Assembly: GCF_002140175.1 (NCBI RefSeq)
Contig: NZ_NGMO01000002.1
Coordinates: forward strand, 105,177 to 160,475
DNA: 55,299 bases
Origin: Candidatus Enterococcus wittei
GTDB lineage: Bacteria > Bacillota > Bacilli > Lactobacillales > Enterococcaceae
Reading direction: 5' to 3'
This document shows, one piece after another, positions 1 through 55,299 of this stretch; position 1 is the first letter of the stretch, and each line of letters starts with the position of its first letter. The notes beneath the pieces were generated by a model, which was given only the letters and a program-made list of their open reading frames with translations, had not been told where the DNA came from and did no database searches. The translations under genes and the position numbers were made by a program.

Positions 1-2
1 CA

Positions 3-215
3 CTTATAGTGAATGTTTTTGTCAATAATGGCTATTCTTACTATAAAAGAAATTTAATTAAAATTTCGACTATAGAAAAATTTTATAAGTTATTTTTATA
101 TAGTAATTATGAAGGGAGAAAAACTATCTTAGATAATTTAAATATAAGGTTAAGTAAAATTCCTCTTAAAATTGAAGCTCCTTTTGATATTAGTGATGAT
201 GACTTACCCTTTTAA
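3..215 (+). CDS. C-terminal part of an unknown protein (5' end outside window)
   Basis: The frame is open to the left window edge, so the gene is truncated here and its true start is not visible; a GTG at 9 is only a possible internal start. About 70 residues can be read, rich in Tyr, Asn, Lys and Ile. The base composition is clearly more AT-rich than the guaA and coaA genes next to it, which suggests imported DNA. The protein ends in Asp-Asp-Asp-Leu-Pro-Phe, which looks like the C-terminal tip of bacterial single-stranded-DNA-binding protein, but no Gly/Gln-rich SSB linker precedes it. I do not recognise the family. It converges on guaA, whose 3' end is a known landing site for genomic islands, so it may be the last gene of such an island (inference). 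Confidence 0.5.
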   Translation, partial: LIVNVFVNNGYSYYKRNLIKISTIEKFYKLFLYSNYEGRKTILDNLNIRLSKIPLKIEAPFDISDDDLPF

Positions 216-256
216 TCAAAGGTATTATTGGTTGCAAAATGGTTGCAATCACACTC

Positions 257-303
257 AAAAACAGCCTAGAACCTCGATAAATAAAGGTTTCTAGGCTGTT
301 TGT
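257..303 (-). terminator. Intrinsic terminator of guaA, possibly bidirectional
   Basis: Inverted repeat with arms 259-272 and 286-300 (core AACAGCCTAGA). Read on the minus strand it is followed by GTTTTTG, giving a rho-independent terminator just after the guaA stop. The plus-strand side has only a poor T-run but could also serve the converging truncated gene. Confidence 0.75.
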
Positions 304-305
304 AC

Positions 306-1871
306 TTATTCCCACTCCACAGTTGCAGGTGGTTTTGAGGTAATATCGTACACGATACGGTTAACGTGAGATACTTCGTTAACGATACGTACAGAGATTT
401 TTTGTAGCACATCCCAAGGAATGCGAGCAAAGTCAGCGGTCATTCCATCGATGGATGTGACAGCACGGATACCGACCGTATAGTCATACGTACGACCATC
501 GCCCATAACACCTACAGAACGGATACCAGGTAAGACTGTGAAGTATTGCCAGATATCTCTGTCTAAGCCTGCAGCGGCGATTTCTTCACGTAAAATCGCA
601 TCTGATTCACGGACGATTTCTAATTTTTCTTCTGTGATTTCGCCAAGAACACGAATACCAAGACCAGGGCCTGGGAATGGTTGGCGCCAAACGATTGAGT
701 CAGGCATGCCGAGTTCTGTTCCTAGTTCACGAACCTCGTCTTTGAAGAGAGTATTCAATGGTTCGATCAATTCAAACTGCATATCTTCAGGTAATCCACC
801 AACGTTGTGATGTGATTTGATCGTTTGTGCAGTTTCTGTACCACTTTCGATGACATCGGTGTAAAGAGTTCCTTGGGCTAAGAAAGAAACGCCTTCTTCA
901 CCGGCTAATTTTGTCGCTTCATCATCAAATAAGTAGACGAATTCGTTTCCGATGATTTTACGTTTTTGTTCAGGGTCAGAAACACCAGCAAGTTTGTCCA
1001 AGAAACGATCTCTTGCATCTACTTTGATGATGTTCAAGCCGAATTTTCCACCTAAGCTTTCCATGACTTGTTCTGCTTCACCTTTACGCAACAAACCGTG
1101 ATCAACAAAAATACAAGTTAATTGATCTCCGATAGCTTTTTGTAAAAGAACGCCGACTACACTAGAATCTACACCACCAGATAAACCAAGTAATACTTTT
1201 TTATCACCAACTTGTTCGCGGATTTTTTCGATCTGCATGTCGATGAAGTTGTTCATTGTCCAGTTGCCTTCACATTGGCAAATGTCAAACGCAAAATGGC
1301 GTAGTAATTCGACTCCGTATTCTGAATGACGGACTTCTGCGTGGAATTGGATCCCATAGAAATTGCGTTTTGTGTCTTGGATTGAAGCAATTGGGCAGTC
1401 GTTACTTGTAGCGACCGTTTCAAATCCTTCTGGAACTTTGGTTACTAAATCGCCATGGCTCATCCAAACAATTTGTTGTTTTGGTGTTTTGCTGAATAAA
1501 ACGGCATCATCTGATGTTACTTCCAATAATGCTTTTCCGTATTCGCGGTTTTTAGCTGGCTCAACAGAACCGCCTAGCTTATACGTGATCAACTGCATAC
1601 CATAACAAATACCTAAAACAGGAATCCCTAAGTTGAAAATTTCAGGATCAATACCAAATGCATTTTCGTCATAGACACTGTTTGGCCCTCCAGAAAGGAT
1701 GATCCCTTTTGGATTCATTGCTTTTACTTCTTCAGCTGTAATGCGGTGGCTCAATAATTCAGAAAAAACTCCTAAATCACGGATGCGTCGTGTAATCAAC
1801 TGGTTATATTGACTACCGTAATCTAGTACGATGATTTTTTCAACGTTTGTCATATCGGCAACGTTCGTCAC
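306..1871 (-). CDS. guaA: GMP synthase (glutamine-hydrolysing)
   Basis: Converts XMP to GMP with ATP and glutamine, the last step of guanine nucleotide synthesis. The protein is 521 aa. The N-terminal class I glutamine amidotransferase has nucleophile Cys89 in GICYGMQ and the His177/Glu179 pair in FHAE. The ATP-pyrophosphatase P-loop SGGVDSS lies at 231-237, and the C-terminal dimerisation domain ends in [10 protein letters not shown] chose the GTG at 1871 because an AGGGG ribosome-binding site lies about 9 nt upstream; the ATG six codons later has none. coaA lies 58 bp upstream on the same strand. No purine riboswitch fits in that gap. The 3' end of guaA is a known island integration site in many bacteria. 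Confidence 0.97.
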
Positions 1872-1929
1872 ATTTATTACCCCTATCCCTTTAAAATTTA
1901 TCTCAAAATAGTTGAACTATTTTAAAATG

Positions 1930-2853
1930 CTAATATTTTCGCATGAAAATCGAATCGATAATATGATTTTCAGTTTTATGGAGAATTATATCGGCTCTCC
2001 CTCGAGTAGGCAAGATATATTCGTTTAAATTTTTCAAATTCACATTTTTCCAGACTTCTCGTGCCATATTGAAAGCATCTTCACGATCCCCAATGGCAAA
2101 ACGATAATAATAATTCGTTGGATCTTGGAAAGCTGTGTCTAGCAATGCACCGAAGCGATCTAAATACCATTTTTCAATCAATGAAGAATCGGCATCAACA
2201 TACACAGAAAAATCAAAAAAGTCACTGACGTAAATTTGCTGATTGGCTGGTAGTTGCAAGGTGTTGATCCCTTCTACGATCAAAATATCAGGTTGTTGGA
2301 TCAGTTCATACTCATCAGGCACAATATCATACACATTATGTGAGTACATAGGTACCTTGATTATTTCTTGTCCAGATTTCACTCGGTTTAAAAAATCGAT
2401 CAGCATCTCCATATCATAACTTTCTGGAAATCCTTTGCGATCCATGATACCACGTTCTTGTAAGACTTTGTTTGGGTACAAGAATCCATCTGTTGTGATC
2501 AACTGAACATTCCGTTTCTTGAAAGTTCGAGATAAAATCATTTGCAATAAACGTGCAGTGGTACTTTTACCAACTGCGACACTTCCAGCAATCCCGATAA
2601 TGAACGGGGGCACTTGGACATATTTATGAAGAAATAGTCCTTTACTTAATGAGAGAGATTCAAATTCTTTCATGTGCAGAAAAATCAAATGCGCCAATGG
2701 AACATAGATATCACGGACATCTTGCATTGAAATTCGGTCATTCAAACTTTTGATATTATCTAACTCATCTTGTGTCAATGGGGCTTGCCCATTGCGATAA
2801 AATTCGCGCCATTCTTCTCTTGCTACTCGGTAGTAGTTCATTGGATCATTCAT
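1930..2853 (-). CDS. coaA: Pantothenate kinase, type I
   Basis: Phosphorylates pantothenate, the first and usually rate-limiting step of coenzyme A synthesis, in the cytoplasm. The 307-aa protein is of the usual length for bacterial type I PanK, with a Walker A loop GSVAVGKST at about residues 90-98 and the PRK-like kinase fold. A longer reading frame starts at 2868, but its ATG touches the purine-rich stretch with no spacing. The ATG at 2853 has GGAGG at an ideal distance and gives the familiar start MNDPMNYYRV. It lies upstream of guaA on the same strand and is probably co-transcribed with it. Confidence 0.95.
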   Translation of the reverse strand: MNDPMNYYRVAREEWREFYRNGQAPLTQDELDNIKSLNDRISMQDVRDIYVPLAHLIFLHMKEFESLSLSKGLFLHKYVQVPPFIIGIAGSVAVGKSTTARLLQMILSRTFKKRNVQLITTDGFLYPNKVLQERGIMDRKGFPESYDMEMLIDFLNRVKSGQEIIKVPMYSHNVYDIVPDEYELIQQPDILIVEGINTLQLPANQQIYVSDFFDFSVYVDADSSLIEKWYLDRFGALLDTAFQDPTNYYYRFAIGDREDAFNMAREVWKNVNLKNLNEYILPTRGRADIILHKTENHIIDSIFMRKY

Positions 2854-3279
2854 AATAGCCTCCTGCATTCTCCCATCAATGGACCTATTTTAACACAAAA
2901 TAAGAGCAAACCCTACCACTTAAGTAGGAATGATGGGTCTTTTTTCTGAAAGAAAAAATGTCAGTAAAAAAAGAAACTTATTTTTTGAAAAACTTGAATA
3001 AAAAAATAGAAAAAGAGTGATCCAAGAATTTTATTGAAGAGGAAAATATAAGGAAAGGGGGCACTTTTTTGAGGGTTCAAAGGAAGGTTTATTTTGCTAG
3101 CTGACACTCATGAAAGGTCGATAGTTTCTGATCTTACTATAGAAATCAAAAAAAATGATTTTTGAAAAGAAACTTGATAAGTACGAAAGGAATGAGTAGG
3201 AAATGATGCGGTTTAGCTTGCACCTTTTCTGGTTAAACGTTAGACTATGAGCATCTAACAGATGAGAAGGATGAACGCT
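2854..3279. other. Intergenic region between divergent coaA and methyltransferase genes
   Basis: This 426-nt AT-rich stretch must contain the promoters of the two divergent genes. I see no clear ORF. A dyad at about 2910-2947 (arms ACCCTAC... and GTAGG...GGGT, followed by CTTTTTT on the plus strand) looks like an intrinsic terminator or a leader hairpin for coaA. A short A/T-rich dyad lies near 3145-3170. I looked for the conserved core of SRP RNA and did not find it. Confidence 0.4.
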
Positions 3280-3882
3280 ATGACAAATCATTACTATTCC
3301 GAACGCCCAGAGACTGCCCATGAATTTGATGAATGGTCGTTTAATTTAAAAGGAAAAACATTTCAATTCGTCACAGATTCTGGGGTGTTTTCACGTGAAA
3401 CAGTGGACTATGGTTCACGAGTTTTGATTGATGCCTTTGAATGGGAAAATCTACCAGAAGGAAGAATTTTAGATGTCGGTTGTGGCTATGGCCCCATCGG
3501 CTTATCCATTGCTTATGCTAGTCAGCGCATGGTAGAAATGGTGGATATCAATGCACGAGCAGTCGAATTGGCGCAAGGAAATGCCAAACGCAATCAAATA
3601 AAAAATGTCGTGATCCATCAATCGAATATCTACGCTGAAGTAGAAGAAGAGAAGTACGCAGCGATCATCAGCAATCCGCCGATTCGTGCAGGTAAAAAAG
3701 TTGTCCACGAGATTTTAACTGAAGCTTATCCAAGATTAGTGACGGGTGGCACACTAACGATCGTGATCCAGAAAAAACAAGGTGCTCCTAGTGCGCAAAA
3801 GAAAATGGAAGAAACATTTGGTAATGCAGAAATCGTTACAAAAGATAAAGGCTATTACATCATCAAAAGCGTAAAAGAATAA
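3280..3882 (+). CDS. Class I SAM-dependent methyltransferase, RsmC type
   Basis: Probable 16S rRNA (guanine-N2) methyltransferase of the RsmC/YbxB group; the exact target base is inferred from the family. The 200-aa Rossmann-fold protein has SAM motif I LDVGCGYGPIG at about 63-73 and a substrate-amine motif SNPPI at 131-135. The start was set at 3280 (MTNHYYSERP) because GAGAAGG ends 9 nt upstream; two earlier in-frame ATGs at 3262 and 3271 have no usable site. It is short, like a single-domain RsmC C-terminal half, as usual in Firmicutes. Its downstream terminator has been split by an IS1182-family insertion. Confidence 0.88.
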   Translation: MTNHYYSERPETAHEFDEWSFNLKGKTFQFVTDSGVFSRETVDYGSRVLIDAFEWENLPEGRILDVGCGYGPIGLSIAYASQRMVEMVDINARAVELAQGNAKRNQIKNVVIHQSNIYAEVEEEKYAAIISNPPIRAGKKVVHEILTEAYPRLVTGGTLTIVIQKKQGAPSAQKKMEETFGNAEIVTKDKGYYIIKSVKE

Positions 3883-3927
3883 TAGGAACCAGCAGATTTT
3901 CCATTAATAGAATAAAATGAAGAAGAT

Positions 3928-3945
3928 GAAGAAACAGTGTTTCTT
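3928..3945. repeat. 18-bp target-site duplication, left copy
   Basis: GAAGAAACAGTGTTTCTT abuts the left inverted repeat of the IS1182 element and is identical to the copy at 5466-5483. The sequence is itself a dyad (AAGAAA-CAGTG-TTTCTT). Confidence 0.9.
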
Positions 3946-5465
3946 CAGACTGTAGACAAAGAAAAAAATTTCTTTGTTCTACAGTTTTTTTGTTACAATT
4001 AAAGAAAACGTTTGCTTTTCGAGGAGGAATGTATAATGATGTCCAAACAATCAATGGATAGTCGAATGGAAGAAGCCAAAATTTCGCTAGATGCACTTGT
4101 TCCTAAAAATCATTTGGTCCGTAAAATTGACAAATCATTGTCATTTGATTTTATTTATCCAATTGTTGAATCAACTTACTCGACCATTGGTCGTCCTAGT
4201 GTTGATCCTGTCGTCTTAGTAAAATTAGTATTCATTCAATATTTATTTGGGATTCGTTCGATGCGTCAGACCATTAAAGAAGTTGAAACAAACCTAGCTT
4301 ATCGTTGGTTTCTTGGGCTTAGTTTAATTGATAAAGTTCCTCATTTTTCGACTTTTGGTAAAAACTATGCACGGCGTTTCAGAGAAACCGATTTGTTTGA
4401 ACAGATATTTATCGTTATTCTTGAACAAGCAGTTGATGCTAGATTTATTCATGAAGAAATTTTGTATATGGATTCAACTCATATTAAAGCGAATGCGAAC
4501 AAACGTATTTTTACAAGAGAAATGGCACATAAAGAAGCCATTTTATACCAAAAACAATTGGAAGAAGAAATTAATGAAGCAAGAATTGCCGAAGGCAAAC
4601 GCCCTTTTGGTTCAATCATTCGTCAGGAGGTGGTAGAAAGGAAAATTAGTGTCGCAGATCCAGAAAGTGGTTATTATGTAAAAACAGAACGAGAAAAACA
4701 GTTTGCTTATTCTGCTCATACCGTTTGTGATGAAAATGGTTTTGTATTAGATGTCATGATTACGCCTGGAAATCTACATGACAGCCGAATGCTCGTGCCA
4801 CAAATTGAACGTGTTAAATCGCGTGGTTTCTCCTTTTATGGTGTAGCTGCTGATGCTGCGTACAAAACACCTTGGAATGCCAAGTATTTAATCGACCAAA
4901 AACTACGGCCCATTTTTCCTTATACTCGACCCAAAGGAAACAAAGAACGTTTTAAAAAGAAAGATTTTGATTATGATTCCCATTATAATTGGTACTTATG
5001 CCCCAATGATCAAACACTTCAGTTTCGCACAACTACTCGAGATGGCTATAAAAAATATGTATCTAAATCTTTTATTTGTGAAACTTGTCCATTATTGAAA
5101 AATTGTACAGAAAGCCAGAAACACCAAAAAGAAATACATAGACACATTTGGGAAGATTACTTAGATGAAGCAGAACATTTACGCCATACGGCGTATAATC
5201 GCGAAAAATATAAAAAAAGAAAAGAAACGATTGAACGTGTTTTTGCAGACGCAAAGGAAAAGCATGGAATGCGCTACACCAAGTATCGAGGCTTGGAAAA
5301 AAATCAGGTGCATACGATGCTTGTTTTTGCCGCAATGAACCTGAAAAAATTGGCCACTTGGCAGTGGAAGCATATGTCTTCATATCTTTTATTATACAAA
5401 AATAGACAAAAGTATCAGTCTACACTCTTAGTAAAGAGGAAACTGATGCTTTTGTCTACAGTCTG
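3946..5465 (+). mobile_element. Complete IS1182-family insertion sequence
   Basis: A 1520-bp element bounded by near-perfect terminal inverted repeats: CAGACTGTAGACAAAG at the left, and the reverse complement CAGACTGTAGACAAAAG at the right. It is flanked by identical 18-bp direct repeats (3928-3945 and 5466-5483). It encodes one DDE transposase on the plus strand. Both ends also hold internal inverted repeats: 3949-3961 with 3972-3985 at the left, and 5404-5419 with 5442-5457 at the right. Removing the element and one repeat copy restores a hairpin followed by TGTCTTTTTTTT, the original terminator of the methyltransferase gene. Confidence 0.92.
3949..3991 (+). terminator. Terminator-like hairpin at the left end of the IS1182 element
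   Basis: ACTGTAGACAAAG (3949-3961) pairs with CTTTGTTCTACAGT (3972-3985) and is followed at once by a run of T to 3991. It uses the terminal inverted repeat itself, so it should stop transcripts entering from the methyltransferase gene before they reach the transposase. Confidence 0.65.
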
Positions 5466-5499
5466 GAAGAAACAGTGTTTCTTTGTCTTTTTTTTGTGA
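4036..5499 (+). CDS. IS1182-family transposase (DDE)
   Basis: Catalyses cut-and-paste movement of the surrounding element. The protein is 487 aa from the ATG at 4036, which has GAGGAGG 8 nt upstream (a second ATG follows at 4039). It has an N-terminal DUF772-type domain and an RNase H-like core with candidate catalytic residues Asp146 (in DSTHIKANANKR), Asp273 (in VAADAAYKT) and Glu400 (in KKRKETIERVF). A Cys cluster (C...CETCPLLKNC) sits between the second Asp and the Glu. It looks intact. Oddly, there is no stop codon inside the element: the frame crosses the right inverted repeat and ends 11 codons into flanking DNA, so the last residues come from the target duplication and old terminator. 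Confidence 0.93.
   Translation: MMSKQSMDSRMEEAKISLDALVPKNHLVRKIDKSLSFDFIYPIVESTYSTIGRPSVDPVVLVKLVFIQYLFGIRSMRQTIKEVETNLAYRWFLGLSLIDKVPHFSTFGKNYARRFRETDLFEQIFIVILEQAVDARFIHEEILYMDSTHIKANANKRIFTREMAHKEAILYQKQLEEEINEARIAEGKRPFGSIIRQEVVERKISVADPESGYYVKTEREKQFAYSAHTVCDENGFVLDVMITPGNLHDSRMLVPQIERVKSRGFSFYGVAADAAYKTPWNAKYLIDQKLRPIFPYTRPKGNKERFKKKDFDYDSHYNWYLCPNDQTLQFRTTTRDGYKKYVSKSFICETCPLLKNCTESQKHQKEIHRHIWEDYLDEAEHLRHTAYNREKYKKRKETIERVFADAKEKHGMRYTKYRGLEKNQVHTMLVFAAMNLKKLATWQWKHMSSYLLLYKNRQKYQSTLLVKRKLMLLSTVWKKQCFFVFFL
5466..5483. repeat. 18-bp target-site duplication, right copy
   Basis: Identical to 3928-3945. Followed by TGTCTTTTTTTT (5484-5495), so this copy is still a hairpin plus T-run and probably still works as a terminator, now downstream of the transposase. 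Confidence 0.9.
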
Positions 5500-5942
5500 A
5501 AAGTATTGAGGATACAAATGATAGAATAAAAGAACAAATAATAATATTTTTGTTTTTTTCATAAAGTCTATTTTTAAAGGGTTTATCGTATAAATAATCA
5601 CTTGTAAAAAAACTAAGTTGACTTTAAAATTGTAAAGGTAGATAGTATTTTTTTAATCATTCACTAAAAATATTTATCTAGAGGACAAGCAATAGCGATA
5701 TATAAAATAATCTGGTGATATTTTTTGTGAACGCTTTCAATGAAAAGCAAAATGAGACACGTGAGTTCAACTAATTAGTACTTCTTGTAGGAAAAGGAGG
5801 TGAATTATTTTTAGAAGTGCGATCATGTATCGGTTATTGAGGTCTATAGGTGGAGATCTGATAGATATATTTCTGCATTGATTGGCAGATTTAAGTCATA
5901 AGTATTTGATTAATTGATACATAAAAAAGAGGAGGGAAGAAA
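5500..5942. other. AT-rich intergenic region with candidate promoter and cre box
   Basis: No convincing ORF. A candidate promoter is TTGACT (5618-5623), 17 nt, GATAGT (5641-5646). At 5726-5739 TGTGAACGCTTTCA fits the CcpA cre consensus with one mismatch, so the gene at 5943 may be under catabolite control (inference). An isolated AAGGAGGTGA near 5797 precedes only a few codons and I could not assign it to a gene. Confidence 0.4.
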
Positions 5943-6560
5943 ATGGAATTACTAGAAAAAGAAAGCTTAGATGTATTGTATGAACAAGAAAAAAAAATAC
6001 CTTATTATGTCGGTTATATTTTTTTCAAAGAAAACGAGTATCAAGGATTAGAAAGTCATCAAGAAGCAGTAATGACACAACTTGGATATTATAACCGTGT
6101 CACGAAATGTTCCCAATGGGCAATTGCCCATTATAATGAGGTAGGAACAGCTGTGACACCAGAAGAGTTTAAAACGGAATTTAGTTTCATAGAAGCAGAT
6201 CCTATTATGGAGACAGAGCTTGACCCAACTACTTTTGGCCGGGATCAATATCCAATTTATGTAAATCTAGACATGATTAAAGTCCTTGAAGTCAGTCCAC
6301 AGCTATTTTTCAAAGAACAAAGTGCATACGAACAGGCTTTTTTTGATGGAGTTCAAATAGAAAGTCTTACAAGAGCTGATTTTGTGTCACTGAATGAAGA
6401 TCTTTTCCCAGAGAAACAGAACTTAGTTATCTACTCTTGGAATCCCGAATTTACGAATTATTATAATTTTGATGATGTGTCTTCAAGCGTGAGGTTGTGG
6501 AGTGTATACGATCCGATAAATAAACGTCTGACGGTGATTACGATCTTTTTAGTCTTTTAA
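5943..6560 (+). CDS. Hypothetical protein, 205 aa
   Basis: The start is firm: GAGGAGGG lies about 7 nt before the ATG. The protein is acidic and rich in aromatic residues (Tyr, Phe, Trp), has no signal peptide and no clear membrane segment, and so is probably cytoplasmic. Visible features are a central PIYVNLDMIKVLEVSP stretch and a C-terminal LVIYSWNPEFTNYYNF followed by LWSVYDPINKRLTVI, which reads like alternating beta strands. I do not recognise the family and give no function. It stands alone between an IS element and a repeat-bearing region, so it may be accessory. An upstream near-cre box may regulate it. Confidence 0.75.
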   Translation: MELLEKESLDVLYEQEKKIPYYVGYIFFKENEYQGLESHQEAVMTQLGYYNRVTKCSQWAIAHYNEVGTAVTPEEFKTEFSFIEADPIMETELDPTTFGRDQYPIYVNLDMIKVLEVSPQLFFKEQSAYEQAFFDGVQIESLTRADFVSLNEDLFPEKQNLVIYSWNPEFTNYYNFDDVSSSVRLWSVYDPINKRLTVITIFLVF

Positions 6561-7050
6561 AATAAAATGTTCCATTACATAATGAGAAGAAAAAGCAGAA
6601 AAAATTCTGCGACTAAGAGTCTGAACAGCAAGGTGGTTTTATCAAGGTTGAGACTTGGACCTCTACTATCATAGACTCAGCTGGTTGGGGATGGAAGTCT
6701 GTTCTAATGTGAAACATACAATAATAAAAACAATCCAAATCAGTGTAACTTTCTTGTTTTTATAACAGGGAGACTTGATTTTTTTGAAACTTTTCAAGTA
6801 ATTAACTGAAGAAAGTTGATTTTGAGGTAAACCAGTGTTTTTTCGAGAGGGAATCACTCGATCCGCTAATTATTGAAGATCGAAATATATAAATTTCTAT
6901 AATGAGGCCCGAGAGATTTTAAAGGCTTATTTTTAAAAATTTTATGGCACAAAAATCTAATGTTACATAGTGGTTGGAAAAGTTCAATTATAGGGAAATA
7001 CATAAAAATGTAGCCATCAGATTTTTTTATCACTCTTTCTAAATCAAGTC
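6561..7050. other. Unassigned AT-rich region
   Basis: About 490 nt between the hypothetical gene and the interspersed repeat. All six frames are broken into short pieces; the longest open stretches (60-65 codons on the minus strand) have no ribosome-binding site and look accidental. It may be decayed coding DNA. I see no tRNA, no terminator with a good T-run and no repeat shared with the rest of the window. Confidence 0.35.
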
Positions 7051-7222
7051 GAGCGTGGGACAAAAGCGTTATTTACTTTTGTTCCACGCTCTAAATACAT
7101 ATAAACGGCGGGAGCAGAAGCAACTCCTTCGGAAATATGCCAAAATTTCTCAAAAATTTGAAAAGCATTTTTCGTGAATTCCTTCTTAATTTCTCGGAGT
7201 TAACCACTTCTGTCCCAGCCTC
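7051..7222 (-). repeat. Interspersed ~170-nt repeat, copy A
   Basis: On the minus strand it begins GAGGCTGGGACAGAAGTGG and ends with a hairpin whose arms carry GAGCGTGGAACAAAAG and CTTTTGTCCCACGCTC. A second, clearly homologous copy in the other orientation lies at 48649-48814; the two align over nearly the whole length. It contains no meaningful ORF. The conserved end hairpin suggests a structured RNA or a small non-autonomous mobile repeat. I believe similar units are scattered in other enterococcal genomes, but that is from memory. Confidence 0.8.
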
Positions 7223-7438
7223 TTTTCCTTGGATCTCCAGAGTGACTTGTCGAGGTGACAAATTTTAGAAATTGCTATTTTTTTTATGAATTCGATAGGT
7301 GTGTTTTTATTTGAAGAATATCGTAACGGGTGCGCTTTCTTTGAAGCTAGGAAGGAAACCTTCTCACTTTTTTTCTATCCATTTTGCAAAGCTTTTGGTA
7401 CACTGATAGGGAATTTACATACAAAAGGGGGAGCTAAA

Positions 7439-8455
7439 GTGAAGCTGACGATTAGGGATATCGCTGAAATGGCTGGTGTATCAGTTACCACCGTGTCACA
7501 AATTTTAAACAATAAAGGGAGTCGTTTTAGTGATAAAACAAGAAAAAAAGTTTTATCGATCGTCAATGAGCATCACTATAAACCGGATTATTTTGCTTCA
7601 AATGTGATCAATCGCCATTCGAAAACGATTGGCATGATCGTGCCTGATGTGACTGACTTCTTTTTTTCCAAATTGATTGAAGGGGTAGAAAGCTATTTGA
7701 ATCCACTTGGCTATGTGATTGTCTTATGTAACTCACGTCATAGTCAAGAAAATGAAATCAAGTATTTGCAGGAGCTTTCACATCGTGCCGTAGATGGCCT
7801 TTTGTTAGCAACACCTAATATTTTGCCGCAGGAATATTCGTTAGACAGTGGTTTTTTTAAAAACATGCCGATTATTTTGATCGACCGTGGGCTAAATGCT
7901 CGTGATAATGGGCGTTTGATTGTCAAAGAATACGAAGGTGCTTATCAAGCAGTTTCTCTTCTGATCAACAATGGGCATACGAAAATCGGTATGTTGAAAG
8001 AAACAACTGGCTACTATCAATTAGAAGAGCGATTCAATGGTTATCGTCATGCCTTAAAAGATCATGGATTGGCTTTCAATGGCAAGTTAGTAGAAGAAGG
8101 AGAGCTGACAGTCCAAGGTGGGTATGAAGCATCGAAGAAGTTATTACGTCAAAAAGATTTGACTGCAGTGTTCTGTGGGAATGATGCAATGGCGATAGGC
8201 TGTTACCAAGCGATCCATGAAATTGGCAAGCGAATCCCAGAAGATATTTCAGTGATTGGATTCGATGGTTTGAAATTATCGGAATACATGATCCCTAAGC
8301 TGACAACTGTCAAGCAACCAAGTTTTGATATTGGATTTTATGCGGCTCGTTTTTTGATCGATACGATCGAGTTCCCTCAAAGAAAAGTTCCGAACAAAAT
8401 CTTTGAAACAAAATTAATTATTCGTGAGAGCGTAAAAGCATTGACAAAGGTCTAA
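7439..8455 (+). CDS. LacI-family transcriptional regulator, probably of the nucleoside operon
   Basis: The 338-aa protein has an N-terminal LacI helix-turn-helix (LTIRDIAEMAGVSVTTVSQ) and a periplasmic-binding-protein-like effector domain closest in look to RbsR-type regulators. The GTG at 7439 was chosen because AGGGGGAG lies 6 nt upstream and the HTH starts immediately; the frame continues 51 codons further up, but those residues (rich in Phe) do not belong to the family. It ends 141 nt before pdp. A perfect 16-bp palindrome of LacI-operator type lies just upstream of the pdp promoter, so it probably represses the pdp-deoC-cdd-bmp-nup genes, with a nucleoside or pentose phosphate as inducer (inference). 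Confidence 0.88.
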   Translation: MKLTIRDIAEMAGVSVTTVSQILNNKGSRFSDKTRKKVLSIVNEHHYKPDYFASNVINRHSKTIGMIVPDVTDFFFSKLIEGVESYLNPLGYVIVLCNSRHSQENEIKYLQELSHRAVDGLLLATPNILPQEYSLDSGFFKNMPIILIDRGLNARDNGRLIVKEYEGAYQAVSLLINNGHTKIGMLKETTGYYQLEERFNGYRHALKDHGLAFNGKLVEEGELTVQGGYEASKKLLRQKDLTAVFCGNDAMAIGCYQAIHEIGKRIPEDISVIGFDGLKLSEYMIPKLTTVKQPSFDIGFYAARFLIDTIEFPQRKVPNKIFETKLIIRESVKALTKV

Positions 8456-8474
8456 GTCAGCGTTATATTGCTTA

Positions 8475-8488
8475 TGTAAGTGTTTACA
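8475..8488. promoter_or_regulatory. Candidate cre box (CcpA site) upstream of pdp
   Basis: TGTAAGTGTTTACA matches the cre consensus WGWAARCGNTWWCW except for T in place of the central C, and is a dyad. It suggests carbon catabolite repression of nucleoside catabolism. Confidence 0.55.
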
Positions 8489-8516
8489 AAGTCGGTAGAG
8501 CAAGTCTCGGAAATTA

Positions 8517-8532
8517 AGTAAACCGGTTTACT
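8517..8532. promoter_or_regulatory. Perfect 16-bp palindromic operator for the LacI-type regulator
   Basis: AGTAAACCGGTTTACT is a perfect dyad with the central CCGG seen in many LacI-family operators. It ends 7 nt before the candidate -35 box. A second half site, TGGTTTACC, overlaps the -35 region, so a bound dimer would hinder RNA polymerase. Confidence 0.7.
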
Positions 8533-8539
8533 AAAGTGG

Positions 8540-8567
8540 TTTACCTTTTTTAAATTTCCTGTATAAT
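8540..8567 (+). promoter_or_regulatory. Promoter of the pdp operon
   Basis: TTTACC (8540-8545), 16-nt spacer, TATAAT (8562-8567). The -10 is perfect and the -35 weak, as expected for a regulated promoter with operator sites beside it. Confidence 0.65.
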
Positions 8568-8596
8568 ACCGAATGAAGAACAGGGAGGATCAAGCA

Positions 8597-9898
8597 ATGC
8601 GAATGGTAGATCTGATTGAAAAAAAGAGAGACGGATACACATTATCAAAAGAGGAAATTGAGTATATTATTACCAATTATACAAATGATACAATTCCTGA
8701 TTATCAAATCAGTGCATTGCTGATGGCAATCTTCTATCAAGATATGACTGATGAAGAGATTACTGATTTAACTCTTGCAATCGCCCACTCTGGTGATGTG
8801 ATCGATTTAAGTTCATTAGATGGCATCAAGGTGGATAAGCATTCAACAGGTGGTGTCGGTGATACAACGACATTGATCTTAGCACCATTAGTCGCTAGTG
8901 TCGGTGTGACTGTAGCGAAAATGTCTGGACGAGGGCTTGGGTATACTGGTGGTACATTAGATAAACTTGAAGCAATCCCAGGTTTTAAGATTGAATTATC
9001 CGATGAGGAATTTATTCGTATCGTCAATGAAAGTAAAGTCGCTGTTATTGGACAGTCGGGAAATCTAGCACCGGCAGATAAAAAACTATATGCATTACGT
9101 GATGTGACAGCAACTGTCAACTCGATCCCTTTGATCGCAAGCTCGATCATGAGCAAGAAGATCGCTGCGGGAGCAGATGCAATCGTGCTGGATGTAACGA
9201 CAGGTGACGGTGCCTTTATGAAAAACATCGATGATGCTAGACGTCTAGCTAAAACAATGACACGCATCGGTAAATTAGCTAATCGTCAAACAGTTGCGGT
9301 CATTTCGGACATGTCAGAGCCATTAGGAGAAGCCATCGGCAATAGCTTGGAAGTCGTTGAAGCGATTGAGACACTTCAAGGAGATGGTCCAGAAGACCTA
9401 GTCGAAATGTGTTATGCCTTAGGAAGTCAAATGGTTGTTTTAGCAGAAAAAGCCAAGACGATGGATGAAGCAAGAGTGATGTTGGAAGAAGCACTTGAAT
9501 CAGGGAAAGCTTTGGCGAAGTTCAAAGAGATGATCCAAAATCAAGGAGGCGATTCAACGATTGTGGATGAACCTGAACGTCTATTGACTGCTCGTTATAC
9601 CTTTGAATTGCCTGCAAAGGAATCTGGCATTGTGTCTAAGATCGTTGCAAATGAATTAGGAATTGCGGCAATGATGCTGGGTGCGGGACGTAAGACAAAA
9701 GATGATGCGATCGATCATGCGGTAGGTTTGAAATTAAATAAAAAAATTGGCGATTCGGTGAAAGCTGGAGAGTCACTAGTAACTATCTATAGTAATGAAG
9801 AAGAGATCTCGACAGTGATCGAACTGTTATATAAAAATATCGAAATCGGTGAATCAGCTGAAAAACCGACGTTGATACATGACATTATCACAGAATAA
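8597..9898 (+). CDS. pdp: Pyrimidine-nucleoside phosphorylase
   Basis: Phosphorolysis of uridine and thymidine/deoxyuridine to the base plus (deoxy)ribose-1-phosphate. The 433-aa length equals the Bacillus enzyme. Visible are the phosphate-binding [11 protein letters not shown] stretch and the family signature [16 protein letters not shown]. The start at 8597 ([10 protein letters not shown]) has GGGAGG 8 nt upstream; the earlier ATG at 8573 lies within the promoter-proximal leader and has no site. First gene of the operon with deoC 12 nt downstream: the sugar phosphate released here is isomerised by DeoB and cleaved by DeoC. Confidence 0.96.
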
Positions 9899-9910
9899 AG
9901 GAGAAAAGAC

Positions 9911-10573
9911 ATGGAATTAAATCGAATGATCGACCATACGATTCTAAAAGCAGATGCTTCAAAAGAAGCCGTGATGGGAATTATTGAGGAAGCCAAGAAA
10001 TATCATTTCTACTCAGTATGTGTCAATCCAACATGGGTATCATTGGCGAAAGAACAACTAAAAGGTGAACCAGTTGCCGTATGTACAGTTATTGGATTTC
10101 CTTTAGGAGCAAATACTTTCGCAACCAAAGCGTTTGAGACAAAAGATGCGATTGACAACGGAGCGGATGAAGTCGATATGGTGATCAATATCGGTGCATT
10201 GAAATCCGGTGAATATGAAGTTGTCCAAAAAGATATTGAAGCAGTAGTAGAAGCTGCCAAAGATCGAGCATTAGTGAAAGTCATTATTGAGACAGCGTTA
10301 TTAAGTCATGATGAAATCATCAAAGCTTGCGAGCTTGCGAAAGCCGCCGGTGCTGACTTTGTCAAAACATCGACAGGTTTTTCAACTGGTGGCGCAAAAG
10401 TGGAAGATGTTCGTTTGATGCGTGAAACGGTTGGACCTACTATGGGAGTCAAGGCTTCTGGCGGCATCCATAATGAAGCTGAAGCAGTTGCAATGGTTGA
10501 AGCAGGAGCAACAAGAATCGGTACGAGTGCGGGCGTATCGATCATGTCTGGTTCAACTGGAGAAGGTTATTAA
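9911..10573 (+). CDS. deoC: Deoxyribose-phosphate aldolase
   Basis: Splits 2-deoxyribose-5-phosphate into glyceraldehyde-3-phosphate and acetaldehyde, feeding deoxynucleoside sugar into glycolysis. The 220-aa TIM-barrel protein has the Schiff-base lysine in VKTSTGFS and a second conserved Lys in [14 protein letters not shown] lies just upstream of the ATG, 12 nt after pdp. The end overlaps no other gene; cdd follows after 19 nt. Confidence 0.96.
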
Positions 10574-10592
10574 TTTTCTAAGGAGAAATGAT

Positions 10593-10991
10593 ATGTCAGA
10601 ATGTAATCAAGAATGGAAGGACATTGCCATAGATGCATTAGAAAAGGCATATGTACCTTATTCTAAATTTCCTGTAGGTGCTTGTTTAGTAACCTCATCA
10701 GGAAAAACGTATCAAGGAATCAACATCGAAAATGCTTCCTTTGGGTTAACGAACTGTGCCGAACGTACGGCATTTTTCAAAGCTGTTTCAGAAGGTGAAC
10801 GAGAATTTACGCATTTAGTGGTCGCTGGTCATACACCAGAGCCGATTTCACCTTGTGGGGCATGTCGACAAGTAATGGCTGAATTTTGCGCACCTGATAT
10901 GCCAGTCACTTTAGTCGGTGACGAAGGCGTGACAAAAACAATGTCGGTGAGAGAGTTATTGCCTTATGCATTTACAGAAAAAGATCTATAA
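10593..10991 (+). CDS. cdd: Cytidine deaminase
   Basis: Deaminates cytidine and deoxycytidine to (deoxy)uridine, which Pdp can then cleave. The 132-aa protein is the short tetrameric form with one zinc site: the catalytic CAER motif and the paired Cys in PCGACRQ. The ATG at 10593 has AAGGAG at proper spacing. The reading frame is open upstream through the end of deoC, but those codons are out of frame with deoC and are not used. Confidence 0.96.
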   Translation: MSECNQEWKDIAIDALEKAYVPYSKFPVGACLVTSSGKTYQGINIENASFGLTNCAERTAFFKAVSEGEREFTHLVVAGHTPEPISPCGACRQVMAEFCAPDMPVTLVGDEGVTKTMSVRELLPYAFTEKDL

Positions 10992-11004
10992 ACTACGTTC
11001 AATT

Positions 11005-11018
11005 CAGTCAGCTGACTG
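11005..11018. promoter_or_regulatory. 14-bp perfect palindrome between cdd and bmpA
   Basis: CAGTCAGCTGACTG lies 14 nt after the cdd stop and 36 nt before the bmpA start. It could be a protein-binding site or form a cruciform-like RNA stem; function unknown. Confidence 0.35.
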
Positions 11019-11054
11019 TTGAAAAAAACAACTACTTTAGGGGGCTTTACAGAA

Positions 11055-12140
11055 ATGAAAAAAGCAAAATTATTTGGTTTAGGTGCGGTTGCACTATCCG
11101 CAGGGTTACTTTTAGGCGCATGCGGTAGCGGTTCAGATTCTACTGATTCAACAGGTGGCGACAGTTCATCAAAAACAACTACTGCTGCGTTGATTACAGA
11201 TACAGGTGGTGTTGATGACCGTTCTTTCAATCAGTCAGCTTGGGAAGGGTTACAAGAGTGGGGTAAAGAAAATGATCTTTCACGTGGAAATGATGGTTAC
11301 CAATATTTCCAATCAGCAAATGAATCAGACTATATCCCTAACATCGACCAAGCATTGAATGCTGGCTTCAAAACGATTTTTGGGATCGGTTATAAATTAA
11401 AACCGGCAATTGAAGAACAAGCAACAAATAACCCTGAAACAAATTTTGCAATCATTGATGATGTAATCGAAGGAAAAGACAATGTTGTCTCAGCTACATT
11501 TAAAGATAACGAAGCTTCTTATCTTGCAGGGATTGCTGCAGCTTACACAACCGAAACAAACGTGGTTGGTTTCATCGGTGGGGTAAAAGGTGAAGTTATC
11601 GACCGTTTTGATGCTGGGTTTGAAGCTGGTGTGAAAGATGGAGCGAAAGCTTTGAACAAAGAAATCAAAGTATTGAACCAATATGCTGGTGATTTCTCTG
11701 CACCAGACAAAGGACGCTCGATTGCACAAGGTATGTATGCACAAAATGCTGATATCATTTTCCATGCTTCAGGTGGTACAGGAAACGGCGTCTTCCAAGA
11801 AGCAAAATCATTGAATGAATCAGGCGACAAAACAGTTTGGGTTATCGGTGTTGACCGTGACCAATCAGATGAAGGTAACTACACAATCAACGGAGAAGAG
11901 AAAAACTTCACTTTGACATCTACACTTAAAGCTGTAGGAACTGTCGTAAAAGATTTAGCGCAACAATCAGCAGATGGTAAATTCCCTGGTGGTGAACACA
12001 CAGTTTACGGATTGAAAGAAGACGGTGTTGGCATCACAGAAGGACAACTTTCTGATAAAGCGAAAAAAGCAGTAAATGAAGCAAAAGAAAAAATCATTGC
12101 AGGCGAAATCGAAGTTCCAGAAAAACCTGAAAACGAATAA
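11055..12140 (+). CDS. bmpA: BMP-family nucleoside-binding lipoprotein
   Basis: Substrate-binding component of a nucleoside ABC importer, anchored to the outer face of the membrane. The 361-aa precursor has a lipoprotein signal peptide with lipobox LGAC (Cys near residue 22), a Ser/Asp/Thr-rich linker, and a PnrA/Med-type binding domain starting ALITDTGGVDDRSFN. The ATG at 11055 follows AGGGGG by about 10 nt; a TTG 36 nt earlier is less likely. It lies upstream of the ATPase and two permeases, as in the lactococcal bmpA-nupABC operon, and behind two terminator-like hairpins that would favour its higher expression. Confidence 0.94.
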   Translation: MKKAKLFGLGAVALSAGLLLGACGSGSDSTDSTGGDSSSKTTTAALITDTGGVDDRSFNQSAWEGLQEWGKENDLSRGNDGYQYFQSANESDYIPNIDQALNAGFKTIFGIGYKLKPAIEEQATNNPETNFAIIDDVIEGKDNVVSATFKDNEASYLAGIAAAYTTETNVVGFIGGVKGEVIDRFDAGFEAGVKDGAKALNKEIKVLNQYAGDFSAPDKGRSIAQGMYAQNADIIFHASGGTGNGVFQEAKSLNESGDKTVWVIGVDRDQSDEGNYTINGEEKNFTLTSTLKAVGTVVKDLAQQSADGKFPGGEHTVYGLKEDGVGITEGQLSDKAKKAVNEAKEKIIAGEIEVPEKPENE

Positions 12141-12151
12141 AATCTATTTCT

Positions 12152-12185
12152 ATAGCCTTGTTGGACAGCTGTTTAACAGGGCTAT
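12152..12185 (+). terminator. Hairpin after bmpA, probable partial terminator
   Basis: ATAGCC (12152-12157) pairs with GGCTAT (12180-12185), with further pairing TGTT/AACA inside. The T-run is short. It probably limits read-through into the transporter genes and stabilises bmpA mRNA. Confidence 0.55.
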
Positions 12186-12262
12186 CGTTTAGTTAGTGTA
12201 TCACTGTTGTTTCTTTATTCAAGTTGTACAGTACGGCAATTTGGATAAGGGAATAACTCCCC

Positions 12263-12293
12263 TTTGAAGTTGTTGCTTCAAACCAGATTTTTT
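12263..12293 (+). terminator. Second hairpin with T-run between bmpA and nupA
   Basis: TTTGAAG (12263-12269) pairs with CTTCAAA (12276-12282), followed by ATTTTTT at 12287-12293. A second attenuating element in the 211-nt gap. Confidence 0.45.
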
Positions 12294-12351
12294 GTTTTAC
12301 AAAATCATTATGAATCGTTGCCTTGATAGAAATTATTAGGATGTGAAAAAT

Positions 12352-13914
12352 GTGGATCAAGAAAATATTGTCATCGAAATGCGAAATATTACCAAACAGT
12401 TTGGCACATTCAAAGCGAATGACAACATCAATTTACAAGTAAGAGCCGGAGAGATCCATGCATTGCTAGGTGAAAACGGTGCAGGTAAATCAACTTTAAT
12501 GAATGTGTTATCAGGTCTATTAGAACCAACCTCTGGTGAGATTTTGATGCATGGAAAAGAAGTGCAGATCACGAGTCCAACAAAAGCCAATCAGCTAGGG
12601 ATCGGCATGGTGCATCAACATTTTATGTTAGTCGATGCTTTCACTGTAACAGAAAACATCGTACTAGGCAGTGAGCCAAGTGTCGGCGGTATTATTGACC
12701 GTAAAAAAGCCCGTGAAGAAATCAAACGATTATCTGAACAATATGGCTTAGCAGTCAATCCAGATGCATATGTTCGGGATATCTCTGTTGGGATGGAACA
12801 ACGGGTGGAAATTTTAAAAACTCTTTATCGTGGAGCAGATGTCTTGATCTTCGATGAACCAACTGCGGTACTGACACCTCAAGAAATCGATGAATTAATC
12901 GAGATCATGAAAGAGTTAGTAAAAGAAGGAAAATCGATCATTTTGATTACGCATAAACTTGATGAGATCAAGGCAGTTGCGGATCGTTGTACAGTCATTC
13001 GTCGCGGGAAAGGTATCGGTACAGTCAATGTCAAAGATGTTTCTTCACAACAATTAGCGGATATGATGGTTGGCCGAACTGTTTCCTTCAAGACAATGAA
13101 GAAAGAAGCACGTCCACAAGAAGTGGTGCTTTCTGTCGAAAACTTAGTAGTAAAAGAAAATCGAGGATTAGAAGCGGTGAAAGACTTAAGTCTAGAAGTA
13201 CGTGCAGGCGAAGTCTTAGGAATTGCAGGAATCGATGGCAATGGTCAATCCGAATTGATCCAAGCGATAACTGGTTTACGTAAAGTAGAAAGTGGTACGA
13301 TCCGCTTAAAAGATGAAGATATCACCAATAAAAAACCTCGTAAAATTACTGAATCCGGTGTAGGACATGTACCAGAAGACCGACACAAATATGGATTAGT
13401 ACTAGATATGACATTATCTGAAAATATTGCTCTACAGACTTATTATCAAAAACCATATAGTCACAATGGCTTATTAAATTATGGGGTGATGAATGAGCAT
13501 GCACGAGATTTGATCGAAGAATACGATGTAAGGACAACGAATGAACTTGTTCCTGCCAAAGCATTATCTGGAGGGAATCAGCAAAAAGCAATTATTGCTC
13601 GTGAAGTCGATCGTGATCCAGATTTATTGATCGTAGCAAACCCTACACGTGGTCTGGATGTCGGTGCGATCGAATTTATCCACAAACGTTTGATCGAACA
13701 AAGAGACAAGTTCAAAGCGGTGCTATTGATTAGTTTTGAATTAGAAGAGATCTTAAATGTATCAGATCGTATTGCAGTTATCCACGAAGGAAAAATCGTT
13801 GGGATCGTTAATCCAAAAGAAACAACAGAAAATGAGCTAGGTCTATTGATGGCGGGCTATTCTTTAGAAGAAGCACGAAGAGAGTTAGAAAAGGCGGGTG
13901 GCGCACATGAATGA
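12352..13914 (+). CDS. nupA: Nucleoside ABC importer, ATP-binding protein (two ATPase domains)
   Basis: Energises uptake of nucleosides bound by BmpA. The 520-aa protein has two fused ABC domains. The first has Walker A GENGAGKST, a VGMEQRVEI signature and Walker B VLIFDEPTA. The second has the degenerate Walker A GIDGNGQSE, signature LSGGNQQK and Walker B LLIVANPTRGLD, as in the ribose/nucleoside class. GTG at 12352 is preferred because AGGA lies 9 nt upstream; a GTG at 12343 is too close to it. It overlaps the next gene by 8 nt. Confidence 0.94.
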   Translation: MDQENIVIEMRNITKQFGTFKANDNINLQVRAGEIHALLGENGAGKSTLMNVLSGLLEPTSGEILMHGKEVQITSPTKANQLGIGMVHQHFMLVDAFTVTENIVLGSEPSVGGIIDRKKAREEIKRLSEQYGLAVNPDAYVRDISVGMEQRVEILKTLYRGADVLIFDEPTAVLTPQEIDELIEIMKELVKEGKSIILITHKLDEIKAVADRCTVIRRGKGIGTVNVKDVSSQQLADMMVGRTVSFKTMKKEARPQEVVLSVENLVVKENRGLEAVKDLSLEVRAGEVLGIAGIDGNGQSELIQAITGLRKVESGTIRLKDEDITNKKPRKITESGVGHVPEDRHKYGLVLDMTLSENIALQTYYQKPYSHNGLLNYGVMNEHARDLIEEYDVRTTNELVPAKALSGGNQQKAIIAREVDRDPDLLIVANPTRGLDVGAIEFIHKRLIEQRDKFKAVLLISFELEEILNVSDRIAVIHEGKIVGIVNPKETTENELGLLMAGYSLEEARRELEKAGGAHE

Positions 13915-15040
13915 TCGCAGCGAAAAATTCCGTAATCTGCTAGTACCTATTTTTTCAGTTATTTTAGGATTGATCCTAGGAGCCTTATTGATGGCAGCCT
14001 TTGGATTCCATCCTATTCAAGGATATTCTTCGATGTTGAACGCTTCTTTAGGTTCACAGCGTAGTATCGGTGAAACATTGAGACAAGCAACACCTTTGAT
14101 TTTTACCGCATTAGGGTTTTCTGTAGCCAATTCAGCAGGGTTCTTCAATATCGGGCTTTCCGGTCAAGCACTTTGTGGTTGGATCGTCAGTGTCTGGACA
14201 GCATTAGCTTTTCCAGATCTGCCAAAAGTAGTTTTATTGCCAATGTGTGTGATTTTAGGCGCACTTGCTGGAGCAATGGCTGCTGCTATCCCGGGATTAC
14301 TACGGGCCTTTTTTGGAACAAGTGAGGTAATTGTGACCATAATGATGAACTATATCTTGCTTTACTTGAGTACCTTTGCTTTACATGAAGTGATGCCAGA
14401 TTCTTATCGCTCTAGTTTGGACTCCTCCAATCTAATCAGTCAAAATGCTTCGTTGCGTCTTCCTTGGCTGACCCAAATGTTTGGTGGTTCCAGAGTCAGT
14501 GGTGGACTGTTTCTAGCTTTGATTGCATTGGTTTTAGTATGGGTAGTCATGAAGAAAACGACTTTAGGGTATGAAATCCGTTCGGTTGGATTGAATCCTT
14601 ATGCTTCTGAATATGCCGGAATGAGCAGTAAACGTACTATCGTATTGTCTATGGTCATCTCTGGTGCATTAGCCGGACTTGGCGGAGTAGTGGAAGGATT
14701 GGGCACATACCAAAACTTCTTTGTTCAAACGACTTCTTTATCCATCGGGTTTGATGGGATGGCAGTTTCTCTTCTTGGATCAGGTTCAGCTATCGGTATT
14801 CTTTTATCAGCCATTTTATTCAGTATTTTGAAGATTGGTGGTTTAGGAATGCAGACAGGTGCCGGCGTTCCATTTGAAATCGTGAACGTGTCGATTGCAC
14901 TGATTATCTTCTTTGTAGGAATCAACTTCTTGATTCGTTTCCTTATGGCAAAATTCTTCCAAGGGAAAAAACAAGAAGAAATCGTTGCAACAATCGAAAC
15001 AAAACCGAATAGCCAAAATCAAGAAGGGGGAGAGTTGTAA
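13907..15040 (+). CDS. nupB: Nucleoside ABC importer, permease
   Basis: The 377-aa polytopic membrane protein of the BPD_transp_2 (ribose/branched-chain type) permease family forms half of the membrane channel. Typical EAA-like cytoplasmic loop residues are seen around GLNPYASEYAGM. The ATG at 13907 overlaps the nupA stop by 8 nt, indicating translational coupling; an in-frame GTG at 13898 is less likely. The charged C-terminal tail is cytoplasmic. Confidence 0.93.
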   Translation: MNDRSEKFRNLLVPIFSVILGLILGALLMAAFGFHPIQGYSSMLNASLGSQRSIGETLRQATPLIFTALGFSVANSAGFFNIGLSGQALCGWIVSVWTALAFPDLPKVVLLPMCVILGALAGAMAAAIPGLLRAFFGTSEVIVTIMMNYILLYLSTFALHEVMPDSYRSSLDSSNLISQNASLRLPWLTQMFGGSRVSGGLFLALIALVLVWVVMKKTTLGYEIRSVGLNPYASEYAGMSSKRTIVLSMVISGALAGLGGVVEGLGTYQNFFVQTTSLSIGFDGMAVSLLGSGSAIGILLSAILFSILKIGGLGMQTGAGVPFEIVNVSIALIIFFVGINFLIRFLMAKFFQGKKQEEIVATIETKPNSQNQEGGEL

Positions 15041-15996
15041 TGTCATCAGTAGAACTAATCGCTTTGATCCTTACATCAACTTTAGTCTATTCAACACCGT
15101 TGATCCTTACCTCATTGGGCGGAACTTTCTCTGAGCGAAGCGGGATCGTTAACGTAGGGCTGGAAGGCATCATGGTCATGGGTGCATTCAGTGCAGTTGT
15201 TTTTAACCTAACAATGAGTTCAACATTAGGACCAGCGACTCCTTGGATTTCTATTCTAGTCGGTGGAGTTGTAGGTGTACTCTTTTCGTTACTTCATGCA
15301 GTAGCGACAGTTAGCTTACGTGCTGATCATATCATTAGCGGGACTGTCATCAATTTGATGGCTCCTGCCTTAGGGGTATTTTTGATCAAAGCGTGGTATG
15401 GTAAAGGTCAAACCGATAATATCTCTCAAAATTTAGGTTATTTTTCATTTCCTGTATTATCGGATATTCCAGTGATTGGACCAATTTTCTTTAAAAATAC
15501 GTTTTTACCAGCTTACTTTGCAATCTTGATTGCGATCTTGGCATGGTTTATCATTTTCAAAACAAGATTTGGTTTACGTTTACGTTCAGTCGGAGAAAAT
15601 CCACAAGCTGCCGATACATTAGGTATCAACGTTTATGCAATGCGTTACTCAGGCGTCTTGATTTCAGGATTACTTGGTGGGATGGGTGGTGCTGTCTTTG
15701 CACAATCGATATCCGGTAACTTCTCAGCAGGTACCATTGTTGGTCAAGGGTTCATCTCAATGGCTGCTATGATTTTCGGTAAATGGAATCCACTAGGTGC
15801 AATGGGTGCTTCATTATTCTTTGGGTTTGCTCAAAGTTTAAGTATCATCGGAGCCCAATTACCAGTGATTTCTTCGATTCCACCGGTATTGCTACAGATT
15901 GCTCCTTATCTATTGACGATCATCGTCTTAGTCGCATTTTTAGGAAAAGCATCTGGACCTAAAGCAAACGGTAAGAATTATATAAAATCCAAATAA
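15040..15996 (+). CDS. nupC: Nucleoside ABC importer, permease
   Basis: Second permease subunit, 318 aa, BPD_transp_2 family, with the cytoplasmic loop SVGENPQAADTLGI matching that of its partner. Start and upstream stop share one base (TAATG), with GGGGGAG just before, so it is translationally coupled to nupB. It ends 13 nt before an intrinsic terminator, closing the transporter unit. Confidence 0.93.
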   Translation: MSSVELIALILTSTLVYSTPLILTSLGGTFSERSGIVNVGLEGIMVMGAFSAVVFNLTMSSTLGPATPWISILVGGVVGVLFSLLHAVATVSLRADHIISGTVINLMAPALGVFLIKAWYGKGQTDNISQNLGYFSFPVLSDIPVIGPIFFKNTFLPAYFAILIAILAWFIIFKTRFGLRLRSVGENPQAADTLGINVYAMRYSGVLISGLLGGMGGAVFAQSISGNFSAGTIVGQGFISMAAMIFGKWNPLGAMGASLFFGFAQSLSIIGAQLPVISSIPPVLLQIAPYLLTIIVLVAFLGKASGPKANGKNYIKSK

Positions 15997-16008
15997 TCGT
16001 TAGTGATT

Positions 16009-16052
16009 AAAAAGGGCGGGTTACGGGAAGTGTTTTTCGTCTCGCCTTTTTT
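16009..16052 (+). terminator. Intrinsic terminator after nupC
   Basis: AAAAGGGCGGG (16010-16020) pairs, with one bulge, with CTCGCCTTTT (16041-16050) and runs into T-rich sequence. Confidence 0.7.
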
Positions 16053-16089
16053 ATTTTATTAAGAAAATAAAAAGAAAGAAGGAATAATC

Positions 16090-17256
16090 ATGTTTAAACG
16101 CGTACATTTGATCGTCATGGATTCAGTTGGGATCGGAGAAGCACCTGATGCAGAAAAATTTGGAGATCTAGGTGCCGATACTTTAGGACATATCGCTAAA
16201 GAAGCAGGATTGACGATTCCTCACCTTGAACAGCTTGGTTTAGGAACGATCCGCCCATTAGAAGGGGTTAAAGCGATTCAAGATCATCAAGGATATGCTA
16301 CAAAATTGGAAGAAGTCTCTGTCGGTAAAGATACAATGACAGGTCACTGGGAAATCATGGGCTTGAATATCAAAACTCCTTTTCGTGTGTTTCCAAATGG
16401 CTTTCCTGACGAGTTACTGAAAAAAATCGAAGAATTCTCAGGTCGTAAAATCGTTTGTAACGAACCGTACAGCGGAACAGCTGTTATTGATGATTTCGGT
16501 GAACACCAAATGAAAACTGGTGATTTGATCGTTTACACCTCTGCTGATCCAGTATTACAAATTGCGGCACATGAAGAGATTATTCCTTTAGAAGAACTTT
16601 ACCGTATCTGTGAATATGTTCGTGAGATTACCAAAGAAGATCCATACATGATCGGACGTATCATCGCTCGCCCATATATCGGTCAACCTGGTAACTTCAC
16701 TCGTACAAGCAACCGTCACGATTATGCCTTGGATCCATTTGGTCATACAGTTTTAGATTCATTGAAAGAAGCTGGAAAAGATGTGATTGCAGTGGGTAAG
16801 ATCAATGACATCTTCAATGGTCAAGGAATCACTGCTTCTGTACGGACAAAGAGCAATATGGATGGTGTAGATCAACTATTGAATGTGATGAAACAAGATT
16901 TCACGGGGTTAAGCTTTACCAACTTAGTAGACTTTGATGCATTATATGGTCACCGCCGAGATGTAGTTGGTTATGCTCATGCCATTGAAGACTTTGACTT
17001 GCGTATTCCAGAATTACTTGATGCCATGGGAGAAGACGATTTGTTATTGATTACAGCAGATCATGGAAATGATCCAACCTTTACTGGAACTGATCATACA
17101 CGTGAATATGTGCCATTACTTGCTTACAGCAAAAAAATGAAGGAACAAGGTAGCCTTCTACAAGGTTATTATTCAGATATCGCTGCAACAATCGCAGAAA
17201 ATTTTGACGTACCTGCAACAGAAAATGGCGAAAGTTTCTTGAAACTTTTGAAATAA
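16090..17256 (+). CDS. deoB: Phosphopentomutase
   Basis: Interconverts (deoxy)ribose-1-phosphate and -5-phosphate, linking the nucleoside phosphorylases to DeoC and the pentose phosphate pathway. The 388-aa alkaline-phosphatase-superfamily enzyme has metal-binding motifs [11 protein letters not shown] near the N-terminus and [18 protein letters not shown] near the C-terminus. AAGGAA precedes the ATG. Flanked by terminators on both sides, it may have its own promoter in the 93-nt gap after nupC. Confidence 0.96.
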
Positions 17257-17333
17257 ATCTTAACTCAATGAATATTTTTTAATTGAATAATTTGAAGGTT
17301 CTTGGCGTTTGAGAATGAGTTTTTTCAGAAGTG

Positions 17334-17390
17334 AGTGGAAGAATTCCCCAAGTTGAAAAACTATTTTCATCTTCTTCCACTTGCTTTTTT
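17334..17390 (+). terminator. Intrinsic terminator after deoB
   Basis: AGTGGAAGA (17334-17342) pairs with TCTTCCACT (17373-17381), followed by TGCTTTTTT. Confidence 0.75.
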
Positions 17391-17410
17391 GGATCTATTT
17401 GTTACTCGTA

Positions 17411-17456
17411 CGATCTTGATAAACGTTGTCTGAGAAACTGCACTTCGATGATAAGA
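17411..17456. repeat. 46-nt direct repeat, copy 1
   Basis: Begins CGATCTTGATAAACGTTGTC and ends CACTTCGATGATAAGA. It matches 17531-17576 at all but a few positions. Confidence 0.75.
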
Positions 17457-17530
17457 CCAAAAAATAAAAAATGAAAAGAACCATTTTCTATTTTTTATTT
17501 CTTATCCCTTAGTGTAGAACGTTTCTCTGG

Positions 17531-17576
17531 CGACCTTGACAAACGTTGTCCGAGAAATTGCACTTCGGTGATAAAA
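17531..17576. repeat. 46-nt direct repeat, copy 2
   Basis: Exactly 120 nt after copy 1. It contains the dyad GACAA-ACG-TTGTC. The DNA between copies holds an A/T hairpin (AAATAAAAAAT with ATTTTTTATTT). It lies just upstream of punA, so it may carry that gene's promoter or regulator sites. Confidence 0.75.
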
Positions 17577-17621
17577 TATTTCTCTCACGACCGAATAAAT
17601 CGAATGGAATAGGAGAAGAAT

Positions 17622-18440
17622 ATGACGAAATTAAGTGAAATGTTACAAGAAACAACTCAGTTTATTCAGTCACAAGGGGTAGAAACAGTTGAATTTGGAA
17701 TGATTTTAGGTTCAGGTTTAGGGGAATTAGCAGATGAAATCGAAGATGCTATCGTGATTCCTTATGATCAAATCCCATTTTTCCCAACCTCTACTGTGGT
17801 AGGGCATGCCGGACAATTAGTGTATGGAACGCTTTCTGGTAAGAAAGTATTAGCGATGCAAGGTCGGTTCCATTTTTATGAAGGTCATTCGATGCAAACA
17901 GTTACGTATCCTGTTCGGGTAATGGCAGCATTAGGTGCACATTCTGTGATTGTCACGAATGCTTGTGGCGGTGTAAATGAATCGTTTGTACCAGGAGATT
18001 TGATGTTGATTACCGATCACATCAACTTTACAGGACAAAACCCATTGATTGGTCCAAATGATGAGACTATGGGACCACGCTTCCCAGATATGAGTGAAGC
18101 CTACACAACTACTTATCGTCGAGTGGCGAAAGAAGCAGCGACAAAACTTGGCTTAACATTAAAAGAAGGCGTCTATATGGGCTATTCTGGGCCTACGTAT
18201 GAAACACCTGCTGAGATCCGAATGTCACGAGTGATGGGGGCAGATGCTGTAGGTATGTCAACTGTTCCAGAAGTCATTGTAGCTGCACATAATGGGTTAA
18301 AAGTTTTAGGTATTTCTTGTATCACTAATTTAGCGGCAGGGATGCAAGCGAATTTGAACCATGAAGAAGTAGTAGAAACAACGGAAAGAGTGAAACAATC
18401 CTTCAAATCACTAATCAAAGAAACATTGACATCACTATAA
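17622..18440 (+). CDS. punA: Purine-nucleoside phosphorylase, trimeric type
   Basis: Cleaves guanosine/inosine and their deoxy forms with phosphate. The 272-aa protein is of the trimeric (PNP class I) family with [17 protein letters not shown] and NACGGVN motifs. GGAGAAG precedes the ATG. It is the first gene of a two-gene unit with deoD, 22 nt apart, so the cell carries two PNPs of different fold class side by side, giving broad purine range. Confidence 0.95.
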
Positions 18441-18462
18441 AATCGATCGAGAGGTAACCGAA

Positions 18463-19170
18463 ATGAGTGTTCATATTGAAGCAAAAATGGGAGAGATCGC
18501 AGATAAGATTTTACTTCCAGGAGATCCATTAAGAGCAAAGTATATTGCAGAAACGTTTTTGGAAAATCCCGTATGCTATAACCAAGTTCGAGGTATGCTT
18601 GGTTATACTGGAACTTATAAAGGAGAAAGAATCTCTGTTCAAGGTACCGGGATGGGCATGCCTTCTGCAACGATCTATGCGCATGAATTGATCCATTCAT
18701 ATGGGGTGAAGAAACTGATCCGTGTAGGTACTTGTGGTGCTTTATCGAAAGATGTCCATGTGCGTGACTTGGTACTCGCCCAAGGAGCAGCGACTAGTTC
18801 TTCAATGATTGAAAAAGATTTCAAAACCTTTCACTTCCCGCCAATCTGTGATTTTGATTTATTGTTGAAAGCTTATGAAATTGCAAAAGACAAAGGTTTT
18901 ACCACACATGTAGGAAATGTCCTTTCTGAAGATTCATTTTACAAAGATGATACAACAGAAACATTCAAATTAGCTGAATTGGGTGTAATGGGCGTTGAAA
19001 TGGAAGCAGCAGCGCTTTATTATCTAGGAGCAAAATATCACGTGCAAACATTAGCTATCATGACAGTCAGTGACCATTTGATTACAGGGGAGGAAACGAC
19101 TGCCGCTGAACGTCAAACAACATTTAATGACATGATTGAAGTGGGCTTGGAAACAGCCATTCTTGATTAA
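18463..19170 (+). CDS. deoD: Purine-nucleoside phosphorylase, hexameric DeoD type
   Basis: Accepts adenosine as well as 6-oxopurine nucleosides (family knowledge). The 235-aa protein has the DeoD motifs [27 protein letters not shown], and [12 protein letters not shown] which binds the ribose. GAGAGG lies upstream of the ATG. Last gene of the nucleoside locus; a strong terminator follows about 140 nt later. Confidence 0.96.
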
Positions 19171-19306
19171 AAAGAACAAGTGAAATGAGAAGGAGTAGAT
19201 GTTAGTCGTCCCATTGCAAATAGGTGAACACAACGTTCTACTTACTTTTAGATGAGATAGGCTCCAAAACTACCTTCTAAAGAAGTGCTTTGATTGTAAT
19301 ACTCAC

Positions 19307-19367
19307 AATAAGCCGAAGAAGTAAAAATAGGCGTTCCTATTTTTATGCTTCTTCGGCTTATTTTTTT
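19307..19367 (+). terminator. Strong intrinsic terminator after deoD
   Basis: 15-bp arms AATAAGCCGAAGAAG (19307-19321) and CTTCTTCGGCTTATT (19348-19362), then T-run. The inner loop has a second dyad TAAAAATAGG/CCTATTTTTA. Likely bidirectional with the converging GntR gene. The rest of 19171-19495 shows nothing else that I can assign. Confidence 0.85.
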
Positions 19368-19495
19368 GAAAATATTCCTTCAAAAAAAGAGTTTATTTAT
19401 AGAAAGAGAATGGTTACATCCGAAAATTTTTAGCTTGGAGGCACACACTGAATCTGCCATCATAACTTTTTATAGAAGAGTAATGATTGATTTTC

Positions 19496-20197
19496 TTAAT
19501 TGTTCACCACAATAAAATCACCCATATCATAACGATGACGAGATTGAGAAAATTCAAAGGGGGTGCCATCACCCAAGTATACCGTTTGTTCCACTTCCAG
19601 AATTGGATCTGCTGCTGAACAGGCTAAGTATTTTTGATCGTATTTGTCAGCGCGATCGGCTTTGATTCTCCGTACAGATGTCCCTATAGTGGAATGAAGT
19701 TGGTTAGTGATGTAGCCATAAACGGAAGAAGTGAGGACTTCTTCTGTTACTCCTGGAATGACATGAAGTGGCATGATTGTATATTCCAGAACAAAAGGGA
19801 TATCGTTAAATAAACGTAAGCGGACAATATCATAGATTTTTTGGTTACTTTTGATTTTTAATTGTTCTTGTTCTTTTTCGTCTGGGTAAATAATGGCAAA
19901 AGAGATGATCTTACTGCTGATTTTTCCAGTTTCACCTAAACGTCTTGTCAGGCCACGGTTGATTTTGGCATTGTAATCAAAGGTGGAATAAGAATCATTG
20001 ATGAATGTTCCAGTTCCTTTTTTTCCATAAATGATGCCTTCTAATTGTAAAATATTCAGTGCTTTTTGAATGGTTACTCTGCTTGTATGGTAAAGCGTGG
20101 CAAGTTCTGCTTGCTTTGGTAATTTTTTTTCTTTTTCATAGTATCCGTGGTTGATTTTGCTGCGAAGGTCTGCAGCAATATCGTGGTAATTGGCCAT
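19496..20197 (-). CDS. GntR-family regulator with UTRA domain
   Basis: The 233-aa protein has an N-terminal winged helix (DIAADLRSKINHGYY... TSRVTIQKALNILQLEGIIYGKKGTGTF) and a C-terminal UTRA ligand domain (FVLEYTIMPLHVIPG and similar). The ATG at 20197 follows GGAGG by 8 nt; an upstream in-frame TTG at 20212 is unlikely. Divergent from the EIIC and GH1 genes, with a perfect operator in between, so it is the probable repressor of that unit, with a phosphorylated sugar as the likely inducer (inference). Confidence 0.9.
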   Translation of the reverse strand: MANYHDIAADLRSKINHGYYEKEKKLPKQAELATLYHTSRVTIQKALNILQLEGIIYGKKGTGTFINDSYSTFDYNAKINRGLTRRLGETGKISSKIISFAIIYPDEKEQEQLKIKSNQKIYDIVRLRLFNDIPFVLEYTIMPLHVIPGVTEEVLTSSVYGYITNQLHSTIGTSVRRIKADRADKYDQKYLACSAADPILEVEQTVYLGDGTPFEFSQSRHRYDMGDFIVVNN

Positions 20198-20238
20198 TAG
20201 ACTCACCTCCAATATAAGGATAGAGGAAAAAACAGACT

Positions 20239-20260
20239 ATGTAAACTTGTAGGTTTACAT
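20239..20260. promoter_or_regulatory. Operator for the GntR-type regulator
   Basis: ATGTAAAC-TTGTAG-GTTTACAT is a perfect 8+8 dyad in the divergent intergenic region, of the kind bound by GntR/HutC regulators. Confidence 0.65.
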
Positions 20261-20320
20261 ACCTTGCTTCTATAGGCTCTGACTAGTTTACTTTCAAAGG
20301 GAAATCAATTACATTTTATT

Positions 20321-20334
20321 TGTAAACGTTTTCT
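20321..20334. promoter_or_regulatory. cre box upstream of the EIIC gene
   Basis: TGTAAACGTTTTCT fits the cre consensus WGWAARCGNTWWCW at every position; it lies 32 nt before the start codon. It predicts CcpA repression of the EIIC-GH1 unit. Confidence 0.75.
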
Positions 20335-20365
20335 TTTTCGCTTATAAGAATTGAGGGGGGAGCTT

Positions 20366-21670
20366 ATGCAAGGATTCATGGATAGATTAGCAAATGTTTT
20401 AGGAGTATTTGCAAACAAAATAAATAATTTACGTTATATCATGGTCATCAAAAATGCTTTTGCTGCACTGATACCGGTCATAATCACAGGCGCCTTTGGA
20501 ACATTATTTTCAGCAATGGTCTTCGATTCAGAAAATGGCTTGGCAAAAATCAAAGCTTTACGATTTTTGGAGAATCTAAAACCAATCTCATCTTCAATCA
20601 GTTATGTTACTTTGAGTTTTCTTACGATTTATGTGGTATTTCTGATTGGGATCGAACTAGCAAAGTTAAATAAAATTTCTGGTGTTTTCCCCGGAGTTAT
20701 CGCTGTGATGTCGTACTTATCGGTCAATCCAATGATGTTTGAGTTTTTAAATGGGGATGTCACGGTCATCGCAGAAAATGTTCTTGCTAAACAATATACA
20801 GATACAAAGGGTTTGTTTTTAGGAATGTTTATTTCTATCGTATCGATCGAGTTGTACTCTTGGTTAGGGCGTCAAAAAAGGTTGCAGATCAAAATGCCCG
20901 ACAGTGTACCAGGAAATGTTTCAGCTAGTTTCTCAGCTCTTTTCCCAACGATTCTGACAGTTACGACCATTGCGACGGCTGGTTTTGCAATCAAATCTCT
21001 TACTGGTATGTATCTCTATGACATTATTTATAATGTGGTACAGCGACCATTAGAAGGGATCGTCCAAGGACTTCCAGGAATTTTACTATTAATGTTTATT
21101 GCACAAATTTTCTGGGTGATCGGGATTCATGGAAATCAAATGGTCAAACCGATCAGAGAACCTTTACTACTTGCGGCAATTGCAGTGAATACTGAAGCAA
21201 TCGAAGCAGGAAAAGAAGCACCCAATATTATTACGATGCCATTTTGGGATATGTATATGAGTATGGGTGGCTCTGGTGTGACTATTGGGTTATTGATCGC
21301 GATTATGATCGTAGGAAAACGGGAAGATATGCGACAAATCACGAAGCTTTCTTTAGCCCCAGGGATTTTTAATATCAACGAACCAGTCATATTCGGTATG
21401 CCGATCATGCTGAATCCGATTTTAGCTATTCCTTTTATCATTACGCCATTAGTCACAGGAACCATTGGTTATTTTGCTACTTCGCTAGGGTTTGCAGCGA
21501 AGGCAGTTGTAATGGTCCCTTGGCCGATGCCACCGATCGTTAATGCGTATTTGGCAACTGCAGGAGATATCGGTGCCGTTCTTACTCAAGTGGTTTGTAT
21601 CGTTGTAGCGATTTTGATTTACTTGCCATTTGTTGTGGTCATGAATCGTACGACAAGTGAAATTGCATAA
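20366..21670 (+). CDS. PTS EIIC, lactose/cellobiose family
   Basis: Membrane-spanning sugar-specific component of a phosphotransferase system; imports and phosphorylates a beta-glucoside-type sugar. The 434-aa protein has about ten hydrophobic segments and the family's conserved NINEPVIFGMPI stretch. The ATG at 20366 follows GAGGGGGG; a TTG at 20351 is within the ribosome-binding site. No EIIA or EIIB gene is next to it, so it must borrow those from elsewhere in the genome. The GH1 gene begins 13 nt downstream. Confidence 0.93.
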   Translation: MQGFMDRLANVLGVFANKINNLRYIMVIKNAFAALIPVIITGAFGTLFSAMVFDSENGLAKIKALRFLENLKPISSSISYVTLSFLTIYVVFLIGIELAKLNKISGVFPGVIAVMSYLSVNPMMFEFLNGDVTVIAENVLAKQYTDTKGLFLGMFISIVSIELYSWLGRQKRLQIKMPDSVPGNVSASFSALFPTILTVTTIATAGFAIKSLTGMYLYDIIYNVVQRPLEGIVQGLPGILLLMFIAQIFWVIGIHGNQMVKPIREPLLLAAIAVNTEAIEAGKEAPNIITMPFWDMYMSMGGSGVTIGLLIAIMIVGKREDMRQITKLSLAPGIFNINEPVIFGMPIMLNPILAIPFIITPLVTGTIGYFATSLGFAAKAVVMVPWPMPPIVNAYLATAGDIGAVLTQVVCIVVAILIYLPFVVVMNRTTSEIA

Positions 21671-21683
21671 AAAGGAGTTATCT

Positions 21684-23102
21684 ATGATGATGAAAATACC
21701 TGAGAATTTTATTTTAGGTGCAGCTTCATCTGCTTGGCAAACAGAGGGCTGGCAAGGAAAAAAAGAAGGACAAGACTCTTACTTAGATAAATGGTACAAA
21801 GAAGAGCGTTTTGTTTGGCATAATGGTTATGGTCCTGCGGTAGCAACGAATTTTATGGAAAAATTTTCTGAAGATATTGGCTTCATGAAAGAGATCCATT
21901 TGACTCATTATCGCACTTCAATCAATTGGGCACGCTTTTTTACAGACTATGAGAATTTGGTCGTGGATGAAGACTATGCTAGTCATGTGGATCAAATGAT
22001 TGATCAATTACTTGCTGCTGGGATTGAACCAATGTTATGTCTAGAACATTATGAACTTCCTGCCTACTTGATGGATCAATATGATGGTTGGAGCTCAAGA
22101 CATGTCGTAGAACTATACACGCGATATGCTGAAATTGCCTTTGAGCGTTATGGAGATCGTGTCAAACATTGGTTCACTTTCAATGAGCCAATCGTCATCC
22201 AAACACGTTGTTATTTAGATGCTGTCCGATGGCCTCATGAACAAAATACTAGAAAATGGATGCTATGGAACTATCATAAGGTGTTAGCTACAGCCCAAGC
22301 TGTCGCCTGCTACCATCAAAAAGGTTATAAAGGGCGGATCGGCTGTGTGCTAAATCCAGAGATGGTCTATGCTCGTTCTTCTTCTCCTGAAGATCAAAAG
22401 GCGAAAGAAATGTATGATTTGTTTTATAATCGAGTATTTTTTGATCCCATGATCAAAGGCTATTATCCTGATGAATTGATTGAATTATGTAAAAAATATG
22501 GAATCTATTTTGACCCCAAAGAAAAAGATTTACAAACGATCCAAGAACATACGGTGGATTTTTTAGGGGTGAATCAGTATTATCCAAAACGTGTCCGCGC
22601 TCCAAGGTATCAATGGAATCAAGAAACCCCTTTTCATCCGGAAATGTTCTATGAAACATTTGATTTGCCGGGGAAGCAAATGAATAATTCTCGTGGATGG
22701 GAGATCTACCCCAAAGTCATGTTTGATATGGCTCAATATCTTAAAGAAAATTATGGAAGTATTCCTTGGTTGATCACAGAAAATGGAATGGGACGTGAGA
22801 ATGAAGAGTTTTATATGAATGATGAGGGCCAGGTTGAAGATGACTACCGTATCCAGTTTATCTCGGATCATTTGTATTGGTTATTAAAAGCGGTAGAAAA
22901 TGGAGCCAATTGTGAAGGGTATATGCTTTGGGCTTTTACGGATTGTGTTTCACCAATGAATGCGTTCAAAAATCGTTATGGTCTTGTTCGAATCGAGTTA
23001 GATAAAGAGCGGACACGATCCTTGAAGAAATCAGCCAGTTGGTATCGGTCGATTATTGATGATCGTATCCTACATTATGAAGAAAAGCCATTAATTATGT
23101 AG
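21684..23102 (+). CDS. Glycoside hydrolase family 1, probable 6-phospho-beta-glucosidase
   Basis: Hydrolyses the phosphorylated beta-glucoside delivered by the adjacent EIIC. The 472-aa protein has acid/base Glu168 in TFNEP and nucleophile Glu366 in ITENG. AAAGGAG precedes the ATG at 21684, which opens a run of three Met codons. At the phosphate-recognition loop Ser423 and Tyr432 of the usual Ser...Lys-x-Tyr pattern are present, but the Lys position reads Asn430, with a Lys one residue earlier. The substrate may therefore differ from the classic enzymes. The family call is certain; the exact sugar is not. Confidence 0.92.
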   Translation: MMMKIPENFILGAASSAWQTEGWQGKKEGQDSYLDKWYKEERFVWHNGYGPAVATNFMEKFSEDIGFMKEIHLTHYRTSINWARFFTDYENLVVDEDYASHVDQMIDQLLAAGIEPMLCLEHYELPAYLMDQYDGWSSRHVVELYTRYAEIAFERYGDRVKHWFTFNEPIVIQTRCYLDAVRWPHEQNTRKWMLWNYHKVLATAQAVACYHQKGYKGRIGCVLNPEMVYARSSSPEDQKAKEMYDLFYNRVFFDPMIKGYYPDELIELCKKYGIYFDPKEKDLQTIQEHTVDFLGVNQYYPKRVRAPRYQWNQETPFHPEMFYETFDLPGKQMNNSRGWEIYPKVMFDMAQYLKENYGSIPWLITENGMGRENEEFYMNDEGQVEDDYRIQFISDHLYWLLKAVENGANCEGYMLWAFTDCVSPMNAFKNRYGLVRIELDKERTRSLKKSASWYRSIIDDRILHYEEKPLIM

Positions 23103-23180
23103 AAAAAAAATAAAAAACTGGATTAAAGTAATTTCTAGGTGTTCAATGTAAGATAAACGATGTTTCAGAAATAACCAAAA

Positions 23181-23240
23181 AAACAAACCGACGAATCTCG
23201 AAAATAGGAAAGCTATTTTCGGATTTTTCGGTTTGTTTCT
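23181..23240. terminator. Bidirectional terminator between GH1 gene and gpmA
   Basis: AAACAAACCG (23181-23190) pairs with CGGTTTGTTT (23229-23238); an inner dyad GAAAATAG/CTATTTTC adds stability. T/A-runs on both sides suit both converging genes. Confidence 0.85.
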
Positions 23241-23291
23241 TAGGGCTAGACTCATAGTCGTAGCCTGTTGTTATACTAATCTCACAAAAGT

Positions 23292-23978
23292 TTATAAGTA
23301 GTATTTTTTGATTACTGTCAAGTCATCGTCTAATTCATAAACAAGTGGTTGACCTGTTGGGATTTCAAGATCCATGATGTCATCATCAGAGATACCTTCG
23401 ATATGTTTAGCTAAAGCACGTAAAGAGTTACCGTGTGCTGCCACCAAAACAGTTTTGTTGTCTAACAATGCTGGAGCAATGTGATCTTGCCAGAATGGTA
23501 ATGCACGTTCTAGAGTAACTTTTAAGTTTTCTCCACCAGGTACGTCACGTTTGTCTAACATTGCATAACGACGATCGTTTGCTGCAGAACCTTCATCATT
23601 TACATCCATTAATGGAGGAAGAGTATCATAAGAACGGCGCCAGATGTGTACTTGTTCGTCACCGTATTTTTCTGCAGTTTCTTTTTTGTTTAGACCTTGT
23701 AATTTACCATAGTGACGTTCGTTTAAGCGCCATGATTTGATTTGAGGTACCCATAATTGATCTGAGTATTCTAAAATCAAGTTACAAGTTTTGATTGCAC
23801 GAGTCAAAACAGAAGTGTAAGCAATATCGAATTCGATTCCAGCTTCTTTGATCTTGCGTCCGCCTTCTTTTGCTTCTTCGATTCCTTCTGGTGCTAGGTC
23901 TACATCAGCCCAACCAGTAAATTGGTTCAATGCATTCCATTCACTAAGACCATGACGTGAAAAAACTAATTTTGGCAT
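23292..23978 (-). CDS. gpmA: 2,3-bisphosphoglycerate-dependent phosphoglycerate mutase
   Basis: Interconverts 3- and 2-phosphoglycerate in glycolysis. The 228-aa histidine-phosphatase-superfamily enzyme has the phospho-acceptor His9 in [10 protein letters not shown] and the second catalytic His in [11 protein letters not shown]; the length fits the dPGM form. AAAGGAG lies at good spacing before the ATG. It is a single-gene unit with its own terminator shared with the converging GH1 gene. Confidence 0.97.
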
Positions 23979-24109
23979 GTTTCGCTCTCCTTTAAGATAG
24001 GTTATATTTCTGAAAATTTCAGTTCTGCCTTATTGTACAATTTTTTTGAAGAGATTTCCATTGAAAAATGTAGGAAGTGCCATGAAAGTAGAGGAGGTGG
24101 TTAGAAAAA

Positions 24110-24171
24110 GAAGCTAGTAAAACAAGCAGAATAGTTGAGTTCTCGCTCAAATCGCTTATCTTACTGGCTTC
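24110..24171 (-). terminator. Long hairpin terminator of the recombinase-like gene
   Basis: Outer arms GAAGC.AGTAA (24110-24120) and TTACT.GCTTC (24161-24171), inner arms TTGAG/CTCAA. On the minus strand it is followed by TTTTTC. Confidence 0.65.
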
Positions 24172-24252
24172 ATATCAGGTGTGAAATAAATCTATATTTT
24201 TTTATGATTTCTTCTTATAATAGATAAATTGAAATCCTTTAATTTTTCTTAG

Positions 24253-24837
24253 CTAATTAAATAATTGCTGGATATCTTTTTCCGGTAAATTGATGTATTT
24301 ATAGCAAGTGCCGACAGAGACACCGCATTTTGTTGAAATAAATTGAATCGTTTCTTTCTTTTCATAATAGAGGCGACGAATTTTTTTGATGGTCTTTGCG
24401 TCGATTTTCGGACGTCCGCCAATTTTCCCTTTTTTACGTGCTTCATCCAATCCGATAAGTGTACGCTCTTTGATTAAGGTACATTCCATCTCAGCTAATC
24501 CTTCCATTAATTGGAAATAGATTTTCCCCATTGGTTCACGCGTATCGATGTGTTCATCGATGCTCACTAAATGTAAGCCACGATCTTTGAATAGTTGCGT
24601 GAATTCTGTTAATTGCCTAGTAGATTTTCCCAAGCGATGAAGCTGGCAAATGACTAATGTATCACCTTGTTGTAATTCATTGATTACTTTTTCTAAACAA
24701 ATGTTGTCGGATATAGTGTCTTTTGAGCCATAAGCTTCGTGAAAAATTTCTTGACAACCAAAATCAGAGAGTTGCTCCACTTGAGTAGTCAGATCAACAT
24801 CATTTATGGTTGTGCGTGCATAACCGATAATCTTCAT
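24253..24837 (-). CDS. Serine recombinase (resolvase/invertase) homologue lacking the catalytic serine
   Basis: The 194-aa protein has the full resolvase layout: N-terminal catalytic domain, long E-helix (FQLMEGLAEMECTLIKERT), the GRPK hinge and a C-terminal Hin-type helix-turn-helix ending YKYIN. The start begins GYARTTINDVD. In active family members this reads YARVST with the nucleophile Ser10; here Thr is at that place. By the same alignment Arg45 is Asn, Asp67 is His and Arg71 is Lys, while Arg8 and Arg68 remain. Strand cleavage is doubtful, so it may be a DNA-binding regulator or a relic. No inverted repeats or res site are evident beside it. It lies between gpmA and rpiA with an ordinary AAAGGA site. 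Confidence 0.88.
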   Translation of the reverse strand: MKIIGYARTTINDVDLTTQVEQLSDFGCQEIFHEAYGSKDTISDNICLEKVINELQQGDTLVICQLHRLGKSTRQLTEFTQLFKDRGLHLVSIDEHIDTREPMGKIYFQLMEGLAEMECTLIKERTLIGLDEARKKGKIGGRPKIDAKTIKKIRRLYYEKKETIQFISTKCGVSVGTCYKYINLPEKDIQQLFN

Positions 24838-24949
24838 GGTGAGTCCTTTCTAACAATGTTTTTCTAAGTGTTTATAACAAGTAAAAATGTAGCATAAACT
24901 AAATAAAAAAGATAGTTTTTTTAGGAATTTTCAGCGAATCACTTGATCC

Positions 24950-25633
24950 TTATTTTTGGTGGGGTGAATCTAAGAGACGCACACCATTTTCAGAACCAAC
25001 AACTACTTTTGAAACCATGTGAAGAAATAGCCCGTGTTCCACAACGCCTACTAACTGATCCAAATAAGCAGCTAGTTTTTCGGGTTCTTCTATTTTATTG
25101 AGATGCAAATCAATAATATAATGACCACTATCTGTTTTTAAGACATCACCAGTGAGGGTAGTACGTAATACTGGATGATAATTGCGTTCTTTAAAAATAC
25201 GCATCAATTGTTGTGACCCGTAAGGAATAACTTCCACAGGTAGGGGGAACCGACCTAATTGTTTCACTAATTTTGATTCATCCACGATCCAAATCGTTTC
25301 TTTTGAATAAGTAGCCACGATTTTTTCAAACAATAGTGCGGCACCACCACCTTTGATCCCATGAAAATCAGAGCTGATTTCATCTGCACCATCGATTGTC
25401 AAGTCCACCATAGAGACTTCATCAATACTTTTTAAAGGGATACCTAGTGACTCCGCTTGTTCTTTTGTCGCATTTGATGTCGTGACTCCAGTGATTTGTA
25501 ATCCTTCTTCACGCATCCGACGACCGATTTCTTCTACCATATAATAGGCGGTAGAACCAGTTCCTAACCCGACGATCATTCTGTCTTTGACAAATCCAGC
25601 TGCTTTTATACCTGCGGCTTGTTTTAAATTCAT
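24950..25633 (-). CDS. rpiA: Ribose-5-phosphate isomerase A
   Basis: Interconverts ribose-5-phosphate and ribulose-5-phosphate. Its proximity to the nucleoside locus is metabolically apt, since DeoB yields ribose-5-phosphate. The protein is about 227 aa with the motifs [14 protein letters not shown] and KGGGAAL. The ATG at 25633 (MNLKQAAG) fits the family start. An in-frame ATG at 25645 sits directly on the AAAGG ribosome-binding site, so it is less likely, though the spacing to the second ATG is somewhat long. Confidence 0.94.
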
Positions 25634-25747
25634 GTCTCTTTCCATCCTTTCACAATTGCTCTTTACTAGCTATTTTAGCTTGATTTAGGGGAAAAAGATA
25701 GTTGGCATATCTCGTTTTCTGCTACTAAAAAAAATCTAAGCGATTAG

Positions 25748-25776
25748 TTGACATTCTATTTTATCCATGATATTCT
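25748..25776 (+). promoter_or_regulatory. Strong promoter of the str operon
   Basis: TTGACA (25748-25753), 17-nt spacer, TATTCT (25771-25776). Perfect -35 box; drives rpsL-rpsG-fusA and probably tuf. Confidence 0.8.
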
Positions 25777-25798
25777 AACAAAGGTGCTTTATCTACAG

Positions 25799-25872
25799 GT
25801 CTCTATGAAGAGACGTGCTGACTGTTTATCAAAGCATATTTGATAAAGATGCATATTGCATTTATTTTTTAT
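25799..25872 (+). promoter_or_regulatory. Structured leader of rpsL
   Basis: Three consecutive stems: GTCTCT/AGAGAC (25799-25814), TTTATCAAA/TTTGATAAA (25825-25847), and ATGCA/TGCAT (25849-25861) followed by TTATTTTTTAT. The last is a weak terminator shape, so attenuation is possible. I cannot name a ligand. Confidence 0.45.
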
Positions 25873-25936
25873 CACAAAAAAAGAACCACCTGGATGTGTG
25901 GAACTAGATGTGAATCGTGGGAAGGAGGAACTAGGA

Positions 25937-26350
25937 ATGCCTACAATTAATCAATTAGTACGTAAACCTCGTAAATCAAAGGTGGAAAAATCTAATTCAC
26001 CTGCTTTGAACAAAGGATATAACAGCTTTAAGAAAACTCAAACAAACGTGAACTCTCCTCAAAAACGTGGGGTAGCAACACGTGTGGGTACTATGACACC
26101 TAAAAAACCGAACTCAGCTTTACGTAAATATGCTCGTGTTCGTTTGTCAAACTTAATTGAAGTTACTGCTTATATCCCAGGGATTGGTCACAATTTACAA
26201 GAACACAGCGTGGTACTATTACGCGGTGGACGTGTAAAAGACTTACCAGGGGTACGTTACCATATCGTTCGTGGTGCACTAGATACTGCTGGTGTGAATG
26301 ATCGTAAACAAAGCCGTTCTAAATACGGTACAAAAAAACCTAAAGCTTAA
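25937..26350 (+). CDS. rpsL: 30S ribosomal protein S12
   Basis: Decoding-centre protein, 137 aa. The ATG at 25937 ([10 protein letters not shown]) follows AAGGAGG; the longer frame beginning at 25856 runs through the leader and is not used. The loops where streptomycin resistance arises read TPKKPNS and RVKDLPG, the wild-type sequence, so no rpsL resistance mutation is visible. First gene of the str operon. Confidence 0.98.
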
Positions 26351-26436
26351 TTTTAATTATACGATACAAATGAAAATTGAAGCTGTGAAAAACAGCTCGA
26401 TAACTATGAAGAATATTTCGGAAGGAGGAGTTACGG

Positions 26437-26907
26437 ATGCCACGTAAAGGTCCTGTTGCAAAACGTGATGTTTTACCAGATCCTATTTATAACTCAAAAT
26501 TAGTAACACGCTTGATCAACCGTGTAATGGTTGATGGAAAACGCGGTGTTGCAGCTAATATTATCTATAATGCCTTTGATTTGATCAAAGAGTCTACAGG
26601 TAACGATCCATTGGAAGTGTTTGAACAAGCAATGAAAAATGTAATGCCTGTTCTTGAAGTTAAAGCACGTCGTGTTGGGGGTTCAAACTATCAAGTACCA
26701 GTTGAAGTTCGCCCTGAACGTCGTACGACTTTAGCACTTCGTTGGGTAGTAAACTACGCTCGTCTGCGCGGTGAACACACAATGGAAGAACGCTTAGCTA
26801 AAGAAATCATGGATGCTGCAAACAACACAGGTGCTTCTGTTAAAAAACGTGAAGACACTCATAAAATGGCAGACGCTAACCGCGCATTTGCTCATTATCG
26901 TTGGTAA
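26437..26907 (+). CDS. rpsG: 30S ribosomal protein S7
   Basis: Assembly-initiating head protein of the 30S subunit, 156 aa, starting [16 protein letters not shown]. Strong GGAAGGAGGAG precedes the ATG. The 86-nt gap after rpsL contains a small GCTGT/ACAGC hairpin. In E. coli S7 is the str-operon autoregulator; here a structured S7-fusA junction follows, and whether S7 binds it is open. Confidence 0.98.
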
Positions 26908-26910
26908 GAT

Positions 26911-26976
26911 CCTCTCTGCCTGTTGGTTTAAACAACAGCAGAAAGTCAATTTACAATCGATTTAAATAGAGAGAGG
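26911..26976 (+). promoter_or_regulatory. rpsG-fusA junction: stem that can mask the fusA ribosome-binding site
   Basis: CCTCTCT at 26911-26917, just after the rpsG stop, is complementary to AGAGAGG at 26970-26976, the fusA Shine-Dalgarno. Inside lies a second hairpin CTGTTG/CAACAG (26920-26938), extended by CTG/CAG across a bulge. Confidence 0.5.
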
Positions 26977-26985
26977 AGTAAGAAA

Positions 26986-29070
26986 ATGGCAAGAGAATTT
27001 TCGCTAGAAAACACTCGTAATATTGGTATCATGGCTCACGTTGATGCAGGTAAAACTACAACAACAGAGCGTATCTTGTACTATACTGGTAAAATCCATA
27101 AAATTGGTGAAACTCACGAAGGAGCTTCACAAATGGACTGGATGGAACAAGAGCAAGAACGTGGTATCACGATTACATCTGCTGCCACTACTGCGCAGTG
27201 GAAAGGCTACCGCGTAAATATCATTGACACACCAGGACACGTAGACTTCACAATCGAAGTTCAACGTTCTTTACGTGTATTAGATGGTGCGGTAACTGTA
27301 CTTGACTCACAGTCAGGTGTTGAACCTCAAACTGAAACTGTTTGGCGCCAAGCAACTGAGTACCGAGTGCCTCGTATCGTATTCTGTAACAAAATGGATA
27401 AAATCGGTGCAGACTTCTTATACTCAGTGAAATCATTACATGATCGCTTGCAAGCCAACGCGCATCCAATTCAATTACCAATCGGTTCAGAAGAAAACTT
27501 CACTGGAATCATTGATTTGGTTAAAATGAAAGCTGAAATCTACACAAATGACTTAGGAACTGACATTCAAGAAACAGAAATCCCTGAAGAATATGTAGAC
27601 TTAGCAAATGAATGGCGTGAAAAATTAGTCGAAGCTGTTGCTGAAACAGACGAAGAACTAATGATGAAATATCTTGAAGGTGAAGAAATCACACAAGAAG
27701 AATTGATTGCCGGTATCCGTCGTGCAACAATCAATGTTGAATTCTTCCCAGTATTAGCTGGTTCTGCATTTAAGAACAAAGGGGTTCAATTAATGTTGGA
27801 TGCTGTTCTTGATTACTTGCCTTCACCAGTTGATATTGAAGCAATCAAAGGTATCGATACAAAAACAGACGAAGAAACAACACGTCCTGCTGATGACGAA
27901 GCACCATTTGCTTCATTAGCATTTAAAGTAATGACTGACCCATTCGTAGGTCGTCTAACTTTCTTCCGTGTTTACTCAGGTGTCCTTGAAAGTGGATCAT
28001 ACGTATTGAACGCTTCTAAAGGTAAAAAAGAACGTATCGGACGTATCTTACAGATGCATGCGAACACTCGTCAAGAAATTGACAAAGTGTACTCAGGTGA
28101 TATCGCTGCTGCAGTTGGATTGAAAGATACAACTACAGGAGATACACTATGTGCATTAGATGCACCGGTTATCCTTGAATCAATCGAATTCCCTGAACCA
28201 GTTATCCAAGTCGCTGTTGAACCTAAATCAAAAGCTGACCAAGATAAAATGGGTGTTGCTTTACAAAAACTTGCTGAAGAAGATCCATCATTCCGAGTTG
28301 AAACAAATGTTGAAACGGGAGAAACAGTTATCTCAGGAATGGGTGAGTTGCATTTAGACGTCTTAGTAGACCGTATGAAACGTGAGTTCAAAGTTGAAGC
28401 GAACGTTGGTGCTCCTCAAGTTTCTTATCGTGAAACATTCCGTGAAGCAACTAAAGCTGAAGGTAAATTTGTACGTCAGTCTGGTGGTAAAGGACAATAC
28501 GGTCACGTATGGGTTGAATTTACACCAAACGAAGAAGGTAAAGGATTCGAATTCGAAAACGCAATCGTGGGTGGGGTCGTTCCTCGTGAATACATCCCAG
28601 CTGTTGAAAAAGGTTTAGAAGAATCTATGAACAACGGGGTTCTTGCTGGCTATCCATTAGTGGATATCAAAGCAAAACTTTACGATGGTTCATACCATGA
28701 CGTCGATTCAAATGAAACAGCATTCCGTGTGGCAGCATCAATGGCTTTAAGAGCCGCTGCAAAACATGCACGCCCTGTAATCCTTGAACCAATGATGAAA
28801 GTTACAATTACTGTACCTGAAGATTACTTAGGTGATATCATGGGACATGTAACAAGCCGACGCGGACGTGTCGAAGGAATGGAAGCGCATGGTAACTCAC
28901 AAATCGTGAATGCGATCGTTCCATTGGCAGAAATGTTCGGTTATGCAACAACATTGCGTTCAGCAACTCAAGGACGTGGTACTTTCATGATGGTATTCGA
29001 TCACTATGAAGATGTACCGAAATCTGTTCAAGAAGAAATCATTAAGAAAAATGGCGGAAAAGCTAGCTAA
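26986..29070 (+). CDS. fusA: Elongation factor G
   Basis: GTPase driving translocation and, with RRF, ribosome recycling. The 694-aa protein has G1 [13 protein letters not shown]2 [10 protein letters not shown]3 DTPGHVDF and G4 NKMD, then the domain II-V regions. The start has GAGAGAGGAG about 8 nt upstream, which can be covered by a complementary stretch after rpsG. It looks like housekeeping EF-G rather than a Tet(M)-type protein. Confidence 0.98.
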
Positions 29071-29162
29071 TTTCTTAAAGCAAGGTAATCTCGTTAAGAG
29101 ATTTATCTAGAGACTGTATTTTTAATACGGTTTCGTGTAAAATAACTTTTGATGATACGGGT

Positions 29163-29190
29163 ATGTGATTGACAATTTTGTCTATCACAT
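29163..29190 (+). promoter_or_regulatory. Hairpin in the fusA-tuf spacer
   Basis: ATGTGATTGACAA pairs with TTGTCTATCACAT (one T-T mismatch, 2-nt loop) about 55 nt before tuf. No T-run follows, so it is more likely an mRNA processing or stability element than a terminator. Confidence 0.55.
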
Positions 29191-29244
29191 TCCTATCAGA
29201 CAAATAAAAAAATCAAACTGTAATTTTAGGGAGGATATTTTAAA

Positions 29245-30432
29245 ATGGCAAAAGAAAAATTTGACCGTTCAAAACCACACGTTAACATCGGTACTATCGG
29301 ACACGTTGACCATGGTAAAACTACTTTAACAGCTGCAATCACAACTGTACTATCTAAGAAAAACGGCGGCCAAGCAATGGCTTACGATCAAATCGATGGT
29401 GCTCCAGAAGAACGCGAACGCGGAATCACTATCTCAACAGCACACGTTGAGTACGAAACTGACGCACGTCACTACGCTCACGTTGACTGCCCAGGACACG
29501 CGGACTACGTTAAAAACATGATCACTGGTGCTGCTCAAATGGACGGAGCAATCTTGGTTGTTTCTGCTGCTGACGGCCCTATGCCTCAAACTCGTGAACA
29601 CATTCTATTATCTCGTCAAGTTGGTGTACCATACATCGTTGTATTCTTGAACAAAGTAGATATGGTTGACGATGAAGAATTACTAGAATTAGTTGAAATG
29701 GAAGTTCGTGACCTATTAACAGAATACGAATTCCCTGGTGACGATGTTCCTGTAGTTGCTGGATCAGCTCTAAGAGCATTAGAAGGCGACGCTTCATACG
29801 AAGAAAAAATTCTTGAATTGATGGCTGCAGTTGACGAATATATCCCAACTCCAGAACGTGAAAACGACAAACCATTCATGATGCCAGTTGAGGACGTATT
29901 CTCAATCACTGGACGTGGGACTGTTGCTACAGGTCGTGTAGAACGTGGACAAGTTCGCGTTGGTGACGAAGTTGAAGTTGTCGGTATTGCTGAAGAAACT
30001 TCAAAAACAACTGTAACTGGTGTTGAAATGTTCCGTAAATTGTTAGACTACGCTGAAGCTGGTGATAACATCGGTGCATTGCTACGTGGTGTTTCACGTG
30101 ACGATATCCAACGTGGACAAGTTTTAGCTAAACCAGGTACAATCACACCTCATACAAAATTCTCTGCTGAAGTATACGTGTTGACAAAAGAAGAAGGTGG
30201 ACGTCACACTCCATTCTTCACTAACTACCGTCCACAATTCTACTTCCGTACAACTGACGTAACTGGTGTTGTTGAATTGCCAGAAGGAACTGAAATGGTT
30301 ATGCCTGGCGATAACGTAACAATGGAAGTTGAATTAATCCACCCAATCGCTATCGAAAACGGTACTAAATTCTCAATCCGTGAAGGCGGACGTACAGTTG
30401 GTGCCGGTGTTGTTACAGAAATCAAAGCTTAA
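29245..30432 (+). CDS. tuf: Elongation factor Tu
   Basis: Delivers aminoacyl-tRNA to the ribosome; one of the most abundant proteins. The 395-aa protein has G1 [10 protein letters not shown]2 RGITI, G3 DCPGHADY and G4 NKVD, then beta-barrel domains 2 and 3. GGGAGG is at good spacing. It is separated from fusA by a 174-nt spacer with a hairpin, so separate transcription or processing is likely, and it ends in a strong terminator. Confidence 0.98.
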
Positions 30433-30468
30433 TTCTTAATTAAGTCTAGCTACATCTATTCGGACGTT

Positions 30469-30512
30469 AAAGTTCGAGGTAAGGATTTGATCCTTGCCTC
30501 GAACTTTTTTTG
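30469..30512 (+). terminator. Strong terminator after tuf
   Basis: AAAGTTCGAGGTAAGGAT (30469-30486) pairs with ATCCTTGCCTCGAACTTT (30490-30507), then TTTTT. It ends the str operon. Confidence 0.92.
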
Positions 30513-30709
30513 TCTTATAATAAGAAAGTTGTCAAAATCTGTGGCATCAAACAAGGCTCATCCTGTTTATGAGGTGTAAATGGTGAAGGAAATTTGATTC
30601 ATTCTATGAAAAAATTGAAGAATCTCTCTTATTAGAAATGGGAGATTTCACGCATGAATACTCAAATGAAAATCCATGAAAATAATCTTATCTTTTACAT
30701 TAAAAAACC

Positions 30710-30738
30710 TTGCTTTGTAGTTTAGGATGTATTATAAT
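30710..30738 (+). promoter_or_regulatory. S10 operon promoter
   Basis: TTGCTT (30710-30715), 17 nt, TATAAT (30733-30738). Confidence 0.75.
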
Positions 30739-30744
30739 TACAAA

Positions 30745-30900
30745 GGTGCGTTTACCATAAAGGAATCGCACAGACGAAATCAGCTTGATTTTGTCGGCGA
30801 AGAAACGAGAGGTTGCGACACGCCCGGACGCTTTGCCACGAACGAGCGTGACGGAAATTTTCGTGGAGCTATGTCTACTTTTCAAAATAGGCGAAGGAGG
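30745..30900 (+). promoter_or_regulatory. Structured leader of the S10 operon
   Basis: About 165 nt between promoter and rpsJ, noticeably more GC-rich than other spacers. A 10-bp stem GACGAAATCA/TGATTTTGTC (30773-30795) is followed by two interleaved pairings: ACGCT 30828-30832 with AGCGT 30845-30849, and CCACGAA 30836-30842 with TTCGTGG 30860-30866. These imply a pseudoknot or a switch. A reading frame runs through it but has no start signals. Confidence 0.55.
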
Positions 30901-30907
30901 GAACAAG

Positions 30908-31216
30908 ATGGCAAAACAAAAAATTCGTATCCGTTTAAAAGCGTATGAACACCGTATTTTAGATCAATCAGCGGATAAAATCGTGGAAACTGCAAAGAGA
31001 ACTGGAGCTGGCGTTGCTGGTCCAATTCCATTACCAACAGAACGCAGTCTTTACACAGTTATTCGTGCGACACATAAATACAAAGATTCACGCGAACAAT
31101 TCGAAATGCGTACACACAAACGTCTTATCGACATTGTGAACCCAACACCAAAAACAGTTGATGCTTTAATGAAGCTTGACTTACCATCAGGTGTTAACAT
31201 CGAAATCAAACTATAA
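30908..31216 (+). CDS. rpsJ: 30S ribosomal protein S10
   Basis: First gene of the S10 operon; 102 aa, starting [17 protein letters not shown]10 (NusE) also acts in transcription antitermination. The ATG at 30908 follows GAAGGAGGG; longer frames through the leader are not real. Tetracycline-related changes occur in the loop around residues 53-60; it reads [13 protein letters not shown] here, which I take as unmutated. Confidence 0.98.
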
Positions 31217-31244
31217 AAATTAAATTAATAATGGAGGTGTACTC

Positions 31245-31874
31245 ATGACCAAAGGAATCTTAGGGAAAAAAGTGGGAATGACACAAATCTTCACTGAATC
31301 TGGTGAATTAATTCCAGTTACTGTTGTAGAAGCTACGCCAAACGTAGTACTACAAGTAAAAACAATGGAAACAGATGGCTACGAAGCTATCCAAGTTGGT
31401 TACCAAGATAAACGTGAAGTTTTATCAAACAAACCTGCGAAAGGTCATGTTGCAAAAGCAAACACGGCTCCTAAGCGCTTCATTCGTGAATTCAAAAATG
31501 TTGAGCTAGGAGAATATGAAGTAGGAAAAGAAATTACAGTTGATGTTTTCCAAGCAGGAGACATTATTGATGTAACAGGTACTACGAAAGGTAAAGGATT
31601 CCAAGGGGTTATCAAACGTCACGGCCAAAGCCGCGGACCAATGGCTCACGGTTCTCGCTACCATCGTCGTCCTGGGTCAATGGGTCCAGTTGCACCTAAC
31701 CGTGTATTCAAAAACAAACGTCTTGCTGGCCGTATGGGTGGCAACCGCGTAACGATCCAAAACTTGGAAGTTGTACGCGTAGATGCTGAAAGAAACGTCA
31801 TCTTGATCAAAGGTAACGTTCCTGGAGCGAAAAAATCATTAATCACTATCAAATCAGCTGTAAAAGCTAAATAA
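31245..31874 (+). CDS. rplC: 50S ribosomal protein L3
   Basis: Early 23S assembly protein whose long finger reaches the peptidyl-transferase centre; 209 aa, starting [16 protein letters not shown]. The glycine-rich finger [13 protein letters not shown] near residues 130-145 is intact. 28 nt after rpsJ, with GGAGGT before the ATG. Confidence 0.98.
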
Positions 31875-31901
31875 TTGTAGGGAGAAAGGAGGAACTAAGG
31901 A

Positions 31902-32525
31902 ATGCCGAATGTAGCATTATTCAAACAAGATGGAAGCCAAAACGGTGAAATCACTCTTAACGAAGAAATCTTCGGAATTGAACCAAATGAAAGTGTTGTT
32001 TACGATGCAATCGTTATGCAACGCGCATCATTAAGACAAGGAACACATGCGGTTAAAAACCGTAGCGCTGTTCGAGGCGGTGGCCGCAAACCATGGCGTC
32101 AAAAAGGAACTGGTCGTGCTCGTCAAGGATCAATCCGCTCACCACAATGGCGTGGAGGTGGCGTAGTCTTTGGACCAACACCACGTTCTTACAGCTACAA
32201 ACTTCCTAAAAAAGTTCGTCGTTTAGCAATGAAATCTGTATTGTCAGAAAAAGTTGCTGAAAACAACTTGGTAGCAATCGAAGGATTAAGCTTTGATGCA
32301 CCAAAAACTAAAGAATTTAAACAAGTTCTTGCTAACTTGTCTATTGACTCTAAAGTATTAGTAGTTTTAGAAACTGGTAACGACTTTGCTGCACTATCTG
32401 CACGTAACTTACCAAACGTTTCTGTGGTAACTTCTGATAACGTTAGCGTTCTAGATGTTGTTTCAAATACAAAAGTGTTAGCAACACAAACTGCTCTTAC
32501 TCAAATTGAGGAGGTGCTTGCATAA
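31902..32525 (+). CDS. rplD: 50S ribosomal protein L4
   Basis: 207 aa with the extended loop ([19 protein letters not shown]) that lines the exit tunnel, where macrolide-resistance changes arise; it appears wild type. In E. coli L4 represses its own S10 operon; that is not established for this group. Ends TAATG, sharing a base with rplW. Confidence 0.98.
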
Positions 32526-32815
32526 TGAACTTACTAGACGTAATCAAACGCCCGGTGATCACTGAAAAATCAATGCTTGCCATGGATGACAAGAAATATA
32601 CTTTCGAAGTGGACACTCGTGCAAACAAAACTTTAGTAAAACAAGCGGTTGAAGCTGCTTTTGACGTAAAAGTCAAAAACGTGAATATCGTGAACGTACG
32701 TGCGAAATTCAAACGTATGGGCAAATATGCAGGATATACAAAAAAACGTCGCAAAGCGATCGTTACATTAACTGAAGATTCAAAAGAAATCCAATTATTC
32801 GAAGCTGCTGAATAA
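32525..32815 (+). CDS. rplW: 50S ribosomal protein L23
   Basis: 96 aa, starting [17 protein letters not shown]. It sits at the tunnel exit and is a docking site for trigger factor and SRP. Start and rplD stop overlap by one base with GAGGAGG inside rplD, so the two are translationally coupled. Confidence 0.97.
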
Positions 32816-32853
32816 GCAGAACTAGATAACTCATTAAATTAGGAGGGAAAAAC

Positions 32854-33687
32854 GTGGCGATTAAAAAGTACAAACCTACCTCAAATGGTCGTCGTAACAT
32901 GACAGGTTCTGATTTTGCTGAAATCACAACATCAACACCTGAAAAATCATTGTTACAACCATTGAAAAACCATGCTGGACGTAACAACAACGGCCGCATC
33001 ACTGTACGTCATCAAGGTGGCGGACATAAACGCCAATATCGCGTGATCGACTTCAAACGTAACAAAGATAACGTTGTTGCAACTGTTCAAACGATCGAAT
33101 ATGATCCAAATCGTTCAGCTAACATCGCGTTAGTACATTATGAAGATGGAGTGAAAGCTTACATCTTAGCACCAAAAGGACTACAAGTTGGAATGAAACT
33201 TGTTTCAGGTCCTGAAGCAGATATCAAAATCGGAAATGCTCTTCCATTAGAAAACATTCCGGTTGGTACTGTAATCCACAACATTGAAATGAAACCTGGC
33301 AAAGGCGGACAATTGATCCGTTCAGCTGGTACAAGTGCACAAGTACTTGGTAAAGAAGGAAAATACGTATTGATCCGCTTAAACTCTGGCGAAGTTCGTA
33401 TGATTCTTGCTGCATGCCGTGCAACAATCGGTTCTGTAGGTAACGAACAACACGAATTGATCAATATCGGTAAAGCTGGCCGCTCTCGTTGGATGCGTAA
33501 ACGCCCAACTGTACGTGGTAGCGTAATGAACCCTAATGATCACCCACACGGTGGTGGTGAAGGTAAAGCACCAATCGGACGTAAAGCACCAGTTTCTCCA
33601 TGGGGTCAACCAGCTCTTGGTTATAAAACTCGTGATAAGAAAGCTAAATCGGACAAACTTATTGTTCGTCGTCGCAAAAATAAATAA
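32854..33687 (+). CDS. rplB: 50S ribosomal protein L2
   Basis: Conserved 23S-binding protein near the peptidyl-transferase centre, 277 aa, beginning (GTG) [15 protein letters not shown] and ending in a basic tail RRRKNK. The [13 protein letters not shown] motif with the conserved His is near residue 230. AGGAGGG precedes the GTG start by about 8 nt. Confidence 0.98.
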
Positions 33688-33729
33688 ATACTTTGACCAT
33701 GTGTCGCACATTTTGAGAGGAGGTTCACC

Positions 33730-34008
33730 ATGGGTCGTAGTTTAAAGAAAGGACCTTTCGTTGATGAGCATTTAATGAAAAAAGTTGAAGCTCAAGCTGG
33801 GGTCGAAAAGAAAAAAGTAATCAAAACTTGGTCTCGTCGTTCGACTGTTTTCCCAAGTTTTGTTGGATATACCATCGCAGTATACGATGGACGTAAACAC
33901 GTACCAGTTTACATCCAAGAAGATATGGTAGGACACAAATTAGGTGAATTCGCACCAACTAGAACTTATCGTGGGCATGCTGCAGACGATAAGAAAACGA
34001 AACGCTAA
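33730..34008 (+). CDS. rpsS: 30S ribosomal protein S19
   Basis: 92 aa, starting [15 protein letters not shown], a head protein that contacts S13 and the tRNA region. GAGGAGG at proper distance. 42 nt after rplB. Confidence 0.98.
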
Positions 34009-34030
34009 TTTGAGGGGAGGATAAAAGCAT

Positions 34031-34378
34031 ATGGTAGAACAAATCACATCAGCTAAAGCAACTGCTAAAACAGTTCGCACTTCGCCTCGTAAAGCGCGTT
34101 TAGTAATTGACCTTATCAGAGGTAAAAGTGTTGCGGATGCAATTTCAATCTTGAAATTCACACCAAACAAATCTGCTGGAATCATCGAGAAAGTTTTGAT
34201 GTCAGCAGTTGCGAATGCAGAAAACAACTTTGACTTAGATGTTGAGAACTTGGTAGTATCTGAAGCATTTGTCAATGAAGGACCAACAATGAAACGTTTC
34301 CGTCCTCGTGCAAAAGGTTCAGCTTCACCAATCAACAAACGTACAAGTCATATCACGGTAGTCGTATCAGAAAAATAA
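34031..34378 (+). CDS. rplV: 50S ribosomal protein L22
   Basis: 115 aa; its beta-hairpin ([23 protein letters not shown]) lines the tunnel, another site where macrolide resistance can arise, here with no visible insertion or deletion. GGGGAGG upstream, 22 nt after rpsS. Confidence 0.98.
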
Positions 34379-34391
34379 GGAGGGATAATCA

Positions 34392-35048
34392 GTGGGTCAA
34401 AAAGTACATCCAATTGGAATGCGTGTAGGCATCATCCGCGACTGGGATGCAAAATGGTATGCTGAAAAAGAGTATGCAGAGTTCTTACACGAAGATCTAA
34501 GAATCCGTAAATTTATTTCAACTAAACTTGCTGATGCTGCTGTATCAACAATTGAAATCGAGCGTGCAACAGGCCGCGTAAACATTTCAATTCACACAGC
34601 TAAACCAGGTATGGTAATTGGTAAAGGCGGATCTGAAGTCGAAAACCTAAGAAAAGAATTAAACAAATTAACTGGTAAAAGAATTCACATCAACATCGTG
34701 GAAATCAAAAAACCAGATTTAGATGCTAAATTAGTAGGTGAAGGAATCGCACGTCAATTAGAAAACCGTGTTGCTTTCCGTCGCGCTCAAAAACAAGCCA
34801 TCCAACGTTCAATGCGTGCTGGCGCTAAAGGAATCAAAACTCAAGTATCTGGACGTCTAAACGGTGCGGACATCGCTCGTTCAGAAGGATACTCAGAAGG
34901 AACAGTTCCTCTTCATACTTTACGTGCGGACATTGACTACGCATGGGAAGAAGCAGATACAACATACGGAAAACTAGGAGTTAAAGTGTGGATCTATCGT
35001 GGAGAAATTCTTCCAACTAAAAAAAACACTGAGAAAGGAGGGAAATAA
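34392..35048 (+). CDS. rpsC: 30S ribosomal protein S3
   Basis: 218 aa from a GTG start with AAGGAGGG upstream. KH domain motif [17 protein letters not shown] at about residue 75. Part of the mRNA entry site and helicase activity of the ribosome. Only 2 nt separate it from rplP. Confidence 0.98.
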
Positions 35049-35050
35049 TC

Positions 35051-35485
35051 ATGTTAGTACCTAAACGTGTAAAACACCGTCGTGAATTCCGCGGAAAAAT
35101 GCGTGGGGAAGCGAAAGGCGGAAAAGAAGTCGTATTCGGTGAATACGGTTTGCAAGCTGTTGATTCACATTGGATCACAAACCGCCAAATCGAAGCTGCT
35201 CGTATCGCAATGACTCGTTACATGAAACGTGGTGGGAAAGTATGGATTAAAATTTTCCCTCACAAATCTTATACTGCCAAAGCAATTGGGGTACGTATGG
35301 GTTCTGGTAAAGGGGCACCTGAAGGATGGGTTGCACCAGTAAAACGTGGTAAAATCATGTTTGAAATCGCAGGCGTTCCTGAAGAAGTTGCTCGTGAAGC
35401 GTTACGTCTAGCTTCTCACAAATTACCAATGAAAACTAAGATCGTAAAACGTGAGGAAATGGGTGGTGAATCGAATGAAGGTTAA
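35051..35485 (+). CDS. rplP: 50S ribosomal protein L16
   Basis: 144 aa, starting [19 protein letters not shown]. Near the A-site; mutations here cause evernimicin resistance in enterococci. The relevant region (around [19 protein letters not shown]) looks standard. Its last 11 nt overlap rpmC. Confidence 0.98.
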
Positions 35486-35663
35486 AGAAATCAGAGAATT
35501 AACCACTGCCGAAATGCTTGATCAAGAAAAACAATTAAAAGAAGAATTGTTTAATCTTAGATTCCAATTAGCAACAGGTCAATTAGAAAACACTGCACGT
35601 ATTAAAGAAGTACGTAAATCGATTGCACGCATCAAAACTGTATTGCGTGAACAAGCTAAGTAA
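35475..35663 (+). CDS. rpmC: 50S ribosomal protein L29
   Basis: 62 aa, starting [14 protein letters not shown], an antiparallel two-helix protein near the tunnel exit. The ATG at 35475 lies inside the end of rplP (11-nt overlap, GGGTGG upstream), so it is translated by coupling; the longer frame from 35451 is not used. Confidence 0.96.
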
Positions 35664-35687
35664 TTATGGAAGGAGGCCATTAAGCGT

Positions 35688-35954
35688 ATGACTGAAGAAA
35701 GAAATCAACGCAAAGTTTATCAAGGTCGTGTGGTTTCAGACAAAATGGATAAAACAATTACCGTTGCTGTCGAAACAAAGAAAAACCACCCTATCTATGG
35801 CAAACGCATGAACTATTCTAAGAAATACAAAGTACATGATGAAAACAACACAGCAAAAGTTGGCGACATCGTGAGAATTATGGAAACTCGTCCATTATCA
35901 GCTACCAAACGTTTCCGTTTATTGGAAGTAGTCGAAGAAGCAGTTATTATCTAA
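35688..35954 (+). CDS. rpsQ: 30S ribosomal protein S17
   Basis: 88 aa, OB-fold primary 16S-binding protein, starting [25 protein letters not shown] upstream; 24 nt after rpmC. Confidence 0.98.
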
Positions 35955-35957
35955 TAA

Positions 35958-36380
<423 letters not shown>

Positions 36381-36416
36381 TCTTGAAACACTTATCGAAG
36401 GAGGTGCGAAACAGTT

Positions 36417-36725
36417 ATGTTTGTTAAAAAAGGCGATAAAGTTAAAGTGATCACTGGAAAAGACAAAAACAAAGAAGGCGTTGTATTAGCAGCGTTTCCT
36501 AAACAAGATAAAGTGATTGTCGAAGGTGTGAACATGATCAAAAAACACCAAAAACCTTCTCAAGCTGCTCCTCAAGGTGGGATTGTTGAGATGGAAGCGC
36601 CACTTCACGTATCTAACGTGATGGTCATCGACTCTACTGGTGTAGCTGGCCGAGTTGGCTACAAAGAAGTAGACGGCAAAAAAGTCCGTGTTTCTAAAAA
36701 AACCGGTGAAGTTTTAGATAAATAA
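36417..36725 (+). CDS. rplX: 50S ribosomal protein L24
   Basis: 102 aa, KOW-domain assembly-initiator protein ([21 protein letters not shown]). GAAGGAGG precedes the ATG; 36 nt after rplN. Confidence 0.98.
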
Positions 36726-36753
36726 AAAGTTTAAGGAAGGAGGGTCTTACTGA

Positions 36754-37293
36754 ATGAACCGCCTAAAAGAAAAATATCTTAAAGAAGTAACTCCATCATT
36801 GATGGAAAAATTTAACTATAGCTCTGTTATGCAAACACCTAAAGTTGAAAAAATCGTCATCAACATGGGTGTTGGTGATGCGGTATCAAACGCTAAAAAC
36901 TTAGACAAAGCAGTTGAAGAACTAACTTTGATCACTGGTCAAAAACCTATGATTACAAAAGCAAAAAAATCAATCGCTGGATTCCGTTTGCGTGAAGGAA
37001 TGCCAATTGGTGCAAAAGTTACCTTACGCGGAGAAAGAATGTACGAATTTTTAGATAAATTAGTATCTGTTTCTCTACCACGTGTACGTGACTTCCATGG
37101 TGTAAGTAAGAAAGCCTTTGACGGTCGTGGAAACTATACTTTAGGTATTAAAGAACAATTGATCTTCCCAGAAGTTGATTATGATTTAGTAGATAAAGTA
37201 CGTGGTATGGACATCGTTATTGTAACAACAGCCAACACAGATGAAGAATCTCGTGAGTTGTTGACACAATTAGGCATGCCATTCCAAAAATAA
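36754..37293 (+). CDS. rplE: 50S ribosomal protein L5
   Basis: 179 aa, starting [20 protein letters not shown]; binds 5S rRNA and contacts the P-site tRNA. GGAAGGAGG upstream, 28 nt after rplX. Confidence 0.98.
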
Positions 37294-37311
37294 TTAAAGG
37301 AGGCGAACTAC

Positions 37312-37497
37312 GTGGCTAAAAAATCAATGATTGCTAAAAACAAACGTCCTGCAAAACATTCAACACAAGCTTACACTCGTTGCGAACGTTGCGGACGTCC
37401 ACATTCAGTTTATCGTAAGTTCCATCTTTGCCGTATTTGCTTCCGCGAACTTGCCTATAAAGGTCAAATTCCCGGCGTGAAGAAAGCTAGCTGGTAA
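37312..37497 (+). CDS. rpsN: 30S ribosomal protein S14, zinc-binding type
   Basis: 61 aa from a GTG start, with the four zinc cysteines CERCGR...CRICF. It is the short zinc form; a non-zinc paralogue elsewhere in the genome would be expected under Zur control, but none is in this window. Confidence 0.97.
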
Positions 37498-37533
37498 AAA
37501 AGTAAATTCGCATAAGAAGGAGGTAAAAGGTCA

Positions 37534-37932
37534 ATGGTCATGACAGATCCAATTGCAGATTTTCTAACTCGTATCCGTAACGCAAATATGGTTAAACACG
37601 AGTCTTTAGAAGTACCTGCGTCAAAAATTAAACGTGACATCGCTGAAATCTTAAAACGTGAAGGTTTCGTCCGTGATGTTGAATATATCGAAGATGACAA
37701 ACAAGGCGTGATCCGTGTTTTCCTAAAATTTGGGAAAGATGGCGAACGTGTTATCACTAACTTAAAACGTATCTCTAAACCAGGTTTACGTGTTTACGTT
37801 AAAGCTGGCGAAGTACCAAAAGTATTGAACGGTTTAGGTATCGCAATTATTTCGACTTCTGAAGGTGTAGTCACTGATAAAGAAGCTCGTGAGAAAAACA
37901 TCGGCGGCGAAGTTATCGCTTACGTATGGTAA
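37534..37932 (+). CDS. rpsH: 30S ribosomal protein S8
   Basis: 132 aa, starting [19 protein letters not shown], a key 16S-binding protein. In E. coli S8 represses the spc operon at rplE; no obvious similar structure was seen here. GAAGGAGG upstream. Confidence 0.98.
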
Positions 37933-37963
37933 TAAAGTAGAATCTACAAGGAGGTGTCTTTAA

Positions 37964-38500
37964 GTGAGCCGTATTGGAAATAAAGTTGTTGTGATCCCTG
38001 AAGGAGTAACAATCACTCAAGATGGAAACAACATTACAGTTAAAGGACCAAAAGGGGAATTGACTCGTGCGTTTTCTTCTGATATCAAAATGAATATCGA
38101 AGGCAATGAAGTAACTTTCACTCGTCCAAATGACAGTAAAGAAATGAAAACAATCCATGGAACTACTCGTGCTAACTTCAACAACATGGTTGTAGGTGTT
38201 AGTGAAGGATTCCAAAAAGCTTTAGAATTAATCGGGGTTGGGTACCGTGCACAATTACAAGGATCAAAACTTGTATTGAACGTAGGTTACTCACATCCAG
38301 TCGAAATCACACCACCAGCTGGCGTTACTGTTGAAGTACCATCTAATACACAAGTAATTGTCAAAGGTGCGAATAAAGAAGAAGTTGGCGAACTAGCTGC
38401 GAACATTCGCGGAACTCGTCCTCCAGAACCTTATAAAGGTAAAGGTATTCGTTATGTTGGCGAATATGTACGCCGTAAAGAAGGTAAAACTGGTAAATAA
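37964..38500 (+). CDS. rplF: 50S ribosomal protein L6
   Basis: 178 aa from a GTG start ([16 protein letters not shown]), two tandem alpha/beta domains at the factor-binding site. CAAGGAGG upstream. Followed by an unusual 163-nt spacer before rplR. Confidence 0.98.
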
Positions 38501-38517
38501 TCGTTTCGAAAAATTGC

Positions 38518-38604
38518 ATAGAAGCCAGCAGCAAGAAAAAGAAATTTTGCTGAAGTATACCTTCATTAAGAGACATTTAACTTGTGCCGCAGCTTCTATT
38601 TTTT
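38518..38604 (+). promoter_or_regulatory. Three-way-junction RNA element with U-run between rplF and rplR
   Basis: An outer stem ATAGAAGC (38518-38525) / GCTTCTAT (38592-38599) encloses a hairpin CAGCAA/TTGCTG (38529-38552) and a small one GAAG/CTTC (38552-38564). The outer stem is followed at once by TTTTT. Shape and place suggest an attenuator or r-protein-binding element inside the spc operon. Confidence 0.6.
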
Positions 38605-38663
38605 CAAAACTGATCGTTACTGCTTGATAAAGGCAGAACAATAAAAATAAAGAGGTGACAATT

Positions 38664-39020
38664 GTGATTACAAAACCAGATAAGAACAAAACACGTCAAA
38701 AGAGACATCGTCGTGTACGTAACAATATCTCTGGTACTGCTGAGCGCCCACGCTTGAACGTTTTTCGTTCTAATAAAAACATCTACGCGCAAATCATTGA
38801 TGACGTAGCGGGTGTAACGCTAGCAAGTGCCTCTACCTTGGATAAAGAAATTTCAGGTGGAACAAAAACAGAAGCAGCACAAGCTGTCGGTAAATTAGTT
38901 GCTGAACGTGCAGCTGAAAAAGGCGTTAAAGTAGTAGTCTTTGACCGTGGTGGATACCTTTACCATGGCCGTGTTCAAGCTTTAGCTGAAGCTGCTCGCG
39001 AAAATGGACTAGAATTTTAG
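38664..39020 (+). CDS. rplR: 50S ribosomal protein L18
   Basis: 118 aa, binds 5S rRNA together with L5. The GTG at 38664 ([17 protein letters not shown]) has GAGGTGA 6 nt upstream; the GTG at 38655 would lie inside that site. It is preceded by a structured, terminator-like element, which may set its level apart from rplF. Confidence 0.96.
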
Positions 39021-39040
39021 AAGAAGGAGGAATACCATTC

Positions 39041-39541
39041 ATGGTTTATATCGATCCAAAACATTTGGAATTAGAAGACCGCGTTGTTGCAATTAACCGT
39101 GTAACAAAAGTTGTTAAAGGTGGACGTCGTCTACGTTTTGCTGCTTTAGTTGTTGTCGGTGACAAAAACGGACATGTAGGATTTGGTACTGGTAAAGCAC
39201 AAGAAGTACCTGAAGCAATCCGTAAAGCAATTGAAGATGCGAAGAAAAACTTAGTTGAAGTACCTATGGTTGGTTCAACAATCCCACACGAAGTAATCGG
39301 TGCTTTTAGTGGTGGTAGAATCCTAATGAAACCTGCTGTTGAAGGTTCTGGGGTTGCTGCTGGTGGACCAGTTCGTGCCGTATTAGAATTAGCAGGGGTA
39401 GCAGATATCACTTCTAAATCTTTAGGCTCAAACACACCAATCAACGTTGTTCGTGCAACAGTTGAAGGTTTGAAACAATTGAAACGTGCTGAAGAAGTTG
39501 CAGCTCTACGCGGCAAATCAGTTGAAGAATTAATCGGATAA
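39041..39541 (+). CDS. rpsE: 30S ribosomal protein S5
   Basis: 166 aa, starting [20 protein letters not shown]; decoding fidelity and mRNA entry. The spectinomycin-resistance loop around residues 20-30 ([12 protein letters not shown]) looks wild type. GAAGGAGG upstream. Confidence 0.98.
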
Positions 39542-39555
39542 GGAGGACAAACATA

Positions 39556-39735
39556 ATGGCTGAATTAAAAGTTACTTTAAAACGCAGTATTATCGGACGT
39601 CCTCAAAACCAACGCGATACAGTTAAAGCGTTAGGTCTTACAAAGATTAACAGTTCAGTGGTTAAGCCTGCTAATGAAGCAATCAAAGGCATGATCAACA
39701 CTGTTTCTCACTTAGTGGACGTTGAAGAAGTTTAA
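39556..39735 (+). CDS. rpmD: 50S ribosomal protein L30
   Basis: A 59-aa protein read directly from the sequence: starts [20 protein letters not shown] and ends VDVEEV. AAGGAGG lies 10 nt before the ATG and 14 nt separate it from rpsE. The length and the position between rpsE and rplO are as expected for L30, a globular 23S-binding protein. Confidence 0.97.
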
Positions 39736-39781
39736 TTAAAACATCATCATAGAACTAGAATATTAAGGAGGTGCCAAACCT

Positions 39782-40221
39782 ATGAAACTTCATGAATTAA
39801 AACCCGCTGAAGGTTCACGCCAAGTACGTAACCGTGTTGGTCGTGGTACTTCTTCAGGTAACGGAAAAACTGCCGGACGTGGTCAAAAAGGACAAAAAGC
39901 TCGTTCAGGCGGAGGTGTACGTTTAGGATTTGAAGGTGGACAAACACCTTTATTCCGTCGCTTACCAAAACGTGGTTTTACAAATGTGAACCGCAAAGAT
40001 TACGCTGTTATTAATTTAGATGTTTTGAATCGCTTTGAAGACGGAGCAGAAGTAACTCCAGTTACTTTAGTTGAAGCTGGAATCGTGAAAAACGAAAAAG
40101 CTGGAATCAAAGTATTAGCAAACGGAGACTTAAACAAGAAATTAACTGTGAAAGCAGCTAAATTCTCAAAAGCAGCTCAAGAAGCAATCGAAGCAGCCGG
40201 TGGCTCAATCGAGGTGATCTA

Positions 40222-40222
<1 letters not shown>
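39782..40222 (+). CDS. rplO: 50S ribosomal protein L15
   Basis: 146 aa, starting [20 protein letters not shown], with the Gly-rich extended N-terminal half ([19 protein letters not shown]). AAGGAGG upstream. Stop and secY start share a base, coupling their translation. Confidence 0.98.
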
Positions 40223-42224
<2,002 letters not shown>

Positions 42225-42264
42225 CACGATTTGCCCGTAGCCGACTTGCATTATGCAGTTACTC

Positions 42265-42293
42265 TTGTCAAGTTCAATAAATTATGATAGAAT
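42265..42293 (+). promoter_or_regulatory. Promoter upstream of infA
   Basis: TTGTCA (42265-42270), 17 nt, TAGAAT (42288-42293) in the 191-nt gap after adk; probably an internal promoter for infA-rpmJ-rpsM-rpsK-rpoA-rplQ. Confidence 0.65.
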
Positions 42294-42307
42294 ATGTCAG
42301 TCCGACT

Positions 42308-42369
42308 TCTAGAGAATCCTCTAGATGATCCATTTTGAGAATTTTGAGGTGGGAACTGCAGTTTCCGCC
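42308..42369 (+). promoter_or_regulatory. Structured leader of infA
   Basis: Two stems: TCTAGAG/CTCTAGA (42308-42325) and GGTGGGAACTG/CAGTTTCCGCC (42348-42369). They lie between the candidate promoter and the infA start. Role unknown. Confidence 0.45.
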
Positions 42370-42415
42370 ATTTTATCGTGTGAAAATGCGAAACAAGTAC
42401 AAGGAGGTACTGTGC

Positions 42416-42634
42416 GTGGCAAAAGAAGATATGATTGAAGTCGAAGGTACAGTCGTCGAAACTTTGCCGAATGCAATGTTTAAAGTTGAACTAGAAAACG
42501 GACACCAAGTTCTTGCAACTGTTTCAGGTAAAATTCGTATGCACTATATCCGTATCTTACCTGGTGACAAAGTGACGGTTGAATTGTCTCCGTATGATCT
42601 GAACCGTGGCCGTATCACTTATCGCTTTAAATAA
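42416..42634 (+). CDS. infA: Translation initiation factor IF-1
   Basis: 72-aa OB-fold protein that blocks the A-site during initiation. GTG start at 42416 ([18 protein letters not shown]) with AAGGAGGT about 8 nt upstream; the track of open codons reaching further up covers the hairpin leader and is not coding. Ends GRITYRFK as usual. Confidence 0.97.
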
Positions 42635-42666
42635 TTGTACTCCGTAAAACTACAGGAGGTATTATC

Positions 42667-42783
42667 ATGAAAGTAAGACCATCAGTAAAACCAATGTGTG
42701 AACATTGTAAAGTAATTCGTCGTAAAGGACGCGTTATGGTGATTTGCCCAGCAAATCCAAAACATAAACAACGTCAAGGATAA
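42667..42783 (+). CDS. rpmJ: 50S ribosomal protein L36
   Basis: A 38-aa zinc protein read directly: [20 protein letters not shown] at the start and KHKQRQG at the end. The zinc ligands Cys11, Cys14, Cys27 and His are present (zinc form). CAGGAGGT precedes the ATG; it lies between infA and rpsM as usual. Confidence 0.97.
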
Positions 42784-42800
42784 TTGGAGGTGCACTAAAT

Positions 42801-43166
42801 ATGGCTCGTATTGCAGGAGTAGATATTCCTCGTGATAAACGTGTAGTAGTTTCACTTACTTATATCTATGGTATTGGTAACACTACTGCTAAAAAAATCT
42901 TAGCTGATGCTGGCGTGTCTGAAGATGTTCGTGTTCGTGAATTAACGAATGAACAAACAGATGCTATCCGTGCAGAAGTAGATAAGTTAAAAGTTGAAGG
43001 GGATCTTCGTCGTGAAGTGAACTTAAACATCAAACGCTTGATGGAAATCGGTTCTTACCGAGGTATCCGTCACCGTCGTGGATTGCCTGTTCGTGGACAA
43101 AACACGAAAAACAATGCACGTACTCGTAAAGGCCCAGCTCGCGCTATCGCTGGCAAGAAAAAATAA
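42801..43166 (+). CDS. rpsM: 30S ribosomal protein S13
   Basis: 121 aa, starting [19 protein letters not shown]; helix-two-turn-helix head protein contacting P-site tRNA and the 50S. Basic tail [15 protein letters not shown] upstream, 17 nt after rpmJ. Confidence 0.98.
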
Positions 43167-43193
43167 TTCTTAAGTGAAGGAGGTTAAATCTTC

Positions 43194-43583
43194 ATGGTAG
43201 CAAAAAAAGTGAATCGTAAACGCCGTGTGAAAAAGAATATAGAATCTGGGATTGCACATATCCACTCTACATTCAACAACACTATCATCATGATCACTGA
43301 TACTCACGGAAATGCATTAGCGTGGTCATCAGCTGGTTCATTAGGTTTTAAAGGAAGCAAAAAATCAACTCCTTTTGCCGCTCAAATGGCAGCAGAAACA
43401 GCTACGAAAGCAGCAATGGAACACGGATTAAAAACTGTTGAAGTAACAGTTAAAGGACCTGGTTCTGGACGTGAAGCAGCAATTCGTTCATTACAAGCGA
43501 CAGGTTTAGAAGTGACTGCAATTCGTGACGTGACTCCAATTCCTCATAATGGTGCCCGCCCTCCAAAACGCCGTCGTGTTTAA
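43194..43583 (+). CDS. rpsK: 30S ribosomal protein S11
   Basis: 129 aa, lies on the platform near the mRNA exit. Ends with the conserved [26 protein letters not shown] upstream; 27 nt after rpsM. Confidence 0.98.
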
Positions 43584-43662
43584 TGAGTGCCGCTCATTTT
43601 GAGTTCTATTCGTAACGTCATTGAACAAGACACTTTTCGTTTTGAAAGGGGTAAAGATAAGA

Positions 43663-44601
43663 ATGATTGAGTTCGAAAAACCAAGAATCGCAAAAATTGA
43701 TGAAGAAAAAGATTATGGCAAGTTCATCGTTGAACCTCTTGAAAGAGGGTATGGGACTACTTTAGGGAACTCCCTACGTCGTATTTTATTATCTTCTTTG
43801 CCAGGTGCTGCCATCACTAATATTCAAATCGATGGTGTACTGCATGAATTCTCTACCATCAAAGGTGTTAGAGAAGACGTCACTCAAATCATCTTGAACA
43901 TTAAAGGTTTAGCACTGAAAATGTATGGTCAAGAAGAAAAAACCCTTGAAATCGATATTACCGGACCTGCTACAGTAACTGCTGGCGATATTATCGTTGA
44001 TAGTGAGGTAGAAATTCTTAACAAAGATATGTACATCTGCAGTGTCTCTGAAGGAGCTACGTTCCATGCTCGCTTAACAGTGAAGCCAGGACGTGGATAT
44101 GTTCAAGCAGATGAAAATAAAAAAGAAGATATGCCAATCGGTGTTCTTCCAGTCGATTCAATCTATACACCTGTACGTCGTGTAAACTACCAAGTAGAAA
44201 ATACACGTGTCGGACATCGTGAAGATTTTGATAAATTGACAATGGAGATTTGGACAGATGGTTCAATCGAACCATTGGAAGCAATGAGTTTAGCTGCAAA
44301 AATCATGACTGAACATTTAGATATCTTTGTAAACTTAACTGATGAAGCGAAAAACGCTGAAATCATGGTGGAAAAAGAAGAAACACAAAAAGAAAAAATG
44401 TTGGAAATGACAATTGAAGAATTAGACTTATCTGTTCGTTCTTATAATTGCTTAAAACGTGCAGGAATCAATACTGTACAAGAACTTACGAATAAATCTG
44501 AGCCAGAAATGATCAAAGTCCGCAACTTAGGACGTAAATCATTAGAAGAAGTTAAAGCAAAAATGCATGACTTAGGTTTAGGTTTACGTAAAGAAGATTA
44601 A
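43663..44601 (+). CDS. rpoA: RNA polymerase subunit alpha
   Basis: The 312-aa protein has an N-terminal assembly domain ([22 protein letters not shown]), a flexible linker near 230 and a C-terminal domain ([16 protein letters not shown]... [17 protein letters not shown]) that binds UP elements and activators such as CcpA. The ATG at 43663 ([12 protein letters not shown]) has AAAGGGG; the earlier TTG frame start at 43621 adds residues foreign to the family. Confidence 0.98.
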
Positions 44602-44628
44602 AACCTTTTACGAAGGAGGGAAACCAAC

Positions 44629-45009
44629 GTGAGTTATCGTAAACTAGGACGCACATCTAGCCAACGTAAAGCGATGTTGCGTGATTTAACAACTGACTTA
44701 TTAATTAATGAACGTATTGTGACGACAGAAGCTCGTGCGAAAGAAGTTCGCTCGACTACTGAAAAAATGATCACTTTAGGCAAACGCGGGGACTTGCATG
44801 CACGTCGTCAAGCTGCGGCTTTCGTACGTAATGAAGTTGCTAGCGTACGTGAAGAAAATGAGGATATCGTCATTGAATCAGCTTTGCAAAAACTATTTAA
44901 TGATATTGCACCTCGTTATGCTGAACGTCAAGGTGGCTATACTCGTATCTTGAAGACAGAACCAAGACGCGGAGACGGTGCACCAATGGTTGTCTTAGAA
45001 CTTGTCTAA
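44629..45009 (+). CDS. rplQ: 50S ribosomal protein L17
   Basis: 126 aa from a GTG start ([18 protein letters not shown]), near the tunnel exit; last gene of the alpha operon. GAAGGAGGG upstream, 27 nt after rpoA. Terminator structures follow. Confidence 0.97.
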
Positions 45010-45096
45010 AATCACACTAATAACATCACTTTATAGATGATTCTTTTAGAGTGTTATGATGTTGGAAGTTACTTATTCCGAGTCTAGCTCAGCGCT

Positions 45097-45149
45097 ACTC
45101 CCCAAACCACTCGTTTGGGGAGTATGCACTCATCATAAAGTGTTTTTTT
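45097..45149 (+). terminator. Terminator region of the ribosomal cluster
   Basis: ACTCCCCAAAC (45097-45107) pairs with GTTTGGGGAGT (45113-45123). CATCATAAAGTG (45130-45141) before the T-run 45143-45149 can also pair with CACTTTATAGATG near 45033, giving a longer outer stem. Confidence 0.65.
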
Positions 45150-45278
45150 ATACCTTCAATTAACTGTCAAGACACATTTGAAGTTATAAAAAAACATTTT
45201 AATAAAGGATAAAAGATTGAAAACTACGTTGTTTTTTGATAGTGTTAGTAGGAACTTTAGGATGAAGAAGGAGTAATT

Positions 45279-46118
45279 ATGGAGCCGATTATTGAATTAG
45301 GAAAGATTAATTACAAATACCAGCCAGAAGATTTACGGCCAGCTCTGACAGACGTTTCTTTTACGATCAATAAAGGAGAATGGATCGCCATCATTGGACA
45401 CAATGGATCAGGTAAATCAACACTTGCAAAGACGATCAATGGATTACTTCTTCCGGAATCGGGAACGGTCAAAGTAGGCAACCAACTATTGAATGAAGAA
45501 AACATTTGGGCCATTCGCCGAAAAGTCGGCATGGTCTTTCAAAATCCAGATAATCAATTTGTTGGTTCCACAGTAGAAGACGATGTCGCTTTTGGCTTAG
45601 AGAATCAAGGAATCCCTCGGAAAGAAATGATTGAACGAGTGAAGGATGCTTTAGAAAAAGTTCGAATGGCTGATTTTGCGACTCGAGAACCTGCTCGACT
45701 ATCAGGTGGGCAAAAACAGCGTGTCGCTATAGCTGGTATAGTTGCTTTAAGGCCAGAAATCATTATCTTAGATGAAGCGACAAGCATGTTAGATCCAGAA
45801 GGCCGAGAAGAAGTGATTGCTACTATAAAAAAAATCAAAGATGAAAGCCATCTAACCGTGATCTCAATTACGCATGATATCGATGAGGCTGCAAATGCGA
45901 ATCGAATATTAGTGATGAAAGAAGGACAACTAGTCAATGAGGGAACACCTCAGGAGATTTTTTCTGCAGGTCCTGAGCTGATCAATTTAGGTTTAGATTT
46001 ACCTTTTCCTGAAAAATTGAAAAGTGCATTGAAACAACGTGGCATAGATGTACCAAAAGAATACATGACAGAAGAAAGGATGGTGGATTGGTTATGGACA
46101 TCCGTTTTGAAAAAGTAA
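45279..46118 (+). CDS. ecfA1: ECF transporter ATPase EcfA1
   Basis: One of two ATPases of the shared energising module for vitamin (energy-coupling factor) importers; substrate-binding S units lie elsewhere. The 279-aa protein has Walker [11 protein letters not shown]-loop FQNPDNQ, signature [13 protein letters not shown] and Walker [20 protein letters not shown] precedes the ATG. It overlaps ecfA2 by 25 nt, indicating coupling and equal amounts. Confidence 0.96.
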
Positions 46119-46963
46119 ATTTCACATACCAGCCGAATACACCATTCGAACAACGTGCATTATTTGATATCGATTTACAAATTAAAGAAAATAGTTATAC
46201 AGCTTTAGTCGGACATACTGGAAGTGGTAAATCTACTTTGTTGCAACATTTAAATGCTTTGATCAAACCAACCGAAGGAGTGGTCCAGATTGGGGATCGA
46301 CGAATCACTCCTGAAACGAACAATAAAAACTTGAAACCGATTCGAAAAAAAGTAGGTATCGTGTTTCAATTTCCAGAAGCACAATTATTTGAAGAAACAG
46401 TAGCTAAAGATATTGCTTTTGGACCTAAGAATTTTGGCATAAAGGAAGAAGATGCTATTAAATTAGCAGCGGAAACCTTGGAACAAGTAGGATTGGATGA
46501 AAGCTACTTAGAGCGTTCGCCTTTTGAATTATCAGGAGGACAAATGCGTCGTGTCGCTATTGCGGGAGTCTTAGCAATGAAGCCAGAAGTATTAGTATTG
46601 GACGAACCTACAGCAGGCTTGGATCCTCAAGGACGAAAAGAAATGATGGACATGTTTTGGCGTTTACACAATGAGCACCATATTACGATCGTACTGGTGA
46701 CTCACTTGATGGATGATGTCGCTAACTATGCTGATTATGTTTACGTATTAGAAAAAGGTCGAATCGTTAAATGCGGCGAACCAAAAGATGTATTTCAAAA
46801 TCTTTTTTGGTTAAAAGAAAAACAACTAGGTGTGCCGACTGCGACTGAATTTGCAGAAGAGCTAAGGAAAAAAGGGATTCATTTTTCAGAATTGCCCATT
46901 ACTGCAGATGAATTAGCAGATCAACTAGTCAATCTAGCAGGAGGAACTGCCCATGATGAATAA
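46094..46963 (+). CDS. ecfA2: ECF transporter ATPase EcfA2
   Basis: Partner ATPase, 289 aa, starting [19 protein letters not shown]. Walker [11 protein letters not shown]-loop FQFPEAQ, signature [13 protein letters not shown], Walker [13 protein letters not shown]. Start at 46094 inside the end of ecfA1, with GGATGGTGG upstream; a TTG two codons earlier is less likely. It overlaps ecfT by 11 nt. Confidence 0.96.
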
Positions 46964-47750
46964 GTTGATTTTTGGTCGCTACATGCCTGGAGATTCTTTG
47001 ATTCATCAACTAGATCCACGGGCAAAATTATTAGCTAGTTTTTATTTTATTGGCATTATTTTTCTTGCAAATAACTGGCAAGCCTATGCACTACTGGCAG
47101 TCTTTACCTTGTTTGCTGTTTTTTTATCAAAAGTAGATATGAAATTTTTTATTCGGGGAATCCGACCATTGATTTGGTTGATTCTTTTTACCGTAGCCTT
47201 ACAGGTCTTGTTTACAAGTGGTGGTGAAACCTATTGGAGTTGGGGGATCTTTAATATTACCCAGTTTGGTGTAATGAACGGTCTATTTATTTTTTGTCGT
47301 TTTGTGTTGATCATCTTCATGTCCACTTTATTGACGTTGACCACCCCCCCATTGGAATTATCTGATGCGATTGAATATTTATTGCGTCCATTAAAAGTAG
47401 TTCGATTTCCTGTTCATGAAATTTCATTGATGTTGTCTATTGCTTTGAGATTTGTTCCTACATTAATGGACGAAACAGAGAAAATCATGAATGCTCAACG
47501 TGCCCGTGGAGTGGATTTTGGTGAGGGAAGTCTTGTCCAAAAAATGAAAGCAGTCATTCCTTTACTTATTCCGTTGTTTGTTAGCAGTTTCAATCGTGCA
47601 GAAGATCTGGCGACTGCCATGGAAGCAAGAGGGTATCAAGGTGGAGAAGGCCGAACGAAATATAGGGTTCTCTACTGGCATACTCGCGACACACTAGTGA
47701 TGGTGACCTTCGTACTCTTAACGGTCGTATTGATCTTTATTCGTGGCTGA
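46953..47750 (+). CDS. ecfT: ECF transporter transmembrane subunit EcfT
   Basis: 265-aa scaffold membrane protein linking the two ATPases to exchangeable S components. Several hydrophobic segments, and the two Ala-Arg-Gly coupling motifs that contact the ATPases: QRARGVDFG and [15 protein letters not shown] upstream; it overlaps ecfA2. Confidence 0.95.
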
Positions 47751-47793
47751 GTGCTATTTTAAGCCTAGAAATTGATAACAGGGAGAAAATTAC

Positions 47794-48549
47794 ATGGTAC
47801 GTTATAAAGCAGTCATTGCCTACGACGGAACGCTTTTTAATGGCTTTCAAAAGCAGCCTAACGGTCGTACGGTGCAAGAAGAACTTGAAAAAACATTAAA
47901 AAAAATAGCGAATGGAAAAGACATCACTGTTTTTGGTTCAGGGAGAACAGATGCTGGTGTCCATGCTTGGGGTCAAGTGATCCATTTTGATTATCCTGAG
48001 GAACGTCCATTAGAGAGAATGCGCTTTGCTTTAGATACGCAGTCTCCGGAAGATATTGCTGTTAGAGACGTAGAAATCGTTCCAGAAAACTTTCATGCAC
48101 GTTACTTGGTGAAAGAAAAAACGTATCAGTTCAAAGTAGATATCGGTAAGCCTCGAAGTCCATTTCGTCGGCATTATGCCAGCTATTATCCGTATCCCAT
48201 TGATATAAAAAAGATCCAACAAGCACTGCCAGATCTTTTAGGTACTCATGATTTCACTTCATTCTGTGCTTCTGGCAGTTCGATTGAGGACAAGGTACGG
48301 ACGATTTATGAAGCTAGTCTACAAGTAAACGAAGCGCAAGATGAGCTAGTTTTCACCTTTCGTGGGGATGGTTTTTTATATAAGATGATTCGTATTTTAG
48401 TGGGAACTTTACTAAAAATTGGGAATGGTCGTTTACCTGCTGACTGTCTTCCAGCAATTATTGCTAAAAAAGACCGCAATGCTGCTGGACCAACGGCTCA
48501 TCCGGAAGGTTTGTATTTATACGAAGTGAAATATGACGGAGAAAACTAG
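47794..48549 (+). CDS. truA: tRNA pseudouridine synthase A
   Basis: Makes pseudouridine at tRNA positions 38-40. The 251-aa protein has catalytic Asp in GSGRTDAGVHAWGQ near residue 53. GGGAG upstream; 43 nt after ecfT. In Bacillus truA is followed by rplM-rpsI; here insertion sequences follow instead. Confidence 0.96.
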   Translation: MVRYKAVIAYDGTLFNGFQKQPNGRTVQEELEKTLKKIANGKDITVFGSGRTDAGVHAWGQVIHFDYPEERPLERMRFALDTQSPEDIAVRDVEIVPENFHARYLVKEKTYQFKVDIGKPRSPFRRHYASYYPYPIDIKKIQQALPDLLGTHDFTSFCASGSSIEDKVRTIYEASLQVNEAQDELVFTFRGDGFLYKMIRILVGTLLKIGNGRLPADCLPAIIAKKDRNAAGPTAHPEGLYLYEVKYDGEN

Positions 48550-48609
48550 TGATGAACAAAGATTGTTTGTCAAACGTTGTTGGTGAAGAGAAATCTTAGA
48601 ATGATTGGT

Positions 48610-48646
48610 GAACAGAAAGAAAGCAACATATTTTTGCTGTTCATTT
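48610..48646 (+). terminator. Hairpin that may serve as truA terminator
   Basis: GAACAG (48610-48615) pairs with CTGTTC (48637-48642), with inner AGCAA/TTGCT, then ATTTT. It belongs to the decayed ISL3 end. Confidence 0.45.
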
Positions 48647-48648
48647 TA

Positions 48649-48814
48649 GGTTGGGACAGAAGTGATTAACCTCGAGAAATTAGATGGGATTCACGAAAAA
48701 TGTTTTACAAATTTTTGTGAATTTCTGCTTATTTTCGAAAAAGTTGCTTCTGATTCCGCTGTTTATACGTATTTAGAGCGTGAAATAAGAGTAAATCATA
48801 CTTTTGTCCGATGC
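48649..48814 (+). repeat. Interspersed ~170-nt repeat, copy B
   Basis: Homologous to copy A at 7051-7222 in the other orientation: GGTTGGGACAGAAGTG at the start, GAGAAATTAGA, GGATTCACGAAAAATG, TTGCTTCTG, CGTATTTAGAGCGTG, and CTTTTGTCC at the end. The terminal hairpin is more degraded than in copy A. Confidence 0.8.
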
Positions 48815-48856
48815 AAAGATGCTGGTGGATTCACAAGCATCAAAAAGTATAGAGTC

Positions 48857-48901
48857 AAAAAAGAGAGAGGTCACTACAATATTGTAGTGATCTCTCTTTT
48901 T
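48857..48901 (-). terminator. Original terminator of the YfhO-family gene, now displaced
   Basis: Near-perfect dyad centred at 48880/48881 (TCACTACAAT-ATTGTAGTGA with GAGAGA arms), followed on the minus strand by TTTTTT. Joining 48902 to 51904 (removing the ISL3 and one 8-bp repeat) places it directly after the stop codon of the gene now ending at 51901. Confidence 0.8.
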
Positions 48902-48902
48902 A
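48895..48902. repeat. 8-bp target duplication of ISL3, left copy
   Basis: TCTTTTTA, identical to 51896-51903 and directly abutting GGCTCT of the element end. Confidence 0.85.
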
Positions 48903-48980
48903 GGCTCTTTGTCAAACACACATGAATTCGCAAACTCATTCACCCTGAAGAATGAAAGGTAAGATTGTAGTACAATTATA

Positions 48981-49157
48981 GGGGAAAGGAAAAAAGCCGC
49001 CATTATTTTGGAAAAGCAAGTGATGCCGATTGTCAAACTGGCTTGCTTTATTTCTCGAGAACCTTGAAATATTGCCAATGAGCATGTGTATAAAAATTTG
49101 ATTTTACATGAAATAAAGCACTCCTTTCCTAAAATCATGGGAAAGGAGTGCCTTTTT
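48981..49157 (+). ncRNA. Candidate bridge RNA of the IS110 element
   Basis: The non-coding left end contains a stem AAAGCAAG/CTTGCTTT (49013-49020 with 49042-49049) whose 21-nt loop holds TTGTCAAAC (49030-49038), identical to the target strand just left of the insertion. Further on, 49083-49110 (CATGTGTATAAAA...TTTTACATG) can fold and contains GTATAAAA, as at the element's right end (50395-50402), and CATGTGT, complementary to its left end (48918-48924). Order and size resemble known IS110 bridge RNAs (target loop, donor loop, then recombinase). The transcript ends are guesses. Confidence 0.5.
49118..49151 (+). promoter_or_regulatory. Perfect hairpin masking the IS110 recombinase ribosome-binding site
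   Basis: GCACTCCTTTCC (49118-49129) pairs without mismatch with GGAAAGGAGTGC (49140-49151); AAAGGAG, the Shine-Dalgarno for the ATG at 49158, is in the 3' arm. CTTTTT follows, so it may also terminate transcription entering from outside. Confidence 0.8.
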
Positions 49158-50288
49158 ATGGAAATCATTTACGAATGCTGTGCTGGATTAGATGTCCATC
49201 AAAGTAATGTTGTTGCTTGTGTTTTACAAGGTCCGCTTACTTCTACCAGACCAAAAAAACATCTACAAAAATTTGATACGACCACCAAAGGATTATTAGC
49301 CCTACATGAATGGCTAACGGATTTTGATTGTGAGATTGTCGCTATGGAAAGTACAGGTATTTATTGGAAACCGGTTTGGCACATTCTTCAAGGAAATTTC
49401 GACTTAGTTCTAGCTAATCCGTATAAAATTAAAAATATTCCTGGGCAAAAAACGGATAAAAAAGATGCAAGTTGGATTGCTAAGTTGCTGCGAGTAGGTT
49501 TGATTCCCAAAAGTTTTGTTCCAGAGGAACCTATACAAGATTTGCGTGAACTCACACGGTTAAGAAAAATGTGGATCGAATCTAGAAATCGAGAAAAGAA
49601 TCGCGCGCACAAAATTTTACAGACTGCCGGAATTAAAATAACTTCTTACATGACAGATATATTCGGATTATCTGGAAGAAATTTATTAAATCTATTGATT
49701 AATGAGGAAGATATTACTGCAGAAAAAGTTGAAGCGGCTGTTTATACTTCTTTAAAATTTAAAGTGCCGGAATTAGTGGAAGGACTTACTGGCTTTTTCA
49801 GAAGTCATCACAAGTTTTTATTGGCACAAATTTTAGATGTTATTGATATGTATAACAGTAAGATTGGTGAACTAGAAACCAAAATAGCCGAATATTTACT
49901 TCCTTACCAAAAACAGATGGACAATTTATTAACGATCCCAGGAATTAGTACGGATTCAGCTGCTGTAATTATCTCTGAGTTTGGCATTCATATGAATCAG
50001 TTTTCTTCTGCAGAAAGATTAGCCTCATGGGTTGGTCTGTGTCCTGGAAACAATGAAAGTGCTGGGAAAAGACGCTCTACGAGAATTTCCAAAGGAAATG
50101 CTTATGCAAAGAGGGTCTTATGCCAATGTGCCTATTCAGCTTGTAAATCTAATCATCAGAGATTCAAAAACTATTATCAAAGAATCTGTAGAAATCGAGG
50201 CGGTAAGCGTGCGATAGTGGCAGTTGCTCATCTTATTACTAGAATCATTTACTATATGCTTTTGAGAAATGAAGTCTATCACGAATAA
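49158..50288 (+). CDS. IS110-family recombinase (transposase)
   Basis: RNA-guided DNA recombinase, 376 aa. The N-terminal RuvC-like DEDD domain has Asp12 (AGLDVHQ), Glu64 (AMESTG), and Asp100/Asp103 (KTDKKDA). The C-terminal Tnp domain has the candidate nucleophile Ser301 in GNNESAGKRRST. A coiled-coil linker lies between. All key residues are present, so it is probably active. The ATG at 49158 has GGAG 9 nt upstream, inside the 3' arm of a perfect hairpin; the frame runs 24 codons further upstream through that hairpin and is not used. A candidate promoter is TTGAAA (49064-49069), 17 nt, TGTATA. Confidence 0.95.
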   Translation: MEIIYECCAGLDVHQSNVVACVLQGPLTSTRPKKHLQKFDTTTKGLLALHEWLTDFDCEIVAMESTGIYWKPVWHILQGNFDLVLANPYKIKNIPGQKTDKKDASWIAKLLRVGLIPKSFVPEEPIQDLRELTRLRKMWIESRNREKNRAHKILQTAGIKITSYMTDIFGLSGRNLLNLLINEEDITAEKVEAAVYTSLKFKVPELVEGLTGFFRSHHKFLLAQILDVIDMYNSKIGELETKIAEYLLPYQKQMDNLLTIPGISTDSAAVIISEFGIHMNQFSSAERLASWVGLCPGNNESAGKRRSTRISKGNAYAKRVLCQCAYSACKSNHQRFKNYYQRICRNRGGKRAIVAVAHLITRIIYYMLLRNEVYHE

Positions 50289-50433
50289 GAACCACTGCTC
50301 TTTGAAATTTTTAGATTCTTAATTTTTATGGAGGAGGGTAGTTTTTTTTTGCTTTTTTTCTAGTTGTTTCGTACATAGGTGCGGTGAAGCTTTCGTATAA
50401 AACGATGTTGGTGAAGAGAAATCCTAGAATGAT

Positions 50434-50471
50434 TGGTGAACAGAAAGAACTATTTTTCTTTCTGTTCCTTT
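50434..50471 (-). terminator. Hairpin downstream of the ISL3 transposase
   Basis: GAACAGAAAGAA (50438-50449) pairs with TTCTTTCTGTTC (50457-50468). It lies just past the transposase stop on the minus strand; the T-run is better on the plus strand. Confidence 0.5.
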
Positions 50472-50473
50472 TT

Positions 50474-51769
50474 TTATTTTATGAGTAATGCTTTCCCATG
50501 CCGAATCATGATTCGTAATTTAAAGTTGTAAAAGCTTCGGAACCCATAGGCATTTCGTTTTAATACCTTGATATGATTGTTCAAACACTCCAAAGGGCCA
50601 TTTGAGTAGCCATAACGTAGGGCGTTCTCGATTTGTGGAAGAAACTTTTTAAAGGTTTTCAAAGTTCTATCATAGATTTCAGGAAGGTCTGTTTTTCCCA
50701 CATTTAAATATTCTTTAAACGTGTCAATTTCCCGCTTTTTAACTGCATAAAGTAGATTTTGATAGAGTTGATAACCAGAGTGTAGACTAGGACAGTCTCT
50801 AAGAAGGCGATCGACTATTTCGGTTTCAGTTAAATACTCTTTAAAACCGGCTCGCCAAGTGCGTTTGTCATAATCTAGTTTTCCTTCTTCTTTTTGTAAA
50901 AGTTTCCAGTAACGTTTTAGCTTCCTACCTAGGCTTTTTTGAGAAGAAGAAGGATGTTTAAGCAACCGATTTGTTTCTTTGATTCGTTGATTGCGAAATG
51001 TTCTACCAATATGCTGGACAATATGGAATCGATCAATAATCAGTTTCGCGTTTGGAAATAGCTTTTTCACTAAGGAAACATAAGGTGCATACATATCAAT
51101 AACGATCCATTGAACCGCCTCTCGAACTTCTGATGAGAAGCGCAAAAAGTAACGTTCTAGATAGGGAAGGCGTCGATTTTCTAAAATATCCAGTAGTTCA
51201 TGGGTGTCACCATCCATCATAATGAAGCTCATGGCGCTAGACACACTACGAACAGACTTAAATTCATCGAAACATAAAGTTTTTGGTAAGCTTTGTTTCA
51301 AGGGATTCAATGGACGATAAAATTTTTTCATGATTCGATAAACGGAAGAGACAGAAATATTTTTTTGGTAGGCAATTTCGGTCATTGAAGTGTTCTTCTT
51401 TAAACGAGTGACGACAGACCAACGGACCTTTTGACTAATAAAACAGTGCTTTTCAGCAACCGAAGTATCGGCAACAAAGGTTTTATGACAAGACTTACAT
51501 TTAAAGCGTTGTTTCTTCAATTCTAAATAAGTTCGGTATTCAGAAACATCATTGAGTAACAACCGAACGGTTGTCGTCCCCCAATGGATAAGCTGAGAGG
51601 GGACGACACAGTGGCAATGAACACATTTTTCAGGTGAATAGCGAAGCCTCCCACGATAGATCATGCAAATTTGGCCTTTGTACTTTTCTTTCGTTAAGCA
51701 ATTTTCCTCAAAATGGATATTTAGGTCTAGAATATTTAGAGTATCTTTGATAAGCTGAGTATAAGACAT
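50474..51769 (-). CDS. ISL3-family transposase
   Basis: The 431-aa protein has an N-terminal zinc-finger (CVHCHC...CKSC), a helix-turn-helix, and a DDE domain with Asp168 (LCFDEF), Asp225 (IVIDMYAPY) and Glu394 (NGPLECLNN). GGAGG lies 7 nt before the ATG. It looks intact, but one inverted repeat of its element is broken by the IS110, so self-mobility is probably lost. Confidence 0.95.
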   Translation of the reverse strand: MSYTQLIKDTLNILDLNIHFEENCLTKEKYKGQICMIYRGRLRYSPEKCVHCHCVVPSQLIHWGTTTVRLLLNDVSEYRTYLELKKQRFKCKSCHKTFVADTSVAEKHCFISQKVRWSVVTRLKKNTSMTEIAYQKNISVSSVYRIMKKFYRPLNPLKQSLPKTLCFDEFKSVRSVSSAMSFIMMDGDTHELLDILENRRLPYLERYFLRFSSEVREAVQWIVIDMYAPYVSLVKKLFPNAKLIIDRFHIVQHIGRTFRNQRIKETNRLLKHPSSSQKSLGRKLKRYWKLLQKEEGKLDYDKRTWRAGFKEYLTETEIVDRLLRDCPSLHSGYQLYQNLLYAVKKREIDTFKEYLNVGKTDLPEIYDRTLKTFKKFLPQIENALRYGYSNGPLECLNNHIKVLKRNAYGFRSFYNFKLRIMIRHGKALLIK

Positions 51770-51895
51770 CTTGAATCCTCCTTATGAATGGTTTCGCCAA
51801 ATCAATTCTAAAGGATTTCAAGGTGTCTTTTCTATCTTTTTTTCTCAATAAAAAAGATGTCAGTGGAATCCACCAACATCAAAAAGTATAGAGCC

Positions 51896-51903
51896 TCTTT
51901 TTA
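51896..51903. repeat. 8-bp target duplication of ISL3, right copy
   Basis: TCTTTTTA, as at 48895-48902. Its last three bases are the stop codon (TAA on the minus strand) of the YfhO-family gene. Confidence 0.85.
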
Positions 51904-54561
51904 TCTTCTTTTTCTTCGTTCTCTACGTGGGCGTCTTTCGTCGTCTGGATAGATCACACCAGAAAATTCACGCGTATGAAGATACCACAGATATAAGATG
52001 AATAAAGCGATACATAGGATAAAGAGAATGGAGCCAACAATGAACCCTTTTGGTAAGTAGCTAAAAGTTATAGTATGTTCGCCTGCTGGCACTTGTACCA
52101 TTAAGAAAGCATCTTTGAAATTTTCTATTGGTACCTTTTTCCCATCGATTTTTGCTGTCCATCCTTCATCATAAGGGATAGTAGTCACTAGCATCGTATC
52201 TTCTGGTGTATTGATTTTACCAGTGGCTGTTCGACTCGTTGTTTTCATTTCAACCCCGTTGCGATTGATTTGGTTCATTGCAGCCTGATAGGCGACTACA
52301 TCTAACCCTACTACTTTTGGTTCCATAAAGCTGACTTCCTTCGTTCCATAAAAACTTACAGAGAAAGTCACCGTTGTATCTTGTGGGTAATAGCCCAAAT
52401 CATAATATTGACCGGCGATATTGATTTGTGTTTTTCTAGACATGCCATTTACAGTAAGAGTGGCAGTTGAACTTTCTAATTGGGCAAAGTTTGTTGGAAA
52501 CAAGCTGAGATAAGCTTGTGTATTTGCCGGCACTTGGACTTCCCAAGTCAAAACTTTCGGTAAGTTATCTGCTGTCTCAGAATAAGTGACGCCATTTGTC
52601 GTACGAGTGATCGTTGTATTTTCTTGTCCCTTTAAGTTAGGTGTATAAAAAGTAAAATATTGTTGATTTAAACTTGATAAGGCATTGATCAAGTTTGTTT
52701 GACTCGTTAGATTATCCGTTGTTGGCTGTTCGATGTCATTGATCGTCAACGGAGCCTGAAAGGCTAATGGTAATGCGTTTATATTCTTGTATAAGGTATA
52801 ATCGCCACTCTTGCTTTCTTCTTCGAAGCCATATTTATTGAAGCTGCTATCGTTTTTGGCAATATTGTATTTAATTCCTGTAAACCCGTCCATGAGTAAT
52901 GTATTGTTGTTATAACGAATATTCAAATTCGTTCCTCTTGAACGAAATCCCAAAGTATCCAAGTAGGAAGAAGAATTTCGGTTTCTTATCGAAGAAAATA
53001 GACTGATTCCGCTGTAACCATAGTTGATCGAATCATTGGCAGAAACTGGATCAAGATTTTCTAAGCGATAAAAAGAATCTGAATCTGTCTTTGTTTCATC
53101 AACTAATGTTTTGATATCAGGATAAGGATCGGTGTATAAACTTCTTGAAGCATAGTTCCAATCGTCAAGGATGCCGTGAATCATGCTATTGGTATTCACA
53201 GCAGCTTCTGCTGTCATCACTAATAACAAGAGAACACTAAGTCGTTTCAAATCCCATTGATGTTGTTGGAAGAAACCAACCGTCAAAGCGTAGAGACCTA
53301 AGAATACGATCGTTAAAACGAAGGAAGTTAACGTAACATACGTATAACCATCATCAGCTTTGATGCCCCAAGCAGTGGCAAAAGCAGCAGCTAATACGAT
53401 AATGATCCCTACTATAGTCCCGCGGTCATTAGCATCTAGTTTTTCCCAACTTTTTGCTGCTAATAAGAGAACCAAGAAGGAGAAGAGATACGCATAACGG
53501 AACAAAAACATATTTGGTGCATGCATACCGTGCCAGAACAAATTGAATGGAACAAAGTAGAAGCTAGCAATCAATAAAGCAAATAGACTACCAAAAAGCA
53601 GCTTGTTTTTTAGTGGGAATTTGCGACTGACAAAATAAAATAAACATAAGACGAGGGGGAATAACCCTGCATAGATAAATGGGATGGATCCGTATTTGGT
53701 AGTGTCATAAACGCCAACCATATTTTTCATCAGTAAATCAAGATAAGAAGTAGCTTCAGTTTTTAATGTGGTAATTTGTGTCAAAGCCTCTCCATTCGCG
53801 CGAAGATCGAGAATGGCAGGTAAAATAATGATCATTGAAGCACCTCCGGCTAACAAGGAAGTCACTCCATAAGGTATAATCGATTTTTTGTAGGCTGACC
53901 AATTTGTCAATAATCGTGCGATGAAATATAAAAATGAAAAGACCCCGACCATAAAGCCCATGTAAAAACTGGATAAGAACAATAGTAAATAACTGACAAA
54001 TAATACTGTTGGTTTTTTCAAGTCCATGACTCGATGAATTCCTAAAATAATCAATGGGAGATAGACAAACGTATCTAACCACATGATGATTTCTGAGTGT
54101 GCTGTAATAAATGAAATGGAAGCATAGCTAACACTTAACGCTACTTGTCCCCAACGAGGAATTCGATAAGAATGTGCTAAAAACCAGAAAGATAACCCAG
54201 CAGCCCCAACTTTCAGCAATGTGAGAACATAAAGTGCATCAGGCATCGTTTGATTAGGAAAGAAAAGAACGAGTGGTGTGAAAATCCCACCTAAATAATA
54301 CGAAACTAAAGATAAGTAATTTAATCCGAGTGAAGCATTCCAAGTATAGAAGATGCTTTGCTTTCCTAAAAGCATATTGCGAAAGCTGGCATGGAAATTT
54401 GAAAATTGTGAGAACGCATCACTTGCAAGAATACTCCTGTCACTTCCTGGATAAATTCCAATACTTAAATAAACAAGTGCAAGGATAAGTAAAGGAATTA
54501 AAAAACTGGCAGCAGCATAGCGTCCGTTTTCTTTTAAAAACTGTTTGAATGAAGTTTTCAT
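51901..54561 (-). CDS. YfhO-family polytopic membrane protein, probable glycosyltransferase
   Basis: An 886-aa protein with a short basic N-terminus, about 12 or more hydrophobic segments in the first ~450 residues, a large extracytoplasmic domain (about 470-840) rich in beta structure, a final membrane helix (IVGSILFILCIALFILYLWYL) and a very basic tail RRPRRERRKRR. The family (Bacillus YfhO) is GT-C-like and adds sugars from a lipid carrier to lipoteichoic acid or other cell-wall polymers; the exact target here is unknown. The ISL3 element separates its stop codon from its native terminator, so its mRNA now runs into the insertion sequence. Confidence 0.88.
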   Translation of the reverse strand: MKTSFKQFLKENGRYAAASFLIPLLILALVYLSIGIYPGSDRSILASDAFSQFSNFHASFRNMLLGKQSIFYTWNASLGLNYLSLVSYYLGGIFTPLVLFFPNQTMPDALYVLTLLKVGAAGLSFWFLAHSYRIPRWGQVALSVSYASISFITAHSEIIMWLDTFVYLPLIILGIHRVMDLKKPTVLFVSYLLLFLSSFYMGFMVGVFSFLYFIARLLTNWSAYKKSIIPYGVTSLLAGGASMIIILPAILDLRANGEALTQITTLKTEATSYLDLLMKNMVGVYDTTKYGSIPFIYAGLFPLVLCLFYFVSRKFPLKNKLLFGSLFALLIASFYFVPFNLFWHGMHAPNMFLFRYAYLFSFLVLLLAAKSWEKLDANDRGTIVGIIIVLAAAFATAWGIKADDGYTYVTLTSFVLTIVFLGLYALTVGFFQQHQWDLKRLSVLLLLVMTAEAAVNTNSMIHGILDDWNYASRSLYTDPYPDIKTLVDETKTDSDSFYRLENLDPVSANDSINYGYSGISLFSSIRNRNSSSYLDTLGFRSRGTNLNIRYNNNTLLMDGFTGIKYNIAKNDSSFNKYGFEEESKSGDYTLYKNINALPLAFQAPLTINDIEQPTTDNLTSQTNLINALSSLNQQYFTFYTPNLKGQENTTITRTTNGVTYSETADNLPKVLTWEVQVPANTQAYLSLFPTNFAQLESSTATLTVNGMSRKTQINIAGQYYDLGYYPQDTTVTFSVSFYGTKEVSFMEPKVVGLDVVAYQAAMNQINRNGVEMKTTSRTATGKINTPEDTMLVTTIPYDEGWTAKIDGKKVPIENFKDAFLMVQVPAGEHTITFSYLPKGFIVGSILFILCIALFILYLWYLHTREFSGVIYPDDERRPRRERRKRR

Positions 54562-54758
54562 TGTATTTTATTCACCAAATTTCTATATGAAGTTATAATT
54601 AGTTTATCATATTCCAGTTTTTACTTGCTGAAAAAGACTTGTATTTCATAAAAAAATCAAATTTACAAATAAATAACAAACGTAAGGTTAAGTTTGCGTT
54701 TTCTTTTATAATATAATAACAATCATTAAAAGCTGTATTTTTCTTTTAAAATAAGGTG

Positions 54759-54787
54759 TTGACAAGGGTTTTGAAATGCGTTATGTT
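54759..54787 (+). promoter_or_regulatory. Promoter of a candidate small RNA
   Basis: TTGACA (54759-54764), 17 nt, TATGTT (54782-54787). It points away from the YfhO gene, into an ORF-free stretch. Confidence 0.6.
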
Positions 54788-54792
54788 TAGAT

Positions 54793-54900
54793 TGAAATGA
54801 TTATAAAAAAACATATTTCTATCACTATTGAATAGTGGCACATAAAAGAAGACTTAAAACAATTATCTGGGTGATTAGTTGTTTTAAGCCTTTTTTATTT
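54793..54900 (+). ncRNA. Candidate small RNA, about 100 nt
   Basis: Bounded by the promoter at 54759-54787 and by a strong terminator: CTTAAAACAA (54853-54862) pairs with TTGTTTTAAG (54879-54888), then TTTTTT. Another stem, CACTATT/AATAGTG, is at 54823-54837. Only a 12-codon frame without a ribosome-binding site is inside. Confidence 0.5.
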
Positions 54901-54910
54901 AAAGATATTT

Positions 54911-54943
54911 ATAAAATAAAAACCGTTCATTGTGTGAACGGTT
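54911..54943 (-). terminator. Terminator of rpmB
   Basis: AACCGTTCA (54921-54929) pairs with TGAACGGTT (54935-54943); on the minus strand TTTTTATTTTAT follows. Confidence 0.85.
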
Positions 54944-54963
54944 CAAACTTCATTCAATTATAA

Positions 54964-55152
54964 TTATACGCGTTCAACTTTTCCAGATTTCAAAGCACGA
55001 GTTGACACCCAAACTTTTTTAGGTTTGCCGTCGATCATAACGCGAACTTTTTGCAAGTTAGGTTTAACAGTACGTTTTGTTGCGTTCATCGCATGTGAAC
55101 GGTTGTTTCCACTTTTTGTCTTGCGACCTGTAAAGTAACAAACTTTTGCCAT
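54964..55152 (-). CDS. rpmB: 50S ribosomal protein L28
   Basis: 62 aa, starting [20 protein letters not shown] and ending [10 protein letters not shown]. The ATG at 55152 has AAAGGAGG about 8 nt upstream; the frame continues 38 codons further, but those codons cover the promoter. A single-gene unit with its own promoter and terminator, not part of the main ribosomal cluster. Confidence 0.97.
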
Positions 55153-55210
55153 GTAAATTTCCTCCTTTGCCTTGATTTGGAGCAATAGTAAATTCAGCTC
55201 ATACCAGAAT

Positions 55211-55239
55211 AACATATCATACAGGAAAGAAATTTGCAA
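55211..55239 (-). promoter_or_regulatory. Promoter of rpmB
   Basis: On the minus strand TTGCAA (55239-55234), 17 nt, TATGTT (55216-55211), about 60 nt before the start codon. Confidence 0.65.
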
Positions 55240-55299
55240 GTACATTTTCATAGTTGCGATTGACATTTCTCATGATTAATTGTAAATTAAACAAGGTTA

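Follow-up and report, generated by a model that had tools for sequence, protein, structure and literature searches.

How does an IS110-family element come to lie precisely inside the end of another transposon, and does the noncoding region ahead of its recombinase gene hold the guide that brought it there? The question is raised by a stretch of 55,299 nucleotides from Candidatus Enterococcus wittei (contig NZ_NGMO01000002.1, positions 105,177 to 160,475; hereafter the window), in which such an element sits in the inverted repeat at the 3' side of an ISL3-family transposase gene. Its recombinase has an N-terminal DEDD_Tnp_IS110 and a C-terminal Transposase_20 domain (95.3 and 87.1 bits against Pfam cut-offs of 29 and 21.3), the domain pair of the IS110 family in the wide sense, and matches NCBIfam NF033542 with 273.4 bits (cut-off 140). 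By coordinates, 241 nt of noncoding sequence stand upstream of the gene and 114 nt between its stop codon and the right end. An initial annotation had proposed a bridge RNA upstream of the recombinase, with a loop that matches the element's own target and precedes the donor loop, and the letters on which it relied hold: the arms AAAGCAAG (49013-49020) and CTTGCTTT (49042-49049) enclose a 21-nt loop (49021-49041) containing TTGTCAAAC (49030-49038), and the same nine letters recur at the left junction (48909-48917), their last C being the element's first base by the ends used here. The analysis below supports that proposal at the level of sequence, with the loop's TTGTCAAA(C) as the left target guide, and adds the missing half: the segment 48982-49130 is very probably the bridge RNA of this element, arranged as right guide, hairpin region, left guide, helix P2 and donor loop (Table 1).

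Table 1. Positions of the element, its target and the predicted RNA features in the window
Feature	Coordinates	Strand	Basis or remark
Left target half, the ISL3 right-hand inverted repeat, GGCTCTTTGTCAAA	48903..48916	+	final two A taken as core
IS110-family element, about 1.49 kb	48917..50402	+	from first base past left core to end of right core
Candidate -10 TACAAT for the RNA	48971..48976	+	read by eye; TATAAT in L032-L034
Probable bridge RNA core, closed by predicted helix P1 (48982-48990 / 49122-49130)	48982..49130	+	159-nt fold
Right target guide CATTATT	49001..49007	+	complement of top strand, r5-r1 then core; flank covariation
Between-guide region, hairpin in most relatives, includes GATG	49010..49027	+	22 of 27 distinct versions with a stem of at least 3 bp
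Left target guide TTGTCAAA	49030..49037	+	same letters as top strand, pairs with bottom strand; flank covariation
Helix P2, 5' arm TGCTTTATTTC	49044..49054	+	covariation
Left donor guide GTATAAAA, same as element right end (50395-50402)	49088..49095	+	right end set by uninterrupted sites in this genome
Helix P2, 3' arm GAAATAAAGCA	49110..49120	+	covariation
Terminator-like hairpin; 5' arm includes P1 3' arm, 3' arm holds recombinase ribosome-binding site	49118..49151	+	fold and scan
IS110 recombinase, 376 aa (DEDD_Tnp_IS110 and Transposase_20)	49158..50288	+	profile matches
Element right end, GTATAA and core AA	50395..50402	+	copy comparison, letters rechecked
Right target half CGATGTTGGTGAAGAG..., continues ISL3 end	50403..50440	+	sequence and copy comparison
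Transposase of the ISL3 element with interrupted right-hand repeat	50474..51769	-	ORF and profile matches

The ends of the element were set within its own genome, by comparing 13 left ends, five right ends (L001-L004 and L012) and six uninterrupted sites. Among the best 40 of 88 candidates scored, the element proper is matched at no fewer than 14 places, 13 of them with a left end and five with a right end; every one of the 13 left ends found stands directly after YTCTTTRTYAAA, and the exact GGCTCTTTGTCAAA precedes eight of them. Since the outer flanks differ among the 13, the copies lie at separate places. The uninterrupted repeats (L015-L020) read GGCTCTTTGTC-AAACGATGTTGG in five cases and GGCTTTTTGTC in L018, and all six can also be read as TTTGTC-AAACGATGTTGG. 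The matches listed for this genome include 11 exact uninterrupted TTTGTCAAAYGATGTTG sites, six of which lie, by coordinates, 65-67 bp past the 3' end of an ISL3-type transposase match, and 27 such transposase matches. Real truncation at nine of the 14 places was considered and rejected: seven run into stretches of N in the assembly, which hide the right ends of these copies, and in the other two (L010 and L014) the break falls at or close to an adaptor-like inverted repeat of CTGTCTCTTATACACATCT, which we take to be a Nextera mosaic end, so that misassembly is likely there; no biological meaning was therefore given to the apparent truncations.

Around the insertion itself, the other end of the same ISL3 copy reads GGCTCTATACTTTTTGATGTTGG (reverse complement) and shares the right target half, not the left, so that the left guide would distinguish the two ISL3 ends. 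A second, diverged ISL3-type right end, TTTGTCAAACGTTGTTGG, stands uninterrupted at 48567-48600, about 350 bp left of the insertion. At 48651-48664, TTGGGACAGAAGTG fits the left (GGGACA) and right (CACTT) guides of relatives of the L051/L053/L056 type, and thus seems to be an empty target of a sister element within the window. Elsewhere, on the E. faecium plasmid NZ_CP044267.1 (L021), the noncoding end and first codons of an 89% identical relative are followed directly by another ISL3-type end.

Relatives were collected by protein searches at set E-value limits and form a sample, with at most 30 loci per search and, in the larger searches, the best four candidates per genome. Counting the genome of the window, they occur in at least 10 of 105 genomes of the family, at least 20 of 395 of the order, at least 11 of 398 of the class and at least 23 of 398 of the phylum; the named contigs among the matches listed belong to Enterococcus, Streptococcus and Proteobacteria. 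The viral contigs searched hold no relative, and the phages gave no DNA match and three protein matches at 28-37%. The main set comprises 61 copies at 44% identity or more, for which 51 left and 48 right flanks were found and 50 and 47 used. Ends of these relatives were fixed by rule and not by target match: going upstream from where the donor guide ends, the nearest CATG at a distance of 170-240 nt was taken and the left end set 4 nt before it, and the right end was set by the first six letters of the donor guide after a TTTTC-like context. Since both were used in finding the ends, the presence of CATG on the left and of the donor guide on the right is true by construction. The left flank of L139 and the right flank of L137, which are two tandem copies forming a dimer, were dropped together with the copies in which a left or right end was not recognised and the duplicates L022-L031 and L047-L049, and L011, L013, L014, L021 and L046 stayed outside the statistics, having too little recombinase for the anchor. 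The 37 distinct RNAs fall into 21 clusters at 85% identity. An unbiased register scan then compared every RNA column with every flank position in four modes of 1,670 registers each, with 400 permutations; such permutations take the guide groups as exchangeable, some of them being related, and the 85% clustering lessens this kinship and does not remove it.

The left flank maps in the same sense to TTGTC within the left guide, with z = 7.5 over 18 clusters, which is the best of 1,670 registers and is followed by its neighbouring registers; the best wrong-strand register for this flank reaches z = 4.1. Left guides agree with their own flanks at 5.20 of 7 positions and with the flanks of others at 2.96, a difference reached in 0 of 20,000 permutations of the 20 distinct guides. 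Together with the 13 of 13 left ends at YTCTTTRTYAAA, this change of loop with flank among relatives places the identity between loop and flank, first pointed out within the window, beyond chance. When related copies with the same loop in unrelated targets were looked for among 50 copies, all six pre-core bases were found matched by the left guide in 37 and five or more in 46. In L091 and L095, GGGCAA stands in both guide and flank, where L059 and its kin have GGGAAA in both, and such joint change is, by sequence comparison, apparently natural reprogramming. Likewise L046 has ATGTCAAA in its loop and in its flank where the window has TTGTCAAA, and seven relatives with GGGACAAA loops (L035, L050, L051, L058, L060, L071 and L094) sit at GGGACA(AA/GA), while L053, L056 and L069, with loops of the same type, show one mismatch to the flank each. 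There are also poorer cases, as L052, whose loop GTGACAAA faces the left flank CACCAAA, and L033, in which one left-guide base has changed with no matching change in the flank. Among relatives at 39-45% identity, where a crude automatic definition took the wrong stretch as loop in several loci (e.g. L064 and L070), the loops still match their own upstream flank at 7.76 of 9 positions and those of others at 6.61 (0 of 20,000 permutations, 38 distinct loops); 44 loci were listed for this set, three of them with no loop, and L054 and L061 belong to the main set as well. The description of the element as dedicated to ISL3 is accordingly right for its own guides and 13 left ends and too wide for its kin, which carry other loops and sit in other, mostly loop-matching targets.

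Where, then, is the second half of the target guide? The initial annotation could not place it because CATTATT lies 5' of the loop, in the reverse of the IS621 order. The right flank maps as a complement to TTATT in this motif (z = 5.3, 19 clusters), a register that ranks first among 1,670 and is followed by three of its neighbours, and the best wrong-strand register has z = 3.5. Right guides fit their own flanks at 2.92 of 5 positions against 1.75 for the flanks of others (0 of 20,000 permutations, 24 distinct guides), and the same-sense reading gives no signal (0.89 own, 1.26 others). No relation to the right flank was seen for the region 3' of the left guide, the place of the right guide in IS621 (3.32 own, 3.47 others), or for the region between the guides (2.97 and 2.97), so that GATG (49022-49025), once considered for this role, falls away as a guide and belongs to the hairpin region. 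At the fixed register, the 47 copies have five of five matches in 6 cases, four in 10, three in 8, two in 9, one in 11 and none in 3, and by these counts per copy the left guide looks strict, while the right one, the weaker half of the target reading, looks less exact or variable in its register. In the window, pairing of CATTATT with AACGATG leaves one mismatch and includes one G-U pair, both falling in CGATG, and the copies L004 (TGATG) and L012 (TGATA) are free of this mismatch, L012 having a different one. The right guides of L032-L034 pair CACCATTT with AAATGGTG at 8 of 8 positions, one register off the fixed one, and the L079 group likewise fits one register over; in L088, L090 and L095 the guide barely matches at the fixed register, and in L091 it has changed from GAGT to GACT together with a flank change from ACTC to AGTC. 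For L032-L034, no uninterrupted target with exactly the expected spacing occurs in their three genomes, where two pattern matches were obtained in one of the three. These right-guide results come almost entirely from the class of the window genome, and those beyond it concern the left guide.

The predicted fold of the 159-nt window RNA contains both P1 and P2 (-38.1 kcal/mol, z = -2.61, one of 200 shuffles equally stable), but it also ties up both guides, the right one in pairing with 49019-49025 and the left one, through four of its bases, with 49039-49042. P2 is the better founded helix. RNAalifold recovers it from 20 sequences with seven of its eight pairs changed on both sides somewhere, its position is unchanged in 19 of 20 rows, 70.4% of its cells are paired as against 55.4% in shuffles, and 38 cells have changed on both sides, neither value being reached in any of 500 shuffles; sliding P2 out of register lowers the pairing to 31-45%. 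An outer helix like P1, of 7-11 bp, is found at a similar place in 13 of 20 rows and shorter or other pairings in seven, so P1 appears less secure than P2, and its full form in particular is a prediction. The 8-bp stem that had been thought to display the loop does not survive this comparison: it is absent from the close relatives L032, L033, L034 and L021, occurs in neither minimum-energy fold (159 or 193 nt), and overlaps P2 with its 3' arm. Nor is the hairpin between the guides well formed in the window version, with only 2 bp (GG/CC).

The 193-nt predicted fold, which includes the downstream hairpin, has neither P1 nor P2; in it the 3' arm of P1 pairs with the 3' arm of the hairpin, which carries AAGGAG ahead of the start codon. 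The terminator-like hairpin is the one such site in 48880-50450, where 0.9 would be expected in shuffles, and a similar hairpin overlapping the ribosome-binding site is present in L032, L033, L034, L021 and L046. On this modelling P1 and the hairpin could form a switch on recombinase translation, in which formation of the bridge RNA would free the ribosome-binding site. On the upstream side, the candidate -10 box is absent from the list given by a consensus promoter scan. The scan of Rfam at gathering scores had one match in the window, an ordinary L17 downstream element (L17DE, RF01708, 45048-45122, 55.1 bits), and no bridge RNA.

A second foldable stretch (49083-49110) had been linked to the two ends of the element. 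It is in fact part of the donor loop inside P2, and its GTATAAAA is identical with the right end in this genome; for the relatives this match is no independent test, because their right ends were found by it. The link of CATGTGT (49083-49089) to the left end, by contrast, is only partly kept. This motif overlaps GTATAAAA. Its reverse complement, ACACATG, stands at the left end of the window element, and the two can pair over 7 nt; CATGTGT was tried as the right donor guide and rejected, since in close relatives whose RNA carries these letters unchanged the pairing survives only in part, L033 and L021 having just CATG or ACATG at the left end. When every RNA column was compared with the left end in search of a right donor guide, no clear series of adjacent registers stood out (best complementary z = 3.8). 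Many of the 18 left ends listed have the form N4-CATG-stem-loop-CACC (48917-48942 in the window), where CATG is part of the end-finding rule; the stem letters vary (GAGGGC/GCCCTC in L050, GGCC/GGCC in L127), and the four bases ahead of CATG differ even between close relatives that share one donor loop.

We propose that helix P1 would open into a junction presenting, from 5' to 3', the right target guide CATTATT, the hairpin region and the left target guide TTGTCAAA, and that P2 would then lead to the donor loop carrying the left donor guide GTATAAAA. Such an RNA would be made from this region, bind the recombinase and direct strand exchange at a putative 2-nt AA core, by which the element would land in one orientation at ISL3 right ends.

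Other explanations have to be weighed against this one. The region might be a bridge RNA of the IS621 type, with the left guide first and the right guide 3' of it, and the 5' signal accidental. That order is the one published for IS621 and ISEc21 (PMC11208160, PMC11187229), and would be expected for an upstream noncoding region; moreover, the right-guide z of 5.3 is not far above the 4.1 of the best wrong-strand register for the left flank. We nevertheless hold it very unlikely, for the region 3' of the left guide is unrelated to the right flank, while the 5' place is unmatched in 20,000 permutations and is the best of its registers with three neighbours next, and IS621 copies show the order opposite to that of the present clade.

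Still less credence is due to the view that the preference for ISL3 comes from spread by ISL3 itself, with composite or hitch-hiking copies in place of targeting, which draws on the abundance in this genome of ISL3-type transposases and of uninterrupted sites, with 27 matches to the former and 11 exact cases of the latter listed. The differing outer flanks of the 13 left ends speak against it, as do the relatives with other loops at other targets. Least credible is that the shared letters arise at the DNA level, from the recombinase or host repair joining short homologies, and that the region is no guide RNA. The core AA and the A-rich flanks are indeed common to donor and target, but the matching loop does not begin until 113 bp into the element, varies among relatives together with the flank and stands beside a covarying RNA helix, and IS110 relatives have been shown to use RNA (PMC11208160, PMC11187229). 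A bridge RNA with the right guide 5' of the left is thus the reading we retain.

With IS621, as described by Durrant et al. 2024 and by Hiraizumi et al. 2024, the present element shares a DEDD and Transposase_20 recombinase, an RNA upstream of the gene, a target loop before the donor loop, a same-sense left guide and an antisense right guide, a 2-nt core (putative here) and a multicopy repeat as target. The two recombinases are 29% identical over 122 aa in their best segment, and the only PDB match of ours above chance level is 8wt6 (E = 6.6e-10). The guides, however, are reversed. In E. coli copies of IS621 the left guide, ATCGGGCCT (L198, L200) or ATCCGGCCT (L199), differs from the flank at one base in every copy and comes before the right guide TGCGTAGAT, which complements nine bases at the right junction of L198; this agrees with the order given for IS621 in PMC11208160 and PMC11208158, and PMC11187229 gives it for ISEc21. 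In the present clade the order is right guide, hairpin region, left guide. The core is AA here (GA, AT, TA or AG at some sites of kin) and CT in IS621, and we draw the target loop as a junction where P1, the hairpin and P2 come together, unlike the separate stem-loop of IS621 in those accounts.

In guide order the element resembles the seekRNA elements of the IS1111 group (ISEc11, ISPa11 and ISKpn4), for which Siddiquee et al. 2024 and PMC11187229 describe the top-strand complement 5' of the bottom-strand match, the reverse being the case in ISEc21; by that account of Siddiquee et al., guide order separates IS1111 from IS110 elements, one IS110 member having been tested. A candidate subterminal inverted repeat, of the kind known from the IS1111 group, is also seen, but short, 5-9 bp as against 7-17 bp in the published description, and 5 bp in the window element. 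Its further letters covary (own 2.63 of 4, others 1.74; 0 of 20,000 permutations, 19 distinct end pairs), while most end pairs, looked at one by one, show no greater likeness than shuffled ends do (for L001, 193 of 300 shuffles are as long) and by rule no repeat is found in L054 and L076. Its two arms stand at unequal distances from the core, 27-39 nt at the left end and 6 nt at the right, unlike in the IS1111 group, and the repeat looks intermediate between IS110 and IS1111. The recombinase has 376 aa here and 330-350 aa in that group, where the noncoding region lies downstream of the gene in the published description. The longer noncoding region upstream of the gene thus places our element with the IS110 group and apart from IS1111, and its guide order sets it apart from IS621 and ISEc21. 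Among the papers listed, a set with few subscription papers and no preprints, the titles and abstract openings mention neither an IS110 element aimed at ISL3 ends nor a reversed order in an element with an upstream RNA. One known element of the superfamily also lands in the end of another transposon; it belongs to another group, uses another host transposon family, and is set apart by its description.

For enterococci, this would be a jumping gene whose guides are set on the end of another jumping gene, and for the engineering of bridge RNAs the clade would offer new natural guide-target pairs and a second geometry. We lean slightly towards regarding it as a third class of bridge RNA, in Bacillota and perhaps Proteobacteria, which would combine an upstream RNA and the guide order of IS1111 with a target loop shaped as a junction and with a short subterminal repeat; this class would form an evolutionary link between IS110 and IS1111 and provide a programmable recombinase with the opposite RNA polarity at its target. 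Because the present clade pairs an upstream RNA with the IS1111 order, the order of the guides can be uncoupled from the position of the RNA, a point with bearing on how one of the IS110 and IS1111 groups gave rise to the other.
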